From Syntrophaceae bacterium (GTDB lineage Bacteria > Desulfobacterota > Syntrophia > Syntrophales > PHBD01), in contig JABLXX010000001.1 in the NCBI GenBank assembly GCA_013177825.1, forward strand, positions 272,936 through 336,935: a stretch of DNA of 64,000 nucleotides, given 5' to 3'. The notes under the pieces are model-generated. The model was not told the origin of the DNA. It made no database searches and saw only the letters and a list, made by a program, of their open reading frames with translations. Positions 1-64,000 of this stretch are shown here, one piece after another (position 1 is the first letter of the stretch; each line of letters starts with the position of its first letter). The position numbers were made by a program, and so were the translations under genes.

Positions 1-657
1 ATCCGTCCGTTTTCCAGCGTCACGACCCGGTCCATCAGGGGCAGGGCTTCTTCATACTGATGCTCCACCAGGACAACGGTCTTCCCCTCCTCCTTCAGGC
101 TCCGGACGATGCCGAAAAAATCCAGCCTTCCCGCCGCATCCAGGTCCGTTGTCGGTTCATCGAAAAGGAACACTTGCGGCCCCATGGCATAGATGGAGCT
201 GATCGCCAGGCGCTGTTTCTGCCCCCCGGAAAGCTTGAAGGTCTCCCGTCTCCGCAGGTCCCAGAGCCCCATCGAACGGAGGGCCTGATCCCGGCGATGA
301 AGGATCTGCTCCCGGGACAGCAGGAGGTTCTCGCAGCCGAAGGACACGTCGTCCTCCACCCGCATCATGAAAATCTGGCTCTCCGGGTTCTGGAAGACTG
401 TACCCACCGTGCGGGCGATCTCCCGGAGAGGCGTCTCGGACGGGGAAAAACCGCCGATCCTTACCGCTCCCGAGCTCTCTCCGGCAAAGACGTGAGGGAC
501 AAGCCCGTTGAGGCAGTACAGGAGCGTCGACTTCCCGGACCCGGATCTCCCGCGGACCAGTACCGCCTCGCCCGGCTCGATCCGGAGGCTGACGTCCTGC
601 AAGGCCGGGATTTCCGATCCCGGATAACGGAAACTGAAGGATTCGACGGAGATCATC
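1..657 (-). CDS. ECF/cobalt-type ABC transporter ATPase (partial, 3' end outside window)
   Basis: ATP-binding subunit that would power uptake through a membrane T component and a substrate-binding component. The 219 visible codons begin MISVESFSFRYPG. They hold a Walker A loop (GRSGSGKST, about residue 36), a Q-loop (FQNPES), the signature LSGGQKQRL and a Walker B (VFLFDEPTTDLD), followed by the switch His in VEHQYEE. The E-S-Q sequence after the Q-loop and the signature resemble the EcfA/CbiO family. A GGGAGG ribosome site lies upstream of the ATG. It follows the TonB receptor on the same strand with a 77-bp gap, so both probably serve one uptake route. The substrate cannot be read from this part; cobalt, nickel or a vitamin are the usual ones. 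Confidence 0.88.
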
Positions 658-734
658 GCCAATGGATCCTCCCGTTCACCGTCCCGGAATCCCGCATTGG
701 ATGAATGCCGGTTGTTTCGACCGCACGAACAGTC

Positions 735-2945
735 TCACTCGAAATGCAGGGCAACCTCGGCAAACCACCAGCGCCCCGGTGCCCGGTAATAGTCGTAATA
801 CGTCCTGTTCAGGATGTTCTCCACCGAAAGGGAGATCGTGGCCCAGGACAGAACCCGGCAGGATACTTTCCCGTCGGCGGTGAAGTAGGACTCCCGGGAA
901 CCGTACCCGCTATCGGACGTATCGCTGTTGTCGTCACTGGAAAACCGCTGCGCCACGTACCTGCCCGTCAGGGAGAGGTCGAATATTCCAAGCTTGGCGG
1001 CGGCCCCGGCGTTGAAAGTCTGGCGCGGAACCTGGGGTATCTGCTTGCCCACACTGTTCGGATTGGCGACGTTCTCCGTGATCCTGGAATCCGTATAGGT
1101 GTAATTAGTGAAGATCCTGAATCCCTTGTCCAGGCGCTGTTCAAGTTCCATTTCGATGCCCGTTCCCTTCGCTTTTCCTGCGTTGTCATACTGATAGGTG
1201 TTTGTTCCGACGGTCCTCTGGTAAATCAGGTCCGTCATGTAATTTTCGAAATAGGTCGCCTTGAAGACGGCTCCCTTCCAGAGACGCTGCTCCACCCCCG
1301 CATCCCAGGAAAAGACTTTCTCAGGAGACAGACAGGGATTGTATTGATAGGTGCTCGTGCCCGAGGTGTAGGAGCGATAGAGTTCATAGACGGTCGGTGC
1401 ACGGAACGATTTTCCGGCGGAGAGCCGCAGCACCGTCCCGGAAATGGGGCGGTAGGCGATGGAGCCCTTGGGGCTGAAGGCGGAATCGCTGCGGGAGGCA
1501 TAATTCTTTGGATAGCCGGCATTGCCCACGGAATTTGCGTAGCCGTCGATGGTCTCCCACCAGTCCTCCCGAAAACCGGCGTAAAGGGTCAGGCTATCGA
1601 GAAGATTCACTTCTCCCTGGAGAAAGAGGGCATAGGTCCGATCCCGGCCTTTGGATTCGTAGGTCAGGTTGGTCGTGCTGCTGTTGTCTCCCCAGTTTGT
1701 CATGGCGTACTCTTTTGTTGTCGCCGTTGCATATTTATAGGCGCCGCCGACGGTCACCTTGTGCCTCTGGAGGATGGGAATTGCGAACTGAAGGTCCGCG
1801 TTATAGCCTTGGGAGGGCGTTTCCGCTTTGGTGCCCGGTCCGCCGTTCATCGTTGCGGACGAGGAAGAACTCACGGATACATACCAGGCGTCGCTCTGGT
1901 CGTTCATTCCGAGGGAGAGCTTTCCCTCCACGGGACCAAGAGCCTGTTCCCAGGTCACATTGTAGAGGTTCTGCGCCCGGTGGCCGTAACCGGAGAGAAA
2001 CGTCGCTGCCTTGGCTCCGGTATAGGAATAAACGGGAATGCCGCTGCCGTTCACGACATAGGAATGGGGATTGTCCGCATTGTAGTCGAAGCTGGTGCGT
2101 ATAAACTGTGCCTGCAGCTTCGAATCGGGTGTGAATTCATACCGCAACTTCGCCGTGCCGTGGTAATCGGTCCAGTTGTTGTCGCCCCGGTCTCCGATGA
2201 GATACCGGGTTTCGCCTTTGTTGCTGGTAGTCACGATCCAGCCGGAGATGCCCGCTGTAGGCCTCGTCGAGACCAGATTGTAGTCGGTCACGTACCCGTT
2301 GGTCCTCTCGTTTCCGAGGCTCAGGAACCATCGCCATTTCCCGATGTGGTCGCCGTAGGAGGCATAGGACCGCCAGAGGTCCGTCGGCGCCTCGCCGCTG
2401 TTCCAGGCGGTGCCGTAACCGGTCTTCAGGATAACCTCCCGCTTGTCCGGCCACTTCGTCAGGTACTGGACCACACCGCCCATGGCATTGCCTCCGTAGA
2501 GGCTCGAAAACGCCCCTCGGGCCACCTCGATTCGCTCCAAATCCTCGGGCACCAGGCCTCCGAAATTGACCGTTCCCACCCGCGGATCGTTGAGGGTGAT
2601 GCCGTCCAGCAGAACCAGGGTCCGCTTCTGGTCGGGAATCCCCCGGAGGGTGACGGCCGCCTGGGTATCCATGAAGCTCTTGCCACGTCGATTGAAGACG
2701 CCGGGCAGTTCATTCACTGCCTGATCGAGGGTTTTCACGCCCCGTTGCGACATTTCATCCTTCTTGACGACGCTGACGGCCGCCGGCGACCGCGACGCAT
2801 CCTGCTCCATTCGCGTGGCCGTCACGACCACTTCTTCCAGACGGACCGTCCCGGGGATGGTCCGCTCGGCCGCAAATCCGGGAAGTTTCAGCAGCAACAA
2901 GATTACGATTGGTCCCCAGTACCTGATTCGACAGACCCGGTTCAT
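735..2945 (-). CDS. TonB-dependent outer-membrane receptor
   Basis: Outer-membrane gated channel for a scarce ligand, energised by TonB. The start is placed at the ATG giving MNRVCRIRYW, which has AAGGA upstream; an upstream in-frame start would add 11 residues. A signal peptide covers about residues 1-26. A TonB-box-like EEVVVTATR is followed by a plug domain (LRGIPDQKRTLVLLDG, then the usual 'RIEVARGAFSSLYGG') and a long beta-barrel of about 550 residues rich in aromatic, alternating strands. The barrel ends WWFAEVALHFE, with Glu rather than Phe as the very last residue. It is probably co-transcribed with the downstream ABC ATPase. The ligand is not determined. Confidence 0.9.
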   Translation of the reverse strand: MNRVCRIRYWGPIVILLLLKLPGFAAERTIPGTVRLEEVVVTATRMEQDASRSPAAVSVVKKDEMSQRGVKTLDQAVNELPGVFNRRGKSFMDTQAAVTLRGIPDQKRTLVLLDGITLNDPRVGTVNFGGLVPEDLERIEVARGAFSSLYGGNAMGGVVQYLTKWPDKREVILKTGYGTAWNSGEAPTDLWRSYASYGDHIGKWRWFLSLGNERTNGYVTDYNLVSTRPTAGISGWIVTTSNKGETRYLIGDRGDNNWTDYHGTAKLRYEFTPDSKLQAQFIRTSFDYNADNPHSYVVNGSGIPVYSYTGAKAATFLSGYGHRAQNLYNVTWEQALGPVEGKLSLGMNDQSDAWYVSVSSSSSATMNGGPGTKAETPSQGYNADLQFAIPILQRHKVTVGGAYKYATATTKEYAMTNWGDNSSTTNLTYESKGRDRTYALFLQGEVNLLDSLTLYAGFREDWWETIDGYANSVGNAGYPKNYASRSDSAFSPKGSIAYRPISGTVLRLSAGKSFRAPTVYELYRSYTSGTSTYQYNPCLSPEKVFSWDAGVEQRLWKGAVFKATYFENYMTDLIYQRTVGTNTYQYDNAGKAKGTGIEMELEQRLDKGFRIFTNYTYTDSRITENVANPNSVGKQIPQVPRQTFNAGAAAKLGIFDLSLTGRYVAQRFSSDDNSDTSDSGYGSRESYFTADGKVSCRVLSWATISLSVENILNRTYYDYYRAPGRWWFAEVALHFE

Positions 2946-2982
2946 GTGTCGTTGTTCCTTTCCATGGGATCCATTCACAAGT

Positions 2983-2999
2983 GTTACGTATTACATAAC
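2983..2999. promoter_or_regulatory. 17-bp palindrome, probable operator of the TonB-receptor operon
   Basis: GTTACGTATTACATAAC is a palindrome apart from one symmetric mismatch pair and the centre base. It begins about where transcription should start from the promoter at 3005-3032 and lies 38 bp before the receptor start codon. A repressor bound here would block initiation, as expected for metal or vitamin receptors. It does not fit the spaced NikR or the Fur consensus that I know, so the regulator is unassigned. Confidence 0.5.
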
Positions 3000-3004
3000 G
3001 GTGT

Positions 3005-3032
3005 CTGATAGCACGCTTCGCTTACATGTCAA
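3005..3032 (-). promoter_or_regulatory. Sigma-70-type promoter for the TonB-receptor operon
   Basis: On the minus strand a perfect -35 TTGACA (3032-3027) is separated by 16 bp from TATCAG (3010-3005; 4 of 6 consensus bases). Initiation would fall near 2998, at the edge of the palindrome at 2983-2999. Confidence 0.55.
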
Positions 3033-3440
3033 CCGAAATCACGTTTTCGAGATTAAAATACGATGTATTTCTTTATGTTATTAGTGAGATACGATTTGAT
3101 TGTTGTTACGGTTACGGACGATGTCAGGACATACCCTATACTCTGTCTGTTCGTGCTTTGAGGGGCACATCGCGCAAATAATCCGGGATAGGGCTTTCCA
3201 TAATCTCTTTTTGAACACAAACGAACGAAACGGACAATATTGAACCGCAGACCTGTTTCACCGGCCCGTCCATTCGCGATTCCCTTCACTATATCTAATA
3301 CTTATAACTTGAGGGCGAAAAGAGAAGATTGGCCCTAGGCAGGAGAGACGAAGGGATTCCGTTCCTTGCATGATACTCTATTGTTCCATTCGTTTTTTGC
3401 TGAAGTAACATTCAATCCTTATTTCGCAATGTTGCGATCA
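3033..3440. other. Intergenic region between divergent TonB and amt loci
   Basis: This AT-richer stretch separates the receptor operon from the amt promoter. Short open frames cross it on both strands but have no ribosome site and no recognisable composition. GTGC and GCAC arms lie eight bases apart near 3153-3168. I see no convincing riboswitch, tRNA or full NtrC site. Confidence 0.5.
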
Positions 3441-3456
3441 TGGCACGCCGCTGGCA
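3441..3456 (+). promoter_or_regulatory. Sigma-54 (-24/-12) promoter of amtB-glnK copy 1
   Basis: TGGCACGCCGCTGGCA has GG at -24 and GC at -12 exactly 12 bp apart. It departs from the RpoN consensus TGGCACG-N4-TTGCA at one base (TGGC for TTGC). Transcription would start near 3467, giving an untranslated leader of about 220 nt that contains the small frame at 3528-3563. Confidence 0.75.
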
Positions 3457-3527
3457 AAGGATCGGTCAAAGAGCATTGCCACGATTCGGGTGATCAGTCA
3501 CTCAATACTTATCAAGGAGGACACACG

Positions 3528-3563
3528 ATGAAGGCGCATCGCACATACGCAGGATTCGGATAA
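3528..3563 (+). CDS. 11-codon leader ORF with a strong ribosome site
   Basis: An AAGGAGG Shine-Dalgarno ends seven bases before ATG, and the frame reads MKAHRTYAGFG then TAA. It lies in the predicted sigma-54 transcript 125 bp upstream of the amt start. The ribosome site is better than that of most genes in the window, while the product is too short to be a domain. It could be a regulatory leader peptide or the remnant of a lost gene. No function is assigned. Confidence 0.35.
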   Translation: MKAHRTYAGFG

Positions 3564-3687
3564 TCCGTTTCCGGGCATCGGACAGCGGCCGTTTCATTCA
3601 ATACGCTCTATTCCAATTTAGACAGTTTATCGGACAGAAACAGCATTTTTCCGTATTTGAAAAAGCAGCGTGAACGGGAGGTGTTCC

Positions 3688-5166
3688 ATGAAAAAGTCTG
3701 TCAGCATGCTGATCGTTCTGATCGGATTCATTTTCATCTTATTGAATATGCCGGTCTTTGCCGAAGAGGTGGTGACGGGACCGGCGGGGGCGACAGTCGC
3801 AGATGCCGCCACGGTGGCTGCTCCGGCAAAAGCCGTAACGCAGGAAGCCCTGGATGCGCTGAAAGGTTCCCTCCAGGTGGGCATCGACACCACGTGGGTG
3901 CTCTTCACGGCCTTTCTGGTCTTCTTTATGAACCTGGGGTTCGCCATGGTGGAATCGGGACTTTGCCGCGCCAAGAACACGGTGAACATCCTGGCGAAAA
4001 ACTTCATCGTCTTCGCCATTTCCTCGGCCGCCTTCTGGGTGGTCGGCTGGGGGCTCATGTTCGGAAACGGCAACCCCTTTGCGGGTCTGGAGGGGCTCTT
4101 CTTTGTCGGCGGGGCCGACAACAGCCCTGCCATCGGAGATGCCTACAGGGGCGTCTACGCGGCGATCAACTGGACCGGCGTGCCGTTGTGGGCGAAATTC
4201 TTCTTCCAGCTCGTTTTCGCCGGCACCGCGGCGACCATCGTGTCGGGGGCCGTTGCGGAGCGGATCAAATTCCATTCCTTCATCTTCTTCTCCTTCCTGC
4301 TGGTGGGCATCCTGTATCCTATCACCGGCCACTGGATCTGGGGAGGCGGTTTCCTCGCGTCCCTGGGAATGTTTGACTTCGCCGGCTCCACGGTCGTCCA
4401 TTCCGTCGGCGGCTGGGCGGCCCTTGCAGGCGTGCTGCTCCTGGGATCCCGGATCGGCAAGTATCGCAAAGACGGCTCCATCCATCCGATCTTCGGACAC
4501 AACATGTCCATGGCCACCCTCGGCGGGCTCGTCCTGTGGTTCGGCTGGTTCGGATTCAATCCCGGCTCCACCATGGGCGTGGGCGACGGCAGCGCCATCG
4601 CGCATATCGCCGTCACCACCAACACCGCCGCCGCGATGGCGATCCTCAGTTCAGCCGCAACATCGTGGATGATCCAGAAAAAACCGGATCTCTCCATGAT
4701 CATCAACGGGGCGCTGGCCGGCCTGGTGGCCATCACCGCTCCCTGCGCCTTTGTCAGCGTCGGCTCGGCTGCGATCATCGGCCTGATCGCCGGCGTGCTC
4801 GTGGTCCTGGCCGTCATGATGTTCGACCGGATCAGGATCGACGATCCCGTCGGCGCCCTCTCCGTTCACCTGGTCAACGGCATCTGGGGAACCCTGGCGG
4901 TCGGTCTGTTCGCGGTCGACAAGATTACGGGAACGGCCACGGGGAACGGCCTTTTCTTCGGCGGCGGCTTCAAGCTCCTCGGCGCCCAGGCTGCAGGCGT
5001 CGCGGCAGTCGGCGCCTTTACTTTCATCGCTTCGCTCATTGTATGGTTTGTCATCAAGCAGGTGGCAGGCCTGAGGGTCTCCCGCGAGGAGGAGATCACC
5101 GGACTGGATCTCGGCGAGCACGGCACGAAGGCCTACCCTGATTTCCAGGGATTCCTGACGAAGTAG
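3688..5166 (+). CDS. amtB: Ammonium transporter (Amt/AmtB), copy 1
   Basis: Trimeric inner-membrane ammonium channel. The start at 3688 is preferred because GGGAGG lies just upstream; a GTG six codons earlier would place that ribosome site inside the gene. The 492 residues begin with a signal peptide (about 1-25) and an Ala/Val-rich periplasmic stretch, then about 11 membrane segments. The family sequence FMNLGFAMVESGLCRAKNTV and both pore histidines are present (VVHSVGGWAAL and LSVHLVNGIWGT). The C-terminal tail SREEEITGLDLGEHG is the P-II docking region. A glnK follows after 46 bp. Confidence 0.95.
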   Translation: MKKSVSMLIVLIGFIFILLNMPVFAEEVVTGPAGATVADAATVAAPAKAVTQEALDALKGSLQVGIDTTWVLFTAFLVFFMNLGFAMVESGLCRAKNTVNILAKNFIVFAISSAAFWVVGWGLMFGNGNPFAGLEGLFFVGGADNSPAIGDAYRGVYAAINWTGVPLWAKFFFQLVFAGTAATIVSGAVAERIKFHSFIFFSFLLVGILYPITGHWIWGGGFLASLGMFDFAGSTVVHSVGGWAALAGVLLLGSRIGKYRKDGSIHPIFGHNMSMATLGGLVLWFGWFGFNPGSTMGVGDGSAIAHIAVTTNTAAAMAILSSAATSWMIQKKPDLSMIINGALAGLVAITAPCAFVSVGSAAIIGLIAGVLVVLAVMMFDRIRIDDPVGALSVHLVNGIWGTLAVGLFAVDKITGTATGNGLFFGGGFKLLGAQAAGVAAVGAFTFIASLIVWFVIKQVAGLRVSREEEITGLDLGEHGTKAYPDFQGFLTK

Positions 5167-5212
5167 GAACCGCTGCAGGGAAGACCCTGTTTATTGAAAA
5201 AGGAGAATGATG

Positions 5213-5554
5213 ATGAAACTGATCGTCGCAATCGTACAGCCGGAAAAGCTGACGGATGTCAAACAGGCCCTTTCTGAGGCCAAAGTGGGGAAAATGACTG
5301 TCTCCAATGTGATCGGCTGCGGATCGCAGGGCGGACATACCGAATCCTATCGCGGCATCTTTACCGAGGTCAATCTTCTGGACAAGGTCCGCTTCGAGAT
5401 TGCCGTAAACGACGAGTTCGTCAAACCCGCCGTGGACGCAATCATCCGGGGCGCACGCACGGGGAAGATCGGGGATGGCAAGATCTTCGTGGTGCCCCTG
5501 GAGGAATGCATCCGTGTGCGAACGGGAGAGTCGGGCACCGATGCGATCGGTTAA
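5213..5554 (+). CDS. glnK: Nitrogen regulatory protein P-II, copy 1
   Basis: Trimeric sensor of 2-oxoglutarate and ATP/ADP that plugs its partner Amt channel. Three ATGs follow each other; the third (5213) lies at normal distance from AAGGAG and gives 113 residues, the usual family length. Conserved parts are [12 protein letters not shown], the T-loop [14 protein letters not shown], and the ATP-site run [13 protein letters not shown] with the C-terminal RVRTGE. By gap-free alignment to E. coli GlnB, Tyr46 is kept but position 51, the uridylylated Tyr, is Thr. Position 49 is Ile, so phosphorylation as in cyanobacteria is also excluded. Confidence 0.94.
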
Positions 5555-5588
5555 GACCGCAGGCCGGCAATGATTCCTTGTCTACAAG

Positions 5589-5614
5589 GGGAGACCCTGG
5601 GAACGGGGTCTCCC
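5589..5614 (+). terminator. Hairpin terminator after amtB-glnK copy 1
   Basis: A perfect 9-bp stem GGGAGACCC / GGGTCTCCC with an 8-nt loop lies 35 bp after the glnK stop. The following U-run is weak (GCCCGTTTC), so termination efficiency is uncertain. Confidence 0.6.
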
Positions 5615-5690
5615 GCCCGTTTCACCCATGCATCATGAAGCGCATGCCATGAGCATCGCCAGCCTGGTTCATTTTACCGGATCCGCAAGC

Positions 5691-6167
5691 ATGACGAGAA
5701 TCCGCATTCGACGGGGAGAGCCTCGGGATGTCGAGATGCTGGTAATATTTCTCCGGGATCTCTTCACGATGGAAACGGATTTTGCGACGGACGCCGAGAG
5801 TCACCGGGCGGGACTGCTTCTGCTCCTTGCGAATCCCGGCGCAGCGGTCGTTTTCGTTGCCGAGGCCGACGGAGTTGTCGTCGGCATGGCCGCGGCCCAG
5901 ATCGTCGTCTCGACGTCCATCGGCGGATATTCGATCCTGCTGGAGGACATGTATGTCACTGCCGGATTCCGCCGGAAAGGGGTCGGGTCGAAGCTCCTGG
6001 AAAACGTCCTCGCCTGGGGGTCTGAACGCGGCGCGCGCCGCGTTCAACTCGTCGTCGCCTCGGCAAACGCCCGGGCATTCCGGTTTTACCGGCAGGCAGG
6101 CCTGCTGAAAAGCCGCATGACGGCGTTTTACGGAAAACTGGACGTCATGAACCCGGATTTCTCATGA
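5691..6167 (+). CDS. GNAT-family N-acetyltransferase
   Basis: Transfers an acetyl group from acetyl-CoA to an unknown amine. The region from MTRIRIRRGEP covers one GNAT fold: an N-terminal strand, the segment VVFVAEADGVVVGMAAA, the acetyl-CoA pyrophosphate loop FRRKGVGSKLLE (R-x-x-G-x-G/A type) and the final VASANARAFRFYRQAGL. No start codon here has a clear ribosome site; starts at 5628 or 5649 would add 14-21 residues without a recognisable domain. It lies alone between the glnK terminator and the convergent acyl-CoA synthetase. GNAT enzymes that acetylate acyl-CoA synthetases exist, but nothing beyond position suggests it here. Confidence 0.8.
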   Translation: MTRIRIRRGEPRDVEMLVIFLRDLFTMETDFATDAESHRAGLLLLLANPGAAVVFVAEADGVVVGMAAAQIVVSTSIGGYSILLEDMYVTAGFRRKGVGSKLLENVLAWGSERGARRVQLVVASANARAFRFYRQAGLLKSRMTAFYGKLDVMNPDFS

Positions 6168-6192
6168 CCCGCCCGGAAGGACACGCCTCGAT

Positions 6193-8391
6193 TCACGCTC
6201 CGTCCACTGACCGGGCATTTTCTTTCCTCAGCCACTCCTCGTAGTCCACCATCCGGGCCAGGGTCTTGACGGCACGCTCCGGCGTCAGGAAGGCGATGCC
6301 TTTGTAGGGACTGCCCTCCACCTCTCGGACGGTCTTGCTTTTCTCGTCGTCCAGGAACACGCCCAGGACCGGTTTCCCGTATTTTTCCATCATCCTCGCG
6401 CTGAAGGCGAAAAATTCCTCTTCGGCCCCATTATACAGTTTCTCCCCCTCATCGTAGAAAACCTGTTCGATGGCCTGCCCGGAGGCGCGGGCTGCATCAA
6501 GTGATTTGAGGACCATCCGGGTTCTCCCGACGACGCCCAGATGGATGACGGCATCGCATTGATCCCATGCGATGAGGGCTTCCAGGATTTTCCCGGGCAG
6601 CGAGGGCTCGAATTCACCGACGAGATCGACGGGGTTCTCACGGCTCCAGTACGGCGGAAGGATCCCGTCAATCCGGGCGATGACGTCCGGCGTCAGGTGA
6701 GGGACCTCCAGGCCCATCTCGACGCAGACGTCCGTTGCCACGACGCCCCACCCGCCTCCCAGGGTCATGATGGCCACCCTCTTGCCCCTGGGCAGGGGCA
6801 GAGAGGAGAAGGCAGCCGACAGATCCAGGAGATCCATCGGCTGATCGGCCAGAACCACGCCGGCCTGCCTGCAGGCTGTATTGAAAATCCGGATGTTGGA
6901 CGCCATGGCCCCCGTATGGCTGGCCGCCGCCCTGCTGCCCGCCGCGGTCCGGCCGCCCTTGAGAACAACGACGGGTTTTTTCCTGGAAACCTGCCGGGCC
7001 GTCGAATAGAACCGCCGTCCGTCCTTGGTGCTTTCGACGTAGAGGACGACCGTTTTCGTAATGTCGTCGACTTCAAAGGTCCGAAGGTAGTCTTCGATGG
7101 TGATCATGGCCTCGTTCCCGGATCCGCAGAAGGCGCGGATGCCGATCCCTTCCGCCTCGGCAAAATCCAGGAGCTGGATCCCCATGTTGCCGGACTGCGA
7201 GACCAGGCCGACCGGCCCGGGCTTCGGCCAGCATGAAGTTCCGATACAGAAAAACTTTGCATGGGGGTTGCAGATGCCCATCGTGTTGGGACCGAGGATC
7301 GTGACGCCCGCCTCCGCGGCGGCTTTCACGAGGTCCGCTTCGGCTTGGCGGCCCTCGGCGCCCAATTCCCCGAAGCCAGACGTGATCAGGAGCATGTGCC
7401 GGATTCCCTTCGCCTTGAATTCGGGAATCAGGGCGGAGACATGGGCCGCCGGAATCGTGACGACGCCGAGATCGACCTCCCCCTGGATTTCCATGACGTT
7501 CCGGTACACCTTCCGGCCGGCAATCTCCCCTCCCCTTTGATTGACAGGATAAACCTCTCCCCTGTAACCGCCGGCCAGAACGTTCGAGAAAAGCATGTTG
7601 CCCCATTTCCCGATCTGGGGCGACGCACCGATCAGGGCGATGGAACGGGGATAGAAAATCTTTTCCAGCTCCCTCGGATCCACGGGATGATGGGTGGTCT
7701 TTCCCGCGGGCCGGTCGCCGAGGATGATCAGCGCGTCCACCGCGGTCACCCGGCCGTCGGCCCCGATCACCAGGGGATTGATGTCGACCTCCGCAATATC
7801 GGCCACATCCTCCGCCAGGCGGGACAGACCGACGAGCGTTCGGACGATGTCTTCCCTCCGGGCCGGAGAGTCTCCCCGGAAAGCGCCCAGCAGCTTCGAG
7901 GAACGGATCTCGTCGATCATCCGTCCGGCCTCGGCTTCGTCCAGGGGGGTAAGGCGGAATACGACGTCCCCCAGGGCCTCCGTGAAGATCCCGCCGAGGC
8001 CGAACATGACGATGGGGCCGAACTGCGGGTCGCAGAACAGGCCCGCCACGAATTCCCGGCGCCCCCGGATCATCGGCTGAACGAGATATCCCTCCAGGTC
8101 ATCCCCCGCCGAGCGGGCGATGGCCTTCGCTGCCGACAGGACATCGCGCTTGTTTCCAAGGTTCAGGCGGACGAGCCCCCGCTCCGTTTTATGCGTCAGT
8201 CTGGCCCCCAATCCCTTGAGGACAATGGGAAATCCATATTGCTGAGCCTGCCGAACCGCATCCTCCGGATCGGCGGCGACCGATTCTTCCACAACGGGTA
8301 TGCCGTAACGGCGCAGGACCTGTTTTGCCTCCGCCTCCGTCAAGGCCTTCCGGCCTTCCTTTTTTGCCGTTTCAATCTGCTTCTGATCCAT
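6193..8391 (-). CDS. ADP-forming acyl-CoA synthetase (acetate--CoA ligase family), beta-alpha fusion
   Basis: Interconverts acyl-CoA + ADP + Pi with acid + CoA + ATP, giving ATP by substrate-level phosphorylation in anaerobes. The start MDQKQIETAK has AGGAGA upstream; a longer frame to 8490 lacks a site. The 732 residues hold an ATP-grasp (beta) domain at about 1-230, then a CoA-binding Rossmann domain (FYPRSIALIGAS, about 245) and succinyl-CoA-ligase-like domains. SHTGAMASN near residue 489 carries the phospho-histidine of the family. The ATP-grasp-first order is the reverse of many fused relatives. It lies downstream of the BKACE cluster on the same strand but 485 bp away, so co-transcription is unproven. 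The acyl substrate is unknown. Confidence 0.9.
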   Translation of the reverse strand: MDQKQIETAKKEGRKALTEAEAKQVLRRYGIPVVEESVAADPEDAVRQAQQYGFPIVLKGLGARLTHKTERGLVRLNLGNKRDVLSAAKAIARSAGDDLEGYLVQPMIRGRREFVAGLFCDPQFGPIVMFGLGGIFTEALGDVVFRLTPLDEAEAGRMIDEIRSSKLLGAFRGDSPARREDIVRTLVGLSRLAEDVADIAEVDINPLVIGADGRVTAVDALIILGDRPAGKTTHHPVDPRELEKIFYPRSIALIGASPQIGKWGNMLFSNVLAGGYRGEVYPVNQRGGEIAGRKVYRNVMEIQGEVDLGVVTIPAAHVSALIPEFKAKGIRHMLLITSGFGELGAEGRQAEADLVKAAAEAGVTILGPNTMGICNPHAKFFCIGTSCWPKPGPVGLVSQSGNMGIQLLDFAEAEGIGIRAFCGSGNEAMITIEDYLRTFEVDDITKTVVLYVESTKDGRRFYSTARQVSRKKPVVVLKGGRTAAGSRAAASHTGAMASNIRIFNTACRQAGVVLADQPMDLLDLSAAFSSLPLPRGKRVAIMTLGGGWGVVATDVCVEMGLEVPHLTPDVIARIDGILPPYWSRENPVDLVGEFEPSLPGKILEALIAWDQCDAVIHLGVVGRTRMVLKSLDAARASGQAIEQVFYDEGEKLYNGAEEEFFAFSARMMEKYGKPVLGVFLDDEKSKTVREVEGSPYKGIAFLTPERAVKTLARMVDYEEWLRKENARSVDGA

Positions 8392-8876
8392 TCTGTTCTC
8401 CTGTTTCTGCATCCTTATTGGAATCCCTGCTCCGATGCGTGCCGGACAACGTTTTGGCACGGTTCTAAAAGACAGATAGCATTGGATCATTATTCATTTT
8501 CCGGCCGGTGTGCAATCTTTCTTTCGCCCGCCTGATCACGGGAGTTGTGCCTGACCATGCCCCTGTTCTCAGACCGCGGGACTGCGAGATGCCCCGGTCG
8601 CACGGGCTCTGTCTTCCATGACCCGTTACATTTGTTTTATCAGCGGATCGATCCGTTACCGCGAGGATCTGTCCGTATGCCGAACAACTGCGGCATGAAG
8701 GCCGATAAGCAGGGTCGGGATGTGGAGGAAATGACGGGTTACCGGTCTGCACCGCAAAACCGTTCCGGTTTTCAGGGAGAGAGTCCGCTCCGGAGGGACG
8801 GGACGGCAAGACCGATACCGTACGAGGGGGGGAGGGAGCCGGCCAGGCTATCAACCGGCCCCCTCCAAAGGAGGGA
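8392..8876. other. Intergenic region with a terminator-like hairpin
   Basis: No convincing gene is present; a 112-codon frame on the plus strand has no ribosome site. A stem GGAGGGAGCCGG (8831-8842) pairs with CCGGCCCCCTCC (8855-8866) with one mismatch and a 12-nt loop. It lies just after the BKACE stop codon on the minus strand and lacks a U-run, so it may terminate the cluster or protect its 3' end. Confidence 0.55.
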
Positions 8877-9800
8877 TCAATAGTTCACGTTGGCAATGCC
8901 CTTGAGGCCCAGGATCCGGCGGGCTTCATCCGGTGTCGCCGGCTCGATGCCGAGTTCCTTGGTGACCCGGACCATCTTGGCCACCTGCTCGGCGTTGCTC
9001 TGCGCCATCCTGCCCTTCTCCAGCCAGAGGTTGTCCTCCAGGCCCACCCGGCAGTTCCCGCCCAGGAGCAGCGACTGCGTGCAGATGGGAACCTGGGCCC
9101 GGCCGGCCACGCACACGGAGAACTCGAACTCGCCGATGTGCCGCTTCGCGTGCTCCACGAGGAACATCAGGTTCTCGGGGCTCGCCGAGAGCCCGCCCAG
9201 GATGCCCAGGACGAACTGGATGTAGACGGGCTTCTTGATGTAGCCGGCCTGGATCAGGAAAGCCACGTTGTTCACCATGCCCGCGTCGTAGATCTCGAAC
9301 TCGGGCTTCGTGTTGTTTTCGCTGAAGACCGCGCAGTACTCCCTCAGGGTCTTGAAGGTATTGGTGAAGATGAAGTCTTCCGTCATGCCCAGCATCACCT
9401 TCTCCCACTCGTGCTTCCACTCCTTGTAGCGAGTCACCATCGGGAAGAGTCCCCAGTTCATGGACCCGGCGTTGCAGGAGGCCAGCTCGGGCTTGTATGC
9501 CGTAACCGGGGCAACCCGCTGTTCCAGGGTCATGCCGGCTCCGCCGCCGGTCGTGATGCAGACGACGGCGTTGCAGCGGCTCTTGATGCTGGTGATGATT
9601 TCCTTCATCAGGTTGATGTCCGGGGAAGGAAGCCCGTTTTCCGGATTACGGGCGTGAACGTGGACCACCGCCGCCCCTGCCTCGTAGGCCCGGACGGCCT
9701 CGTCGGCGATCTGCTGGGGCGTGATGGGGAGGTAGTCCGACATGGTCGGGGTGTGGATGCTGCCCGTGATGGCGCAGGTAATGACCGCTTTTTCTTTCAT
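8877..9800 (-). CDS. Beta-keto acid cleavage enzyme (BKACE, DUF849 family)
   Basis: Members of this zinc-dependent family cleave a beta-keto acid with acetyl-CoA into acetoacetyl-CoA (or another CoA ester) and a CoA-free product. The 307-residue protein has the usual length. The zinc-binding HVHAR (His47, His49) follows the first helix, and GLEDNLWLEKG near the C terminus is typical. The start has AAGGAG at good distance. Known members act on 3-keto-5-aminohexanoate, dehydrocarnitine or other 3-keto acids; the specificity pocket cannot be assigned by eye. It lies downstream of the permease and dehydrogenase genes, as expected for the cleavage step after 3-hydroxy acid oxidation. Confidence 0.9.
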   Translation of the reverse strand: MKEKAVITCAITGSIHTPTMSDYLPITPQQIADEAVRAYEAGAAVVHVHARNPENGLPSPDINLMKEIITSIKSRCNAVVCITTGGGAGMTLEQRVAPVTAYKPELASCNAGSMNWGLFPMVTRYKEWKHEWEKVMLGMTEDFIFTNTFKTLREYCAVFSENNTKPEFEIYDAGMVNNVAFLIQAGYIKKPVYIQFVLGILGGLSASPENLMFLVEHAKRHIGEFEFSVCVAGRAQVPICTQSLLLGGNCRVGLEDNLWLEKGRMAQSNAEQVAKMVRVTKELGIEPATPDEARRILGLKGIANVNY

Positions 9801-9849
9801 GTTTTGAGACTCCTTTCCTTCATTTGCAGACTCTATGGCGCAAACGCTT

Positions 9850-10869
9850 CTACTCGGGCAGCTGCGTCAGTTGAAACAAGGACAGATTCCCGAATTCCGC
9901 CTTGTATTTTCCCTGTTCGATTCCCTTGACGGTGGATACGACCGTGTCGTTGATCGGCGTCGGCACGCCCGTCTTCCGGCCGTTTTCACAGACAACGCCG
10001 TTGATGGCGTCGATTTCCGTCTTCAGACCCTTCTCGATGTCCTGGAGCATGCTGGCCTTCAGAAGCCGGTGGGGACCGAAGACCATCTTGTAGATCCCGG
10101 CGCGTGCCACCATTTCGGCCTGGGTCTGGAAGGCCAGGATGTTCAGGTCCGCTCCCTGGATCTTCTCCAGGGTCACGCCCAGCTTTCGGGTGACGGCGAT
10201 GGTCTCGTTGCCGATCAGCGCAACGCAGGCCAGGGCTTTTTCATTGTCGAGAACGTCTCCGAACGTGCAGCCCAGGGAAGCGGACATGCCGCTCAGGGTG
10301 GCGTTGATGAGAAGTTTCGACCACCGGATGCCCGGTAGGTTGGTCGTGATCTCCGTCGGGCAGATCTTCTCAAGCACGGCCGCCACGGCCTTAGTTCGAT
10401 CCTTGATCGTTCCGTCCAGTTCCCCCAGGTCCAGGGTCATCTTATCCGATTCGGACGTCAACTCCGACACGCCGGGGCGAAGCCATGTGGCGCCCCAGCC
10501 GACGGCGCAGCCCATGACCTTCTCGCGCCCGACATGGGCCGCCACGGCTTCCTCGGGTACCCCGTTCTGGAGCGTGCATACGATGCTGTCCTTGTGAAGA
10601 TGCGGAACGAGGGCCTTCAAGGCCGATTCGTTGTATGTCTGCTTGACCAGGTACAGGACCAGGTCATACGTGCCCGACATCGCGTCCGGCGTGATGGCCT
10701 TGACGGGCACGGTGAGGTCCATCTTGCCTGCAATGGTCGCTCCGTTCTTGTTCAGGGCCTCGACGTGTTCTTTGTTGGCGTCGATAAGAACAACGTCTCC
10801 CCCGTTTTTCGTAATCAGCGCCCCGGAGATGGTTCCCAGGGACCCTGCTCCCAATATTGCCACTTTCAT
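9850..10869 (-). CDS. 2-dehydropantoate 2-reductase (PanE/ApbA) family oxidoreductase
   Basis: NAD(P)-dependent reductase or dehydrogenase for a 2- or 3-oxo acid. Residues 1-30 (MKVAILGAGSLGTISG) give the Rossmann GxGxxG, and the C-terminal half is the helical PanE domain (GIRWSKLLINATLSGMSA). At 339 residues it is somewhat longer than classical PanE. It lies between BKACE and the 3-hydroxyacyl dehydrogenase on the same strand, so a catabolic role on a hydroxy or keto acid is more likely than pantothenate synthesis. The ribosome site is GAGGTG. Substrate unknown. Confidence 0.85.
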   Translation of the reverse strand: MKVAILGAGSLGTISGALITKNGGDVVLIDANKEHVEALNKNGATIAGKMDLTVPVKAITPDAMSGTYDLVLYLVKQTYNESALKALVPHLHKDSIVCTLQNGVPEEAVAAHVGREKVMGCAVGWGATWLRPGVSELTSESDKMTLDLGELDGTIKDRTKAVAAVLEKICPTEITTNLPGIRWSKLLINATLSGMSASLGCTFGDVLDNEKALACVALIGNETIAVTRKLGVTLEKIQGADLNILAFQTQAEMVARAGIYKMVFGPHRLLKASMLQDIEKGLKTEIDAINGVVCENGRKTGVPTPINDTVVSTVKGIEQGKYKAEFGNLSLFQLTQLPE

Positions 10870-11096
10870 GTCGACACCTCGCTATCTCCTGCTTTTCGGC
10901 AGGCATGATTGTGTAGGATGACTGATCCCTCAATGTCTCTTGAGATCAGGGGCTATCCTCCCGGTCCGCTGGAACGGCCCCCTGGGGTCGCCTCGCAGCG
11001 GCCCCGAGGAAGGCCGTATCCCGGACTCGTTCTTTTTTTACCTGTTGCCGACGCGCCGGGGCATGATTCGGAACAGGCGGTTCTTGCTACGATGCT

Positions 11097-12065
11097 TTAC
11101 AGCTTGCCGTGGAACTTGAGCAGGGCCAGAAGTCCGTCATCCCGCCAGCGGGCGATATCCTCGCTGGTCCGACCCTGTTCCGGCGGCCTATTCGCCATTT
11201 CCTGGAGCACACCCTCGTGGGCTGCATCCAGCCAGTTTTCCGGCCACTTTTTCCAGTCTGCCATGTCTTCCCACCACCACTCCACGGTGGGACCGATATG
11301 GTGCATGACTCCTTTGAGACCGAAGGGTCCCCCGGCCAGGTGATAGATCATGTTGGGTCCCATGAGCCCGTAACGGAGACCGGGCCCGAAGGTCACGCAC
11401 TTGTCCACGTCCTCCACGGAGCACACGCCGCGGACCACCAAGTCCACCGCTTCCCGGTAAAGGGCCACGGAAAGGCGGTTGGCGATGAACCCCAGGGCCT
11501 CCTTCCGGAGGACGACGGGCTCCTTGCCGAGGGCCTTGTAAAAGGCGACAGCAGTCTCGACGGCCGCCTCGGACGTCTTTTCTCCCTTCCCTATCTCCAC
11601 GAGGGGGATCAGGTGGGGAGGATTGTAGGGATGGGCCCCGAGACAGCGCTCCGGGTGGGCCGATCCCTTGGCGATCTCCGTGATCAGGAGACCCGACGTG
11701 CTGGAGGCAAAAATCGCCTCCGCCGGGGCATGGCGGTCCACCTCGGCCAGCAGGGCCTGTTTCACTTCGTATCGTTCCGGGGACGCCTCCTGGATGAACT
11801 GGACGTCCGCCACGGCCTCTGCCAGATCGGTCGTGTATTTGGCGAGACCCATGGCAACGTGCGCCTTGTCCGCCGTCAGGATGTTCCGTTTCACCAGGAA
11901 ATCGAAGCCCGCCGCGATCCGGTTCCGGGCGTTCTGAAGGGCCTCTTCGTTGATGTCGAATATGTGGGCGGGGTAGCCCTTCCACAGGAAATTCAGGGCC
12001 CAGCAGGATCCGATCATCCCTCCTCCGCCCAGTACGGCTGTTTTCTTGATGTCCTTGACGTTCAT
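11097..12065 (-). CDS. 3-hydroxyacyl-CoA / carnitine-type 3-hydroxy acid dehydrogenase
   Basis: NAD-dependent oxidation of a 3-hydroxy acid or its CoA ester to the 3-keto form. LGGGGMIG (12-19) is the NAD loop; IFASSTSGL, LGAHPYNPPHLIPLVEI with the catalytic His, and KEALGFIANRL are family signatures. At 322 residues with one C-terminal domain it resembles the short relatives that include lambda-crystallin and L-carnitine dehydrogenase, not the fatty-oxidation multienzymes. Its ribosome site GGAGG is strong, and it follows the permease after 25 bp. Pairing with BKACE repeats the logic of carnitine breakdown (oxidation, then acetyl-CoA-dependent cleavage). Confidence 0.88.
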   Translation of the reverse strand: MNVKDIKKTAVLGGGGMIGSCWALNFLWKGYPAHIFDINEEALQNARNRIAAGFDFLVKRNILTADKAHVAMGLAKYTTDLAEAVADVQFIQEASPERYEVKQALLAEVDRHAPAEAIFASSTSGLLITEIAKGSAHPERCLGAHPYNPPHLIPLVEIGKGEKTSEAAVETAVAFYKALGKEPVVLRKEALGFIANRLSVALYREAVDLVVRGVCSVEDVDKCVTFGPGLRYGLMGPNMIYHLAGGPFGLKGVMHHIGPTVEWWWEDMADWKKWPENWLDAAHEGVLQEMANRPPEQGRTSEDIARWRDDGLLALLKFHGKL

Positions 12066-12090
12066 GATTTCCTCCGCGATCCGGCTCCTC

Positions 12091-13407
12091 TTAGTAGATC
12101 ATGATGCCCAGGGGGATCACGATCAGGAGGGCGATGATCGTCGCCACGATGTGGCCCCACCAGATATGCTTGTAACCGTTCATGTGGGTCAGACCGGTGA
12201 CGGCCAGGAAGGTGATGACCACGCCGTTGTGCGGCAGGGCGTCGAAGCAGCCCGCCGACATGGTGGCAACCCGGTGAATCAGGTCGGGGGAGAGGCCGAG
12301 GGCCAGGTACTTCGGCGCCAGGGTCTCCAGAATGATGCCCAGACCGCCGGAGGCCGAACCGGTGATGCCGGCCATCATGTTCGTGGCGATCGCCAGGGAG
12401 ACGATGGGATGCATCGGCAGGGTGAGGAGCCAGCCGGCGATGACCTTGAATCCGGCCGTGGCCGCGATGGCCATTCCGTACCCGACGTCCGCGCAGGTGT
12501 TCACGATCGGGATGACGGTGTTTACGGCACCCTTGTTCAGGGTCTCCGGGAGGTTCTTGAAGTACTTCCAGAAGAAGACGATGCAGAAGGCGACGCCGCC
12601 CAGCAGTGCCCATACGGCGTCGAGCTTGAAGGCATTCAGCATGATGACGACGACGATCATGGGAACGATGCTCAGGAACACATTGGGAAGCTTTTCCATG
12701 GCGACCACTTCGCCGGCCACGACGCCGATGCCGCTCGGGGCCACGTAGCCTTCACCGCGCGCCTTGGCTTTCTTGAGCTGATACTTGAAGTAGAAGACGT
12801 TGAAAGCCGCCACGACAATCGCACCCAGGATGCCCAGCAGAGGGGCCGACATAGTGGACGAGGCCATGTACTTGGTCGGCATGATGTTCAGGATCTGGGG
12901 AGAACCGGGCATCATGGTCATGGTGATCGAGCCGATGCTGAAGGCATAGGGGATCACGAAGAGGTGCCACGGAAGGTCCAGTTCCTTGAAGATGGGGCGG
13001 CCGATGGGGATGAGGGCGAAGATGACGACGAAGAGGCTCACGCCGCCGTAGGTCAGGGCGATGCCGATCAGGGCGATGGCCATGACGCCGTTCATCGGGT
13101 TCCCCCGGCCGACGACCTTCAGGATTCCCTCGGCGATGGCCCGGGCAGCACCGCTGTCCTCCATGACCTTGCCGAAGAGGGACCCCATCAGGAAGATGAG
13201 GTAGAATTTCCCCGCGTAACTGACGAAGCCCTTCATGTATGGGCCTAACAGGGTGGGAAGAATGTCCAGGCCGGAAAAGACCGCGACGAAAACAACAGCC
13301 AGAGGGGCCAGGATGATGATGTGCCATCCCCGGAGGGCAAAGACAACGATGAATGCCAGGGATAGAACAATGCCGATGATGCTGAGGGTACTAGGATCCA
13401 TTTCCAT
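12091..13407 (-). CDS. GntP-family permease
   Basis: Inner-membrane proton symporter of 438 residues with about 12 hydrophobic segments. Family features include GGVSLFVVIFALIPIGRPIFKE, GIALTYGG and the C-terminal run GCFDALPHNGVVITFL. Known members carry gluconate, D-serine, or 3-hydroxybutyrate and related small hydroxy acids. As first gene of the run permease, dehydrogenase, reductase, BKACE, it is the probable uptake step for the substrate of that pathway. AAAGGAGAG precedes the ATG. Confidence 0.9.
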   Translation of the reverse strand: MEMDPSTLSIIGIVLSLAFIVVFALRGWHIIILAPLAVVFVAVFSGLDILPTLLGPYMKGFVSYAGKFYLIFLMGSLFGKVMEDSGAARAIAEGILKVVGRGNPMNGVMAIALIGIALTYGGVSLFVVIFALIPIGRPIFKELDLPWHLFVIPYAFSIGSITMTMMPGSPQILNIMPTKYMASSTMSAPLLGILGAIVVAAFNVFYFKYQLKKAKARGEGYVAPSGIGVVAGEVVAMEKLPNVFLSIVPMIVVVIMLNAFKLDAVWALLGGVAFCIVFFWKYFKNLPETLNKGAVNTVIPIVNTCADVGYGMAIAATAGFKVIAGWLLTLPMHPIVSLAIATNMMAGITGSASGGLGIILETLAPKYLALGLSPDLIHRVATMSAGCFDALPHNGVVITFLAVTGLTHMNGYKHIWWGHIVATIIALLIVIPLGIMIY

Positions 13408-13465
13408 CTCTCCTTTCTTTGTATTTCTCTGGCATCCGTTTTAGGAGAGATGGACAGGAAAGAAC

Positions 13466-13506
13466 AATGGGGGACGACCCCCATTTCGAAGGGATCGTCC
13501 CCCATT
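13466..13506. repeat. Inverted repeat between response regulator and permease genes
   Basis: AATGGGGGACGA plus CCC pairs with GGG plus TCGTCCCCCATT (about 16 bp, one mismatch, about 10-nt loop). It lies on the 120-bp leader of the permease operon, 60 bp before its start codon. No U-run follows on either strand, so it may be an mRNA stabiliser, attenuator or processing site rather than a terminator. Confidence 0.5.
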
Positions 13507-13528
13507 CGATGGAAAATGGACGGACCGG

Positions 13529-14197
13529 CTATCCTTCCCAGAGGTCCGGGTCGGCGATCCCGATCTTGATGGCGTATTTCAGGAGTTCAAGCCGGTCGTG
13601 GATGCCCAGCTTGCTCATGACGCTGGCACGGTGCTTTTCCACCGTCTTGGCGCTGACACACAGGATATCGGCGATCCGGGCCGTCGAGTTCCCCTCCACG
13701 ACGAGGCGAAATACCTGCTGTTCCCGCTCCGTCAGGAGCTCGTAGCCCTTGGGGGCGGGCGTCTTTTCACGACTCCGCACGTAGCTGCCGATGACATCCG
13801 CCCGGATCTTGGAGCTGAGGAAGTATTCTCCCCGATGGGCCGCCCGGATCGCCTCGATGATGTCCGTGCTTGGTGACGCCTTCAGGACATAGCCGATGGC
13901 TCCGGAGGCCAGGGCCTGGTGGACGTAGCTTTCCTTGGCATGCATGGACAGGACGACCATCCGGGCGGAGGGCAGGGTCTCCCGGATCAGGCTGATCACG
14001 TCCAGGCCGCTGAGTCCGGGCATGCCGATGTCCAGCACGATGACGTCGGGATGATGGGATTTCGCAAATTCCAGGGCCTGGCAACCGTCTTCGGCCTCAC
14101 CGACGACTTCCATATCGGGCTGCGCATTGAGCAACTGGTGCAGTCCTTCCCGGATAATGGCATGATCGTCGGCGATCAGGATGCGGATCTTTCTCAT
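13529..14197 (-). CDS. NarL/LuxR-type response regulator
   Basis: DNA-binding output protein of a two-component system. The receiver domain (1-120) has the acidic pair IADDHAI and phospho-acceptor Asp in VIVLDIGMPG. The C-terminal LuxR helix-turn-helix starts LLTEREQQVFRLVVEG and contains IADILCVSAKTVEKHRASVM. The 222-residue length is standard. Its start codon overlaps the kinase stop (ATGA), so the two are translated together. The first downstream genes are the permease and dehydrogenase, its most likely targets. Confidence 0.93.
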   Translation of the reverse strand: MRKIRILIADDHAIIREGLHQLLNAQPDMEVVGEAEDGCQALEFAKSHHPDVIVLDIGMPGLSGLDVISLIRETLPSARMVVLSMHAKESYVHQALASGAIGYVLKASPSTDIIEAIRAAHRGEYFLSSKIRADVIGSYVRSREKTPAPKGYELLTEREQQVFRLVVEGNSTARIADILCVSAKTVEKHRASVMSKLGIHDRLELLKYAIKIGIADPDLWEG

Positions 14198-15702
14198 ACG
14201 GCGCCTCCCTCCTCGGGTATTTCCACCCTGACGGTTGTTCCCCGACCGGGGGCGGAGGTGATATCGATGGTTCCGCCCAGGGAGGCCACCCGTTCCTGCA
14301 TGCTCAAAAGGCCGATTCCCCTGGGCCTTCCGCCGGGAAGGCCTTCTTCGGCCGTCACGAATCCAACGCCGTCGTCCCGGATGACAAGAATCGTTTTCGG
14401 GTGGCTGTGGGTCAGGAGGATCTTAACATTTTTTGCCTGGGCGTGCTTGGCGATGTTGGTGAGGGACTCCTGGAAGATTCGGTACAGGACGATCTCGGCC
14501 GCACCCCCGAGGCGTCGCTTGAATCCCGTTGCCTGGAACTGGATGTCCAGTCCTTCGCGATGGCTGAGGAAATCCTGGATGTGCCACTCCAGGGTCGGAA
14601 TGAGGCCCATGTGATCCAGCACGTCCGGCCTCAGGCGGGCGGTGGTCTTCCGTACCTGGTCGGCCAGTTGCTCCACCCGGCGGACAAGCGTCCGGCACCG
14701 CTCCTTGCTGTCTCCGCCGCTGTCACCGAGGGAGGTCTCCAGCGCCTCCAGGCCGAAATGCAGGGACGTGAGAGACTGGCCGAACTCGTCGTGGAGATCC
14801 GCCGCGAGGCGCCGGCTTTCCTCTTCCATGACGTCGATCAGGCGCCGGGACAGGAGATGGATTTTTTCCTCCGCTTCTTTGCGGCTCGTGATGTCGATGA
14901 CAATGGCCACGACGGCAGGCCTCCCCTGATAGATGGCGGGGCTGGCCCAGAGCTCGACCCAGATGATCGAACCATCCTTTTGGAGCGCCCGGAAGATGTA
15001 CTGGGCGGGTGAGAAGGAGATTTTCTGGCGTTTGATCCCCCTCTTTTTCACCATGTCCCGATCCGCCGGATGAATCACCTCCCAGAACTGCCTGCCGACG
15101 ATTTCGTCGGGAGAATCGTAACCCAGCATGTCGATGAGCCGCTGGTTCACATAGCGAAAGATGCCGTTCTGATGAACGTTGATCCCGGCGATGGAGTTTT
15201 CCACCACGGTTCGATACTTCTCCTCGGACTCCTGGAGCTCTCGCTCGGCCCGCTTCCTGTCCGTCACGTCCACGACAAATCCCTCGTATCCCTCGGGTTC
15301 TCCCTGCTTGTTCCGCCGGATTGCCGAGGTGATGTGGACGTCGATGACGGTCCCGTCCTTCCGTCGCATCTCCGTTTCGAATTCCCGGACAGACCCGTGC
15401 CGGCCCATCACCTCTTTGAACCGGAGGCGGCTTTTCGGATCCGTATACAGGGACTTCGTCGAGTCGAGACCGATCATCTCTTCCCGGGAATCGTATCCGA
15501 GCATGCGGACACCCGAGTCGTTGATGTCGAGGATAATCCCGTCGAGGTCGGTCAGGTTGACCATGGCCGGAGAGTGTTCAAAAAGATGTCGGTACTTCCG
15601 TTCCGACTCGCGGAGGGCTTTCAGTTCCCGCCGGCAGGCCTTCAGCTTTTCTTCCAGCCCGGCAATCCGATCCTCTGCAGACGGCTCAATCGGCGAATTC
15701 AT
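14194..15702 (-). CDS. PAS-domain sensor histidine kinase (NarL-partner type)
   Basis: Cytoplasmic kinase of 502 residues. The start MNSPIEPSAEDR has AGGAAAGG upstream, whereas a longer frame to 15918 would overlap the next gene. A coiled coil (about 10-45) precedes two PAS domains (about 45-165 and 170-290, each closed by a PAC segment, FVVDVTDRKRAE and IVIDITSRKEAE). Next come a HisKA_3 dimerisation helix with the phospho-His in ADLHDEFGQSL and an ATPase domain (NIAKHAQAKNV, RDDGVGF, GRPRGIGLLSMQERV). There is no membrane segment, so the signal is probably cytosolic, such as a metabolite or redox cue. Confidence 0.92.
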   Translation of the reverse strand: MNSPIEPSAEDRIAGLEEKLKACRRELKALRESERKYRHLFEHSPAMVNLTDLDGIILDINDSGVRMLGYDSREEMIGLDSTKSLYTDPKSRLRFKEVMGRHGSVREFETEMRRKDGTVIDVHITSAIRRNKQGEPEGYEGFVVDVTDRKRAERELQESEEKYRTVVENSIAGINVHQNGIFRYVNQRLIDMLGYDSPDEIVGRQFWEVIHPADRDMVKKRGIKRQKISFSPAQYIFRALQKDGSIIWVELWASPAIYQGRPAVVAIVIDITSRKEAEEKIHLLSRRLIDVMEEESRRLAADLHDEFGQSLTSLHFGLEALETSLGDSGGDSKERCRTLVRRVEQLADQVRKTTARLRPDVLDHMGLIPTLEWHIQDFLSHREGLDIQFQATGFKRRLGGAAEIVLYRIFQESLTNIAKHAQAKNVKILLTHSHPKTILVIRDDGVGFVTAEEGLPGGRPRGIGLLSMQERVASLGGTIDITSAPGRGTTVRVEIPEEGGAV

Positions 15703-15826
15703 GACAAGCGACCTTTCCTGTTCGTTGCATCCGGGGTCGAGGGGTTTCCATTCCGGCACCGCTCGCTTTTTTCTTTGTGTCATACAATCAGGCCGATTCC
15801 GGGAACCATCCGAGTAAAAGGATGGT

Positions 15827-17428
15827 TTATCGGATTGTGAATGTGCCTTCTCCGAAGGGTTTCCCGTCGACGAGAATGACGACCCTGTATCTTCCGCCGG
15901 GCCAGTGGCCGGGTTCATCCCACCCCCAGCTGTGGCTGACCCAGGCGGTCCGCCAGTCCTTCCGGACCGTGAAGGGAAGCGTCAGCTCTCCTTGAATGCT
16001 GCCGTCGGAATGGATGTACTGCCAGTCGAACGTGTAGAGCCGGCTTTTGTCCTGCCACAGGCCGTTTTCCATGTTCACCTGGCACCAGATGTATCGGGAC
16101 GCATCCCGCGAGAATTCCGATGCATAGCGACGGTTGTCTATGGGAACGTTGGACGTCCCACCCTCATAAAACCGGATATCCACCAAGTGGAGGGGAATTC
16201 CGGCGGAGGCGTCGTCCCGGTGCTCGCCCGCGGCTTTCCGTTCGATGCCGGCAATCCATTCTTCCTGCCAGAAACCGGGTTTTGTCCGGATGATGATCCG
16301 GTCCCCGGGGCGAACCGTCCGGAACAAGTCGACGGTGACGGAGAGTCGGTCGGTCTCGCCCGGATGCTGCCAGGAGGGGAAGGTGAGATAATATGTCCGG
16401 CTGTCTTTGTTTTTCGTTACATATCGGTCTGTTACGGGAACATCCCGGGTCGTTTCGACTCCCTGGTCCAGATATCCGTTCGTGACGACGGCGCTTCCGG
16501 TCAAGGCGAGCGGAAATCCCACCAGCGAAAGGATCAGGGCGAGGAGATAAATCCGGTGGGATGTCGAACGGCCCCGGATCCAGCGGAATGCGAGATAGAG
16601 GAAGACCAGCGCCGCAGGTGCGGAAATGGCCAGGGCATTTAGAATAAGACGGTTTCCGAGGGGTTCGTACTCGCTGAGCCCGAATCCGAGACAGACGGCC
16701 CCTCCAAGAATGAGCAGTCCGATGAAGGAAAACAGGAGGACGAGGCCGGCGGGAGATACGGGCGGCCGCAGGGTGCCCGGAAAGAGAGAGGGGCCATAGG
16801 AAAGGGGGTGACCTGCATCCGCCAATCCCCCGGAAAGGGAAAGCAGGCCATCCAGGTACCGGTCCGCCTGCACCGCCGCGAGCGCATCCACCTTAAGCGG
16901 CGACAGGACAATCCGGATCCCTTTCTTATCAAAGACGATTTCCCGGATAGGCGATCCCATATTGAAGAGCCCGTCAATCTGCTGTCGCCGGGACGGTTCC
17001 GAAAGGTAGGGCAGAAAGACATCACTTCGGTCGGTGTCGAAGAAGTAGGCATTGTCAAACGAGGGGTCGCCCGTCTGGAGTTCCGCCACCAGGCCGATCC
17101 GCTTCGCAAAACGGTCGTACCATGCTTCTTCCCGGATCGTGATCCTGTCCGCGCAGGAAATCCTGACCAGGATGGTCAGGGAAGGCGGGCTGTTCTTGGA
17201 GCCCAAGAAATAACGGCAGGTGAAGGGAACGCCATCATGGAGACCTTCCAGGAGATCTCCCGTAAAGAGGGATTTCCGGATGACCCGGCCGTTGAGCTTT
17301 TCAGCCAGATCCTTGAAGGCCCGGCGGCTCCCGGAGAGTTTCCGACGGTAAACGTACAGGAACGCCAGGAGAACGGCTACACTGAGGAAGACGAATGCAA
17401 AAGCGGCGCTCAGGAAGATCTCGGCCAT
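15827..17428 (-). CDS. Uncharacterised membrane protein with C-terminal beta domain
   Basis: I do not recognise this family. The start MAEIFLSAAF is chosen over one 22 residues earlier because of the GGAG before it. The 533 residues have one N-terminal membrane segment (about 5-28), a soluble domain of about 200 residues, three or four membrane helices (VSPAGLVLLFSFIGLLILGG and following, about 245-350) and an extracytoplasmic region. That region has a segment like DUF3592 proteins (VTDRYVTKNKDSRTYYLTFP) and ends in a beta-rich domain (PGRYRV-like PGGRYRVVILVDGK). It lies 124 bp upstream of the kinase on the same strand and might supply or sense its signal; that is speculation. Confidence 0.7.
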   Translation of the reverse strand: MAEIFLSAAFAFVFLSVAVLLAFLYVYRRKLSGSRRAFKDLAEKLNGRVIRKSLFTGDLLEGLHDGVPFTCRYFLGSKNSPPSLTILVRISCADRITIREEAWYDRFAKRIGLVAELQTGDPSFDNAYFFDTDRSDVFLPYLSEPSRRQQIDGLFNMGSPIREIVFDKKGIRIVLSPLKVDALAAVQADRYLDGLLSLSGGLADAGHPLSYGPSLFPGTLRPPVSPAGLVLLFSFIGLLILGGAVCLGFGLSEYEPLGNRLILNALAISAPAALVFLYLAFRWIRGRSTSHRIYLLALILSLVGFPLALTGSAVVTNGYLDQGVETTRDVPVTDRYVTKNKDSRTYYLTFPSWQHPGETDRLSVTVDLFRTVRPGDRIIIRTKPGFWQEEWIAGIERKAAGEHRDDASAGIPLHLVDIRFYEGGTSNVPIDNRRYASEFSRDASRYIWCQVNMENGLWQDKSRLYTFDWQYIHSDGSIQGELTLPFTVRKDWRTAWVSHSWGWDEPGHWPGGRYRVVILVDGKPFGEGTFTIR

Positions 17429-17723
17429 GATGTCTCCGGGAAGCACGCCTGACCGGTCGATCCGGATGTCGCTTCCGTCCCGGGTCCCGGGCATGCATCA
17501 GAATGCTGGAGGAAACATAGGCGATATGGCCCGTTTCTGTCAATTCAAACAGGCCGAACAGGGAAGCTCCTGAAAATGTCCGCCTGCCTTCCCGTCCCGG
17601 GCGGCGCTGCTCGTCGGGGACTCCGTGTTCGTTTGTTCCCGGGCCTTCCGCGTCTCTTCAATGCTCATGAAAGTAAACGCCTCCTGCCAAGGTCCTTAGG
17701 GAGACCGCTTCCGCGGAAGTTTT

Positions 17724-18782
17724 TCAGTGGAATGCCTTGTCTTGTGCCTGTCCTGTACCGGCGAGAAAAGCCATGGCTCGGGGCCATATTTCCTTCAGCG
17801 ACTGGTTGCCCATGAGGGTGCCGATGTGTCCCCCCGGGGAAAGCAGCTTCAGGATCCGTCGGGAGGAGACAAGACGCTCCATGGCGAATACCTGCCCGGG
17901 CGGTGTGATGTGATCCTTACTGCCGCCGATGAGGACCAGAGGACAGTGGATGTTCCTCAGATCCACGGACCGCTGGTCGATGACGAGACTGCCGGGGTGG
18001 GTCAGGCTGTTTTTCCGGAAGATCCAGTCCACGGCCTCAAGGTAGAAGCGGCCCGGCAGATTCTGAGTCGATTCGTACCAGTTGGTGAAACGCTTGAATC
18101 GCTCCAGTCCCTGCATGTCCTCCCGGAGGCACAGACCCCAGATGTTGAAATATTTGTTGAAATAATGCTCGTGGGGCTGGAGGGCCTTGAAACCCCCGAG
18201 CATGAATCCACCGGGCATCACGCCGTTGAAGGATTGAACGGCCATGCGGTAGCAGTTGTCGGGGATTTTCGAGCAGTCGCCGATGAAGGAATCCTCCGCC
18301 TCCAGGTCGATGGGGGCGGCGGCAACAATCAGCCCCGAGATTTTTTCCGGGTAGAGGGAGGCATAGATGGCCGCCTGCCATCCGCCCTGACATTGCCCTA
18401 CTAGAGCGATCTTCCTGGCTTTCACGGCCTTCATGACCTTGTCGATGCCGATGTCCGTCAGCCGGATGTAATCGAAAATGCCCAGGTTCCGGTATTCTTC
18501 CGTTGCCGGAAGCCATTCGGTCACGGCAACCTGATAGCCGTGCTCCAGGAAGACCCGTACCAGGCTTTGATCGGGCAGGTAGTCGGCGATGGTGCCGGCA
18601 TGCCCGGCCTGGGGGGGAAGAATCAAGACGGTCTTTCTGGCGCCGGGATTGCGGAACAGCCTCAAGCGAAGGGTCTGGTATTCGAACAGCACCTCATTTT
18701 CGGTTGCCCAGTCCTCTTTCAGGGGCCGATAGCAGACCGCTTTCAGGAACTCCTGGATCTGGTCCGTCATGAAATCGATCAT
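17724..18782 (-). CDS. PhaC-like alpha/beta hydrolase (class III PHA synthase type)
   Basis: The 352-residue fold contains GQCQGG with Cys131, the G-x-C-x-G-G 'lipase box' of polyhydroxyalkanoate synthases, instead of the Ser of lipases. Asp290 (SKDHITPP) and His319 (SPGGHIGTL) complete the triad; their 29-residue spacing equals that of the Asp/His pair I recall for the Allochromatium enzyme, and the length also fits class III. No phaE-like partner, phasin or phaAB genes are visible nearby. It may polymerise 3-hydroxyacyl-CoA or be a depolymerase or thioesterase relative. It is divergent from the CoA-transferase genes. Confidence 0.75.
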   Translation of the reverse strand: MIDFMTDQIQEFLKAVCYRPLKEDWATENEVLFEYQTLRLRLFRNPGARKTVLILPPQAGHAGTIADYLPDQSLVRVFLEHGYQVAVTEWLPATEEYRNLGIFDYIRLTDIGIDKVMKAVKARKIALVGQCQGGWQAAIYASLYPEKISGLIVAAAPIDLEAEDSFIGDCSKIPDNCYRMAVQSFNGVMPGGFMLGGFKALQPHEHYFNKYFNIWGLCLREDMQGLERFKRFTNWYESTQNLPGRFYLEAVDWIFRKNSLTHPGSLVIDQRSVDLRNIHCPLVLIGGSKDHITPPGQVFAMERLVSSRRILKLLSPGGHIGTLMGNQSLKEIWPRAMAFLAGTGQAQDKAFH

Positions 18783-19221
18783 GTTGTGTTTTTATTCCTT
18801 TCTGTCTTTTGGTTCCTGCCTTGGCGTCGTGTACCCAATAAAAAAAGGGAGCCCGTATCACGTGGAACGGTTCCCCCCTTTTTCAAGGCGCCTTCATGCC
18901 TGAAGAGGCGAAAAATGGCAATGGTAAAAATTTTTTATTTTAAAATATTGATGCCAATCCAACTGTTATCATGTTGTGTGTTCTGTCGGTCGGAGCCGTT
19001 GGACTTGGAGGAGGCGTCGAATCGTCCGATCGGACGGACGCCGATTCATGAAAAGGACGTCTGTCTTTGACCTTTCAGGGCAACGCCGATTGACGGTTTC
19101 GCTTTTTCTGGTAGGGTCCCCATCGGAAAACTCGAAGCGGTTTACCAGCTGAAGCGGGCCTTTATCGGCCGCTATGATCTCGTGGTGTGCCGCTCCGTTC
19201 GCAAAGGAAGGAGTACGTCTC
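18783..19221. other. Divergent intergenic region with a hairpin
   Basis: The 439-bp region between the phaC-like and CoA-transferase genes has an imperfect hairpin at 18840-18885 (AAAAAAGGGAGCCCG with CGGTTCCCCCCTTTTT), flanked by A and T runs like a bidirectional terminator. A very AT-rich patch follows at 18920-18960. A short minus-strand frame at 18969-19223 has no ribosome site and is not called. Confidence 0.5.
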
Positions 19222-20319
19222 ATGAGCAGCTTTTCTTACAGCCGGGAGGCCCTGGAGAATCTCCGGATTGCCGATCCCGCCATTCTGGACCCGCTGGTTG
19301 ACATCGAGTCCGCCCGCAAGGCTCATTTGCGCAAGGACCATGCGAAGCGGGACAAGAGGATGTCCATCCGGGAAGCCGTGGCCGAGTTCGTACAGGATGG
19401 CGACATTGCCACCGACTCGGGGTTTGCCTACGTGAGAACACCTCACCAGGCCTACTTCGAAATGATGCGCCAGGGGAAAAAGAGACTTCATTTCATCGGT
19501 TCCCCCAATACCAACCAGAGCTATCTGATCAACTACGGAGTCTGCGCATACTCTCACAATTCATACGTAGGGGCGGAAATGCGTGGGAGCGACCGGAATT
19601 ACTCCCGCCAGCTCCTGAACGGCAAGGTCGCGATCCTCTCGGAATGGAGTCACGGTTCCATGGCCCAGGGTTTCAAGGCAGCGCAGCTTGGCGCACCGGG
19701 CGTTTTCAGCAAGCAGCTGCTGGGATCGGATATTCTGCGATTCAATCCCTATGTGAAAGTCATGCAGAACCCCATGCGGGTCGATCCGGACCCGGTGACC
19801 TTCATCCCCGCCCTCTATCCGGATGTGACGGTCATTCACGTCCATGCCGCGGATAAATACGGAAACGCCAGGATCTATGGACCGGCCGTGAACGACGTCG
19901 CCCTGGCGGCGTCGGCTCGCAAGGTCATTATCACGGCTGAGGAAATCGTTCCGGAAACGGATATCCGCTACAACAACAAGGGAGTCGTCATTCCCTTCGT
20001 GTATGTGGACGCTGTTGTGGAGCTCCCGTACGGTGCCGTCCCGGGGAACATGCCCGGGTGCTATTACTGGTCCCGCCAGTGGTGGGAGAAGTTCCTGCGG
20101 TGGGGCACGCTGTCCGATGAGAACATCCGGGAGTTCCTGGATTACTGGGTCATGGACAGCAAGGACCCCTTCGACTTCGTGGAGAAGCTCGGAGGCGCCA
20201 AATGGGTCGCCCTGTCCCGCCGGATGACGAAGACGGCCGAATATGACAACGAGGACGACGGATACGATTTTGCCTACCAGTCCTACAAGCCCGGGAGCGA
20301 TTCCGGTATCTACTATTGA
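19222..20319 (+). CDS. CoA-transferase family I, subunit A
   Basis: Alpha subunit of a two-subunit acyl-CoA:acid CoA transferase, similar in layout to glutaconate and 3-oxoacid transferases. The start MSSFSYSREAL has GGAAGGAG; an upstream frame start at 19174 lacks it. Of 365 residues, MSIREAVAEFVQDGDIATDSGF opens the NagB/RpiA-like fold and VIHVHAADKYGNARIYGP is the usual core segment. It is followed after 14 bp by subunit B. The substrate is not readable; proximity to the BKACE and PhaC-like genes suggests a keto or hydroxyacyl ester. Confidence 0.88.
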   Translation: MSSFSYSREALENLRIADPAILDPLVDIESARKAHLRKDHAKRDKRMSIREAVAEFVQDGDIATDSGFAYVRTPHQAYFEMMRQGKKRLHFIGSPNTNQSYLINYGVCAYSHNSYVGAEMRGSDRNYSRQLLNGKVAILSEWSHGSMAQGFKAAQLGAPGVFSKQLLGSDILRFNPYVKVMQNPMRVDPDPVTFIPALYPDVTVIHVHAADKYGNARIYGPAVNDVALAASARKVIITAEEIVPETDIRYNNKGVVIPFVYVDAVVELPYGAVPGNMPGCYYWSRQWWEKFLRWGTLSDENIREFLDYWVMDSKDPFDFVEKLGGAKWVALSRRMTKTAEYDNEDDGYDFAYQSYKPGSDSGIYY

Positions 20320-20333
20320 GGAAAGGGGATGTC

Positions 20334-21122
20334 ATGGAAGCAGCAAAACCCGCCAATCCTCTGGAAATGATTGCCTATGTTCTCTCGCTGCAGATCCGGG
20401 ACCATCAGGTTGTCTATGTCGGAACGGGTCTGCCCATGGTTGCGGCGATCCTGGCGAGAAAGACCCACGCCCCGCACATCACGATGGTCTATGAATCGGG
20501 CGGGCAGGACCCCATCCCGGGAGACATGCCGTGGTCCGTCGGGGATCCCTTCACGTGGAGAAAAGCGGCGCTGATCCAGGAAATGGCCTATTCCTTCGCC
20601 CAGGCCTACAACGGTTATGTGGACATCGCCTTCCTGGGATTCGCCCAGGTCGACATGTACGGCAATGTCAACACCCATCAGATCGGGACGGATTTTCTCC
20701 ACCCCAAGGTCCGCCTGACCGGTTCCGGAGGTAACAATGATCTCACCTCCGTCACCGAAAATATCGTACTCGTGGGACTGCACACTCCGGACAAGTTTCT
20801 CCCCCGGGTGGATTTTATTACAAGTGTTGGCCACCTGAACGGAGGGAACTCGAGAAGGGAAGCGGGACTCCCGGGAAACGGCCCCGTGGCGGTGGTGACC
20901 AACGCCGGTGTCCTCGACTTTGAACCGGCTACCAAGCGCATGCGCGTTCAATCCCTGCAACCCGGGATGACCTTCGAATTTGCCCAGATGTGCACCGGCT
21001 TCGAGCTGTTGAGGCCGGAAGGAGACATTCCGGTGACGCCAGTACCCGACCGGGCCGTTCTGGATATCCTGCGAACGGAGGTGGATCCTCACGGCATCTT
21101 CACGAAGATTCCAGGCCTGTAG
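20334..21122 (+). CDS. CoA-transferase family I, subunit B
   Basis: Beta subunit, 262 residues. VYVGTGLPMVAAILARKTHAP forms the first strand-helix unit. VYESGGQDP places a Glu where family I transferases carry the CoA-thioester-forming Glu of the (S)ENG-type motif, so a true transferase is favoured over the hydrolase-like relatives that lack it. QVDMYGNVNTHQIG and GSGGNND are further family segments. The ribosome site is AAAGGGG, and translation is coupled by short spacing to subunit A. Confidence 0.88.
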   Translation: MEAAKPANPLEMIAYVLSLQIRDHQVVYVGTGLPMVAAILARKTHAPHITMVYESGGQDPIPGDMPWSVGDPFTWRKAALIQEMAYSFAQAYNGYVDIAFLGFAQVDMYGNVNTHQIGTDFLHPKVRLTGSGGNNDLTSVTENIVLVGLHTPDKFLPRVDFITSVGHLNGGNSRREAGLPGNGPVAVVTNAGVLDFEPATKRMRVQSLQPGMTFEFAQMCTGFELLRPEGDIPVTPVPDRAVLDILRTEVDPHGIFTKIPGL

Positions 21123-21244
21123 GACAGGCCCGCGCCGAGGCCATACAGCGCTTGAATCCCCTTGACATGGGGGGCCTTTCTCCGCTACAAGCGAAGCCTC
21201 TTGCCGGTGGGAATGGAGGGTTCCCCGGGACAGGGAGGGATTGT

Positions 21245-21727
21245 ATGGAAAAGATGCCTATCACCCGGGCCGGGTTCGAGAAGCTGAAGAAGGACTTGGA
21301 GCATCTGAGAAACGTAGATCTTCCGGAAAACGTCCGGGACATCGAAGTGGCCAGGGCACACGGAGATCTTTCGGAAAATGCGGAATACAAGTCCGCCAAG
21401 GAGCGGCAGGCTTTTATCCACGCGCGGATCAAGGAAGTGGAGCAGAACCTGTCCGCCTGTCAGGTCATCGAGGTGAAAGCGGCCGCCGACGGCCGGGCCG
21501 TCTTCGGCTGCACCGTGGCTATTGACGATCTCAAGAGCGGCGATACCACCGAGTACCGTCTGGTCGGTCCCTTTGAATCGGATATCGCGGAGAACAAGAT
21601 CTCCGTGACCTCACCCATCGGCCGGGCTCTCGTCGGGCGGAAGATCGGCGAGCAGATCCGGGTCCAGGTCCCGGGCGGTGTGCGGGAGATTGAGATCGCC
21701 GACGTTTTCGTGGAGCCGGAAGACTGA
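21245..21727 (+). CDS. greA: Transcription elongation factor GreA
   Basis: Rescues backtracked RNA polymerase by stimulating transcript cleavage. The 160-residue protein has the N-terminal coiled coil with the acidic tip (HGDLSENAEYKSAKERQ) that enters the polymerase channel, and the C-terminal FKBP-like domain (SPIGRALVGRKIGEQI). GGGAGGG lies before the ATG; a longer frame back to 20990 overlaps the CoA-transferase gene and is rejected. It stands alone, convergent to the atp operon and separated from it by a bidirectional terminator. Confidence 0.97.
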   Translation: MEKMPITRAGFEKLKKDLEHLRNVDLPENVRDIEVARAHGDLSENAEYKSAKERQAFIHARIKEVEQNLSACQVIEVKAAADGRAVFGCTVAIDDLKSGDTTEYRLVGPFESDIAENKISVTSPIGRALVGRKIGEQIRVQVPGGVREIEIADVFVEPED

Positions 21728-21753
21728 TCGCCGGCTCACGGTAAAATGATAAA

Positions 21754-21787
21754 AGAAAAGCCGGGAATGGATGTTCCCGGCTTTTCT
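21754..21787. terminator. Bidirectional terminator between greA and atpC
   Basis: AGAAAAGCCGGGAA pairs perfectly with TTCCCGGCTTTTCT around a 6-nt loop (14 bp). The A-rich and T-rich ends give U-runs on both strands, so it can end greA and the atp operon. Confidence 0.9.
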
Positions 21788-21826
21788 GCATTCGGATCCG
21801 GCCCCGAGGGGCCATACCGGCTCGGT

Positions 21827-22234
21827 TCAGTTTTTCTCAGCTACGCTCAGGCGGATCAGGGCCTTGTCCAGCGTGGCCTTCGCCTTGTCGTATTCGGGGT
21901 CTTCCTTGGAGAGTTTTGCCATCTTCTCCTCGGCAAGCTGCTTCGCCCGCTGGGCGCGCTCCTTGTCGATCATATCCGACCGCTCGGCGCTCTCCACCAG
22001 AATCGTAACTTTCGTCGCGGTAACTTCCACGTAGCCGTCGGCAACGGCGAAGTTCCGCTTTTTCCCCTCCTGGGTGAAGCTCAGGGCACCAATGTCCACC
22101 CCGCTCAAGAGAGCCGCATGCCCTTTCAGGACCCCAAACTCTCCCTCCGATCCGGGAACGGTGATCTCTTCAACTTTCCCGTTGAATACCATCCGCTCGG
22201 GGGTGACAATTTCCACCATCAACTCATCAGCCAT
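21827..22234 (-). CDS. atpC: ATP synthase epsilon subunit
   Basis: Last gene of the F1 operon, 135 residues. The N-terminal beta sandwich ([39 protein letters not shown]) is complete, and the C-terminal helical hairpin that can inhibit rotation is present ([20 protein letters not shown] onward). It follows atpD after 4 bp. Confidence 0.96.
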
Positions 22235-22238
22235 GGAA

Positions 22239-24564
<2,326 letters not shown>

Positions 24565-24615
24565 GACAACGGACTCCCTTTCTGTTTACGGATGCTTCGG
24601 TTCTCCCCCGGGGGA

Positions 24616-26127
<1,512 letters not shown>

Positions 26128-26130
26128 GCC

Positions 26131-26676
26131 TTATATTTCCTCCCCTAAGAGATTCCTGATGTTGTTCAATTGCGTCCGGACGCTCCCGTCATAGACCGTA
26201 TCACCGACACGGACCACAATACCGGCCAGAAGGGAGGGATCCTCCATGACGGACATGTCCGCCTTTCTCTTCGTGATCTCCTCCAACTGCTTCAAGAGAC
26301 TGGCCTGCTGTTCCGCGCTCAGCGGATAAGCCGTCCGAACGGATACCTGGACCCTCTGAAGGGTCTTGTCCATCATGTCCCGGTAACTGGCGACGATCTC
26401 ATCCAAAAGACCGATCCGGCCCTTGTCCACCAGGAGGCCGAGAAAGTTGGCCGTCAGCGGGGACAATTCGATCCGCCCGAGCAGATAGTCCATGATCTGC
26501 TTCTTTTCGATGTGGTTGAAGACAGGGTTGGCGAAGAATTCCTTGAGATCCTTACTGGAGGCCAAAACCCCGGAAAAGCGGTTCAGGTCCTCGTAGAACA
26601 CCTCATACTTGTTTTCCTCGCCGGCGAGTTCAAAGAACGCCTTGGCATATCGCTTGGAAATCTCGCTGCCGATCAA
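26131..26676 (-). CDS. atpH: ATP synthase delta subunit
   Basis: Joins the peripheral stalk to the top of F1. The 181-residue frame starts at TTG (IGSEISKRYAKAFFELA), overlapping the atpF stop as CATTGA, with AAGGTGGTG upstream. The C-terminal PSLLAGIVVRVGDTVYDGSVRTQL is the family signature. Confidence 0.95.
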   Translation of the reverse strand: MIGSEISKRYAKAFFELAGEENKYEVFYEDLNRFSGVLASSKDLKEFFANPVFNHIEKKQIMDYLLGRIELSPLTANFLGLLVDKGRIGLLDEIVASYRDMMDKTLQRVQVSVRTAYPLSAEQQASLLKQLEEITKRKADMSVMEDPSLLAGIVVRVGDTVYDGSVRTQLNNIRNLLGEEI

Positions 26677-27287
26677 TGTTTGGTCACCACCTTGTCTAAG
26701 TAGTCCCGCACCATGTCATTGTGATCCTGGGCGGTGATGTTCTTTTTGAGGATCTCTTCGGCCATTTCCACGGCAAGCTGGGCCGCTTCCAATCGAAGCG
26801 CCGCACTCCCCTTCTGGAACTCCTGTTCCATCCGGGCTTTCGTGTCTTCCTGCATTTTTTCCGCCGCTTTCTTGGCGTCGGCGATGATCTTATCCTTTTC
26901 CGCCTGTCCCTGAGCCTTGATGATTTCAGCGATCCCGCTGATCTCATCGGTCATCTTGGTCAGCCGGGAAGAATATTCATCGAACTTCTTCCGGGCCTCG
27001 GCCTTCTGGGCCTCCGTGTCATCAATCTCGGTACGGATTGAGGCACGCCGTCCGACAAAGAACTCCTTGACCTTCTTGGCCAGAAGCCACCAGAGAAGAC
27101 CCACGAGGATGGCGAAGTTGATGACCTTGAACATGAATTCTTTCATATTGGCGCCGCCGCCCTCGCTGTGCTCTCCACCACCCGCGGCCAGTAAATCGGG
27201 CGACCAGGCGAGAATCAGGAGCCCCGTAAGGGTCAGGGCGAGGTACATTCCGCGCGAGCGCAACATTTCAGTAAACCGATCCTTCAT
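26673..27287 (-). CDS. atpF: ATP synthase b subunit
   Basis: Peripheral stalk subunit of 204 residues. Unusually it has two N-terminal hydrophobic segments: a signal-peptide-like one (MYLALTLTGLLILAWSPDLLAA, partly) and, after a Gly/Glu-rich linker, the membrane helix VINFAILVGLLWWLLAKKV. The rest is a long charged coiled coil. It overlaps atpF' by one base (TAATG) and atpH by four. Confidence 0.93.
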   Translation of the reverse strand: MKDRFTEMLRSRGMYLALTLTGLLILAWSPDLLAAGGGEHSEGGGANMKEFMFKVINFAILVGLLWWLLAKKVKEFFVGRRASIRTEIDDTEAQKAEARKKFDEYSSRLTKMTDEISGIAEIIKAQGQAEKDKIIADAKKAAEKMQEDTKARMEQEFQKGSAALRLEAAQLAVEMAEEILKKNITAQDHNDMVRDYLDKVVTKH

Positions 27288-27715
27288 TACTGGAGACTCC
27301 TTCCCAACACTTTCTCAGCGATCTCCAAGGACAGGCGCTGGGACTGGTTTTTCAGGACGCCACGGGCCTCGTCGATCTCGCGGTTCATTTTCCCCTGGAA
27401 CTCTTCCATCATCTTCGGAATGACGCCTCGTACCGCATCGACAATCTTCCGAGCCTCTTCGGCGCCTTCCTTTACGTATTCCGCTTTTTGTTCCATGGCG
27501 GCCTGCTTGGCCTTGCGGACGGCCTCCTCGTACTCGGCCATCTTCTTTTCGACGGCCTCGTGAAGACCGCGAACCTCGTCCCGGGCACCATCGAACTGCT
27601 GTTTGCGCTTCTCCATAATCCCGAGAATGGGTTTGTAAAGGAGAACATTCAGGATAAAGATTAGAACGATGAAATTAACCAGTTGCAGCCAAAGGGTGGA
27701 GTCGATGTCGATCAC
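27287..27715 (-). CDS. atpF': ATP synthase b' subunit
   Basis: Second peripheral-stalk b-type subunit, 142 residues. A membrane helix (LWLQLVNFIVLIFILNVLLYKPI) is followed by a coiled coil with KRKQQFDGARDEVRGL. Start is GTG, with GAGAGGTAAG upstream. It is the first gene of the operon; genes for a and c are not in the window, consistent with the split F0/F1 arrangement of many Desulfobacterota. Confidence 0.93.
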   Translation of the reverse strand: MIDIDSTLWLQLVNFIVLIFILNVLLYKPILGIMEKRKQQFDGARDEVRGLHEAVEKKMAEYEEAVRKAKQAAMEQKAEYVKEGAEEARKIVDAVRGVIPKMMEEFQGKMNREIDEARGVLKNQSQRLSLEIAEKVLGRSLQ

Positions 27716-27738
27716 GGCGTCTTACCTCTCTTGAAACA

Positions 27739-27774
27739 TAAAAAAGCCGAGTGGAGAAACTTCTACACTCGGCT
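27739..27774 (-). terminator. Intrinsic terminator or attenuator in the atp leader
   Basis: On the minus strand AGCCGAGTG (27774-27766) pairs with CACTCGGCT (27753-27745), with four more inner pairs (AGAA/TTCT), and a U-run (TTTTTTA) follows. It lies 30 bp upstream of the atpF' start codon and downstream of the predicted atp promoter. It should therefore either terminate a separate short RNA or attenuate the operon. Confidence 0.75.
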
Positions 27775-27900
27775 ACTATTTCTTAGCGATCTGGCGAATC
27801 GATAAATGAAGGCGATTATCTCAACAGGCTTTACCCTGTATTGCATGTCCCCGAATACAGTCACCCAACACCCCTGCGTGAAACCCCATGGTAGTAAAGC
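27745..27900 (-). ncRNA. Candidate structured leader RNA / small RNA ahead of the atp operon
   Basis: About 155 nt between a predicted promoter and an intrinsic terminator carry several complementary segments. GCTTTAC (27900-27894) pairs with GTAAAGC (27834-27828). CTGTATT pairs with AATACAG within 27860-27836. The same region can instead form ACAGG-GTAAAG-CCTGT (27839-27824), which excludes both, and a GATAA/TTATC hairpin follows. Mutually exclusive pairings before a terminator suggest a regulated leader, but a free small RNA fits equally. It matches no riboswitch or 6S RNA that I know. Confidence 0.45.
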
Positions 27901-27905
27901 GCGGA

Positions 27906-27935
27906 CTTCTAACCATAACTGGGAAGGCTTGTCAA
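27906..27935 (-). promoter_or_regulatory. Sigma-70-type promoter for the atp leader
   Basis: Minus-strand TTGACA (27935-27930), an 18-bp spacer, then TAGAAG (27911-27906; 4 of 6). Initiation near 27900 gives a 5' leader of about 185 nt before atpF'. Confidence 0.5.
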
Positions 27936-28009
27936 GCAGTTTTTGCCGTTTATGACTCTTGGTCAGCGTTGCGATGCGGGCCGCATATATGTATGAAATG
28001 ACAGATCAT

Positions 28010-28375
28010 TCATCCGTCGTTCGGCGGGTCGTCGTCGGCCTGTTGCATCTGGCAATGCCCGGTGTAAAAACCTCCCGCTTCGCATACAAGAACAGCCGTG
28101 TGAATGTCACCCCGGAGGCTTCCCGTCGGGGTCACGTGGATCGACTCGCGTGCCGTTATGGCTCCCAGAACGGCACCGCTGATCCGGACCGACGGGACGT
28201 CGATGTCGGCCTCGATCCGCGCCCCCTCGCCGATCACGAGCAAGCCGTCCCCGATGATGCGACCCGACACGTCTCCATCGATTCGGATGGAGCCGCGAAA
28301 GGTCAGGTTTCCCTGAAAGGACGAGCCCCTGCTCAGAAATGCCTGGATATCATCCGCCTTTTTTTTCCCGAACAT
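28010..28375 (-). CDS. Bactofilin
   Basis: Self-assembling cytoskeletal protein, 121 residues. A short N-terminal tail (MFGKKKADDIQAFL) precedes a DUF583 beta-helix of repeated turns (SFQGNLTFRGSIRIDGDVSGRI-like), ending in a polar tail. Bactofilins recruit cell-wall enzymes; next to rodA, PBP2 and mre genes this protein probably acts in cell-shape or wall growth. The stop is about 110 bp from the atp promoter. Confidence 0.9.
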   Translation of the reverse strand: MFGKKKADDIQAFLSRGSSFQGNLTFRGSIRIDGDVSGRIIGDGLLVIGEGARIEADIDVPSVRISGAVLGAITARESIHVTPTGSLRGDIHTAVLVCEAGGFYTGHCQMQQADDDPPNDG

Positions 28376-28438
28376 GATTCCTCCTGCCGATGGAATCCCG
28401 TCCGCCCCGGATTGCCGGATGCATCTTCCCGGCCATGG

Positions 28439-29548
28439 TCAGGACTGGAGGATGTAGCGACGAACGCTAATATTCAAGAGCAGTCCCACGGCGGTCATCA
28501 TAACCACCAGAGAGGACCCCCCGTAACTGATGAAGGGCAGAGGAATGCCCACGACGGGAAGAAGCCCCAGCACCATGCCGATGTTGATGAAGACCTCCCA
28601 GAAGAAAAGCATCGTGATTCCGAAGGCAATCAGCATCCCTGCGTAGTCCCGGGCATGGCGGGCAATTTTGACTCCCCAGAGAATGAGGGCCAGAAACAGC
28701 AGCACCAGCACCAGGCCGCCCAGGAATCCCCACTCTTCGGCAAATACGGAGAAGATGAAATCCGTCTGCTGTTCCGGAAGGAATTTGAGCTGGGTCTGGG
28801 TTCCTTTCAGAAATCCCTTCCCGAGGAAACCGCCGGAGCCCACGGCTATCATGGATTGGAGAATGTGATAGCCCGTCCCCAGCGGATCCTGGTTCGGGTC
28901 CAGAAACGTCATGAGCCGCTGCTTTTGATAGTCCTTCAGGAAAAACCAGGCCGCCGGAAGCAGGGTCAGGATTCCTCCCGCTGCCAGCAGGAAGGATTTC
29001 AGGCGCACGCCGACAAAAAAGACCATCGAAACGAAGATGATCAGCAGCATCAGGGCGGTCCCCAGGTCCGGCTGCTTGAGAATGATCAGGAACGGCAGGA
29101 AAGCAATCAGGAACGGGATCGCCAGTTCGCGCAGGCGATAGGGCCGCGGGATGCGGTGTTCGTGAAAGTATCGGGCCAGCGCCGGGATGAGGGTGAGCTT
29201 CATCAGCTCCGATGGCTGAAACGAGAACCCTCCCAGGTTGATCCACCGCTGGGACCCCTTGACGGCGGTTCCGAGAAAGAAGACGGTAATCAGCAGAGCG
29301 ATGGAGAATCCGTAAATAACATATGCATGGCGGGCGATGAACCGGTAATCCACGGAAAAGGCGATGAACATGGCCAGGATGCCGATGGTCAGCGACTGCA
29401 TCTGCTTGATGTAGAGAGGCGTATGGCGGGCATCGGCCAGGCTGTAACCCGTGCTGTAGATGTTCATGACACCGACGAAACAGATGATCAGAATCATCCC
29501 GAACAGCGTCCAGTCGAAATTGAGAAGCAGCCTGCGGTCGAACTTCAC
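28439..29548 (-). CDS. rodA: Rod-shape SEDS glycosyltransferase RodA
   Basis: Polymerises peptidoglycan glycan strands during elongation. The 369-residue protein has about ten membrane helices and SEDS signatures QRWINLGGFSFQPSELMK, KQPDLGTALMLL and ISYGGSSL. The GTG start overlaps the PBP2 stop by four bases, so the transferase and transpeptidase are translationally coupled. Confidence 0.95.
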   Translation of the reverse strand: MKFDRRLLLNFDWTLFGMILIICFVGVMNIYSTGYSLADARHTPLYIKQMQSLTIGILAMFIAFSVDYRFIARHAYVIYGFSIALLITVFFLGTAVKGSQRWINLGGFSFQPSELMKLTLIPALARYFHEHRIPRPYRLRELAIPFLIAFLPFLIILKQPDLGTALMLLIIFVSMVFFVGVRLKSFLLAAGGILTLLPAAWFFLKDYQKQRLMTFLDPNQDPLGTGYHILQSMIAVGSGGFLGKGFLKGTQTQLKFLPEQQTDFIFSVFAEEWGFLGGLVLVLLFLALILWGVKIARHARDYAGMLIAFGITMLFFWEVFINIGMVLGLLPVVGIPLPFISYGGSSLVVMMTAVGLLLNISVRRYILQS

Positions 29549-31467
29549 GGATCCTCCTTCCGGACCGGATCCGGCTGAACGGCCGCCATGGCCGGCTTCA
29601 CCCGGGAAGGAGGATCCCGGCGGGCCGTCTGTTCCTTTGCGGCCGGATTCTTCTGCTCGAAATAAGCATCAATGACCTTGCGGGCAACGGGAGCCGCCGC
29701 CGAGCCTCCATGTCCGGCGTTTTCCGCAATGACGGCGACGACGATTTCCGGATGTTCATGGGGGGCGAAACAGACAAACAGGGCATGATCGCGGAATCGG
29801 CCGGAGAAGCTTTTGACTTTTCCATCCGGGGCGTTTCCCACAACCTGGGCGGTGCCTGTTTTTCCGGCCACGTCGGCTTCCTTCCTGCGGAGCGCTCCTC
29901 CGGTTCCGCCCGGCTCGTTCACGACCCCCCACAGGGCGTCCCGGAGGAGGATGCGGTTCTCCTCACGGATCGGCAGGACGCTCTTTTTCTCCGGTGGAAA
30001 GGCCTGGACGACCTTTCCGTCAATAGCTTCGATCTGGCGGATAACGCGGGGACGCCAGAGGGTGCCCCCGTTCGCCAAGGCGCCGTATGCCGAGGCAAGT
30101 TGCAGCGTCGTCACGGTGTTATAACCCTGGCCGATGGAAATGGAAATGGTTTCCCCCGGCTGCCAGGGAGCCTTGAAGCGGGCGAGCTTCCAGTCCCTTG
30201 TTGGGATGATGCCCCCCTTTTCCCGGGGCAGGTCGATGCCGGTGACGTCGCCGAATCCGAAGGCGCGGGCATACCGGGCGATCTTGTCGACGCCGAGAAG
30301 TTTGCCCAGGTTGTAGAAGTAGACGTCGCAGGACTCAACGATGGCCCGGTGGAGGGAGACGCGGCCGTGGCCGTGCTTCTGCCAGCAGCGGAAGGTCCGG
30401 TTTCCCAGGGTAAAGGATCCGGTGCAGTTGAAGGAGGTGGACGGGGTGATGAGTCCCTCTTCGAGGGCCGCTGCAGCGACGACCAGCTTATAGGTGGACC
30501 CCGGTGGATACTGACCGGAGATGGCCCGGTTCTCCAGAGGGTGGGCTGGATCCTGGCTCAGCTTTTTCCAGTCCCTGGCGGAAATCCCTCCCCGAAACAG
30601 GTTCGGATCGAAGGAGGGGGAACTGAGCAGGGCCAGGACGGCTCCGTTGCGGGGGTCCAGGGCGACGACCGATCCGGGCCTGCCATCCAGGGCCTTCCAG
30701 GCGGCCTCCTGGAGGACGGAATCGATGTTCAGGACGACGTTGTGCCCTGCGACGGGCGAGAGTCGTCCCAGGATCCGGACCTCTTTGCCCACCACGTTGA
30801 CGACGACGTTCTCGGCGCCGTTGACTCCCCGCAGGGGTGCGTCCAGGTACCGCTCGATGCCGAACTTGCCAACCATGTCTCCACTGCTGTACCGCAATCC
30901 TTCTTTTCCCAGTTCTTCGGGGCTGATCTCGCCCATGTACCCGATGACATGGGCCATCCTTTCCCCCTGCAGATACTGGCGGACAGGCACGACCTCGGAG
31001 ACCATGCCCGGCAGTTCCAGGGTGTGGGCTTCCACGAGGGCGAGTTTTTCGCGGCTGATGTTCCGTTCGATTCTCAACGGCTCCACGGAACGGGTTTTGC
31101 GAATTTCAAGGATCTCTTCGGGATAGGGGAGGGAACGCTCCGTGCAGAGAGCCGCGAATCGTTTCGTTACCTCCTGAACGTTTCCAGCCCGCTGGGGGTG
31201 AAACAGGATGTCGAACGCGGCCTGGTTATCCACCAGCACCTTGCGGTTCGTGTCGAGGATCACGCCCCGAATTGCCCGGATGGTGCGGTTGCGCATGCTG
31301 TTGCTTTCGGAGCGCTGATACAGCTCGCTCCCCTTGATGACCTGAAGATGCCACATCCGCACCAGAAGGACCGACATGGCGCAGACAATGATCAGAAGCA
31401 GCAGCCTGAACCGCTTATGGAATTCGGCAGAGTCATGGCCATTGAGCCTGTTGTGCCGACTTGCCAT
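29545..31467 (-). CDS. mrdA: Penicillin-binding protein 2 (elongation transpeptidase)
   Basis: Cross-links peptidoglycan in partnership with RodA. The 640 residues have one membrane anchor (RLLLLIIVCAMSVLLVRMW), a pedestal domain, and a transpeptidase domain with active-site GSTYK (S-x-x-K), S-C-D as the SxN-type triad and KTGTA. The C-terminal tail is Pro/Arg-rich. The start has GGAGG and overlaps mreD by 35 bp. Confidence 0.95.
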   Translation of the reverse strand: MASRHNRLNGHDSAEFHKRFRLLLLIIVCAMSVLLVRMWHLQVIKGSELYQRSESNSMRNRTIRAIRGVILDTNRKVLVDNQAAFDILFHPQRAGNVQEVTKRFAALCTERSLPYPEEILEIRKTRSVEPLRIERNISREKLALVEAHTLELPGMVSEVVPVRQYLQGERMAHVIGYMGEISPEELGKEGLRYSSGDMVGKFGIERYLDAPLRGVNGAENVVVNVVGKEVRILGRLSPVAGHNVVLNIDSVLQEAAWKALDGRPGSVVALDPRNGAVLALLSSPSFDPNLFRGGISARDWKKLSQDPAHPLENRAISGQYPPGSTYKLVVAAAALEEGLITPSTSFNCTGSFTLGNRTFRCWQKHGHGRVSLHRAIVESCDVYFYNLGKLLGVDKIARYARAFGFGDVTGIDLPREKGGIIPTRDWKLARFKAPWQPGETISISIGQGYNTVTTLQLASAYGALANGGTLWRPRVIRQIEAIDGKVVQAFPPEKKSVLPIREENRILLRDALWGVVNEPGGTGGALRRKEADVAGKTGTAQVVGNAPDGKVKSFSGRFRDHALFVCFAPHEHPEIVVAVIAENAGHGGSAAAPVARKVIDAYFEQKNPAAKEQTARRDPPSRVKPAMAAVQPDPVRKEDP

Positions 31468-31954
31468 TCCCGTATCCCTCCAGTTCCAGTCGGCGGCAGA
31501 AATGGAATATCGTCGGGGAGAGCCCGCTGAGAATGCACGCCTGGGGAAGATAGATCTTCAGTCCCGTTACGAGGACGTTCATGTCATATATTATATAGTA
31601 AATGGAGACAAGAATGATTCCCTCGGCCAGTACGGAAAGAAAAGTGATGGAAATCAGGAAGAAGGTTTTCGTCGAATAGACCCGTGCGGAAACGGAGGAT
31701 AGACCGAAGAAAATGATTCCATAGGTCAGGATATAGAGCCCCGGGAAGGGAGTGATCAGGGCATCCATGAAGTAGCCCATCAGAAAGGTCAGAACGGCTC
31801 CTCTCCCCGTCTCCATGAACAGACCCGCGTAGATCACCGCCACCGTGGTGAGTTCCAGGCTGAGCCGTTCGGCCGTGAAGACCTCCACGATGGATGTCTG
31901 AAGGATGACGAGGCCCAGGGCAAGCGGCGGAAGGACAAGGTAGCGACGGATCAT
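31433..31954 (-). CDS. mreD: Rod-shape protein MreD
   Basis: Small polytopic membrane protein of the elongasome, 173 residues, five or six hydrophobic segments (VLPPLALGLVILQTSIV, LTFLMGYFMDALITPFPGLY). It overlaps mreC and mrdA, as usual. Identification rests on size, topology and order. Confidence 0.88.
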   Translation of the reverse strand: MIRRYLVLPPLALGLVILQTSIVEVFTAERLSLELTTVAVIYAGLFMETGRGAVLTFLMGYFMDALITPFPGLYILTYGIIFFGLSSVSARVYSTKTFFLISITFLSVLAEGIILVSIYYIIYDMNVLVTGLKIYLPQACILSGLSPTIFHFCRRLELEGYGNGKSAQQAQWP

Positions 31955-32778
31955 TTTTTCTGTTTGTATACCAGGACCAGGACTTCTTCCAACCGGCTGA
32001 AGTCCGTTGCCGGAATAACCTCGATCTTCTGGAAAAGACTATCCGCCTTCTTGTCGAAGGCGGTGACCGAACCCAGGACGAGTCCCTTGGGATAGCGTCC
32101 GGAGAGACCGGAAGTCAGGACAATGTCCCCCGCCTGAACCTCTTCCAGGTTGGACAGGTATTTCAGGCGTCCGCCGCCGGAACCGTCGCCCTGTAGAATG
32201 CCCTCCGCCCGGGTCCTCTGGATCAGGGCATCGATGTTGCTCTTTTCATCCGTGATCAGCAGAACCTTCGAGACATTTGGGGAAGCCTCGATGACGAAGC
32301 CCGCCACCCCCTTGCTCGAAACAACGGGCTGCCCTGTCCGGACGCCGGCGGCAGTCCCCTTGTCAAGCAGCACCGTCTTGAAAAGAGTGGCCTGGCTCTT
32401 GTCGATGATTCTCGCAGCCACGGAAGGGATTTTCAGTTCCTGCTGCATGTTAAAAAGGGCCTGGAGTCGATGGGCTTCCAGGTATCCCTCCCGATACCGG
32501 GTCAGTTCGTTTGTCAGCTCGTCGTTTTTCTTTTCCAGTTCCCGGTTTTTCTGACGGAGTCCGATCAGGTGCAGATAATCCGTCCAGGCGTTCTGCAGGG
32601 CGTGGAAGGACGTAGTCAGGGCGGACTGCACAGGGCCGGTGATTTCGAAGACGGCGATGCGGACCGGTCCCGGCCTGTCGGGGAACCGGAGGTGGTAAGA
32701 GATCATGGCCAGCGTCAACAGAAGAAACAGAGCCAGGATGATCAGGTTTTTTTTTCGTTTCGGTGCGCTCATGTCCAT
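31951..32778 (-). CDS. mreC: Rod-shape protein MreC
   Basis: Periplasmic scaffold of the elongasome. From MDMSAPKRKK the 275 residues have one membrane helix (NLIILALFLLLTLAMISYH), a coiled coil (LRQKNRELEKKNDELTNEL) and the beta domain with VVSSKGVAGFVIEASPNVSKVLLI and GDIVLTSGLSGRYPKGLVLG. The ribosome site is weak, and another Met two residues later is possible. It lies 250 bp downstream of mreB. Confidence 0.93.
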   Translation of the reverse strand: MDMSAPKRKKNLIILALFLLLTLAMISYHLRFPDRPGPVRIAVFEITGPVQSALTTSFHALQNAWTDYLHLIGLRQKNRELEKKNDELTNELTRYREGYLEAHRLQALFNMQQELKIPSVAARIIDKSQATLFKTVLLDKGTAAGVRTGQPVVSSKGVAGFVIEASPNVSKVLLITDEKSNIDALIQRTRAEGILQGDGSGGGRLKYLSNLEEVQAGDIVLTSGLSGRYPKGLVLGSVTAFDKKADSLFQKIEVIPATDFSRLEEVLVLVYKQKK

Positions 32779-33030
32779 CCCACAATCATGGCGGAATGGA
32801 GGTGCCTTGCATCGCGAGAGCCGGTTCATACCGCTTTTGATACAAGGAACAGATCCCGTTTCGGTTCCGGTGGAAGCGTTGGAAGATACCCGGGGAAACC
32901 ATCCGGTGCCTTCGGCTGGGAGTGATGGCTGCTTCGTTGATTGTGCCCGGAAGTCGACAGGTCGGGGCGGGAAGCGGCTTCAGGATAACCTCCTCCTCAT
33001 CGGGACCCGAATCCGCCCGGAAGCCGCCAC

Positions 33031-34218
<1,188 letters not shown>

Positions 34219-34356
34219 TCACGGGCTGGAAAGGGACCTCGGACTCGGTTTCCAGGCGTTCGCTGATGGATTGTGGAACGATCACCTGCAACTGTGTCCG
34301 TATTGAAGCCGGTGCCCGGTGATGATGCAACGGCGGGTTTTTTCTTGAAAAATCTG

Positions 34357-34385
34357 TTGCCTGTGGAGGATCCCTTGTGTATAAA
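34357..34385 (+). promoter_or_regulatory. Sigma-70-type promoter of ssb
   Basis: TTGCCT (34357-34362), a 17-bp spacer and TATAAA (34380-34385; 5 of 6) lie 30 bp before the ssb start codon, leaving a short leader that contains GGGGAGG. Confidence 0.6.
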
Positions 34386-34414
34386 AGCCCATCTTCTTGA
34401 GGGGAGGAAGCGGC

Positions 34415-34822
34415 ATGCTCAACAAAGCGATGCTCATCGGACGGCTGGGGGCGGACCCCGAGGTTCGCTATACTCCGGATGGAGCCATGATCACGACATT
34501 CCGGCTGGCGACGGACGAGCAATGGAAAGACAAGAGCGGCGAGCGGGTCCAGCGGACCGAATGGCATCGTGTCGTCACGTTCGGCCGTCTGGCGGAAATC
34601 TGCGGAAACTACCTGAACAAGGGAAAGCTGGTTTACGTGGAAGGACGGATCCAGACGCGCTCTTGGGAAGACAAGGAAGGTCAGAAGCGGTACATGACGG
34701 AAATCGTTGCCGCGAACATGCAGATGCTGGACGGGAGGGGCCAGGCGAAACCCACGTCGGGAGATGAGCCGTCACCCGGCGTGCCGGACGGCGGGTACCC
34801 GGAAGACGACGTGCCGTTCTAG
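34415..34822 (+). CDS. ssb: Single-stranded DNA-binding protein
   Basis: Binds ssDNA in replication and repair, 135 residues. [20 protein letters not shown] opens the OB fold, [14 protein letters not shown] and [20 protein letters not shown] follow, and the tail DDVPF matches the acidic partner-binding tip (DDDIPF in E. coli). The ATG after GGGGAGG is used. Confidence 0.96.
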
Positions 34823-34832
34823 AGAAGGGGGA

Positions 34833-35018
34833 TTATTTCGGTTCGACCTTTTTGTTCTGGGGGGTCACGTCGATTTCATCGGGTTCCCGGGTGGCTTTCT
34901 TGAAGTTCCGGATTCCCTTTCCCAGGGCATTGCCGATCTCCGGTAGCTTGCCGGCACCGAAAATGATCAGAATGATCACCAGGATGATCAGCAACTCTGG
35001 AATACCGATACCAAACAT
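34833..35018 (-). CDS. tatA: Twin-arginine translocase subunit TatA
   Basis: Pore-forming component of folded-protein export, 61 residues: a short periplasmic N terminus (MFGIGIPE), a hydrophobic helix ([21 protein letters not shown]) with the usual FG hinge, then a charged amphipathic helix and tail. tatB and tatC are not in the window. It is downstream of rodZ on the same strand. Confidence 0.93.
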
Positions 35019-35098
35019 TTTTTATTACTCCCTGAAGGGTTTTCTTTCTCCATAGATCATCGCATGAAGCTTGTCAAACCCATCTTTCCGGAGGGTCT

Positions 35099-35953
35099 TC
35101 AGGGAAGCCGAAGGTGAACGACCTGTCCGGGGCTTCCCAGGGGCCCCAGCGGTTTTCCCTGGAAGATCAACAGGGTTCCTCCGGCGTTTCCCACATCGAT
35201 ATCGAAAGAGCGCGATGCCCGTCGCTCCAGCCTTTCCCCCGGTTTCAGCAGGACCTGGTACGGCTGGCTCTGGTCTTCGCTGAGGCGGATCCAGGTATAA
35301 TCCCGGGCCTCGATGACGAGGGAGTATCCATCCGTTGCTGCTACTGCCGCCGGCGGCGACGGCTGCTGGGGTTGTTGAGCCGGCTCTGTCGGCGCCGGTG
35401 CAGGGACGGGCGCGGAAGGTGCGGGGGGCGTCGCCGGGGGAGTGGTTGTGCCGGTCTGGACCGGCGACGAGGCCGGTTCAGGGGCTGTGGGAGCGGCGGT
35501 TTCTGCCGGCTTGGCAGTAGGGAAGGATGATGGCGACGGTGCCTTGACCGGCTCCCGGAGCATCAGGACGGCGGCCGCGATGAGCAGGGCCAGCGTCAGG
35601 CAGCAGGCTGTGACGATCCATTTCTTGAAGGACTTTCTCTTCGGTGGTATGGGCGCTTCGTCCGGAGGGGGGCTCTGGGATTCCGCCAGGAATCGATTGT
35701 ACCGTTCCAGCAGTTTTCCTTCGTCGGCGCCGATCGCCTGGGCGTAATTCCGGATGAAGGAACGGGCGATGACCGGGGCAGGCAGTTTTCCGAAACGGCC
35801 GCTTTCGATTGCCTCCAGGTTGACCACGGTAATCCTCGTGGCCTCGAAAATGTCCTTCAGTTGAATCCCTCTCGATTCCCGGAGGGATTTCAGATCCTGG
35901 ACAGGAGATGTCTCTTCCTGTGCGGCTCTCTGAGTGGTTTCGTCCTTTTCCAT
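35099..35953 (-). CDS. rodZ: RodZ-like helix-turn-helix membrane protein
   Basis: MreB-anchoring protein. From MEKDETTQRA the 284 residues have a cytoplasmic helix-turn-helix (LKSLRESRGIQLKDIFEATRI and the following ESGRFGKLPAPVIARSFIRNYA), a membrane helix (VTACCLTLALLIAAAVLML), a Pro/Ala-rich linker of about 70 residues and a C-terminal DUF4115 beta domain (EARDYTWIRLSEDQSQPYQV). The product fits the shape genes nearby. An upstream ATG would add 22 residues without a better ribosome site. Confidence 0.88.
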   Translation of the reverse strand: MEKDETTQRAAQEETSPVQDLKSLRESRGIQLKDIFEATRITVVNLEAIESGRFGKLPAPVIARSFIRNYAQAIGADEGKLLERYNRFLAESQSPPPDEAPIPPKRKSFKKWIVTACCLTLALLIAAAVLMLREPVKAPSPSSFPTAKPAETAAPTAPEPASSPVQTGTTTPPATPPAPSAPVPAPAPTEPAQQPQQPSPPAAVAATDGYSLVIEARDYTWIRLSEDQSQPYQVLLKPGERLERRASRSFDIDVGNAGGTLLIFQGKPLGPLGSPGQVVHLRLP

Positions 35954-36136
35954 GGCTGCGCCGTTTTTGCCCCCGAGGATGAAATGATGTCGGACCTTAC
36001 CATTCTCGGCAGTTTCCATGCAAACGGAAATGGTCGAGTTTCGGCGGAGGATAGGATTTCACCCGTTCCGTCGGCTTTCGAATGATGCGGAGGCAGAGTC
36101 GGGACGAACAATTCATCGGCGGAGAGAGATGGAACC

Positions 36137-36922
36137 ATGGATTCCTTCGGCACATTCATGACGGATATCGCCCGGCAGGCCGGGACCTGGCTGAAACGGA
36201 GACTCGATGAAGAGCACACCATCGATTACAAGGGAGTGATCAATATTGTCACGGAAGCGGATCGCCAATCGGAAGAGATGATCGTCTCGGCGATTCTCGA
36301 CCGGTATCCCGATCATGACATCCTGGCGGAAGAGCGGGACCGGGCTTCCAAGGGATCGCCTTGCCGATGGATTATCGACCCTCTCGACGGGACGACGAAC
36401 TATGCCCACGGCTATCCTGTGTTCTGTGTGTCCATCGCCTTCGAAGAGAACGGAATCGTCCAGTATGGAGCTGTTTACAACCCGATGTTGGAGGAAATGT
36501 TCTATGCCCGCCGCGGTGAAGGCGCTTTTCTGAACGGCCGTCCCATTCGCGTTTCCGGAGTCCGGGACCTCTCCCGCAGCCTCCTGGCCACGGGGTTTCC
36601 CTACGACATCCGGGAAAACGCCGACAACAACATGGATTATTTCAACATCATGGCCAGAAGGGCCCAGGCGATCCGGCGGGCCGGATCGGCCGCACTGGAC
36701 ATGGCATATGTGGCGGCCGGCCGTTTTGACGGTTTCTGGGAACTCCGCCTGATGCCCTGGGATACGGCGGCCGGGTGGCTCCTGATCATCGAGGCCGGCG
36801 GCATGGTTACGAGCCTGTCGGGTGGTCCTTTTACTTTCAACGCACCTCACATCCTGGCCTCGAATGGACAGATTCACGAATCCATGATCGCCGCCCTTCG
36901 TCTTGCCGCCCCTCCGGCCTGA
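36137..36922 (+). CDS. suhB: Inositol monophosphatase family protein (SuhB)
   Basis: Mg-dependent sugar or inositol phosphate phosphatase, 261 residues. The metal-site motifs are complete: AEERD, WIIDPLDGTTNYAHGYPVF and WDTAAGWLLIIEAGG. Divergent from rodZ with about 180 bp between. In other bacteria SuhB also works as an antitermination cofactor. Confidence 0.93.
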   Translation: MDSFGTFMTDIARQAGTWLKRRLDEEHTIDYKGVINIVTEADRQSEEMIVSAILDRYPDHDILAEERDRASKGSPCRWIIDPLDGTTNYAHGYPVFCVSIAFEENGIVQYGAVYNPMLEEMFYARRGEGAFLNGRPIRVSGVRDLSRSLLATGFPYDIRENADNNMDYFNIMARRAQAIRRAGSAALDMAYVAAGRFDGFWELRLMPWDTAAGWLLIIEAGGMVTSLSGGPFTFNAPHILASNGQIHESMIAALRLAAPPA

Positions 36923-37054
36923 TCCGGAGACCCTGTCCCTTGTTCCATCCGTTCCGTGAGGCCGGCCGGGTCCTCCGGCGACAGCGGTGATCGTTCCGCC
37001 GGGACCCGGCGGAGGCAGGGTTTTTCTCGACCGGAGCCCCTGTCACGGCATCCC

Positions 37055-37082
37055 TTGACAATGCCGGCTCGGTGTTTATATT
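37055..37082 (+). promoter_or_regulatory. Sigma-70-type promoter of the hsp20 operon
   Basis: TTGACA (37055-37060), a 16-bp spacer and TATATT (37077-37082; 5 of 6) lie 130 bp before the first hsp20 gene. No CIRCE repeat and no clear sigma-32 site is visible, which is notable for small heat-shock genes. Confidence 0.6.
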
Positions 37083-37212
37083 AACGCCAAAAGCTGAGAA
37101 TCAAAAACAATATTAATGGGTTGTCGCTTTCTCGGCTGCTGGTGGAAGTCCGTTTCGACCTCCACAGCAGCAAATCGGGGAAGGCGATGAACCGGAAAAG
37201 GAGGTTGAGGAT

Positions 37213-37653
37213 ATGTTCGGACCGGTCTGGAGATTTGGAAGAATCGTGGATCTCATGCCGGAGGTACAGCGCCTCCAGCGGGAAATGAACCGGCTGTTCT
37301 CGGGTGTCAGCCAGCCTTTCAGCCAGGATTTTCCGGCCATCAACGTTTGGAGCGGTGAAAGCGAGATCGTTGTCTCCGCGGAGTTGCCGGGGGCGGATCC
37401 CGACGGCATGGAAATCTCCGTCGTGGGTGAAAGCCTGACTCTCAGCGGTGTCCGGAATCCGGAAGCCTTGAAGGAAGGCGAGAATTATCATCGCCAGGAA
37501 AGAAGCAGCGGGCGCTTCAGTCGAACCCTGCAGCTGCCGTTTCGCGTGGATGCGGCAAACGTGGCGGCCCGTTTTGAAAAGGGCATCCTTCACATCACGC
37601 TGCCGCGGGCGGAAGCGGACAAGCCCAGGAAGATCAGCATCAAGGCAGAGTAG
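37213..37653 (+). CDS. Small heat-shock protein (Hsp20), first of three
   Basis: ATP-independent holdase that keeps unfolding proteins soluble. The 146 residues comprise an N-terminal arm (MFGPVWRFGRIVDLMPEVQRLQ, partly amphipathic), an alpha-crystallin domain (VWSGESEIVVSAELPGADPDGM to FEKGILHITLPRAE) and a C-terminal I-x-I-type tail (KISIKAE). The ribosome site AGGAGG is strong. Confidence 0.93.
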   Translation: MFGPVWRFGRIVDLMPEVQRLQREMNRLFSGVSQPFSQDFPAINVWSGESEIVVSAELPGADPDGMEISVVGESLTLSGVRNPEALKEGENYHRQERSSGRFSRTLQLPFRVDAANVAARFEKGILHITLPRAEADKPRKISIKAE

Positions 37654-37671
37654 AAAGGGGGGACGACCAAG

Positions 37672-38070
37672 ATGAAGGAACAGGATCTGCAGAAACAGAC
37701 GGCTTCGAACCCGGTGGAAATGGAACGGACAAGAAACCGCAAGGTGTATGTTCCCCGGGTCGATATCTATGAGACGAAGGAGTCCATCGTACTGCTGGCC
37801 GATATGCCGGGCGTGGACGAGGGTTCAGTGGACATCGTGCTGGAAAAGAACGTGCTGGCCATCAACGGAACGGTGGAACCCGTCAGTTTCCCGGGTCACA
37901 ATCTTGTGTATGCCGAGTATGACACGGGGGATTATCAGCGGGCCTTCACCCTTCCCGAGGAAATCGACCAGAACAGGATTGAGGCTACAGTGAAAAACGG
38001 GGTTCTTCGCGTCGTTCTTCAGAAAGCGGAGAAATCCAAGGCCAGAAAGATCGCCATCAAGGCTGCATGA
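37672..38070 (+). CDS. Small heat-shock protein (Hsp20), second of three
   Basis: 132 residues with a short, polar N-terminal arm and an alpha-crystallin domain (VYVPRVDIYETKESIVLLAD to VKNGVLRVVLQKAE), tail KIAIKAA. The arm lacks the hydrophobic content of its neighbours, so this subunit may form smaller assemblies or mixed oligomers. It starts 18 bp after the first gene and overlaps the region before the third. Confidence 0.92.
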   Translation: MKEQDLQKQTASNPVEMERTRNRKVYVPRVDIYETKESIVLLADMPGVDEGSVDIVLEKNVLAINGTVEPVSFPGHNLVYAEYDTGDYQRAFTLPEEIDQNRIEATVKNGVLRVVLQKAEKSKARKIAIKAA

Positions 38071-38087
38071 GAAAGGAGGTGGCAGGT

Positions 38088-38594
38088 ATGCCAATCCGCA
38101 GGCTGTTGCCATCGCTCCGGGGAGAACCCGCGGTTCCGGCGGGAAAGGAAAACGTTCATCCTTTCTCAGTCCTCCAGCAGGAAATGAACCGGATCTTCGA
38201 AGATTTTTTCCAAGGCACGGCCCTCTCGACGTTTCCCGCCTCCGGCGAGCATGTCGGGTCGTTCTATCCATCCGTGGACGTGAAGGAAGGGGAGAAGGAG
38301 ATCGTCGTCCATGCGGAACTTCCCGGAATGGAGGAGAAGGACGTGGATCTCCTTCTGGAGGAGTCTTCGCTGGTTCTCAAGGGGGAGAAGAAATTCGAGA
38401 AGGAAGACAAGGGTGAGGGCTACCATACCATTGAACGAAGCTACGGGTCGTTTCGCCGGGTCATTCCCCTGCCCCGGGAGATCGATTTGAACAAGACGCA
38501 GGCTCGTTTCAAGAACGGCGTCCTGACGGTCACCTTGCCCAAGAAGGAGCAGGCGAAGGCGAAAGGGAAGAAGATACCCATTCAGTCCGCCTGA
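38088..38594 (+). CDS. Small heat-shock protein (Hsp20), third of three
   Basis: 168 residues from MPIRRLLPSLRGEP, chosen because AGGAGG lies before it; a longer frame begins inside gene two. N-terminal arm with EMNRIFEDFFQG as in many sHsps, alpha-crystallin domain (SFYPSVDVKEGEKEIVVHAELPG-like), and KIPIQSA as the I-x-I tail. Three tandem, clearly different paralogs suggest hetero-oligomers. The operon ends at the palindromic left end of the 0.46-kb repeat. Confidence 0.93.
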   Translation: MPIRRLLPSLRGEPAVPAGKENVHPFSVLQQEMNRIFEDFFQGTALSTFPASGEHVGSFYPSVDVKEGEKEIVVHAELPGMEEKDVDLLLEESSLVLKGEKKFEKEDKGEGYHTIERSYGSFRRVIPLPREIDLNKTQARFKNGVLTVTLPKKEQAKAKGKKIPIQSA

Positions 38595-38662
38595 TCGCGT
38601 CAAGACGGAGATTCGGCTGCAACATGAAAGAGCCTTTCATCTCCGGAAGAGAAAACGCCAAC

Positions 38663-39124
38663 AAAGAGGAGGAGCGGATTTGAAATCCGCTCCTCCTTTT
38701 CTTTCTTTTTGCATCGTGGCGCGGGGGCTGTCACGGGGATTCCCGCCGTCGCGGAGAATTTTCCGCGGAGTGCATTATCCGACCGAGCAGCCATCCGGGT
38801 GGAAAATTCTCCTGATTGCTCCTCTGGGAACCCCCGGCCGCCCCCCGCGGATGGCGGGGAGTGGGGCTTCCCGGAGCGCGAATAGAGGCTTTTTCGGGGC
38901 ACCCTGCCGTCGCAGCGCAGCGCCCGCAAAGTCATCTGTCTGAGCGCCGCAGGCGCGAGTTATGACTTTGCAGCGGAGGAGACGCTGCAGGGTCGAAAAA
39001 ACTCTTCTGAGCGCGAGGGAAGCCCTCTCCTGCGAGTCGGCTTCTCAGCCAGGGACGCCGGGTTGCTTAAAAAAAGAATAAAAGAAAAGAAGGGGAGCGG
39101 ATTTCAAATCCGTCCATCCTCTTT
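38663..39124. repeat. 0.46-kb self-complementary repeat element, copy 1
   Basis: Nearly identical to 55357-55823 and in the same orientation; inside the end palindromes I count about three differences in some 420 bp. The left end is a perfect palindrome (38668-38696, 14-bp arms, core GGATTTGAAATCC). The right end is a decayed version (39094-39119). Ends 38663-38681 and 39106-39124 are complementary at 17 of 19 positions. Inside are GGAGAATTTTCC with its complement, and a nested rod of stems at 38864-39025 (GGGCTTCCC/GGGAAGCCC outermost). It lies between convergent hsp20 and yjbQ, and its end hairpins are followed by U-rich tracts on both strands, so they can serve as terminators. It codes for no plausible protein. 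Confidence 0.85.
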
Positions 39125-39157
39125 ATTCCTGATTCGTATCGGCTCCGGGGATTCCTG

Positions 39158-39556
39158 TCAGGGATCCGACACCAGCTTCACCATAACGTTTCGCGTCCTC
39201 GGACCGTCGAACTCGCAGAAGAAGACGGACTGCCATGTGCCGAGCACAAGGCGGCCCCCTTCGATGATGAGCGTCTCCGAGGCTCCGAAGAGAGAAGCTT
39301 TCACGTGGGCGTCGGAGTTGCCCTCCCGGTGGCGGTAGGGGCCGTCGGCCGGGACCAGCTTTCCTGTGGTCGCGAGGATGTCCCGGACGACGTCCGGATC
39401 CGCGTTTTCATTGATGGTCACCGCGGCGGTGGTGTGGGGCACGAAGACGATGCAGATGCCGTTCTCTAGACCTTGCTCGCGAACGGCGGACTGCAGGGCG
39501 TCGGTGATGTCGATCATCTGGATGCGGGCGCCGGTCCGGACGGTGATCGTTTTCAT
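39158..39556 (-). CDS. YjbQ/UPF0047 family protein (secondary thiamine-phosphate synthase type)
   Basis: 132-residue protein with the family signature VPHTTAAVTINENADPDVVRD and PYRHREGNSDAHVKASLFG; conserved His and Asp residues form the site. Members show weak thiamine-phosphate synthase activity, but the true role is uncertain. Its start overlaps the HD-domain gene stop by four bases. Confidence 0.9.
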   Translation of the reverse strand: MKTITVRTGARIQMIDITDALQSAVREQGLENGICIVFVPHTTAAVTINENADPDVVRDILATTGKLVPADGPYRHREGNSDAHVKASLFGASETLIIEGGRLVLGTWQSVFFCEFDGPRTRNVMVKLVSDP

Positions 39557-40308
39557 GGATTCTCCGGATTGTTACGCTCCATCAGGGCGTCGTAGAGGTT
39601 TCGGCCGATGAGAAGCCCCCGGTCGATGAAGTCCGGCCCGTAGCGGCGCCCCGTCTCCGTCCGGAAGGTCTCCCGGATTCTCCGGAGGCTGTCGAGTCCC
39701 TGGAGAAAGCGGGGAAGGACAACCTTCAGGGGGATCCGGCGCGGAAGGAGCATGGCCCAGAGGGTTTCCGTGAAATTGTCCGGTCCCCAACGGAACTTGT
39801 CGGCGTCGTACAGGGCGTTCGAAATCAGCCGGGCCGCCTGATCCTCCAGTTCCTCGTGGGGCTGGAAGGCCTCGTGGTTCCGGATGGCCCGGGTCACGGC
39901 CTGACGTTCCCCGTCGCTGAGGGCAAAGGCGCCGAGAATCCGCTCCGCCTCTTCCGCCCCCCGATGCGCGTGCTGCCGCTCCGTACGCCGGATGTCGTGC
40001 AGGATGCCCGCCAGATGGACGAGGAGGATCACCCGCTGGAGATCGCCCTCGTCCCATGTACGGGCGCCTTCCATGAGGATGATGGCCCCGGCGTCCACCG
40101 CCACTTTCTGCACGTGAAGCAGCCCGTGTCCGATGGGGTCGTCCTGATCGGAGATAATGCGTACGGCCTCCCGGACCATGGCTTCGGAAGTGAGAAGCCC
40201 CCTGGATTTCTCAACCGCCTTTTCCCCTTCCAGGTAGAAGAGGGGTACACCGGCCTCCGCGGCGAACCGTTCGGCCATTTCCTTTGCCTGCCGGTACTGC
40301 TCTTCCAT
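39553..40308 (-). CDS. HD-domain hydrolase
   Basis: Metal-dependent phosphohydrolase of unknown substrate, 251 residues from MEEQYRQAKEM. Metal ligands are visible as GHGLLHVQKV (first His), HLAGILHDIRR (His-Asp), and HAHRGAEEAERIL, with AISNALYDADKF-like ISNALYDADKFRWG giving the last Asp. The arrangement is that of single-domain HD proteins acting on nucleotides. Located 20 bp after yggS. Confidence 0.88.
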   Translation of the reverse strand: MEEQYRQAKEMAERFAAEAGVPLFYLEGEKAVEKSRGLLTSEAMVREAVRIISDQDDPIGHGLLHVQKVAVDAGAIILMEGARTWDEGDLQRVILLVHLAGILHDIRRTERQHAHRGAEEAERILGAFALSDGERQAVTRAIRNHEAFQPHEELEDQAARLISNALYDADKFRWGPDNFTETLWAMLLPRRIPLKVVLPRFLQGLDSLRRIRETFRTETGRRYGPDFIDRGLLIGRNLYDALMERNNPENP

Positions 40309-40327
40309 CAAGAGTAGCCTTCCCACC

Positions 40328-41029
40328 TTATACCGGCCGCTCGCCGAAAATCGCGCGGCCGACCCGTACGATGGTTGCCCCTTCCTCCACGGCAATCCGG
40401 TAATCGTTGGTCATGCCCATGGAGAGCTCCTCCATGTGAACGTTCTCGATCCGTTCCCGGCGGATTGTCTCCGCGAGCTGCCGGAGAGTTGAGAAATGAG
40501 GCCGGGCCTCTTCGGGATCGTCGAACCAGGGGGGCATCGTCATCAGCCCCCGGATCGAGAGGCCTGGCAATACCGCCAGGGCGCGGACGAGTCCAAGGGC
40601 CTGGACGGCAGGAACGCCGCTCTTGCTGGCCTCGCCGCTCACGTTGACCTCCACGAGAATCTTGAGGATCACTCCCGCTGCGGCGGCCCGGCGGTCCAGC
40701 TCCCGGCCCAGCTCCATCCGGTCCAGCGAGTGGATCAGGTCGAAGAGCCGCACGGCGTACTTTGCCTTGTTCGTCTGCAGGTGGCCGATAAAGTGCCACG
40801 GGAGCGGCCGGCCAAGGAGATCGATCTTGCGCCGGGCCTCCTGGACGTAATTCTCGCCGATGAGGTCCACGCCCGCGGCAATGGCCTCCCGGATCCGGTT
40901 GTCGTCGACGGTTTTGGTAACCGCCAGGAGGCGAATGTCCTCCGGGGAACGTCCGGCTTTTCGGGCTGCCCGGGCGATTTCCTCCCGGACGAGGGCGATG
41001 TTTTCGCTAACCGATCGGATTGTTTCCAT
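40328..41029 (-). CDS. PLP homeostasis protein (YggS/PLPBP family)
   Basis: Carries pyridoxal phosphate and balances B6 and amino-acid pools. 233 residues; the PLP-Lys lies in LLAVTKTVDDN, and WHFIGHLQTNKAKYAV and SMGMTNDYRIAVEEGATIVRVG are family signatures. Overlaps maf by 23 bp at its start. Confidence 0.94.
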   Translation of the reverse strand: METIRSVSENIALVREEIARAARKAGRSPEDIRLLAVTKTVDDNRIREAIAAGVDLIGENYVQEARRKIDLLGRPLPWHFIGHLQTNKAKYAVRLFDLIHSLDRMELGRELDRRAAAAGVILKILVEVNVSGEASKSGVPAVQALGLVRALAVLPGLSIRGLMTMPPWFDDPEEARPHFSTLRQLAETIRRERIENVHMEELSMGMTNDYRIAVEEGATIVRVGRAIFGERPV

Positions 41030-41624
41030 TGGTCGAAAACCGGATGGCCCCCGCCTCGCAGAGGACCTCCATGACTTCGCAGAGGGGCAGGCCCATCACG
41101 TTCGTATAGGAGCCCCTGATTTCCTGGATGAAAAAGGCTCCCATTCCCTGGACGGCGTACCCGCCCGCCTTGTCGTACGGCTCGTCCGTGCGGACGTACC
41201 AGTTCATTTCCTCGTCTGACAGGTTCTTGAACAGAACGGCTGAGGAGATCGCCCGGGAGACCGCGCGGCTTCCGCCCCCGGACAGAACGGAAAAACCCGT
41301 GAAAACCGTGTGCACCCGGCCGCTGAGCGTCTGGAGCATGGCCTTTGCCCCCTCCCGGTCGGCCGGTTTTCCCAGGACCCGACCGTCGATGACGACGATC
41401 GTATCGGCACCCAGCACCCAGGCGTCCGGATTCTTCCGGGCAAGGGCTTCCGCCTTGGCCGCCGAGAGCCTGAGCACATGCTCCTCCGGGGATTCCTCAG
41501 GGTGTGCCGCTTCCTCCACGCCGCTGGGGACCACCTGGAATGTCAGGCCGACCCTCTCCAGGAGCTCGATCCGCCGCGGTGAAGCGGAGGCCAGGATCAG
41601 TTTGTTTTCTTGAATGATTCCCAT
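41007..41624 (-). CDS. maf: Maf-family nucleotide pyrophosphatase
   Basis: House-cleaning hydrolase for non-canonical or UTP/dTTP-type nucleotides, 205 residues from MGIIQENKLILASASPRR. Substrate loop SASPRR, the acidic site VLGADTIVVIDG and the segment YDKAGGYAVQGMGAFF are complete. An upstream start at 41669 is possible but lacks a ribosome site. Confidence 0.93.
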   Translation of the reverse strand: MGIIQENKLILASASPRRIELLERVGLTFQVVPSGVEEAAHPEESPEEHVLRLSAAKAEALARKNPDAWVLGADTIVVIDGRVLGKPADREGAKAMLQTLSGRVHTVFTGFSVLSGGGSRAVSRAISSAVLFKNLSDEEMNWYVRTDEPYDKAGGYAVQGMGAFFIQEIRGSYTNVMGLPLCEVMEVLCEAGAIRFSTNGNNPIG

Positions 41625-41724
41625 CTGGTTGAACTCAACTTTCCTCAGGATGCTCCTGTTCTGTAACACAGTTCGTCTCGCCTTGACGACGGGATTTTGA
41701 TATGCCCCTGAACAGGAGGCGGGA

Positions 41725-42243
41725 ATGGAGGCGCATATGCTGGTATGGAAGCGATTTGTGGAGCCGTCCGACCGGGTCCGGATCCGGGAGATCGTTCAGG
41801 CCGCCGGGGCCTTCTCCGACGAGGAGGCGGACATTGCCGTGGAGCTGGTAGACGAGCGCCTGGCCCGAGGTGGGGACAGCGGCTATGAGTTTCTGCTGGC
41901 CGAAGTGGAGGGGTGTCTGGCCGGATATACCTGCTTCGGCCGGATTCCCGGGACCGTCTTCAGCTTCGACCTCTACTGGATCGTCGTGGCCCCGGAACGG
42001 CAGCGGGAGGGGATCGGCGGCCTGCTGCTGGCCGGGACGGAACGGGCCGCCCGGGAGAAGGGGGCGACGCGGATCTACGCGGACACGTCGTCCAGCCCCC
42101 GCTACGAAGCGGCCCGTCGCTTCTATGAGGGATGCGGTTATCGCCGCGAAGCATGTCTCCCGGATTTTTATCGGCCCGGCGACGGGAAGGTGATCTATGC
42201 CAAGGTCCTGCCGAAGGAAGATGCGGGCGGAGGGACTTCCTGA
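41725..42243 (+). CDS. GNAT-family N-acetyltransferase
   Basis: 172 residues with one acetyltransferase fold: IVVAPERQREGIGGLLL is the acetyl-CoA loop (R-x-x-G-x-G), and SSPRYEAARRFYEGCGYRREA closes the domain. The start has AGGAGG. Divergent from maf, convergent with the AI-2E-type permease; acceptor unknown. Confidence 0.87.
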   Translation: MEAHMLVWKRFVEPSDRVRIREIVQAAGAFSDEEADIAVELVDERLARGGDSGYEFLLAEVEGCLAGYTCFGRIPGTVFSFDLYWIVVAPERQREGIGGLLLAGTERAAREKGATRIYADTSSSPRYEAARRFYEGCGYRREACLPDFYRPGDGKVIYAKVLPKEDAGGGTS

Positions 42244-42270
42244 AAAACCCGGGGGATGGCTCATCTGTGC

Positions 42271-43323
42271 TTAGGGATTTTCCGGCGGACGGAGGGAGAC
42301 CTCGTACATGTCCAGAATGGAGAGGAGGAGCGAGGCCACGATCGGCCCGATGACAAAGCCCGAAATGCCGAACAGGGCGATCCCGCCCAGGGTGGATAGG
42401 AAAATGAGGAGCGGGTGCATCTGCACGTCCCGCCCCAGGAGAACGGGCCGGAAGAGATTGTCCACCATGCTGATGACCAGCACGCCTGCCAGAATTACAA
42501 TGATTCCCTCCCACATATGTCCGGTAACCAGGAGGAGCAGACCGGCGGGCGCCCAGACGATGGAGCACCCGACTCCCGGGATGATGGAGGTCAGCACCAT
42601 GACGACTCCCCAGGTGAGGGCGCCCTTGATTCCTACCAGGTAAAGCAGGATCCCTCCAAGGAATCCCTGCAGGCCGCCGATGATAAAGGTGACCTTCAGT
42701 GTCGCCCGGGCGGTGGTGACGAACCGGCCGTACAGCACGGACTCCCGGTCTTTTCCGAGGGCGAAGAGGGTCTTGCCCCTCTGGAGTATCCGATCCCCGT
42801 CGCGGATGAAGAAGAACAGGGCGTAGAGCATCACGGCAAATTTGACCAGGAACATCAGGGTGTTTTGCGTGAAGCCCGTCAGGCTCTTGAAGATGGCATT
42901 CGCCAGGTTCTTGATCACCTCGGTGAAGCGTTCGATCAGGGTGTCGCTGTTCAGGTGGAGCCGGGCGGTCGTCGGATGGGCGGCCAGACGGTCCGCCCAG
43001 TCGCGGACCGTGTTTTCCAGGTTCGTGATGTCCTTATCGATGGAGTTGTAGATTTCGATGGATTCGTTCACCAGAAGGGTCGCAAGGATCCCCGCCGGGA
43101 GAATGAGGATAAAGATGATCAGAATCAGCGTGACGGCGGCGTTCAGGGAAGGAAGGTTTCGTTTTCCCTGGAGTTTGCGGTAGAGGGGCTGAAACAGGCC
43201 GGCGATGACCACGGCCCAGAAGAGAGGGAAGAAAAAAGGTTTCAGGAGATAAAGAGACAGCACGACGACCACGCCGGCCAGGGCGGCGAATAGAATCCTG
43301 CGCATTTTTACTGAATCCAACAT
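42271..43323 (-). CDS. AI-2E/PerM-family membrane permease
   Basis: 350-residue polytopic protein with about eight helices and a central soluble loop. LYLVGIKGALTWGVVMVLTSIIPGVG-like and GHMWEGIIVILAGVLVISMVDNLFRP are the family signatures. Members export a quorum signal or act as Na/H antiporters; the substrate here is unknown. The start at 43323 or 43305 is preferred over 43452, which has only a non-hydrophobic extension. Confidence 0.88.
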   Translation of the reverse strand: MLDSVKMRRILFAALAGVVVVLSLYLLKPFFFPLFWAVVIAGLFQPLYRKLQGKRNLPSLNAAVTLILIIFILILPAGILATLLVNESIEIYNSIDKDITNLENTVRDWADRLAAHPTTARLHLNSDTLIERFTEVIKNLANAIFKSLTGFTQNTLMFLVKFAVMLYALFFFIRDGDRILQRGKTLFALGKDRESVLYGRFVTTARATLKVTFIIGGLQGFLGGILLYLVGIKGALTWGVVMVLTSIIPGVGCSIVWAPAGLLLLVTGHMWEGIIVILAGVLVISMVDNLFRPVLLGRDVQMHPLLIFLSTLGGIALFGISGFVIGPIVASLLLSILDMYEVSLRPPENP

Positions 43324-43392
43324 GACGGCCTGCCGCTTTCGTCGTGATCCAATGGGATGCTGCCGCTTCCGGGGGAATCCGGCTGAGATTGC

Positions 43393-43418
43393 CCGGGAGA
43401 GCGACTCCGCTCTCCCGG
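43393..43418. terminator. Perfect hairpin after the ilv operon
   Basis: CCGGGAGAGCG pairs with CGCTCTCCCGG (11 bp, 4-nt loop). It lies 68 bp after the ilvD stop on the minus strand. No U-run follows on that strand, so termination may need Rho. Confidence 0.5.
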
Positions 43419-43485
43419 AAAAACGAATAATGGATTTCCCCGTCCCCGTCAATCGGGAAGCTCGGATGCAGCGTTTTCCCGGAAA

Positions 43486-45147
43486 TCAATCCTCGAAGAC
43501 GGCGCCTGTGCTGGCGGAGGTGACCAGGCGGGCGTACCGCGCCAGGTATCCCCCGGTCACACGGGGCCGGAAGGGCTTCAGGGCCTTGCGGCGTTTTTCC
43601 AGCTCCTGCCTGCCGACCTTCAGGGTGATCGTTTTCTTCGGGATGTCGATGTCGATCCGGTCGCCTTCCCGAACGAGGGCGATGGGGCCTCCCTCGGCCG
43701 CTTCCGGCGAGATGTGGCCGATGGCGGCGCCCCGGGTCCCGCCGCTGAAACGGCCGTCCGTGAGAAGGGCCACGGTCTTGTCCAGGCCCATCCCGGCGAT
43801 GGCTGAGGTGGGACCCAGCATCTCCCTCATCCCCGGGCCGCCCCGGGGACCCTCGTAACGGATCACGACGATATCCCCCGCCTTGATCTTCCCCCCCAGG
43901 ATGGCCTTGATGGCCTCGTCCTCGCTGTCGAAGACCCGCGCTGTTCCCTCGTTGACCAGCATGTCCTCCGCTACGGCGGACTGTTTCACCACCGCCCCGT
44001 CGGGGGCCAGGTTGCCTCTCAGGATGGCCAGGCCGCCTTCCGGGTAGTAGGGATTCTCCAAGGGGCGGATCACGTCGCGGTCGAGAATCCGCGCCGATTT
44101 CAGGTTGTCGCCCACCTTTTTCCCCGTCACCGTCAACGCATCCGGATCAACAACGCCCAGTTCGCTGACGGCCAGGAGGACCGCCTGGATTCCGCCGGCC
44201 TTATGAAGGTCCTCGATGTGGTGGGCGCCGGCGGGACTGAGCTTGCAGAGATTCGGGGTCCGGGCGCTGATCTCGTTGAACAGGTCCAGGTCGAGCCGGA
44301 TTCCCGCCTCATGGGCGACGGCGGGGATGTGCAGGACCGTGTTGGTCGAGCAGCCCAGGGCCATGTCCACGGCGATGGCATTACGGAAGGCCTGCAGGGT
44401 GGCCACGTCGCGGGGCCGGATCTCCTTCCGGACCAGTTCCATGATCTTCATTCCGGCCTCCTTGGCCAGGCGCCGCCGGGCCGCCTCCACGGCGGGGATG
44501 GTTCCGTTTCCCGGGAGACCCAGGCCCAGGGCCTCGGTCACGCAGTTCATCGAGTTGGCCGTGTACATCCCCGAACAGGAACCGCAGCCGGGGCAGGCAC
44601 AGTCCTCCAGGGCCTTGAGCGTCTTTTTGGTCATCCGGCCGGCCTTGACGGCCCCGACGCCCTCGAAGACGGTGATCAGGTCCGCCGCCTTGTCTCCCAG
44701 ACGACCCGCCAGCATGGGTCCGCCACTGACGACGATTGCGGGAATGTTCAGCCGCAGGGCTGCCATGAGCATGCCCGGAATGATCTTGTCGCAGTTGGGG
44801 ACGAGGACCAGGCCGTCGAAGGGGTGGGCCATGGCCATGACCTCGACGGAGTCGGCGATCAGCTCCCTGCTGGCCAGGGAGTATTTCATGCCCGTGTGGC
44901 CCATGGCGATGCCGTCGCAGACGCCGATGGCGGGGAACTCGACGGGAGTCCCTCCGGCCAGGCGTACGCCCGCCTTGACATCCTCGGTGATCGTCCGGAG
45001 GTGTACATGGCCCGGGATGATTTCGTTGAAGGAATTCACCACGCCGATGAGCGGACGGGAGATCTCCTCGTCGGTGTAGCCCATGGCCTTGAACAGGGAC
45101 CGGTGGGGGGCCCGCTCCAGGCCCTTTTTCATCAGATCGCTCCGCAT
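43486..45147 (-). CDS. ilvD: Dihydroxy-acid dehydratase
   Basis: Fe-S enzyme of valine and isoleucine synthesis, 553 residues from [16 protein letters not shown] with GGGGGAAAG upstream; a frame continuing to 45384 overlaps ilvC and is rejected. Cluster cysteines are in NCDKIIPGM and in [20 protein letters not shown]. The C-terminal half holds [19 protein letters not shown]. Last gene of the ilv operon. Confidence 0.96.
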
Positions 45148-45194
45148 CGTCTCTTTCCCCCTTGATCGGTGCCGTGAAGGTGCGTAAGGCAGGT

Positions 45195-45222
45195 TCTCCC
45201 CGGCCGTTCGGGGCCGGGGAGA
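45195..45222. repeat. Hairpin between ilvC and ilvD
   Basis: TCTCCCCGGCC pairs perfectly with GGCCGGGGAGA (11 bp, 6-nt loop) in the 103-bp gap of the operon. Without a U-run it more likely sets the relative mRNA stability of ilvC and ilvD than ends transcription. Confidence 0.5.
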
Positions 45223-45250
45223 CGGTGAATGGCAAATCGACAGAAGTCGC

Positions 45251-46303
45251 TTATTTTTTTCGGTTTTCCGGGCGCAGGGACCGTACCGCCGCACCGGCCC
45301 GCCACATCTCCGATTCCCGCATTTCAGCCAGCTCCTTGTCCAGCTTCTGGCGGTAGTCCGGGGCGCTGTTGGCGTCCAGGACAATCTGGGTCTCCTCGCC
45401 GCTGATTACTCGTGCGTACAGATCGTCGAATACGGGGGCGACGGCGTCGCGGAAGCGGCCCTTCCAGTCCAGGGCGCCCCGCTGGGCGGTGGTGCTGCAG
45501 TTCCCGTACATCCAGTCCATGCCGTTGTCCGCCACCAGGCGGATCAGGCTCTGGGTGAGCTCCTCCACGGTCTCGTTGAAGGCCTCGCTGGGGCTGTGGC
45601 CGTGATTCCGGAGGAGATTGTACTGGGCCTCCATGATCCCCGCCAGGGCGCCCATGAGGACGCCCCGCTCGCCCGTGAGATCGCTGTGGACCTCGTTGGC
45701 GAAGGTGGTCGGGAAGAGGTACCCGGAGCCGATGGCGACTCCGAGGGCCAGTGCGCGCTCCAGGGCCCGGCCCGTGTAATCCTGGAAGACGGCGTAACTG
45801 GAATTGATGCCGCTCCCGGCCAGGAAGTTGGTCCGGACGGTCCGGCCCGACCCCTTGGGGGCCACCAGGATCACGTCCACATCGGGCGGCGGGATGACGC
45901 CCGTCCGTTCCTTGTAGACGATGGAGAAACCGTGTGAGAAGTACAGGGCGTCGCCTTCGTTCAGGCAGGCCTTGATAGCGGGCCACATGGTCTTCTGCCC
46001 CGCATCGGACAGGAGATACTGGATGACGGTTCCCCGTCGGGTCGCCTCCTCCGGCGAGAAAAGGGTCTCACCGGGAACGAAACCGTCCGCGAGGGCCTTC
46101 TCCCAGGAAGCGCCTCCTTCCCGCTGACCCACGATGACCCGGATGCCGTTGTCCCTCATGTTCAGGGCCTGCCCCGGTCCCTGGACCCCGTAGCCTACGA
46201 CGGCGACGGTCTCGTCCTTCAGAACCTCCCGGGCCTTCTCCAGCGGAAACTCCTCCGCCGTGACCACCTCTTCCCAGACGCCGCCGAAGTTAATCTTTGC
46301 CAT
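45251..46303 (-). CDS. ilvC: Ketol-acid reductoisomerase
   Basis: NAD(P)H-dependent isomeroreductase, second common step of branched-chain synthesis, 350 residues. The cofactor loop reads [19 protein letters not shown], followed by a Mg-binding C-terminal helical domain ([20 protein letters not shown] and [13 protein letters not shown]). Start has AGGAGG. Confidence 0.95.
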
Positions 46304-46369
46304 GGAACTCCTCCTGTTTCTCTCGAATGTTCGAATGGGCCGTCTCCGCCCGTTCAGGCGGTCCCGGAC

Positions 46370-46861
46370 TCACTCGGGTTTGAATTTTTCCAGCGCCACC
46401 ATTCCCGACCGGGAGAAGTCTTCGAGTCCGAGGGGATCGAGAAGCTGGATCGCCCGGTCGATGCTGTCCTTCCGGCCCGAGACCTCGATGACGCAGTACC
46501 GGTCGTCCATGCAGACGACCTTCCAGTTGTACAGGTCGACGGCGGCCATGACGGCGGGGCGGGTCTCGTCGCTCCATTTCATGCGGAACAGGACGAGCTC
46601 GCGCCGGGAGGCCATCCTTCCCGTGAGGTCGTCGACGGAAAGCACGTCCACGAGCCGGTTCAGCTGTTTCTTCAGCTTTTCCATGGTGGACGCCGATCCC
46701 TTGGTGGTGATGATGATCTTCGTTGTCTCCGGTGTCTTGGTGATGTTGGCCGTGATGCTCTCGATGTTGAATCCTCCCCCGCTGAAGGTGCCGGCGATAC
46801 GCGCCAGGACATCGGGACGGTTGCGTACAAGGAGGGCGATGGTGTTTTCCTTTGCTTTCAT
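46370..46861 (-). CDS. ilvN: Acetolactate synthase small (regulatory) subunit
   Basis: 163 residues from MKAKENTIALLVRNRP, an ACT domain (DVLARIAGTFSGGGFNIESI) that binds valine, and a C-terminal ACT-like domain. An upstream frame start to 46960 overlaps ilvB and is rejected. Lies 99 bp after ilvB. Confidence 0.94.
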   Translation of the reverse strand: MKAKENTIALLVRNRPDVLARIAGTFSGGGFNIESITANITKTPETTKIIITTKGSASTMEKLKKQLNRLVDVLSVDDLTGRMASRRELVLFRMKWSDETRPAVMAAVDLYNWKVVCMDDRYCVIEVSGRKDSIDRAIQLLDPLGLEDFSRSGMVALEKFKPE

Positions 46862-46960
46862 CGGTTCATGAACCTTTCTCGAAATGGATTCCGGACGACT
46901 CCGGGAAAGTACCTCCTGCCTCCAAGCGTTTGATCCCCGGCCGTTCCGTCTTTTCTGCAA

Positions 46961-48712
46961 TCAGTTGAAGCTGCGCGTCTGGGGATCCTCTCCCCCGTTG
47001 GTCGGGGCGGCCTTGTCGGCCGGCAGTTCCACACCCAGTTCCATGTCTGCAATGGATGCGCCGGGACGGACCATCGGGTAGACACATTCTTCTTTCTCCA
47101 CCCGGATGTCCATGACCACGACCCCCGGGGTTTCCAGCCCCTTCTTCAGGACCGCTTCCAGTTCCTCGGGGCGGCTGGCCCGTAGCCCCGTCGCTCCGTA
47201 TGCCTCGGCGATCTTCACGAAGTCGGGGGCGTAGCTCATGTCCGTGTGGGAGTACCGCCGCCCGTAGAACATCTGCTGCCACTGGCGGACCATCCCCAGG
47301 TACTGGTTGTTCAGGATCACAATCTTTACGGGGATGTTGTACTGCACAGCCGTGGCCAGTTCCTGGATGTTCATCTGGATGCTGCCGTCCCCGGCGATAT
47401 CGACCACCGTCTTGTCCGGGCACGCCACCTGGGCGCCCACGGCAGCGGGGAAGCCGAACCCCATGGTTCCGAGGCCGCCGGAAGAAATGAAGGTGTGGGG
47501 ATGGTCGTAGGTGTAATACTGGGCCGCCCACATCTGGTTCTGGCCGACCTCGGTGGCGATCAGCGCCTCCCCCTTTGTCAGCTCGTACAGCTTCCGGATG
47601 ACCTGCTGCGGTTTGATCCGGTCCGTTTCCTCGCTGAAACGGAGGGGGACACGCTTTTTCCAGGCGTCGATCTGCTCCATCCATTCCCGGGTCCGTTCCA
47701 CCGGGACAGGCCCTCCGGCGGCCAGCGCCGCGTTCAACAGGCCCAGTGCCGTCTTGGCGTCGCTGACGATGGACAGGTGGGAGCGGACGATCCGGTCGAT
47801 GGAGACGGGGTCGATGTCGATGTGGATGATCTGTGCGTCCGGGGCAAAGGCGTCCACCTTGGAAGTCACCCGGTCATCGAAGCGCATCCCCACGGCGACC
47901 AGCAGGTCGCAGCCGGTGATGGCCATGTTGGCGTAGTACGTGCCGTGCATTCCGGGCATCCCCAGCCAGAGGGGATCCGAACCCGGGTAGGCGCCGAGGC
48001 CCATCAGGGTTGAGGTGATGGGGAAGCCTGTCCGACGGACGAACTCCCGGAGTTCCTCCGAGGCCTTTCCCAGGAGCACTCCTCCTCCGGAGACAATCAC
48101 CGGTTTCCGGGCGGCCCGGATCATCTCCACGGCCTTCGCGATGTCCTCCTGCTGCGGCTTTTCAAGCCCGTTCAAGGTATTGAAGTCGTCGCGGATGTCT
48201 TCTTCTTCGATGGTCGCCTGGGACACGTCCCGGGGCAGGTCCACCAGCACGGGGCCGGGGCGTCCGGAGCGGGCGATGTGGAATGCTTCGTGAATGGTTG
48301 AAGCGAGGTCCTCGATCCGGCGGACCAGGAAATTGTGCTTCGTGCAGGGACGGGTGATCCCGGTGATGTCGACTTCCTGGAAGGCGTCGCTGCCGATCAG
48401 ACCCGTCGGCACCTGGCCCGTGAAGATGACGACCGGAATGGAGTCCATGTATGCGTTGGCGATGCCCGTTACCGTGTTTGTCGCGCCGGGGCCGGAGGTG
48501 ACAAGACAGACCCCGACCTTGCCGGAGGCCCGTGCGTACCCGTCGGCGGCGTGAATGGCACCCTGCTCGTGGCGTACGAGGAGATGGCGGAATTCTTCCT
48601 TGTAGAGTTCGTCATAGATCGGGAGCACGACGCCGCCGGGATAGCCAAAGATGACATCCACGTTTTCCCGGCGCAGCGTTCTCAGCAATACCTGGGATCC
48701 GGTCAGTTTCAC
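46961..48712 (-). CDS. ilvB: Acetolactate synthase large subunit
   Basis: Thiamine-diphosphate enzyme opening valine/isoleucine synthesis, 583 residues. Start is GTG (MKLTGSQVLLRTLRREN) directly after ACAGGAGGAACATC; an apparent earlier start would place this ribosome site inside the gene. Signatures: VFGYPGG-like IFGYPGGVVLPIYDEL with the catalytic Glu in RHEQGAIHAADGYARA, FAD segment, and the ThDP motif GDGSIQMNIQELATAVQYNI. Regulated by the upstream attenuator. Confidence 0.96.
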   Translation of the reverse strand: MKLTGSQVLLRTLRRENVDVIFGYPGGVVLPIYDELYKEEFRHLLVRHEQGAIHAADGYARASGKVGVCLVTSGPGATNTVTGIANAYMDSIPVVIFTGQVPTGLIGSDAFQEVDITGITRPCTKHNFLVRRIEDLASTIHEAFHIARSGRPGPVLVDLPRDVSQATIEEEDIRDDFNTLNGLEKPQQEDIAKAVEMIRAARKPVIVSGGGVLLGKASEELREFVRRTGFPITSTLMGLGAYPGSDPLWLGMPGMHGTYYANMAITGCDLLVAVGMRFDDRVTSKVDAFAPDAQIIHIDIDPVSIDRIVRSHLSIVSDAKTALGLLNAALAAGGPVPVERTREWMEQIDAWKKRVPLRFSEETDRIKPQQVIRKLYELTKGEALIATEVGQNQMWAAQYYTYDHPHTFISSGGLGTMGFGFPAAVGAQVACPDKTVVDIAGDGSIQMNIQELATAVQYNIPVKIVILNNQYLGMVRQWQQMFYGRRYSHTDMSYAPDFVKIAEAYGATGLRASRPEELEAVLKKGLETPGVVVMDIRVEKEECVYPMVRPGASIADMELGVELPADKAAPTNGGEDPQTRSFN

Positions 48713-48762
48713 GATGTTCCTCCTGTAAGTCGACAAGTGCGTTGTTCAGTAAATTCAAAAAC

Positions 48763-48802
48763 AAAAAAACCGTTACCCGGGAGCCGAGTAACGGTTTTTT
48801 TT
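48763..48802 (-). terminator. Attenuator terminator of the ilv operon
   Basis: On the minus strand AACCGTTAC pairs with GTAACGGTT around a GC-rich loop, with further A-U pairs, then GTTTTTTTG. It lies 50 bp before ilvB. The 5' arm (ACCGTTACTCGGC, 48795-48783) can instead pair over 13 bp, with two G-U pairs, with GCCGGGTAATGGT (48839-48827) at the end of the leader peptide frame, forming an antiterminator. Confidence 0.88.
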
Positions 48803-48830
48803 TGTTTCAAGGTTTCTTACAAGTGCACCA

Positions 48831-48896
48831 TTACCCGGCCCCCATATGAATGGGGATGATAATTATGCCGATGATGCCGATTACGTTTCTCCTCAT
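48831..48896 (-). CDS. ilv leader peptide (isoleucine-rich)
   Basis: A 21-codon frame starting ATG AGG AGA and reading MRRNVIGIIGIIIIPIH and then four more residues. It has eight Ile and one Val codons, all before the antiterminator segment, and its stop codon lies inside that segment. A ribosome that finishes the peptide covers GCCGGGTAATGGT and lets the terminator form; a ribosome stalled on Ile codons leaves it free. This is the classical attenuation design. The ribosome site is weak (GGAAAAGG, about 14 nt away). Confidence 0.85.
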   Translation of the reverse strand: MRRNVIGIIGIIIIPIHMGAG

Positions 48897-48933
48897 GAAT
48901 ATGTCGCAACCTTTTCCATTAAAACGAAGGCCC

Positions 48934-48962
48934 CTCTTAACAGCGGGAAAACCGGTTGTCAA
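48934..48962 (-). promoter_or_regulatory. Promoter of the ilv leader, inside the hisF terminator region
   Basis: Minus-strand TTGACA (48962-48957), 17-bp spacer and TAAGAG (48939-48934, weak). Initiation near 48927 lies about 30 nt before the leader peptide. The inverted repeat GAAAACCGG / CCGGTTTTC (about 48984-48948) spans the -35 and the hisF stop, and may end hisF transcription. Confidence 0.5.
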
Positions 48963-48981
48963 GCGTTTTTCAGTCCGGTTT

Positions 48982-49761
48982 TCACCAGTAGCGCCGGGTT
49001 TTCACGCCACGCTCACTGAGAAAGGCCTTGATTCCGTCGATGGTGTACGTCCGGTAGTGGACCATGGAGGCGATCAGGGCCGCGTCGGCCTTTCCCGCCG
49101 TGAGCACGTCCACGAGATGCTGCGGCGTGCCCGCACCGCCGGAGGCGATGACGGGGATGCCGACGTGGGTCGAGATCCGTTCCGTCAGGGTCAACTCGTA
49201 ACCGTCCTGGGTTCCGTCGGCGTCGATGGAGTTCAGGCAGATCTCGCCCGCGCCGAGACGTTCCGCCTCCCGGGCCCACCATAGGGCGTCGATGCCGGTG
49301 TACCGGCGGCCCCCGTGGATGACAATCTCGTAGCCAGAGGGGGTCGTGACCGAAGGCTCCACGCGCTTCACGTCCATGCCCAGGACGATGCACTGGCTGC
49401 CGAAGGCGCGGGCTCCCTCCGTGATGATGGACGGGTTCTCCACCGCGGCGGAATTGACACTCACCTTCTCGGCCCCCGCCAGGATCACCTCCCGCATGTC
49501 CTCCAGGGTCCGGATTCCTCCCCCTACGGAGAAGGGGATGAAGATCGTCTCGGCCACCCGGCGGACCACGTCGATCATAATGTTCCGACCGTCGGAGGAG
49601 GCGGTGATGTCGTAGAAGACGATCTCGTCGGCGCCCTGTTCGTAGTACTCCTTCGCGGCCTCGACGGGATCCCCGATGTCCACGTTTCCCTGGAATTTGA
49701 TTCCTTTCGTCAACTTCCCGTCCCGGACGTCGAGGCAGGGAATGATCCGCTTACTCAGCAT
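48982..49761 (-). CDS. hisF: Imidazole glycerol phosphate synthase, cyclase subunit
   Basis: Builds the imidazole ring of histidine and AICAR from PRFAR and ammonia. 259 residues from [12 protein letters not shown]; catalytic Asp pair in [13 protein letters not shown] and [10 protein letters not shown]. The start overlaps hisH by 11 bp, so both subunits are translated together. Confidence 0.96.
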
Positions 49762-50389
49762 CGTCGCCCCTCCAGCGGCAGAAGTTGGACAGGATCTCAA
49801 GCCCCGGGCGGCCGCTCTTCTCGGGATGGAACTGGACGGCGACGAGATTCCGGCACGCCACGGCGGCACCGAAGGGGAACCCGTAACGGGTCTCTCCGAC
49901 GATCAGTTCCCGGTCCGCCGGATCCGGATAGAAGGAGTGGACGAAATAGAACTCGGCCTCCGGCGGAATGCCTGCGAACACCGGGTGGTTCTTGCGGAAG
50001 GCCACGGAGTTCCATCCCATGTGGGGGATCTTGAGGGTCTCTTCGCCTTCCTTCATGCCGGCGGGAAAGCGGCGGACGACGCCGGGGAGGATCCCCAGGC
50101 AGGGGGTTCCGTCGTCTTCTTCGCTTTTCTCGAAGATCACCTGGGTGCCCAGGCAGATCCCCAGAACCGGCCGGCCTTCCTGGACCCAGCGGCGGATCCA
50201 TTCGTCCAGGCCCGATGCGCCCAGGTTGGCCATGGCCTCCCCGGCGGCGCCCACGCCCGGAAAAATGATACGCTCCGCCCGGTCCAGCCTGTCCGGATCG
50301 TTGGTAACCTCGCAGGGGATGCCCAGGAAATGCAGAGCCCGGGCCACGCTGGTGAGGTTGCCGGCCCGATAGTCCACGATACCGATCAT
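49751..50389 (-). CDS. hisH: Imidazole glycerol phosphate synthase, glutaminase subunit
   Basis: Supplies ammonia to HisF. 212 residues from [19 protein letters not shown], with GAGGAAAG upstream. Nucleophile Cys in LGICLGTQ (usual form GICLGMQ), oxyanion strand PHMGWN, and His/Glu in [10 protein letters not shown] longer frame to 50767 only shadows the next gene. Confidence 0.96.
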
Positions 50390-51333
50390 GTGTTTCTTTC
50401 CTCGAAGCGGATTCCCTGATGGGCGTCTCGCCGCTCCAGTTCGCGGTCGATGGCGCCCAGTACGGCCATCTTGTTGACGGCCCATTCGGGAGCGAGGAAT
50501 ATATCCCGGTACCCGTCGGCGGTCAACCGCTGGATTGTCATCCGCGGCGGAAGGATTTCCAGGACGTCGCAAACGGCCTCCACGTACTGCTCCCGGCTCC
50601 ACAACGGGAAGGGCTCCCGTTCGTAAAGCGCTCCGAGAGGCGTTCCCGAGAGCACCAGCAGACAGTGGATCTTGATCCCGTCGACGGGCAGTCCCGCCAG
50701 CGTCCGGGCGGTTTCGAGGACGTCTCCCCGGGTCTCGCCGGGCAGCCCCGCGATGATGTGCACGCAAAGGTTGAGGTTTCGCCCGGAGGCCCGGTCCACC
50801 GCCTCCAGGAATCGTTCCGCCCGATGGCCGCGGTTGATCCGGGCCAGGGTCCGGTCATGGATCGACTGGAGGCCCAGTTCGAGCCAGACATGGCGATCCT
50901 GCGCCAGTTCCTCCAGCAGATCCAGGACCTCGTCGGGCAGGCAGTCGGGCCGGGTTCCGATGGACAGGCCGGCCACGTCCGGCAGGGCCAGGGCCTCCCG
51001 GAAGAGTTCCCGAAGGTGTTCCACGGGGGCATAGGTGTTCGTGAAGGTCTGGAAATAGGCGATGAACCGGGCGGCCCGGCGGTGTTCCCGGTAGTAGTCC
51101 ATGCCCCGGAGAAGCTGGTCCGTGACGGACGGCAGGGGGCCCTCCATGCGGACCCTGGAACCGCGGCCGTCACAATAGATGCAGCCGCCCGCGGCAACGG
51201 TTCCATCGCGGTTCGGACAGGTGAAGCCGGCATCGACGGGAAGTTTGTAGACCCGGCAGCCGAACCGGTTCAGCCAGTAGCTCTTCAGGTCGTAATATCG
51301 TTTCCTGTTGTTCCAGTAATCTGGTTTGGCCAA
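50386..51333 (-). CDS. TIGR01212/YhcC-family radical SAM protein
   Basis: Radical SAM enzyme of unknown substrate, 315 residues. The cluster cysteines are in FTCPNRDGTVAAGGCIYCDG (C-x11-C-x2-C). VWLELGLQSIHDRTLARINRGH, VHIIAGLPGETRGDVLETA and KIHCLLVLSGTPL are family segments. The most likely start is TTG at 51333 with GGAG nine bases upstream, since the frame continues far upstream against the opposite gene. The stop overlaps the hisH start (ATGA). Family members may modify tRNA or ribosomal components; no link to histidine synthesis is known to me. Confidence 0.88.
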   Translation of the reverse strand: MAKPDYWNNRKRYYDLKSYWLNRFGCRVYKLPVDAGFTCPNRDGTVAAGGCIYCDGRGSRVRMEGPLPSVTDQLLRGMDYYREHRRAARFIAYFQTFTNTYAPVEHLRELFREALALPDVAGLSIGTRPDCLPDEVLDLLEELAQDRHVWLELGLQSIHDRTLARINRGHRAERFLEAVDRASGRNLNLCVHIIAGLPGETRGDVLETARTLAGLPVDGIKIHCLLVLSGTPLGALYEREPFPLWSREQYVEAVCDVLEILPPRMTIQRLTADGYRDIFLAPEWAVNKMAVLGAIDRELERRDAHQGIRFEERNT

Positions 51334-51534
51334 GTGCGGCTCCGGGGACCGGTCCGCCTGCCGGCGGCGCGTGGTCGCTTGATTTGAATGGATAAAATGA
51401 TTGCCATTATTTGGAAATGTAGTATAGCAAATTTCTTTTCCCGGGGCGACCGGCAAGCGTTGAGAAGATCCGCCTGCGGAATCTCCGCCTTGTTCGAAAC
51501 CGGGAAAGAAGATCCCCGCGGGAGGATCCCCGGC

Positions 51535-52794
51535 ATGGTCGTTCAAGCCGTTCAGGAACCGGAATTCTTTGTCTATCTGAGCCAGATTCTTGGCAAACCG
51601 GTTCAGGACGGTCAGGGCCGGACGATCGGGTCGATCGCCGACTTGTCGGCGAACCTGGCGGAGTTGTACCCCTCGGTCGGCACCCTCCGGATTCGTCTTC
51701 AGGGGGTAAAATCGCCCCAGTACTTTCCGTGGCAGGATGTAATTCAGGCCAACGGTTCCATCCGCTGTGAAGGCTCTCCGAAGGGGGCGCCCGCCTTGGG
51801 CGAGAACGAGTTGTTTCTCCGCGACGCCCTCCTGGACAAGCAGATCGTCGACACGAACGGTGCGAAAATCCGGCGGGTCAACGACCTGCAGTTTCTCCGG
51901 TCCCACGAGCGCCTGCACTTGGTTCACGTGGACGTCGGTTTCCGGGGCCTCATGCGCCGGGTCGGGCTGGAAAAGGCCATGGATTTTTTCCTCCAGTCCC
52001 TGTTCGATTACGAGCTGCCGAACCAGTTCATCTCCTGGAAGTACGTCCAGCCCGTCTCCTCGCCGGACCTGCTCAGGCTGTCGATCACCCAGAACCGCCT
52101 GGCGCAGCTGCATCCGGCGGACCTGGCGGACATCATCGAGGACCTGGACATCCACCAGCGGGCGGCGGTCTTTCAGTCCCTGGATGTGGAGACGGCCGCG
52201 GAGACCCTGGAGGAGACGGATCCGAAGATCCAGGTCAGCCTGATTGAGACGGTGGCGATGGACAAGGCCTCGGACATCATCGAGGAGATGTCCCTGAGCG
52301 AGGCCGCCGATCTCCTGGGGGATCTGCCGAAGGACAAGGCGGAGGGAATCCTCAAGGAGATGGAACAGGAAATCGCCGATGACGTGAAGGAACTGCTGGC
52401 CCATCCCGAGGAAGAGGCGGGCGGACTCATGACGACGGCCTTTCTGAGCGTTCCGCCCGAAGCCACCGCCGCGCAGGTCCTGGAGATCCTGAGCCGGGAG
52501 GCGATGGAGATGGATTTTGTCTATTATGTCTACGTGACGGATGCACAGGAGCGCCTGCTGGGCATGCTGAGCCTCCGGGAACTCCTGGCGGCCGCGCCGG
52601 AGGTGCAGGTCGCCGATCTGATGGATACCCGCTTCGTCACGGTCCGGCTGAACGAGGAACCCGACGAGATTGCGGAGCAGTTCGCCAAGTACGGCGTCAT
52701 GGCCATCCCGGTGATGGACCGGGAAAACCGGATGAAGGGCGTCATTCCGTTCCGGAACCTCCTGGAACTGGTGGCCCCGAAACTGGGCAAGTGA
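51535..52794 (+). CDS. MgtE N-domain / CBS-pair protein without the channel domain
   Basis: 419 residues from MVVQAVQEPEFFVYL, with GGGAGG nine bases upstream. The first 130 residues resemble a PRC-barrel-type repeat pair (LGKPVQDGQGRTIGSIADLSANLAE). Next is an MgtE-type helical N domain (LHPADLADIIEDLDIHQRAAVFQSLD, DKASDIIEEMSLSEAADLLGDL), then a CBS pair (VADLMDTRFVTVRLNEEP onward). In MgtE these parts sense Mg and gate the channel, but no membrane domain follows here. The Nramp-type gene starts 28 bp downstream, so this protein probably senses the metal and gates or regulates that transporter. Confidence 0.85.
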   Translation: MVVQAVQEPEFFVYLSQILGKPVQDGQGRTIGSIADLSANLAELYPSVGTLRIRLQGVKSPQYFPWQDVIQANGSIRCEGSPKGAPALGENELFLRDALLDKQIVDTNGAKIRRVNDLQFLRSHERLHLVHVDVGFRGLMRRVGLEKAMDFFLQSLFDYELPNQFISWKYVQPVSSPDLLRLSITQNRLAQLHPADLADIIEDLDIHQRAAVFQSLDVETAAETLEETDPKIQVSLIETVAMDKASDIIEEMSLSEAADLLGDLPKDKAEGILKEMEQEIADDVKELLAHPEEEAGGLMTTAFLSVPPEATAAQVLEILSREAMEMDFVYYVYVTDAQERLLGMLSLRELLAAAPEVQVADLMDTRFVTVRLNEEPDEIAEQFAKYGVMAIPVMDRENRMKGVIPFRNLLELVAPKLGK

Positions 52795-52822
52795 GAACGA
52801 TGGAAGAGGACGGAGACCACGC

Positions 52823-54106
52823 GTGTTTGAACGGCTGTTCGGCAGGTCGGCGGGGAGCGTTTTCGCGACCCTGTCCCGCGGCGGCGCATGGAGGCGCTTT
52901 GCGGTGTTCTTCGCCCTCATCGGCCCCGGCATCATCACGTCCAACGTGGACAACGATGCCGGCGGGATCACCACCTACTCGCTGGCCGGGGCGGAGTACG
53001 GCCTTTCCCTCCTCTGGACCCTGATTCCCATCACCGTGGTCCTCATCATCATCCAGGAGATGGGGGCCCGCATGGGGGTGATTTCCGGCAAGGGCCTGTC
53101 GGACCTGATCCGGGAGCGCTTTGGCGCCAAGGTCACCTTCTACCTGATGATCACCCTTCTCCTGACCAACCTAGGGAACACGGTTTCCGAATTCGCCGGC
53201 ATCGCCGCGAGCCTGGAGATCTTCGGTGTCAGCAAGTATGTTTCCGTTCCCCTCGGGGCGGCGTTCGTCTGGTGGCTCGTGGTGAAGGGCAGCTACAAGT
53301 CCGTCGAAAAGGTTTTTCTCTTCGCCTGCTTGTTCTACCTGGCCTACATCGTTTCGGGCTTCATGGGAAAACCGGACTGGGGTAAGGTCGGGACTGCACT
53401 GGTCACGCCCACCATCCGGTTTGACCCGGGGTTCCTCACCATGGCGATGGGCCTCATCGGGACCACCATTGCCCCGTGGATGCAGTTCTATCTCCAGTCC
53501 TCGGTGGTCGACAAGGGCCTCAAGGCGGAGAACTACCCCTATGCCCGAATGGACGTCATCGTCGGCTCCGTCATGGTCAACCTGGTGGCGTTCTTCATCA
53601 TCATGCTGTGTGCCATCACCCTGCACACGAACGGGGTGAAGATCGAGACCGCCAAGGACGCCGCCCAGGCCCTTGCCCCACTGGCCGGGGTTTACTGTTC
53701 CTGGCTCTTCGCCTTCGGCCTCCTCAATGCGTCCCTCTTTGCCGCGTCCATCCTGCCGCTCTCCACGGCCTACACGGTCTGCGAGGCTTTCGGCTGGGAG
53801 TCCGGGATCGACCACAAGTTCATGGACGCCCCCCAGTTCTACGGCCTCTATTCCCTGATGATCATCCTGGGGGCCGGCATCATCCTGCTGCCGGACATTC
53901 CCCTCATCGCCATCATGTACTATTCCCAGGTCATCAACGGGATTCTCCTGCCGGTGATCCTCGTGGCCATGCTGCTCCTCGTCAACGACCGGGGAATCAT
54001 GGGGGAGCACATCAACGGTCCCGTCATGAACGTCCTCTCCTGGGTCGCCGTGGCGGGGCTGATCGCTCTCTCGGCGGGCCTGCTGGTCTCATCGCTCTTC
54101 TCCTGA
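52823..54106 (+). CDS. Nramp-related transporter with altered metal-site motifs
   Basis: 427 residues, about 11 membrane helices of the LeuT/Nramp fold. Helix 1 reads SNVDNDAGGITTY, so the DPGN motif is D-N-D-A (residues 43-46). Helix 6 reads GTTIAPWMQFYLQSS near residue 218, with Ala and Trp where canonical Nramp has Met and His (M-P-H). Loss of the Met is described for Nramp-related Mg transporters. With an MgtE-like sensor gene before it, Mg or another hard cation is the likely substrate. Start GTG, ribosome site GGAG. Confidence 0.87.
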   Translation: MFERLFGRSAGSVFATLSRGGAWRRFAVFFALIGPGIITSNVDNDAGGITTYSLAGAEYGLSLLWTLIPITVVLIIIQEMGARMGVISGKGLSDLIRERFGAKVTFYLMITLLLTNLGNTVSEFAGIAASLEIFGVSKYVSVPLGAAFVWWLVVKGSYKSVEKVFLFACLFYLAYIVSGFMGKPDWGKVGTALVTPTIRFDPGFLTMAMGLIGTTIAPWMQFYLQSSVVDKGLKAENYPYARMDVIVGSVMVNLVAFFIIMLCAITLHTNGVKIETAKDAAQALAPLAGVYCSWLFAFGLLNASLFAASILPLSTAYTVCEAFGWESGIDHKFMDAPQFYGLYSLMIILGAGIILLPDIPLIAIMYYSQVINGILLPVILVAMLLLVNDRGIMGEHINGPVMNVLSWVAVAGLIALSAGLLVSSLFS

Positions 54107-54275
54107 AAAAACCCCTTGCGGAAAATCGGCTTTTTCCATGCCGTCCCGGGGAATGGCTCCTGATCGTCGGCCGGATTGCTGACCAACTCCCGGGCGTTGA
54201 GGCTCCTCTGTCTGGATTCTCCTTGCCACGGGGCCGGAGCGCTTGCTATAAGGCCAAGAAAATGGGGGTTTCACA

Positions 54276-55307
54276 ATGGAAATCGGCATTGTCGGGCTTC
54301 CTCAGAGCGGAAAAAGCACCCTCTTCGAGATCATGACCGGGACGAAAAGCCGGGAACTCCACGGCGAGACGGTCGTCCGGGGACAGGCAACGGTTCCGGA
54401 CGCGCGTTTCGACCGCCTGGCCGCCGTCTTTCCCGAACTCAAGGCGGTTCCGGCCCGGATCCCCGTCACCGACGTCCACGCAGCGGGCGAGAAGGCCTGG
54501 GAGACGCTGCGGCAGAGCCTGAGCGGGGCTGACGGCCTCCTGCACGTGGTGGATGGCTTTACGATTCCCGAGGTCGACGAGGTCATCGCCTCCTACCGCC
54601 GCCTCGAAGACGACCTAGTTCTCTCGGACCTGATGGTCGTCGAAAACCGCCTCGAGAAGCTCCGGAAAATGTCCCGAACGGCCATGAAGCCGCTGGATCA
54701 GCTCCATCTGGCCATCCTTCCCCGGGCCAGGGAACGGCTGGAGGCGGGACTCCCGCTGCGGGAGGCGGGATTTTCCGAGGAAGAGGCCTTCTCCCTCCGC
54801 AGCTTTTCCTTCTGGACGATCCGTCCCGAACTCGTGGTGATCAATACGGCTGAAGACAATCTGGCCCTGGCGGAGGCCTTTCGGGAGAAGGCGGCCCTGT
54901 CGTCGCCGGTCATCGGGATCTGCTGCCAGCTCGAGGCCGACCTGGCGGGCCTCTCGCCGGAAGAACAGAAGGAGTTCCTGGACCCCCTGGGCCTTGAAGA
55001 GCCGGCCTTTGGACGGGTCATCCGGGCGGCGTTTTCACTCTTGGGCCGCGTTTCCTTCTTCACCATCGGCAAGGAAGAGGTGAAGGCCTGGGTCATCCCA
55101 ACGGAGACGAAGGCGCCTCGGGCGGCCGGGGCGATTCACAAGGACTTCGAGCGGGGTTTCATCAAAGCCGAAGTGATTCACTTCGAAGAGTTCGAGACCT
55201 CCGGGAAATCCTGGACGGCCGTGAAGGCGGCGGGAAAGCTGCGGCTGGAGGGGAAGGAATACGTCGTTCAAGACGGCGATATTATTCAGTTCCGATTCAA
55301 CATCTGA
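54276..55307 (+). CDS. YchF/Obg-type GTP- or ATP-binding protein
   Basis: 343 residues, slightly shorter than YchF. P-loop GLPQSGKSTLFEIM; LVVINTAEDNL matches the N-x-x-E nucleotide-base motif of YchF/OLA1; the C-terminal TGS-like domain ends YVVQDGDIIQFRFNI. Switch II normally reads D-x-A-G-L-V; here VTDVHAAGEKAWETL departs from it. It therefore looks like a divergent paralog rather than the universal YchF. Role unknown. Confidence 0.85.
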   Translation: MEIGIVGLPQSGKSTLFEIMTGTKSRELHGETVVRGQATVPDARFDRLAAVFPELKAVPARIPVTDVHAAGEKAWETLRQSLSGADGLLHVVDGFTIPEVDEVIASYRRLEDDLVLSDLMVVENRLEKLRKMSRTAMKPLDQLHLAILPRARERLEAGLPLREAGFSEEEAFSLRSFSFWTIRPELVVINTAEDNLALAEAFREKAALSSPVIGICCQLEADLAGLSPEEQKEFLDPLGLEEPAFGRVIRAAFSLLGRVSFFTIGKEEVKAWVIPTETKAPRAAGAIHKDFERGFIKAEVIHFEEFETSGKSWTAVKAAGKLRLEGKEYVVQDGDIIQFRFNI

Positions 55308-55356
55308 GGGCGTGCCCGGAAAATGCCCGGATGCTTCGTTGTGCCGGTTCCAATGA

Positions 55357-55823
55357 GCGAGAAGGGGAGCGGATTTCAAATCCGCTCCTCCTTTTTCTTT
55401 CTTTTTGCATTGTGGCGCGGGGGCTGTCACGGGGATTCCCGCCGTCGCGGAGAATTTTCCGCGGAGTGCATTATCCGACCGAGCAGCCATCCGGGTGGAA
55501 AATTCTCCTGATTGCTCCTCTGGGAACCCCCGGCCGCGCCCCCGCGGATGGCGGGGAGTGGGGCTTCCCGGAGCGCGAATAGAGGCTTTTTCGGGGCACC
55601 CTGCCGTCGCAGCGCAGCGCCCGCAAAGTCATCTGTCTGAGCGCCGCAGGCGCGAGTTATGACTTTGCAGCGGAGGAGACGCTGCAGGGTCGAAAAAACT
55701 CTTCTGAGCGCGAGGGAAGCCCTCTCCTGCGAGTCGGCTTCTCAGCCAGGGACGCCGGGTTGCTTAAAAAAAGAATAAAAGAAAAGAAGGGGAGCGGATT
55801 TGAAATCCGCTCCCCTTCCTCGC
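55357..55823. repeat. 0.46-kb self-complementary repeat element, copy 2
   Basis: Second copy, same orientation as 38663-39124. End palindromes lie at 55366-55388 (core GGATTTCAAATCC) and 55789-55815 (perfect 13-bp arms). Ends 55357-55376 and 55803-55823 pair over 20 bp with one bulge. Internal pairs: 55449-55460 with 55497-55508; then nested stems 55561-55569/55714-55722, 55587-55593/55691-55697, 55598-55604/55684-55690, 55623-55632/55659-55668, and GCGCC/GGCGC at the tip (55641-55653). It again lies between convergent genes (YchF-like and DUF362-ferredoxin). On the minus strand the right palindrome followed by its U-rich tract should terminate the DUF362 transcript. Confidence 0.85.
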
Positions 55824-55827
55824 ATAT

Positions 55828-56940
55828 TCAAACCAGCCGTTTCACCACCGGGCGGAGCATGCGGCCCATGAGGGGCTCCGCCGTCCGGAGGGCGCCGCGG
55901 GGGCAGACCTCGATGCAGCAGTAGCAGCGGATGCAGGCGTCGTAGTCGAAGCGGAGCCCCGCTTCTTCAACCGTGATGGCCTTTGCCGGACACATGTCCC
56001 GGCAGATGCCGCAGAGCGTACAGGATTCCGGATCGCACACGGGCCGCTGCAGCAGGTGGCGCCGGACAAGGCTGTTCATGGACGCGCTTCCGAAGAGGAG
56101 GGGCTCCGCTCCGGGGATCCGGAATCCCCGGACCTCCGGCGTTTCCCCGTCGATGGCGACCTCCTCCCCGGGCAGTCCCAACTCCTGCCCCGACCGCCAG
56201 GTCGGGAGCTTCTCCGGCTGGAGCCCCACGATGCGGCAGACCGCCTCGTCCAGGGCGAAAGGGTCCGTGGCGGCCATCAGAACACCGAGCGCCCGGGGAG
56301 TGCCGCTCCTTCCGGGTCCCTCTCCCTCCATCGCCAGAATCCCGTCCAGGACCGTGAACGCCGGCCGGACGGTCCGGGCGATCCGCACGAGGAGCCGGGC
56401 AAAGTGATCCCGGTCCACTCCCGCCCGCAGGTGCCATTCGGCCTTGCGGTACCCTACGACGCATCCGAAGAGGTTTTTCACGCCCAGCGTCATCGCCATC
56501 TGGCTGTGGGTCTTGAGCTTCGGCAGATTCAGGATTGTGTCCGCCGTCAGGACCTCCCGGGCCAACTCGATCTTTCCGAAGGGCGGTCCCACGTCGACAG
56601 GAACGGAATCGCGGAACTCGCGGACGGTCACGGGAAGGCCTTCCAGGGCCTGGTCGATCCCGTTTTCCCGGAGGATCCGGTCGAAGGAGCCGATGGCCTG
56701 GCTGTCCCCGACCTCGGGACGGGCGCCCCGCTCCAGGATGTACTCCACGGCGGCCCGGACGACGAGCGGATGGGTCAGGACGGCCTGGCCGGGCTTTGCC
56801 GCCGACAGGAGGTTCGGCTTGACGAGGACCCGCATTCCTTTTCGGATGGCCTCCCGGCCGCCCAGGCGGTCCATCAGGGCGTCGAATTCCTCCTTGAGAT
56901 GCGGCCAGTCGTAGGATGCCGGTCGGACGAAGACGTTCAT
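55828..56940 (-). CDS. DUF362 protein with two C-terminal [4Fe-4S] ferredoxin clusters
   Basis: 370 residues. The DUF362 domain (about 1-290; VLVKPNLLSAAKPGQAVLTHP, TILNLPKLKTHSQMAMTLGVKN) is followed by two cluster motifs, CTLCGICRDMCPAKAI and CIRCYCCIEVCPRGAL. Such proteins are common in anaerobes and may carry electrons or deliver Fe-S clusters. Stop overlaps by four bases the start region of the downstream-facing neighbour (ATGA with the hydrolase gene). Confidence 0.9.
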   Translation of the reverse strand: MNVFVRPASYDWPHLKEEFDALMDRLGGREAIRKGMRVLVKPNLLSAAKPGQAVLTHPLVVRAAVEYILERGARPEVGDSQAIGSFDRILRENGIDQALEGLPVTVREFRDSVPVDVGPPFGKIELAREVLTADTILNLPKLKTHSQMAMTLGVKNLFGCVVGYRKAEWHLRAGVDRDHFARLLVRIARTVRPAFTVLDGILAMEGEGPGRSGTPRALGVLMAATDPFALDEAVCRIVGLQPEKLPTWRSGQELGLPGEEVAIDGETPEVRGFRIPGAEPLLFGSASMNSLVRRHLLQRPVCDPESCTLCGICRDMCPAKAITVEEAGLRFDYDACIRCYCCIEVCPRGALRTAEPLMGRMLRPVVKRLV

Positions 56941-57911
56941 AGCCGGGCAAAGGATTTCCGGACGGCCTCGACCCAGAGGTCCCGGTGGAACAGAAAGGCC
57001 CCCACGTGGCCGCTCGGCACCCAGGTCAGGGTCGAGCCGGGCCAGTGGTGGTGGACGTTCTCGACGGATTCCCGGGAGATGTAAGCGTCAGCCTGGGCGC
57101 CGACGAGAAAGGCCGCCTCGGGCCGGCGAAGCGGCGGCAGGCGCCGGATGTCGGTATGATCCAGGATTTCCCGCATCCGCTCCATGGCGTTCCCGTGCCC
57201 GTCCAGCTGGCGGTTCAGGACGTCCCAGGCACAGTAGTTCTTCAGGAGCCCCTCGGTGAACACGGCGGTGGCCGAGTGGGGAGTGATCAGCGCCGTCACG
57301 GCCAGCGGCTCCGAGTCCAGGGCCGCCGTCCGGGCGGCCATCGACCCGCCCATGCTGATGCCACAGACGCCCAGCCGCTCGAATCCCTCGCGGCGCAGCC
57401 AGTCCACGAGCGATCGTCCTTCGGCGATCGTGGCCCCCGCCATGAGCCAGAGGTCGGAGAAGACGTTCAGCATCTTGCTGTGCTGGCCCGGGGGGCGGCG
57501 GCGTCCGTAGTAGGGGTTTTCCAGGATGAGAGAGCCGATTCCGGACCGGATCAGGGGCAGAGCCAGGGCCTTGCGCCGGCGCTCGAAGCCCTCGTCGCCG
57601 GTGGCGGCGAAGTGCAGGCAGACGGGCGTCCGCCGGCTCCAGTCCCGGGGCAGGACAAGCTCCACATAGGTGGTCCGGCTTTTGGCGGGAAGATTGGGAT
57701 GAAGAAACGGGCTGGGGAAGGACCCCTGTTTCAAAAGGGCTTCGCCCTCCTCGCGGACGTCCTCCCAGACGGGGTGAATGGCGCTCACGGGCCCGGGGTC
57801 GTCGTCTTCCCGGAGGGCCTCCTCCAGGAGGGTGAGATCCCCCCACCCGTGGCGGAAGAAGAGCCTCCGGTTCGACCAGGCGGCATAGGTCCGGTCCAGG
57901 AGACTCGCCAC
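56937..57911 (-). CDS. Alpha/beta hydrolase (ABHD18-like)
   Basis: 324 residues with the nucleophile elbow GVCGISMGGSMAART (G-x-S-x-G), ALITPHSATAVFTEG, the acid site in LVGAQADAYIS and the His in VPSGHVGAFLF. The arrangement resembles the ABHD18/DUF2048 group. Substrate unknown. Overlaps the DUF362 gene start and follows the zinc-ribbon gene after 10 bp. Confidence 0.83.
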   Translation of the reverse strand: MASLLDRTYAAWSNRRLFFRHGWGDLTLLEEALREDDDPGPVSAIHPVWEDVREEGEALLKQGSFPSPFLHPNLPAKSRTTYVELVLPRDWSRRTPVCLHFAATGDEGFERRRKALALPLIRSGIGSLILENPYYGRRRPPGQHSKMLNVFSDLWLMAGATIAEGRSLVDWLRREGFERLGVCGISMGGSMAARTAALDSEPLAVTALITPHSATAVFTEGLLKNYCAWDVLNRQLDGHGNAMERMREILDHTDIRRLPPLRRPEAAFLVGAQADAYISRESVENVHHHWPGSTLTWVPSGHVGAFLFHRDLWVEAVRKSFARL

Positions 57912-57921
57912 GGGATCCTCC

Positions 57922-58569
57922 TCAGCCCTGCTTCGCGCCGCACTCGGGGCAGAATTTCACCGGTCCGGACATCTCGGCCCCGCAGCCCGTGCAGAACCGC
58001 TTCGCTTTGATCGCGGCGCCGCATTCGGGGCAGAACTTGACGTTTCCCGAAAGAGGTGCTTCGCACTGAGGGCAGGTGGCCCGGATACCCTCCCGCCAAT
58101 GTTCTTTCGCCAGTTTCTTGTCTTCCTCCGCCATGGCGGCGTGGGCCCAGACCTCCTCGACGGACTTGCTCGCCTGGGCCGCCGCCATCTCGACCCCCAG
58201 GTCCGGGGCGCAGTGCTTGCACAGGCCCTTTTTTGTGTTCCAGCAGCCCTGCCGGCAGATCCAGGAGGAGCAGCGCGGGCACTGGACGAACTGGGGCTTG
58301 ATCTCGTTCACGGCCTCCTCGAAGGCCTCGTCCCGGGCTTTCGTCCAGGCGGCGGACCGCAGGTCCTGCGTCAGGTTGGCGGCGTTGCCGAGGAGGCCCC
58401 CGAGCATTCCGCCGACCTTGTCGAGCATGCCCGAGGCCGTTCCCACGACGGAGGAGCGGAACTCCGTCCGGAAGCCCTTTCCGCACCGGTCGCAGGCGAA
58501 CTCGAACTGAAACCCGTTCCGGGTGCTGTGATCGTGATAATTACGGACGAATTCGATGATCCTGCTCAT
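57922..58569 (-). CDS. Zinc-ribbon protein
   Basis: 215 residues from MSRIIEFVRNYH, with AAGGAGG upstream. CDRCG near the N terminus, CPRC and CKHC in the middle, and two C-terminal zinc ribbons (CPQC with CPEC, CTGC with CPEC). A Gly-rich hydrophobic segment (KVGGMLGGLLGNAANL) may contact membranes or pack as helix. Function not recognised; such ribbons often cap multi-subunit scaffolds. Confidence 0.8.
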   Translation of the reverse strand: MSRIIEFVRNYHDHSTRNGFQFEFACDRCGKGFRTEFRSSVVGTASGMLDKVGGMLGGLLGNAANLTQDLRSAAWTKARDEAFEEAVNEIKPQFVQCPRCSSWICRQGCWNTKKGLCKHCAPDLGVEMAAAQASKSVEEVWAHAAMAEEDKKLAKEHWREGIRATCPQCEAPLSGNVKFCPECGAAIKAKRFCTGCGAEMSGPVKFCPECGAKQG

Positions 58570-58591
58570 CGGACGCCTCCTTGCAGTCCGG

Positions 58592-59758
58592 TTATGCGAA
58601 TTCCCGGACGATCCGTTCCATGGCCTCCTTGAGGCGCTGGTTGGGAACCGTGAGAGAGATCCGGACATAGCCCTCGCCATATTGGCCGTAGGCCGTTCCC
58701 GCGGCCACGACGACGGCCGTCTTGTCGAAGAGCCGGTTGGTGAACTCGATGGACGTCATTCCCTCCGGGACGGGAACCCACAGGTAGAAGGTGCCCCTGG
58801 GGGCGTCGAAGCGGATTCCGATCTTTGCAAGGGCGTCCAGCACCATCTGCCGCCGGAACCCGTAGACGTCCAGCATGTGCCCGATGGAGGAGACCTCGTT
58901 CTTCAGGGCATGGATGCCGGCGAACTGGATGGGGTTGAAGATCCCCGAGTCGGTGTTCTCCTTGACCTTGCTGATGGCGGCGAGGATCTCCCGGTTTCCC
59001 ATGGCCATGCCGATCCGCCAGCCGCACATGTTGAAAGGCTTGGACAGGGAGTTGAGCTCGACACCTACGTTCTTCGCCCCCTCGGCTATGAGGAAGCTGA
59101 TGCGCTCCTGTCCTTCGAAAAGGATCTCGCTGTAGGGGTTGTCGTAACAGACGGCGATGTCCCAGGAGCGGGCGAATTCCACGAGGCGATTCAGGAACTC
59201 ACGGGTGGCGCAGGCGCCGGTGGGGTTGTTCGGATAATTCAGGAACATTCCCTTTGCCCTCTTCGCCACATCCGTGGGGATGTCCTCGAAGGCCGGCAGG
59301 TAGCCGTTCTTCCTGAGGATCGGCACATTCCAGGGCTCGCCGCCCCCCATGAGGATACTGGCCCGGTAGGCCGGGTAGCCCGGGTCCGTCATGAGGACGA
59401 TGTCGCCGGGGTTGATGCAGGCCAGGACGAAGTGGTGGCACCCCTCCTTCGAGCCGATGAGGCCCAGCACCTCCGTGGCCGGGTCCAGCGTCACCCCGTA
59501 ACGATCGGCATACCAGCGGGCGATTTCCTGACGGAAGGCCAGCATGCCCTTTTCCTCGTCGGTGGGATACCGGTGATTCTCCGGGTCCCGGGCGGTCCGG
59601 CACAGCTCGTCGATGATCGGCTCCGGCGTGGGCTCCACGGGGTCGCCGATGGCCAGGCTGATGACATCGACGCCGTCGGCCTTTGCCTTTGCAATCTTTT
59701 TGCGAAGTTCCATAAAGAGGTAAGGGGGGATCTTGGTCAGTCTTTCGGCAGTCTGCAA
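58592..59758 (-). CDS. dapL: LL-diaminopimelate aminotransferase
   Basis: PLP enzyme making LL-diaminopimelate directly from tetrahydrodipicolinate, bypassing succinylated intermediates. 388 residues from a TTG start (LQTAERLTKIPPYLFMEL) with AAAGGAGG upstream. Signatures: YPTDEEKGMLAFRQEIARWY, NYPNNPTGA, and the PLP lysine in SLSKPFNMCGWRIGMA. Adjacency to dapF (73 bp) supports DapL over other class I aminotransferases. Confidence 0.9.
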   Translation of the reverse strand: MQTAERLTKIPPYLFMELRKKIAKAKADGVDVISLAIGDPVEPTPEPIIDELCRTARDPENHRYPTDEEKGMLAFRQEIARWYADRYGVTLDPATEVLGLIGSKEGCHHFVLACINPGDIVLMTDPGYPAYRASILMGGGEPWNVPILRKNGYLPAFEDIPTDVAKRAKGMFLNYPNNPTGACATREFLNRLVEFARSWDIAVCYDNPYSEILFEGQERISFLIAEGAKNVGVELNSLSKPFNMCGWRIGMAMGNREILAAISKVKENTDSGIFNPIQFAGIHALKNEVSSIGHMLDVYGFRRQMVLDALAKIGIRFDAPRGTFYLWVPVPEGMTSIEFTNRLFDKTAVVVAAGTAYGQYGEGYVRISLTVPNQRLKEAMERIVREFA

Positions 59759-59831
59759 GGTTCTCTGTCCTCCTTTGATATGGTTGAATGGAACCGGTGG
59801 TTCGCGATGGCCCGGAAGCCCGGCCGCCGCT

Positions 59832-60707
59832 TCAGTTGTCCGACGGAAGTCCCGCGGCTGCGGTTTGTGCCGCCAGGCTTCGGTAGGCCTCCTCCCAGAT
59901 CGTTCCCTCATAGATCACCTGGACCCGTCCCTCGAAGTAGACCCTGGAGAAGCCGTTCGCCTCCCGCTCAAAATGGACTTTCAGGACCTCGCCGCTCTGT
60001 ACCCGAACGTCGACGGGAGACTCCACCAGCCCCCGGGCGGCGGCAATCAGGACGGAGGCCACCGATCCGGTGCCGCAGGCGAGGGTTTCGTCCTCGACGC
60101 CCCGCTCGTAGGTGCGGACCTGGATCGTGCGGCGGTCGATCAACCGGACGAAATTGGCATTCGTTCCCCTGGGTGCGTAGTGCTCGTGGTAGCGGATGGC
60201 CCGTCCCGTGCCGAAGACGTCGAAGGCATCGAGCTCCTCGACGAAATGAACCACGTGGGGCACGCCGGTGTTGACGAAGTGGGTGTCCAGATTCCGGCCG
60301 CCGAGGGGGAGGGATTCCCCCAGGCGAAGGTCCGTCGGGTCGGTGAGGCGAAGCTTGACGATGTCGCCGGAAACCCGGGCGTCGATGACGCCCGCCGCCG
60401 TCTCGAAGGACATTGAGGGGCCGGCGATCTTCTTCAGAAAGGCAAACCGGGCGGCGCAGCGGCCCCCGTTGCCGCACATTTCCACTTCGCTTCCGTCGGC
60501 GTTGAAAAAGCGCCAGCGGAAAGCATGGCGGTCGGACCGCTCGATCAAAATCAGGCCGTCGGCCCCCACGGAGGCCACCCTCCGGCAGATCGAGCGAACG
60601 AAATCCAAGACCGGCACAGGGCCAAGGGCCGCCTCGACGGCATGCTCCCGGTTGTCGATGAGGATGAAGTCGTTGCCGCTGCCGCTCATTTTAAAAAAGG
60701 GAATCAT
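59832..60707 (-). CDS. dapF: Diaminopimelate epimerase
   Basis: Converts LL- to meso-diaminopimelate for lysine and peptidoglycan. 291 residues; both active-site cysteines are present, in GNGGRCAARF and LACGTGSVAS. MIPFFKMSGSGNDFILIDN is the family N terminus, with GGAGG ahead of the ATG. First gene of a dapF-dapL unit. Confidence 0.96.
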   Translation of the reverse strand: MIPFFKMSGSGNDFILIDNREHAVEAALGPVPVLDFVRSICRRVASVGADGLILIERSDRHAFRWRFFNADGSEVEMCGNGGRCAARFAFLKKIAGPSMSFETAAGVIDARVSGDIVKLRLTDPTDLRLGESLPLGGRNLDTHFVNTGVPHVVHFVEELDAFDVFGTGRAIRYHEHYAPRGTNANFVRLIDRRTIQVRTYERGVEDETLACGTGSVASVLIAAARGLVESPVDVRVQSGEVLKVHFEREANGFSRVYFEGRVQVIYEGTIWEEAYRSLAAQTAAAGLPSDN

Positions 60708-60820
60708 TCCGAAGTCCTCCGTTTAAAAAAACGGCGGGGAACCGCCGGTGGAATTCTTCATACCGTTGTTTCGCCGGTCCGTCAATCTGCAAGAACGGCT
60801 TCGGGTCGACGGAATCGAAT

Positions 60821-60864
60821 GCACGAATTCGTGCTCGATCGGCTGTATGGTACATAAATGTGCC
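60821..60864. promoter_or_regulatory. Two matching palindromes, candidate enhancer sites of amt copy 2
   Basis: GCACGAATTCGTGC (60821-60834) and GGTACATAAATGTGCC (60849-60864) share the pattern G(C/T)AC-N6-GTGC and have centres 29 bp apart. They lie about 139 and 110 bp before the predicted start, close to the positions of NtrC sites at E. coli glnA. The N6 spacing is one base shorter than the NtrC consensus (GCAC-N7-GTGC), so binding by NtrC itself is uncertain. Confidence 0.5.
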
Positions 60865-60940
60865 TTCTCTGCGCGCCCGACACCCGGCGTATCCAGAAAA
60901 CAATATCTTTTATCATGTGGTTAGAGGCTCTGCTCGTGGT

Positions 60941-60956
60941 TGGCGCATCCTTTGCA
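60941..60956 (+). promoter_or_regulatory. Sigma-54 (-24/-12) promoter of amtB-glnK copy 2
   Basis: TGGCGCATCCTTTGCA has GG at -24 and GC at -12 with correct spacing and a consensus TTTGCA. It lies 56 bp before the amt ATG. A TTG at 60940 that opens the amt frame lies in this promoter and cannot be the start. Confidence 0.85.
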
Positions 60957-61011
60957 ATTCTGGATTCAATCAGGGGTGACCCCCGATTTTTACTGCATGG
61001 GAGGTGTAATC

Positions 61012-62244
61012 ATGAATACGGGTGATACCGCGTGGGTTTTGATTTCCACGGTCCTGGTCTTTGCCATGACGATACCCGGGCTGGCCTTTTTTTATGGGGG
61101 GCTGGTCCGGCGAAAGAACGTTCTGTCGATTCTGATGCAATGCTTCATTGTCATGTGCGTCATCAGTCTGCAGTGGGTGCTGTTCGGCTACTCCCTTTCC
61201 TTCGGGCCCGACACGGGTTCGGGGATCATCGGGGGGCTCCAGTGGGCGGGCCTGAAATCCGTGGGAGGCCAGCCGAACGGGGACTATGCGGCGACGATTC
61301 CCCACATGGTCTTCATGATCTTCCAGGCCATGTTCGCCGTCATCACACCGGCCCTGATCATCGGAGCCTTTGCCGAGCGGATGAAATTCTCCGCGTTCCT
61401 GGTCTTCACGCTTCTCTGGACGACCCTCGTTTACGACCCGCTGGCCCACTGGGTGTGGGGCACCGGCGGCTGGATGAGGAACCTGGGGGGGCTGGATTTT
61501 GCCGGGGGCATCGTCGTTCACGTCAGTTCAGGCGTCTCCGCCCTGGTCCTGTGCCTGCTTCTGGGCAGACGTCTCGGCTACCGGAAATCTCCCTTCCGGC
61601 CCCACAACCTGCCCTTTACCGTGATGGGTGGAGCCCTCCTGTGGTTTGGCTGGTTCGGTTTCAATGCCGGCAGCGCCCTGGGAGCGAACGAGCTGGCGGC
61701 CAACGCCTTCGTGACGACCCACATTGCCACGGCGGCGGCGGGACTGACCTGGGCGCTCATCGAGTGGCAGCAGCACGGGGCGCCGACGGTCCTGGGCGCG
61801 ACGACAGGAGCCGTGGCCGGACTCGTTGCCATCACACCGGCCTGCGGATTCGTGAATCCCATGAATGCAATTTTCATCGGCATCCTGGTGGCGGTCTTCT
61901 GCTATGTCGCGGTGGCCGTGGTCAAGGCAAAACTGGGCTATGACGATGCGCTGGACGCTTTCGGGGTTCACGGCGTCGGCGGGATCTGGGGCACTATCGC
62001 GACGGGGCTCTTCGCCGAGAAGGCAGTCAACGCTGCGGGTGCGGACGGACTGTTCTTCGGTGGCGGGCAGCTCTGGCCGCAGCTGATCATGGTGGCGGTA
62101 GCCCCGCTCTTTGCCGGCGTCATGACCTGGATCCTCTTCAAGGTAGTGGACGCCCTGATCGGCATGCGCGTTCCGGAAAAGGACGAGACCATCGGCCTCG
62201 ACCTGACTCAGCAGAGCGAAGCGGCCTACACGGTTATTGAATAG
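61012..62244 (+). CDS. amtB: Ammonium transporter (Amt/AmtB), copy 2
   Basis: 410 residues from MNTGDTAWVLISTVLVFAMTI, with GGGAGGTG upstream. Eleven membrane helices, FFYGGLVRRKNVLSILMQCF, both pore histidines (VVHVSSGVSAL and FGVHGVGGIWGT) and tail VPEKDETIGLDLTQ. Unlike copy 1 it has no signal peptide or periplasmic extension, and the two proteins are clearly diverged rather than recent duplicates. Confidence 0.95.
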   Translation: MNTGDTAWVLISTVLVFAMTIPGLAFFYGGLVRRKNVLSILMQCFIVMCVISLQWVLFGYSLSFGPDTGSGIIGGLQWAGLKSVGGQPNGDYAATIPHMVFMIFQAMFAVITPALIIGAFAERMKFSAFLVFTLLWTTLVYDPLAHWVWGTGGWMRNLGGLDFAGGIVVHVSSGVSALVLCLLLGRRLGYRKSPFRPHNLPFTVMGGALLWFGWFGFNAGSALGANELAANAFVTTHIATAAAGLTWALIEWQQHGAPTVLGATTGAVAGLVAITPACGFVNPMNAIFIGILVAVFCYVAVAVVKAKLGYDDALDAFGVHGVGGIWGTIATGLFAEKAVNAAGADGLFFGGGQLWPQLIMVAVAPLFAGVMTWILFKVVDALIGMRVPEKDETIGLDLTQQSEAAYTVIE

Positions 62245-62259
62245 AAAGGAAGGTTTGGC

Positions 62260-62604
62260 ATGAAATACATTGTAGCCATCATTCAGCCCCATAAACTGGA
62301 TGAGGTCATGAAGGCCCTGGAAGATGTGCAGATCCCCCTTGTGACCGTCTCCACCGTGCTGGGCCGGGGCCGTCAGAAAGGCGTGACGGAAGTGTATCGC
62401 GGAGCCGTCCGTGAGGCGGGCAGTCTCCTGAAGAAGGTGAAGCTGGAGATTGCCGTGAACGAGGACTTTGTCGAGCCTGCCGTCCGGGCCATCATCGAGA
62501 GTGCACGGACCGGTGAAGTGGGGGACGGCAAGATCTTCATCCTGGACCTGGCCGAGACGCTCCGCATCCGAACGGGTGAGCGGGGCGGGGAGGCCATCGG
62601 CTGA
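62260..62604 (+). CDS. glnK: Nitrogen regulatory protein P-II, copy 2
   Basis: 114 residues, 15 bp after amtB copy 2. MKYIVAIIQPHKL, T-loop LGRGRQKGVTEVYRGAVREAG and C-terminal RIRTGE are typical. Position 51 (canonical uridylylated Tyr) is Arg and 49 is Ala. The T-loop is one residue longer than that of E. coli or copy 1, and its tip differs from copy 1, so each P-II may serve only its own channel. Confidence 0.94.
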   Translation: MKYIVAIIQPHKLDEVMKALEDVQIPLVTVSTVLGRGRQKGVTEVYRGAVREAGSLLKKVKLEIAVNEDFVEPAVRAIIESARTGEVGDGKIFILDLAETLRIRTGERGGEAIG

Positions 62605-63028
62605 CGGACGGCGCACCACAGACGCTGAGCGTTCCACCCGGCAAACCGCTTCTTCAATCCGCCGGGCAACCGCACGAACGGCACCAAAGGAGGGGTTCCC
62701 GTATCCGCATCCCCGGGATCGGGTGCCTCTCTCTCCTCCATCTTTTTCCCCGTTGCTTCCTTTTTCCCGAATGTTATCCTTTCCGAATTGACACCCCGGG
62801 GCCGTTCGGATAAGACGGCCGTCTGGAGGGAAATTCCATCGTCAATAAGACCGGGTGAAGTGACGCAAAGCAGGCTCTTTGCACACGCTATGGTATGCCC
62901 TTCCGGCTGGACCATTGGAAGGAAGGCCGTTCCCGGGGGCGGGCCGTTCGACGGCTTCGGGGAACCCGCGCCGGTCCGCTGCGAGAACATGGAATAACGA
63001 ACGGATAGAAAGAGGAGGGAAACAATCC
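62605..63028. other. Intergenic region after glnK copy 2
   Basis: 424 bp with no supported gene. CCCGGC and GCCGGG arms (about 62637-62666) make a weak hairpin after glnK. AAAGGAGG near 62690 is not followed by a start codon at a useful distance. Nothing else stands out. Confidence 0.5.
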
Positions 63029-63754
63029 ATGGAGTTGCAACCCCATGCCGCAACGGAGGCCGATGCCGCCGCATTCCCTGTGCCGGAGCCCTCACGGGAG
63101 GCGACCAATTCGTCCGCGAAGGAGCAGGACATGCCGAGAACCATGTTCGATACGCCCGTCGTGAAGCAGGTGTTCTATTTCCTGTCTCTCTTCCTGCTCA
63201 GGGCAGCGGGCTGGAAGAAAGAAGGGGACCGGCCGGAAATACCGAAATACGTGGTCATAGCGGCCCCCCACACGTCCAACTGGGACTTCCCCCTGACTCT
63301 GATGCTCGCCTTCGCCTTCCGCCTGAAGGTTTACTGGATGGGCAAGCACACCCTGTTCCGGGGGATCATGGGTCCGATCTGCCGCTGGCTCGGGGGGATC
63401 GAGGTGGACCGGACACGCTCGACCAACCTGGTGGCCCAGTCCATTGAACGGTTCCGGATCTCGGAGACGATGGCCATGATCATTCCTCCCGAGGGGACCC
63501 GGAAAAAAGTCCGCTACTGGAAGACGGGATTCTATCACATCGCCCACGGCGCAGGCGTGCCCATCGTCCTGGGGTTCATGGATTATCGCCGCAAGGTCGG
63601 AGGACTGGGGCCCCTGTTTCATCCCACGGGGAACATCGACCGGGACATGGCGGAGATCCAGAAATACTACGAGGGCGTAACGGGCAGGAAACCCGACCAG
63701 TGGAATCACGAGAGCATCACCGCGGGAGCGGACCGGAGCGGTCCGGCAACATGA
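63029..63754 (+). CDS. 1-acyl-glycerol-3-phosphate-type acyltransferase (PlsC family)
   Basis: 241 residues from MELQPHAATEAD with AGGAGGG upstream. HTSNWDFPLTL gives the HX4D catalytic motif, GGIEVDR and IIPPEGTRKKVRYWKTG the glycerol-phosphate-binding motifs, and VPIVLGFMDY the last block. A hydrophobic segment near 60 would anchor it at the membrane. The N-terminal 35 residues are polar and not part of the domain. Acyl acceptor unknown (lysophosphatidate or another lipid). Confidence 0.88.
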   Translation: MELQPHAATEADAAAFPVPEPSREATNSSAKEQDMPRTMFDTPVVKQVFYFLSLFLLRAAGWKKEGDRPEIPKYVVIAAPHTSNWDFPLTLMLAFAFRLKVYWMGKHTLFRGIMGPICRWLGGIEVDRTRSTNLVAQSIERFRISETMAMIIPPEGTRKKVRYWKTGFYHIAHGAGVPIVLGFMDYRRKVGGLGPLFHPTGNIDRDMAEIQKYYEGVTGRKPDQWNHESITAGADRSGPAT

Positions 63755-63844
63755 TGTTGCGCCCGCGGCGGGCGGCTCGTTCCGGGAGACCGTGAGAGGG
63801 CACGTTGCGGCCGTTTCCCGCCCGGCTCAGCCGCAAGCCGGCGG

Positions 63845-64000
63845 TCAGCCGCTGAAAAATGCGCAGCGGTTCCTTCCCGCCCGCTTGGCCTTGTACATGG
63901 CCACGTCGGCGTTCCGGAGCAGCATGTTCATGTCGGTGCCGTGGGAGGGATAAAGGGCCGCACCGATGCTGGTGGTGACCTCCAGGACGTGGTTTCCGCA
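63845..64000 (-). CDS. GGDEF diguanylate cyclase, C-terminal end (partial)
   Basis: Only the last 51 codons lie in the window: TTSIGAALYPSHGTDMNMLL, then NADVAMYKAKRAGRNR and CAFFSG before TGA. This is the final part of a GGDEF domain; the GGDEF signature itself and any sensor domain lie beyond the right edge. Convergent with the acyltransferase gene. Confidence 0.85.
   Translation of the reverse strand, partial: CGNHVLEVTTSIGAALYPSHGTDMNMLLRNADVAMYKAKRAGRNRCAFFSG

Follow-up and report, generated by a model that had tools for sequence, protein, structure and literature searches.

A gene-less palindromic repeat of Syntrophales with a widespread structured core and signs of mobility in relatives

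What kind of element is a repeat that encodes nothing, and why should two of its copies be nearly identical? The question is raised by a 64,000-nt stretch of DNA (the window; positions 272,936-336,935 of contig JABLXX010000001.1, assembly GCA_013177825.1) from a Syntrophaceae bacterium (Syntrophales; PHBD01), in which an initial annotation had pointed to a non-coding repeat at two loci. Both copies (38663-39124 and 55357-55823) are present and non-coding, with 98% identity across 450 bp, and the sequences outside them are unrelated to each other. They probably belong to a gene-less, multi-copy palindromic mobile repeat, whose MITE-type core (module B) is moved by an IS5-family transposase in relatives and is built, in the window's genus, into composites that change in place.

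Anatomy and in-place change in the window's genus

Both window copies sit between convergent genes. Copy 1 is flanked by an Hsp20 gene (38067-38594, + strand) and a YjbQ/UPF0047 gene (39158-39556, - strand), and copy 2 by genes for a YchF-like GTPase (54276-55307, +) and a DUF362/4Fe-4S (ferredoxin) protein (55828-56940, -); the C-terminal domain of the GTPase scores above the Pfam cut-off, and the full-length match falls short of the NCBIfam threshold. Copy 1 opens with the terminal palindrome AGGAGGAGCGGATTTGAAATCCGCTCCTCCT (38667-38697), which also occurs alone at some element-free sites, and a pyrimidine tract (38690-38711, +); judged from their sequence, the two may act together as an inward-facing intrinsic terminator. 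These are followed by hairpin module A (38718-38854, +), module B (38860-39031, +), a purine tract (39068-39094, +) and the right terminal palindrome (39091-39119), which has its core CGGATTTCAAATCCG at 39098-39112 and a degraded outer arm. Copy 2 has the same layout, with a left palindrome GGAGCGGATTTCAAATCCGCTCC (55366-55388; outer arms reaching 55357), pyrimidine tract (55389-55406, +), module A (55414-55551, +), module B (55557-55728, +), purine tract (55766-55790, +) and right palindrome AAGGGGAGCGGATTTGAAATCCGCTCCCCTT (55787-55817). The annotated features of the ends were borne out: GGAGCGGATTTSAAATCC is restricted in the window to the four element ends (7 strand matches against 0.01 expected), and the purine tract is the inverted counterpart of the pyrimidine tract. 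About three differences had been counted in the core, and about three or four are found inward of the terminal palindromes, namely a T in the pyrimidine tract, a C/T site before module A and a CCGCGCCCCC change. The fold is strong on both strands (z = -9.2 on + and -10.4 on -, relative to dinucleotide shuffles), as annotated, though it comprises two modules rather than the single nested rod of about 160 nt that had been proposed.

The element is by no means confined to the two loci originally noted. A whole-genome nucleotide search of the window's own 4.24-Mb assembly (G000) returned 64 matching pieces, of which 27 are core copies according to a covariance model of module B, and the nearest sister genome (G001) holds a similar number. 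From 30 own-genome loci, the full order of the element is palindrome, pyrimidine tract, module A, module B, purine tract, palindrome. The palindromes share the core CGGATTTSAAATCCG, and their sequence differs among copies while self-complementarity is kept; module A (about 137 bp) has a conserved base (GGCGCGGGGGCTGYCACGGGG...) and a tip that is variable yet self-complementary; module B is about 170 bp long. Many copies are partial, and solo palindromes are located just after genes. A second hairpin repeat (GGGCTGTTCAAAAATGCCCGGATGCAAGG ... GGTACGTCGAATGGCGAAGG ... TTTTTCAACAGCCC) lies in the right flanks of four own-genome loci (L020, L022, L028 and L010). At the sensitivity used, module A is restricted to the window's genus, and module B is the old part of the composite.

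Comparison with G001, an independent assembly, bears on why the two window copies are so alike. Orthologous elements occupy both places in G001 at the same 16.8-kb spacing. Modules A and B of copies 1 and 2 are 100% identical to each other without gaps, whereas copy 2 shares only 84.4% (A) and 95.1% (B) identity with the G001 element at its own site; for copy 1 and its G001 counterpart, the values are 99.3% and 97.6%. Recent copying or gene conversion, one of the origins initially suggested, thus fits well, and these identities are most simply read as the sequence of copy 1 having replaced that of copy 2. Overwriting of one copy by another would account for the near-identity of the pair. The same near-identity could be produced by a recent segmental duplication, or an assembly artefact, affecting these two loci only, but the unrelated flanks, the approximately 27 core copies and the G001 orthologues at both places refute this explanation, which can be given practically no credence.

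Gain or loss and reorientation are also apparent between the two genomes. Some sites occupied in G000 have no element in G001, which in two cases (L012/L231 and L010/L236) has a single palindrome opposite the palindrome-element-palindrome of G000. Judged against the anchored flank, module B points the same way in both genomes at nine of the 17 jointly occupied sites and the opposite way at eight. However, only eight pairs are anchored on both flanks (five same, three opposite, the latter having the form A-B-A' in G001), and the singly anchored pairs lie at contig ends, where large rearrangements or assembly effects are possible; strong in-place inversion at eight of 17 sites is therefore claimed less firmly. 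When L005 is compared with L046, the sister contig diverges past the element on one side, which suggests that a rearrangement, or else a chimera at the contig end, broke within the repeat.

The differing orientations at shared sites, and the lone palindromes where a sister genome has palindrome-element-palindrome, could reflect a dedicated site-specific recombinase that uses the terminal palindromes as sites to invert or excise the composite. This is improbable, given that neither a recombinase nor any other mobilising gene was found to recur beside copies in other clades, where the recognisable recurring neighbours are housekeeping genes, and that palindrome sequence varies between copies while self-complementarity is kept. 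Moreover, template switching can invert and homogenise such inverted repeats without a dedicated enzyme (PMC8604942). In the preferred explanation of a mobile repeat changing in place, module B has been joined in the window's genus to hairpin A and to terminal palindromes that are also found on their own, and comparison with G001 shows the resulting composites changing mostly by overwriting, change of orientation and loss leaving one palindrome. Inversion and arm homogenisation may proceed through recombination between the inverted ends, or through template switching there during replication.

Distribution and fold of module B

Module B extends far beyond the genus. The covariance model (R1), built as the initial annotation had proposed, is based on an alignment of 24 diverse copies and a chosen structure; it matches the window copies at 38868-39027 and 55565-55724, and recognises module B in 94 of the 155 Syntrophales genomes sampled and 42 of the 395 in a sample of the phylum Desulfobacterota. 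B-like pieces were also detected by BLAST in further families within Syntrophales. When 85,000 species genomes were scanned for an exact pattern, 119 stretches were returned, and each of the 80 listed comes from a MAG labelled Syntrophales, Syntrophaceae, Syntrophobacterales, or loosely Deltaproteobacteria or Proteobacteria. The module occurs in forms of about 100, 160 and 180-230 nt. In the short form, a single GCAGCGNAGCG motif lies at the apex, while in the longer forms this motif flanks an inner hairpin on both sides, and the inner hairpin has been swapped for another repeat in some genomes. Five loci of one genome (G140; L104, L106, L122, L064 and L066) carry a GGAAAATGGGGACAGCTCCCTATTTT-type hairpin at the B apex, between two GCAGCGNAGCG motifs.

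The stems of module B covary, and its purine-rich internal loops are invariant across the phylum. In the 24 aligned copies, 89% of the cells at paired positions are paired and 22 pairs have changed on both sides, with 100 cells showing compensatory change compared to 30 in shuffled alignments and at most 48 in slid ones. Mismatches within the stems are asymmetric. With one count per sequence cluster, G-U outnumbers A-C by 214 to 78 overall and by 19 to 6 when only the inner stem, which varies freely, is considered, whereas about equal numbers are expected of a neutral DNA palindrome. This asymmetry suggests that the + strand, in the notation used here, is the one that folds, either as RNA or as single-stranded DNA, and the fold has probably been kept because one strand has to fold in one of these forms. 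It may confer some advantage or be maintained at the DNA level.

These properties also support an alternative in which module B is first and foremost a functional structured RNA, either a small RNA or a 3'-UTR element, that spread through selection on the RNA, with mobility being secondary. Covarying stems with invariant loops across the phylum and the excess of G-U on one strand speak for this explanation, as does the recurrence of some placements between housekeeping genes (e.g. guaA-carB and purL-purQ). However, between co-directional genes, module B is antisense to both more often than sense (64:36 across all loci; 64:35 outside the window's genus; gene calls from a simple codon model, related loci not being independent), and terminator-like palindromes with inward T tracts lie at both ends of the window copies; together, the antisense bias and the terminators do not favour co-transcription with neighbours. 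Orientation can also differ between sister species, and Rfam returned zero matches above the gathering threshold, consistent with the earlier remark that no RNA family was recognised. Compensatory change is not in itself proof of RNA selection, given that template switching homogenises hairpin arms and can thereby yield covarying stems without it (PMC8604942). A primarily RNA-based element is thus considered unlikely. Regarding the large structured RNA envisaged in the initial annotation, the strongly conserved fold is upheld, and a transcribed RNA with a function may or may not accompany it; neither of the findings that were to count against that annotation, a two-copy assembly duplication or a match to a known RNA family, was encountered. 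As a separate observation, module B lies in the guaA-carB gap of several genera (L206, L268, L036, L103, L132, L172 and L092), each time antisense and 11-19 nt past the guaA stop, through either deep inheritance or a favoured site.

Mobility in relatives and a candidate IS5-family partner

Further indications of mobility come from outside the window's genus. Module B elements of G140 and other Syntrophales start with GAGACCTTTG and end with CAAAGGTCTC. Both terminal repeats are kept within two mismatches in only 20 of the 173 distinct B copies, and in these 20 the 5-bp flanks agree at 0.62 of positions compared to 0.26 for mismatched pairs, with perfect agreement in five; the agreement peaks at 5 bp, with nothing comparable at other lengths. 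Vacant orthologous sites, which the initial annotation had recommended looking for, were found within the window's genus and, between sister species, in another genus (e.g. L104 against L303; L064 against five genomes). One locus (L326, G011:C17:8244-8277) is a 34-bp remnant made of just the two terminal repeats GAGACCTTTGAAAAATCCAAATTTCAAAGGTCTC, between flanks GCAAA and ACAAA.

A search for these ends in three genomes turned up a degenerate IS5-type gene located behind GAGACCTTTGCACAAC, and an order-wide search with its protein led to elements of about 1.4 kb with ends GAGACCTTTGCACAACT / CAAAGGTCTC. Perfect 5-bp duplications border six of 15 of these elements (flank agreement 0.61, compared to 0.27), and their transposase, enclosed by the matching ends, scores 180.6 bits on the NCBIfam IS5 model NF033581 (cut-off 140) and contains DUF772 (PF05598) and DDE_Tnp_1 (PF01609) domains. 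Given the shared ends and the shared duplication length, this IS5 transposase is inferred to be the mover, such that B elements with GAGACCTTTG ends would be moved in trans and generate 5-bp target duplications in these relatives. The partner is present in 24 of 154 sampled genomes. The protein query has no match in G000, and G001 has a single IS5-type copy (L349, G001:C28:48201-48581) with an in-frame TAG, intact ends and no 5-bp duplication. In the window's genus, the two copies and the other members of the family show neither GAGACCTTTG ends nor recognisable target duplications. Mobilisation of the window copies by this enzyme is hence extrapolated from relatives, and with IS5-type ends absent from the two, their original placement can only be surmised. 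The non-autonomous element with a transposase elsewhere that had initially been suggested is accordingly supported for the relatives of module B, through their ends, 5-bp duplications and vacant sites, and not for the window copies, which lack IS5 ends.

Other vehicles were considered. Contig C3 of G011 was rejected as an autonomous copy, as two B copies there flank a regulator gene and not an insertion sequence. Carriage as plasmid or phage cargo was likewise rejected, with no BLAST match in the plasmid or phage collection and a single IMG/VR contig. The repeat might instead be REP/REPIN-like, with a Y1 (RAYT/IS200-IS605) transposase moving it in single-stranded form, as its palindromes are intergenic, one strand folds, and Y1_Tnp genes are found in many Syntrophales. 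This is very improbable: Y1_Tnp is absent from G000 and G001, the genomes richest in composites; across the order, Y1 genes show no association with module B, being found in 64 of the 94 genomes that have it and 47 of the 61 that do not (Fisher p = 0.28); and 5-bp duplications indicate a DDE enzyme. Terminal repeats, 5-bp duplications, empty sites and a matching IS5 element together lead to the favoured interpretation of the family as a MITE whose fold is conserved. Internal covariation of this strength is not typical of MITEs and counts against that interpretation. A bolder extension, which is tentative and rather unlikely, is that this phylum-wide element has a genuinely functional interior, either an RNA or single-stranded DNA in folded form. 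It would then be a selfish hairpin, retaining a complex three-dimensional fold, that borrows an IS5 transposase to spread and afterwards becomes an invertible, self-homogenising composite.

Comparison with known repeats

By the properties seen in relatives, the element is a MITE, and in the window's genus it is a BIME-like mosaic. It is non-coding, shorter than about 600 bp and present in multiple copies; other Syntrophales, though not the window copies, have terminal inverted repeats in common with an autonomous insertion sequence; and target duplications have a fixed length of 5 bp in relatives, with none to be seen at the window copies. Descriptions of bacterial MITEs usually deal with one genome at a time and treat the interior as dispensable. 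Here, the interior of one MITE is recognisable across a phylum by a covariance model, the two sides of its stems changing together and its loops staying constant. This provides a system for testing whether covariation in bacterial repeats reflects RNA function or arises incidentally when DNA arms are homogenised. It also means that a mobile element will turn up in screens that use covariation to find new RNAs in Desulfobacterota. Annotation of both the family and its IS5 partner in genomes is now possible.

A literature search, with the paper on Chunjie lying outside it, returned no earlier description of the element for Syntrophales. Described bacterial MITEs (Chunjie of Geobacter and the QMITEs of Coxiella; PMC10969869) are likewise short, gene-less, intergenic, multi-copy and variable in length, with terminal repeats, target duplications, transcripts predicted to fold and truncated copies that resemble REPs; the comparison with Chunjie is one of description. 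The present element differs in having a core fold that covaries across a phylum and, in one genus, composites with a second hairpin and palindromes. With IS5-family insertion sequences, the B-bearing miniature elements share ends (GAGACCTTTGC.CAACT / CAAAGGTCTC) and 5-bp duplications, although they have no transposase gene and the similarity is limited to the ends. The BIMEs and REPINs of enterobacteria and pseudomonads (PMC3116915) are also intergenic mosaics of many-copy palindromic modules; however, the modules described here are far longer, their internal loops are conserved and the window's own genome has no RAYT partner. Combined and solo palindromic modules lie between genes as in BIMEs, a comparison made on layout. 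Correia (NEMIS) and ERIC elements are intergenic palindromic mobile repeats of about 100-150 bp that fold in RNA (reviewed in PMC2229807); these belong to other lineages, and the element of Syntrophales is likened to them by description.

Follow-up and report, generated by a model that had tools for sequence, protein, structure and literature searches.

A channel-less MgtE sensor protein is the near-constant genomic companion, and possibly the regulatory subunit, of an Nramp-related transporter

Our window (the whole 64,000-nucleotide stretch analysed here, from contig JABLXX010000001.1 of the Syntrophaceae bacterium assembly GCA_013177825.1) contains two adjacent genes that encode a soluble MgtE-type sensory protein (gene 1) and an Nramp-related transporter, or NRMT (gene 2). 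A functional pair of cation transporter and sensory protein is strongly supported, because both genes were found in 64/66 and 27/27 of the NRMT-positive genomes in two phylum samples and because an M-box (Mg2+ riboswitch) precedes the pair in 9/46 scanned relatives. The best explanation, which we hold with moderate confidence, is that the gene 1 protein is a dedicated cytosolic regulatory subunit acting in trans on the NRMT. The partnership itself is already published, and the window is a further case; what is new here is the near-perfect co-occurrence of the two genes, which is kept even where their order, orientation or linkage has changed.

Gene 2 (positions 52,823–54,106, + strand; GTG start, 427 aa) was matched by almost the full length of the Pfam Nramp profile (E 7.4e-102, 341.5 bits), which confirms the Nramp fold assigned to it in a preliminary description of this DNA. 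Its best solved relative was EleNRMT of Eggerthella lenta (7qia; E 5.7e-115; Ramanadane et al. 2022, PMC8806188), a protein that likewise has the SLC11 fold, and a relative of gene 2 (L012) matched 7qji with Z 50.4 in a fold search. The register of the binding-site motifs could be fixed because a second Nramp in the window's genome (L001) is classical and keeps both DPGN (VGFIDPGNWAS) and Met-Pro-His. The helix-1 motif at the DPGN position is D45-A46-G47-G48 (52,955–52,966, + strand), where D45 is aligned to the D in DPGN; the D-N-D-A that had been read there was ruled out by alignments with DraNramp and L001. In helix 6 (T214-T-I-A217-P-W219; 53,462–53,479, + strand) gene 2 reads GTTIAPWMQF versus GAVVMPHNLF in L001, so that the two replacements noted earlier, Ala for Met (A217) and Trp for His (W219), hold in the alignment; T214 is a further change, Thr for Ala.

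Gene 2 carries the NRMT binding-site signature of G48 (Asn to Gly), T214 (Ala to Thr) and A217 (Met to Ala), and has lost the helix-6 histidines tied to proton coupling (W219 and Q225). The signature described for EleNRMT is the same (Gly, Thr and Ala, with Trp in place of His), such that the two proteins share all four substitutions, and EleNRMT transports Mg2+ (PMC8806188). Gene 2, an NRMT-type SLC11 carrier, probably passes Mg2+ (and Mn2+) without proton coupling, in the manner of EleNRMT. Its metal specificity is predicted from sequence, and no partner is discussed for EleNRMT in the available excerpts of its report.

The partner, gene 1 (51,535–52,794, + strand; ATG start, 419 aa), is preceded by a likely ribosome-binding site (GGGAGG, 51,520–51,525, + strand, 9 bases before the ATG) and has the architecture PRC-PRC-MgtE_N-CBS-CBS, with all domains on the same strand. 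Pfam identified the MgtE intracellular N domain (residues 192–293; 52,108–52,413; E 9e-26) and matched CBS twice (E 1.8e-18; pair at about residues 300–413; 52,432–52,773). A fold search placed residues 178–413 of the model on the Mg2+-bound cytosolic domain of MgtE (2yvy) with Z 26.9 and an rmsd of 2.5 over 236 residues. No membrane segment was found in the gene 1 protein (top 19-residue hydropathy 1.09), and a 19-residue stretch exceeding a hydropathy of 1.6 occurs in 9/91 relatives. Only six residues follow the second CBS domain, leaving no plug helix, and across 92 partners (window included) this tail is 2–22 residues long. The MgtE N domain and CBS pair without a membrane part were thus recognized correctly at the outset, with Pfam and hydropathy in agreement; two N-terminal PRC barrels had been overlooked.

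The first PRC-type beta barrel (residues 11–78; 51,565–51,768, + strand) is supported by Pfam and by the strands in the model, and the second, PRC-like barrel (residues 92–173; 51,808–52,053, + strand) by a weak Pfam match, a match to the profile of the first barrel, and model strands. In the whole protein the PRC match (residues 13–42) scored 27.1 bits against a curated cut-off of 21.2; the barrels cut out singly scored 19.7 and 14.5 bits, both below that cut-off. Their profiles matched each other (E 5.6e-5), and neither matched the MgtE_N profile used as a control. Among 56 aligned partner proteins, MgtE_N and CBS were present in all 56 and PRC in 54 (E up to 0.01). The model of the gene 1 protein (mean pLDDT 83.1; pTM 0.41 alone) runs in order through two beta domains, helices and CBS folds; the fold searches were dominated by CBS and transporter domains, and hardly probe the barrels. 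The two PRC barrels are probably docking or adaptor domains.

The genes are separated by 28 bases on the + strand, with a radical-SAM gene on the − strand upstream of gene 1 and a YchF-type GTPase gene 169 bases downstream of gene 2, and the transcription unit is most likely these two genes. A promoter scan of the locus found none, and a terminator scan gave one terminator-like site, inside gene 2, which is fewer than in shuffled sequences. An 862-aa open frame on the − strand (50,386–52,974) has a long N-terminal part lying opposite gene 1; this long start is probably spurious and only the end of the frame is the radical-SAM gene.

The pair is not a chance arrangement, because it recurs in many genomes. 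Of 80 loci identified from their transporter only, 75 carried the partner, and four of the five partner-less loci start 219 bases or fewer from a contig end; at the fifth (L112), 4 kb upstream of the NRMT was available and the partner was not there. In a sample of 60 genomes at the level of the taxonomic order (the order sample), 33 had an NRMT (at least 36% identity) and 32 of these an adjacent partner, the contig of the 33rd (G042) ending at the expected partner position. The first phylum sample (297 genomes) contained an NRMT-like protein in 66, a PRC-type partner in 65 and both in 64; the two NRMT-only hits do not have the NRMT signature (DDDPAC, DDDPSG), and in the single genome with a partner alone, the short contig that bears it also carries a fragment of an NRMT. 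In the second phylum sample (299 genomes; NRMT threshold at least 49% identity), 28 NRMTs were detected in 27 genomes with the partner directly upstream of all 28, one of which (L196, genome G478) is frameshifted, and in the one partner-only genome the sequence ends 13 bases past the partner match. Fisher tests of co-presence gave p values of 1e-61 and 1e-37 for the two phylum samples, which are overstated given that the genomes are related.

Gene order was less strictly kept than co-presence. In the 64 genomes with both genes, the partner came first in 41 and the transporter in 4, the genes were convergent in 9, and they lay on different contigs in 10; several of these last cases sit at contig ends or on fragments, and in G154 and G277 the pair is truly unlinked, each gene sitting on a long contig, over 5 kb away from its ends. 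Separation of the genes, which the preliminary description had named as a result that would speak against a partnership, therefore does occur (9 convergent, 10 on different contigs), and yet both genes are still kept; its proposed co-occurrence check came out in favour of the pairing. No fusion of NRMT and partner was seen in 93 same-strand pairs. Weaker second-phylum hits (28–35% identity) belonged for the most part to other groups of Nramp (GPGT, NDAPS, and DAGS with a retained Met), and no partner adjoined them in the fetched stretches. One genome, G512, encodes a 33% identical DAGG/TTIAPW protein, and the partner was absent genome-wide (E 1e-10) and on the contig by eye; G512 is a true exception to the pairing. 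Overall, the distribution shows dependence between the NRMT and partner genes.

The genomic setting also bears on the metal of the pair. No MgtE membrane domain (PF01769) was detected in the window's genome, in a search whose controls were positive in 9 of 14, and the genome encodes one CorA. In the order sample, an extra MgtE-type protein was found in 8/33 pair genomes versus 19/27 others. An MgtE channel was found in at least 6/64 pair genomes versus at least 167/232 others in the first phylum, and in at least 2/27 versus at least 184/271 in the second; these phylum counts are rough, as they cover the best six or fewer scored candidates per genome (G340 could add one to the 6/64). Pair and MgtE channel therefore have complementary distributions. 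Ahead of the pair, an M-box was found in 9/46 scanned loci, whose NRMTs are ~59–61% identical to the window's. One further M-box was found at L196, in a scan in which most of the remaining loci offered too little upstream sequence for a verdict. The window itself has no Mg2+ riboswitch at the gathering score (with E up to 10, only a chance snoRNA match), and its nearest scanned kin (L065–L098) have no riboswitch.

To evaluate the partner as a sensor, 95 partners, the window's among them, were aligned with 20 full-length MgtE proteins, with the Mg site assignments of Thermus thermophilus MgtE taken from PMC5882242 and its ATP contacts from PMC5529423. Two ligands are kept in the window partner on the + strand, namely E223 (MgtE E59, Mg7; 52,201–52,203) and D259 (MgtE D95, Mg6; 52,309–52,311); across the 95 partners the Mg6 position is Asp in 93 and the Mg7 position Glu or Asp in 86. 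The Mg4 pair is lost, with S255 (52,297–52,299, + strand) replacing D91 and N408 (52,756–52,758, + strand) replacing D247; Asp/Asp is found at Mg4 in 39/95 partners versus 19/20 MgtEs. At Mg5 (D226/D250), Asp/Asp occurs in 2/95 partners versus 17/20 MgtEs, and the window has G/E, with half of the site gone. As the plug helix is missing, Mg2 and Mg3 cannot form as they do in MgtE, such that the tested ligands are kept at two of six cytosolic Mg sites (Mg6 and Mg7). Among the ATP contacts, Y170 and R187 are kept as Y331 and R348; F227 and N203 have become V388 and D364.

The near kin of the window have Ser/Asn or Ser/Ser at Mg4 (Asp/Ala in L092, L098 and L099), and Ser/Asn in the lineage implies that both sides of one site changed together, so that this partner may have another set-point or another ligand than MgtE. 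All nine riboswitch loci keep Asp/Asp at Mg4, compared with 21/34 of the others (p 0.04, confounded by kinship; 3 of the 46 loci have no row in the alignment). The earlier proposal of an Mg-sensing partner stands in so far as the Mg6 and Mg7 ligands are kept, and is weakened for the window's lineage by the Ser/Asn at Mg4 and the loss of the plug helix with Mg2 and Mg3. The sensor fold and the two kept sites suggest cytosolic Mg2+ as the ligand, perhaps modulated by ATP; in the window's lineage Mg2+ is a candidate ligand. Compared with T. thermophilus MgtE (2yvy, 2zy9), gene 1 thus shares the N domain and CBS pair (32% identity, Z 26.9) and the Mg6 and Mg7 ligands, and differs in having no membrane part or plug helix, in its changed Mg4 and Mg5, and in its added PRC barrels.

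A neighbour resembling the MgtE cytosolic domain was reported for most NrmT genes in 2014 (Shin et al., PMC4072509), and a role in feedback control or, alternatively, as a chaperone was proposed for it in that paper. In Clostridium acetobutylicum and Acidobacterium capsulatum, as in the window, the NrmT operons place an Nramp-related transporter beside such a gene (PMC4072509). The window pair differs from the operons described there in having no M-box, in its partner being one gene, and in its lost Mg4 ligands; PRC barrels go unmentioned in the available portions of that paper. According to the same work, C. acetobutylicum NrmTs moved Mg2+ without the partner, and with the A. capsulatum proteins co-expression of the partner gave no better rescue, the NrmT there looking like a Mn transporter. 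The A. capsulatum experiment measured rescue only, and closure of the transporter would not show in it; for MgtE, sensitivity to Co2+ and Ni2+ has served to indicate that gating is lost (PMC5529423). A search of open-licence literature by title and abstract opening returned no later work on the partner, its PRC barrels or a subunit role.

Co-folding of the two proteins as a read-through pair, a check proposed in the preliminary description, gave a pLDDT of 86.1 and a pTM of 0.68 versus 0.41 for the partner alone; these are overall scores only, from which no interface is claimed. By our estimate, a pTM of ~0.5 would result if the transporter were well folded and the partner placed freely. The pair model is suggestive only in favouring contact, and no interface could be read from it.

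Under our preferred reading, the partner would consist of the N domain and CBS pair of an MgtE-type sensor, lacking both channel and plug helix, behind two N-terminal PRC barrels that are obvious docking candidates. Cytosolic Mg2+, perhaps with ATP at the CBS pair, would draw the N domain and the CBS domains towards each other, a state that would restrain the NRMT; the direction, closing at high Mg2+, is taken from MgtE. Physical docking, the direction of regulation and the ligand are points that we infer. In favour of this reading we counted the domains, the NRMT signature, the co-occurrence, the complementarity with MgtE, the riboswitch in relatives and the part-kept Mg ligands, and against it the A. 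capsulatum test, the partner-free transport in C. acetobutylicum, the absence of a window riboswitch, the lost Mg sites, the absence of fusions, and L112 and G512. Of the trans-gated cation transporter first envisaged, the functional pair is upheld, while trans gating has the published co-expression without gain in rescue against it.

It is conceivable, although we consider it rather improbable, that the NRMT of this lineage mainly imports Mn2+, or that the partner's CBS pair makes it respond to a nucleotide, such as ATP, instead of Mg2+. The A. capsulatum precedent (PMC4072509), the replacement of the Mg4 carboxylates by Ser/Asn in the clade, the kept Y331 and R348, and the lack of a riboswitch in the window and its nearest scanned kin would all be consistent with this; however, the binding-site signature is that of the Mg2+-transporting EleNRMT, the pair replaces MgtE in genomes, and V388 and D364 mark other ATP contacts as lost. 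Less probable still is a partner that serves as scaffold, assembly factor or metal chaperone and not as a gate. With most Mg sites and the plug helix gone, two PRC barrels of unassigned role, and no rescue effect on co-expression (PMC4072509), such a role is imaginable, but the whole N-CBS module is retained with a strictly conserved Mg6, it folds like the Mg2+-bound MgtE domain, and NRMT alone was active in the published complementation (PMC4072509). That the two genes are unrelated and merely close is highly implausible: the different-contig cases (10/64, several at contig ends or on fragments) would fit, but the co-presence statistics, even from non-independent genomes, and the retention of both genes across four arrangements argue otherwise.

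Returning to the regulatory subunit, a bolder version, which we put forward tentatively and as doubtful, is a modular design of carrier and detachable sensor, in which an MgtE-derived sensor that left its channel and gained PRC adaptor barrels is an obligate subunit of an SLC11 carrier, retuned in this lineage (Ser/Asn for the Mg2+-bridged carboxylates of Mg4, no riboswitch) and gating perhaps through other Mg sites or a nucleotide. If the subunit reading is right, the sensor domain of one magnesium transporter family serves a carrier of unrelated fold. The near-obligate co-presence, its persistence when the genes are unlinked, and the complementarity with MgtE make the unexplained gene flagged in 2014 a testable subunit.

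Several loci of the survey have unusual layouts. At L137 (1–1,860), partner residues 14–141 are encoded on the other strand, ahead of the remainder of the gene, through an inversion or an assembly error. The split partner of G478 (L196, 551–1,850, behind the M-box) was considered as a separate PRC gene, indicative of modularity, and rejected, as one frameshift within the MgtE_N part accounts for it. At L174 (1,885–4,878), two separate PRC-barrel genes adjoin an Nramp relative of the DDDPSG type, which is neither a classical Nramp nor an NRMT. Finally, five loci (L198, L209, L210, L214, L215) represent a group of Nramp proteins whose helix 1 reads DAGS and whose helix 6 keeps Met but has Trp in place of His; it coexists with NRMT in the same genomes without an adjacent partner, and is a possible intermediate between Nramp and NRMT.
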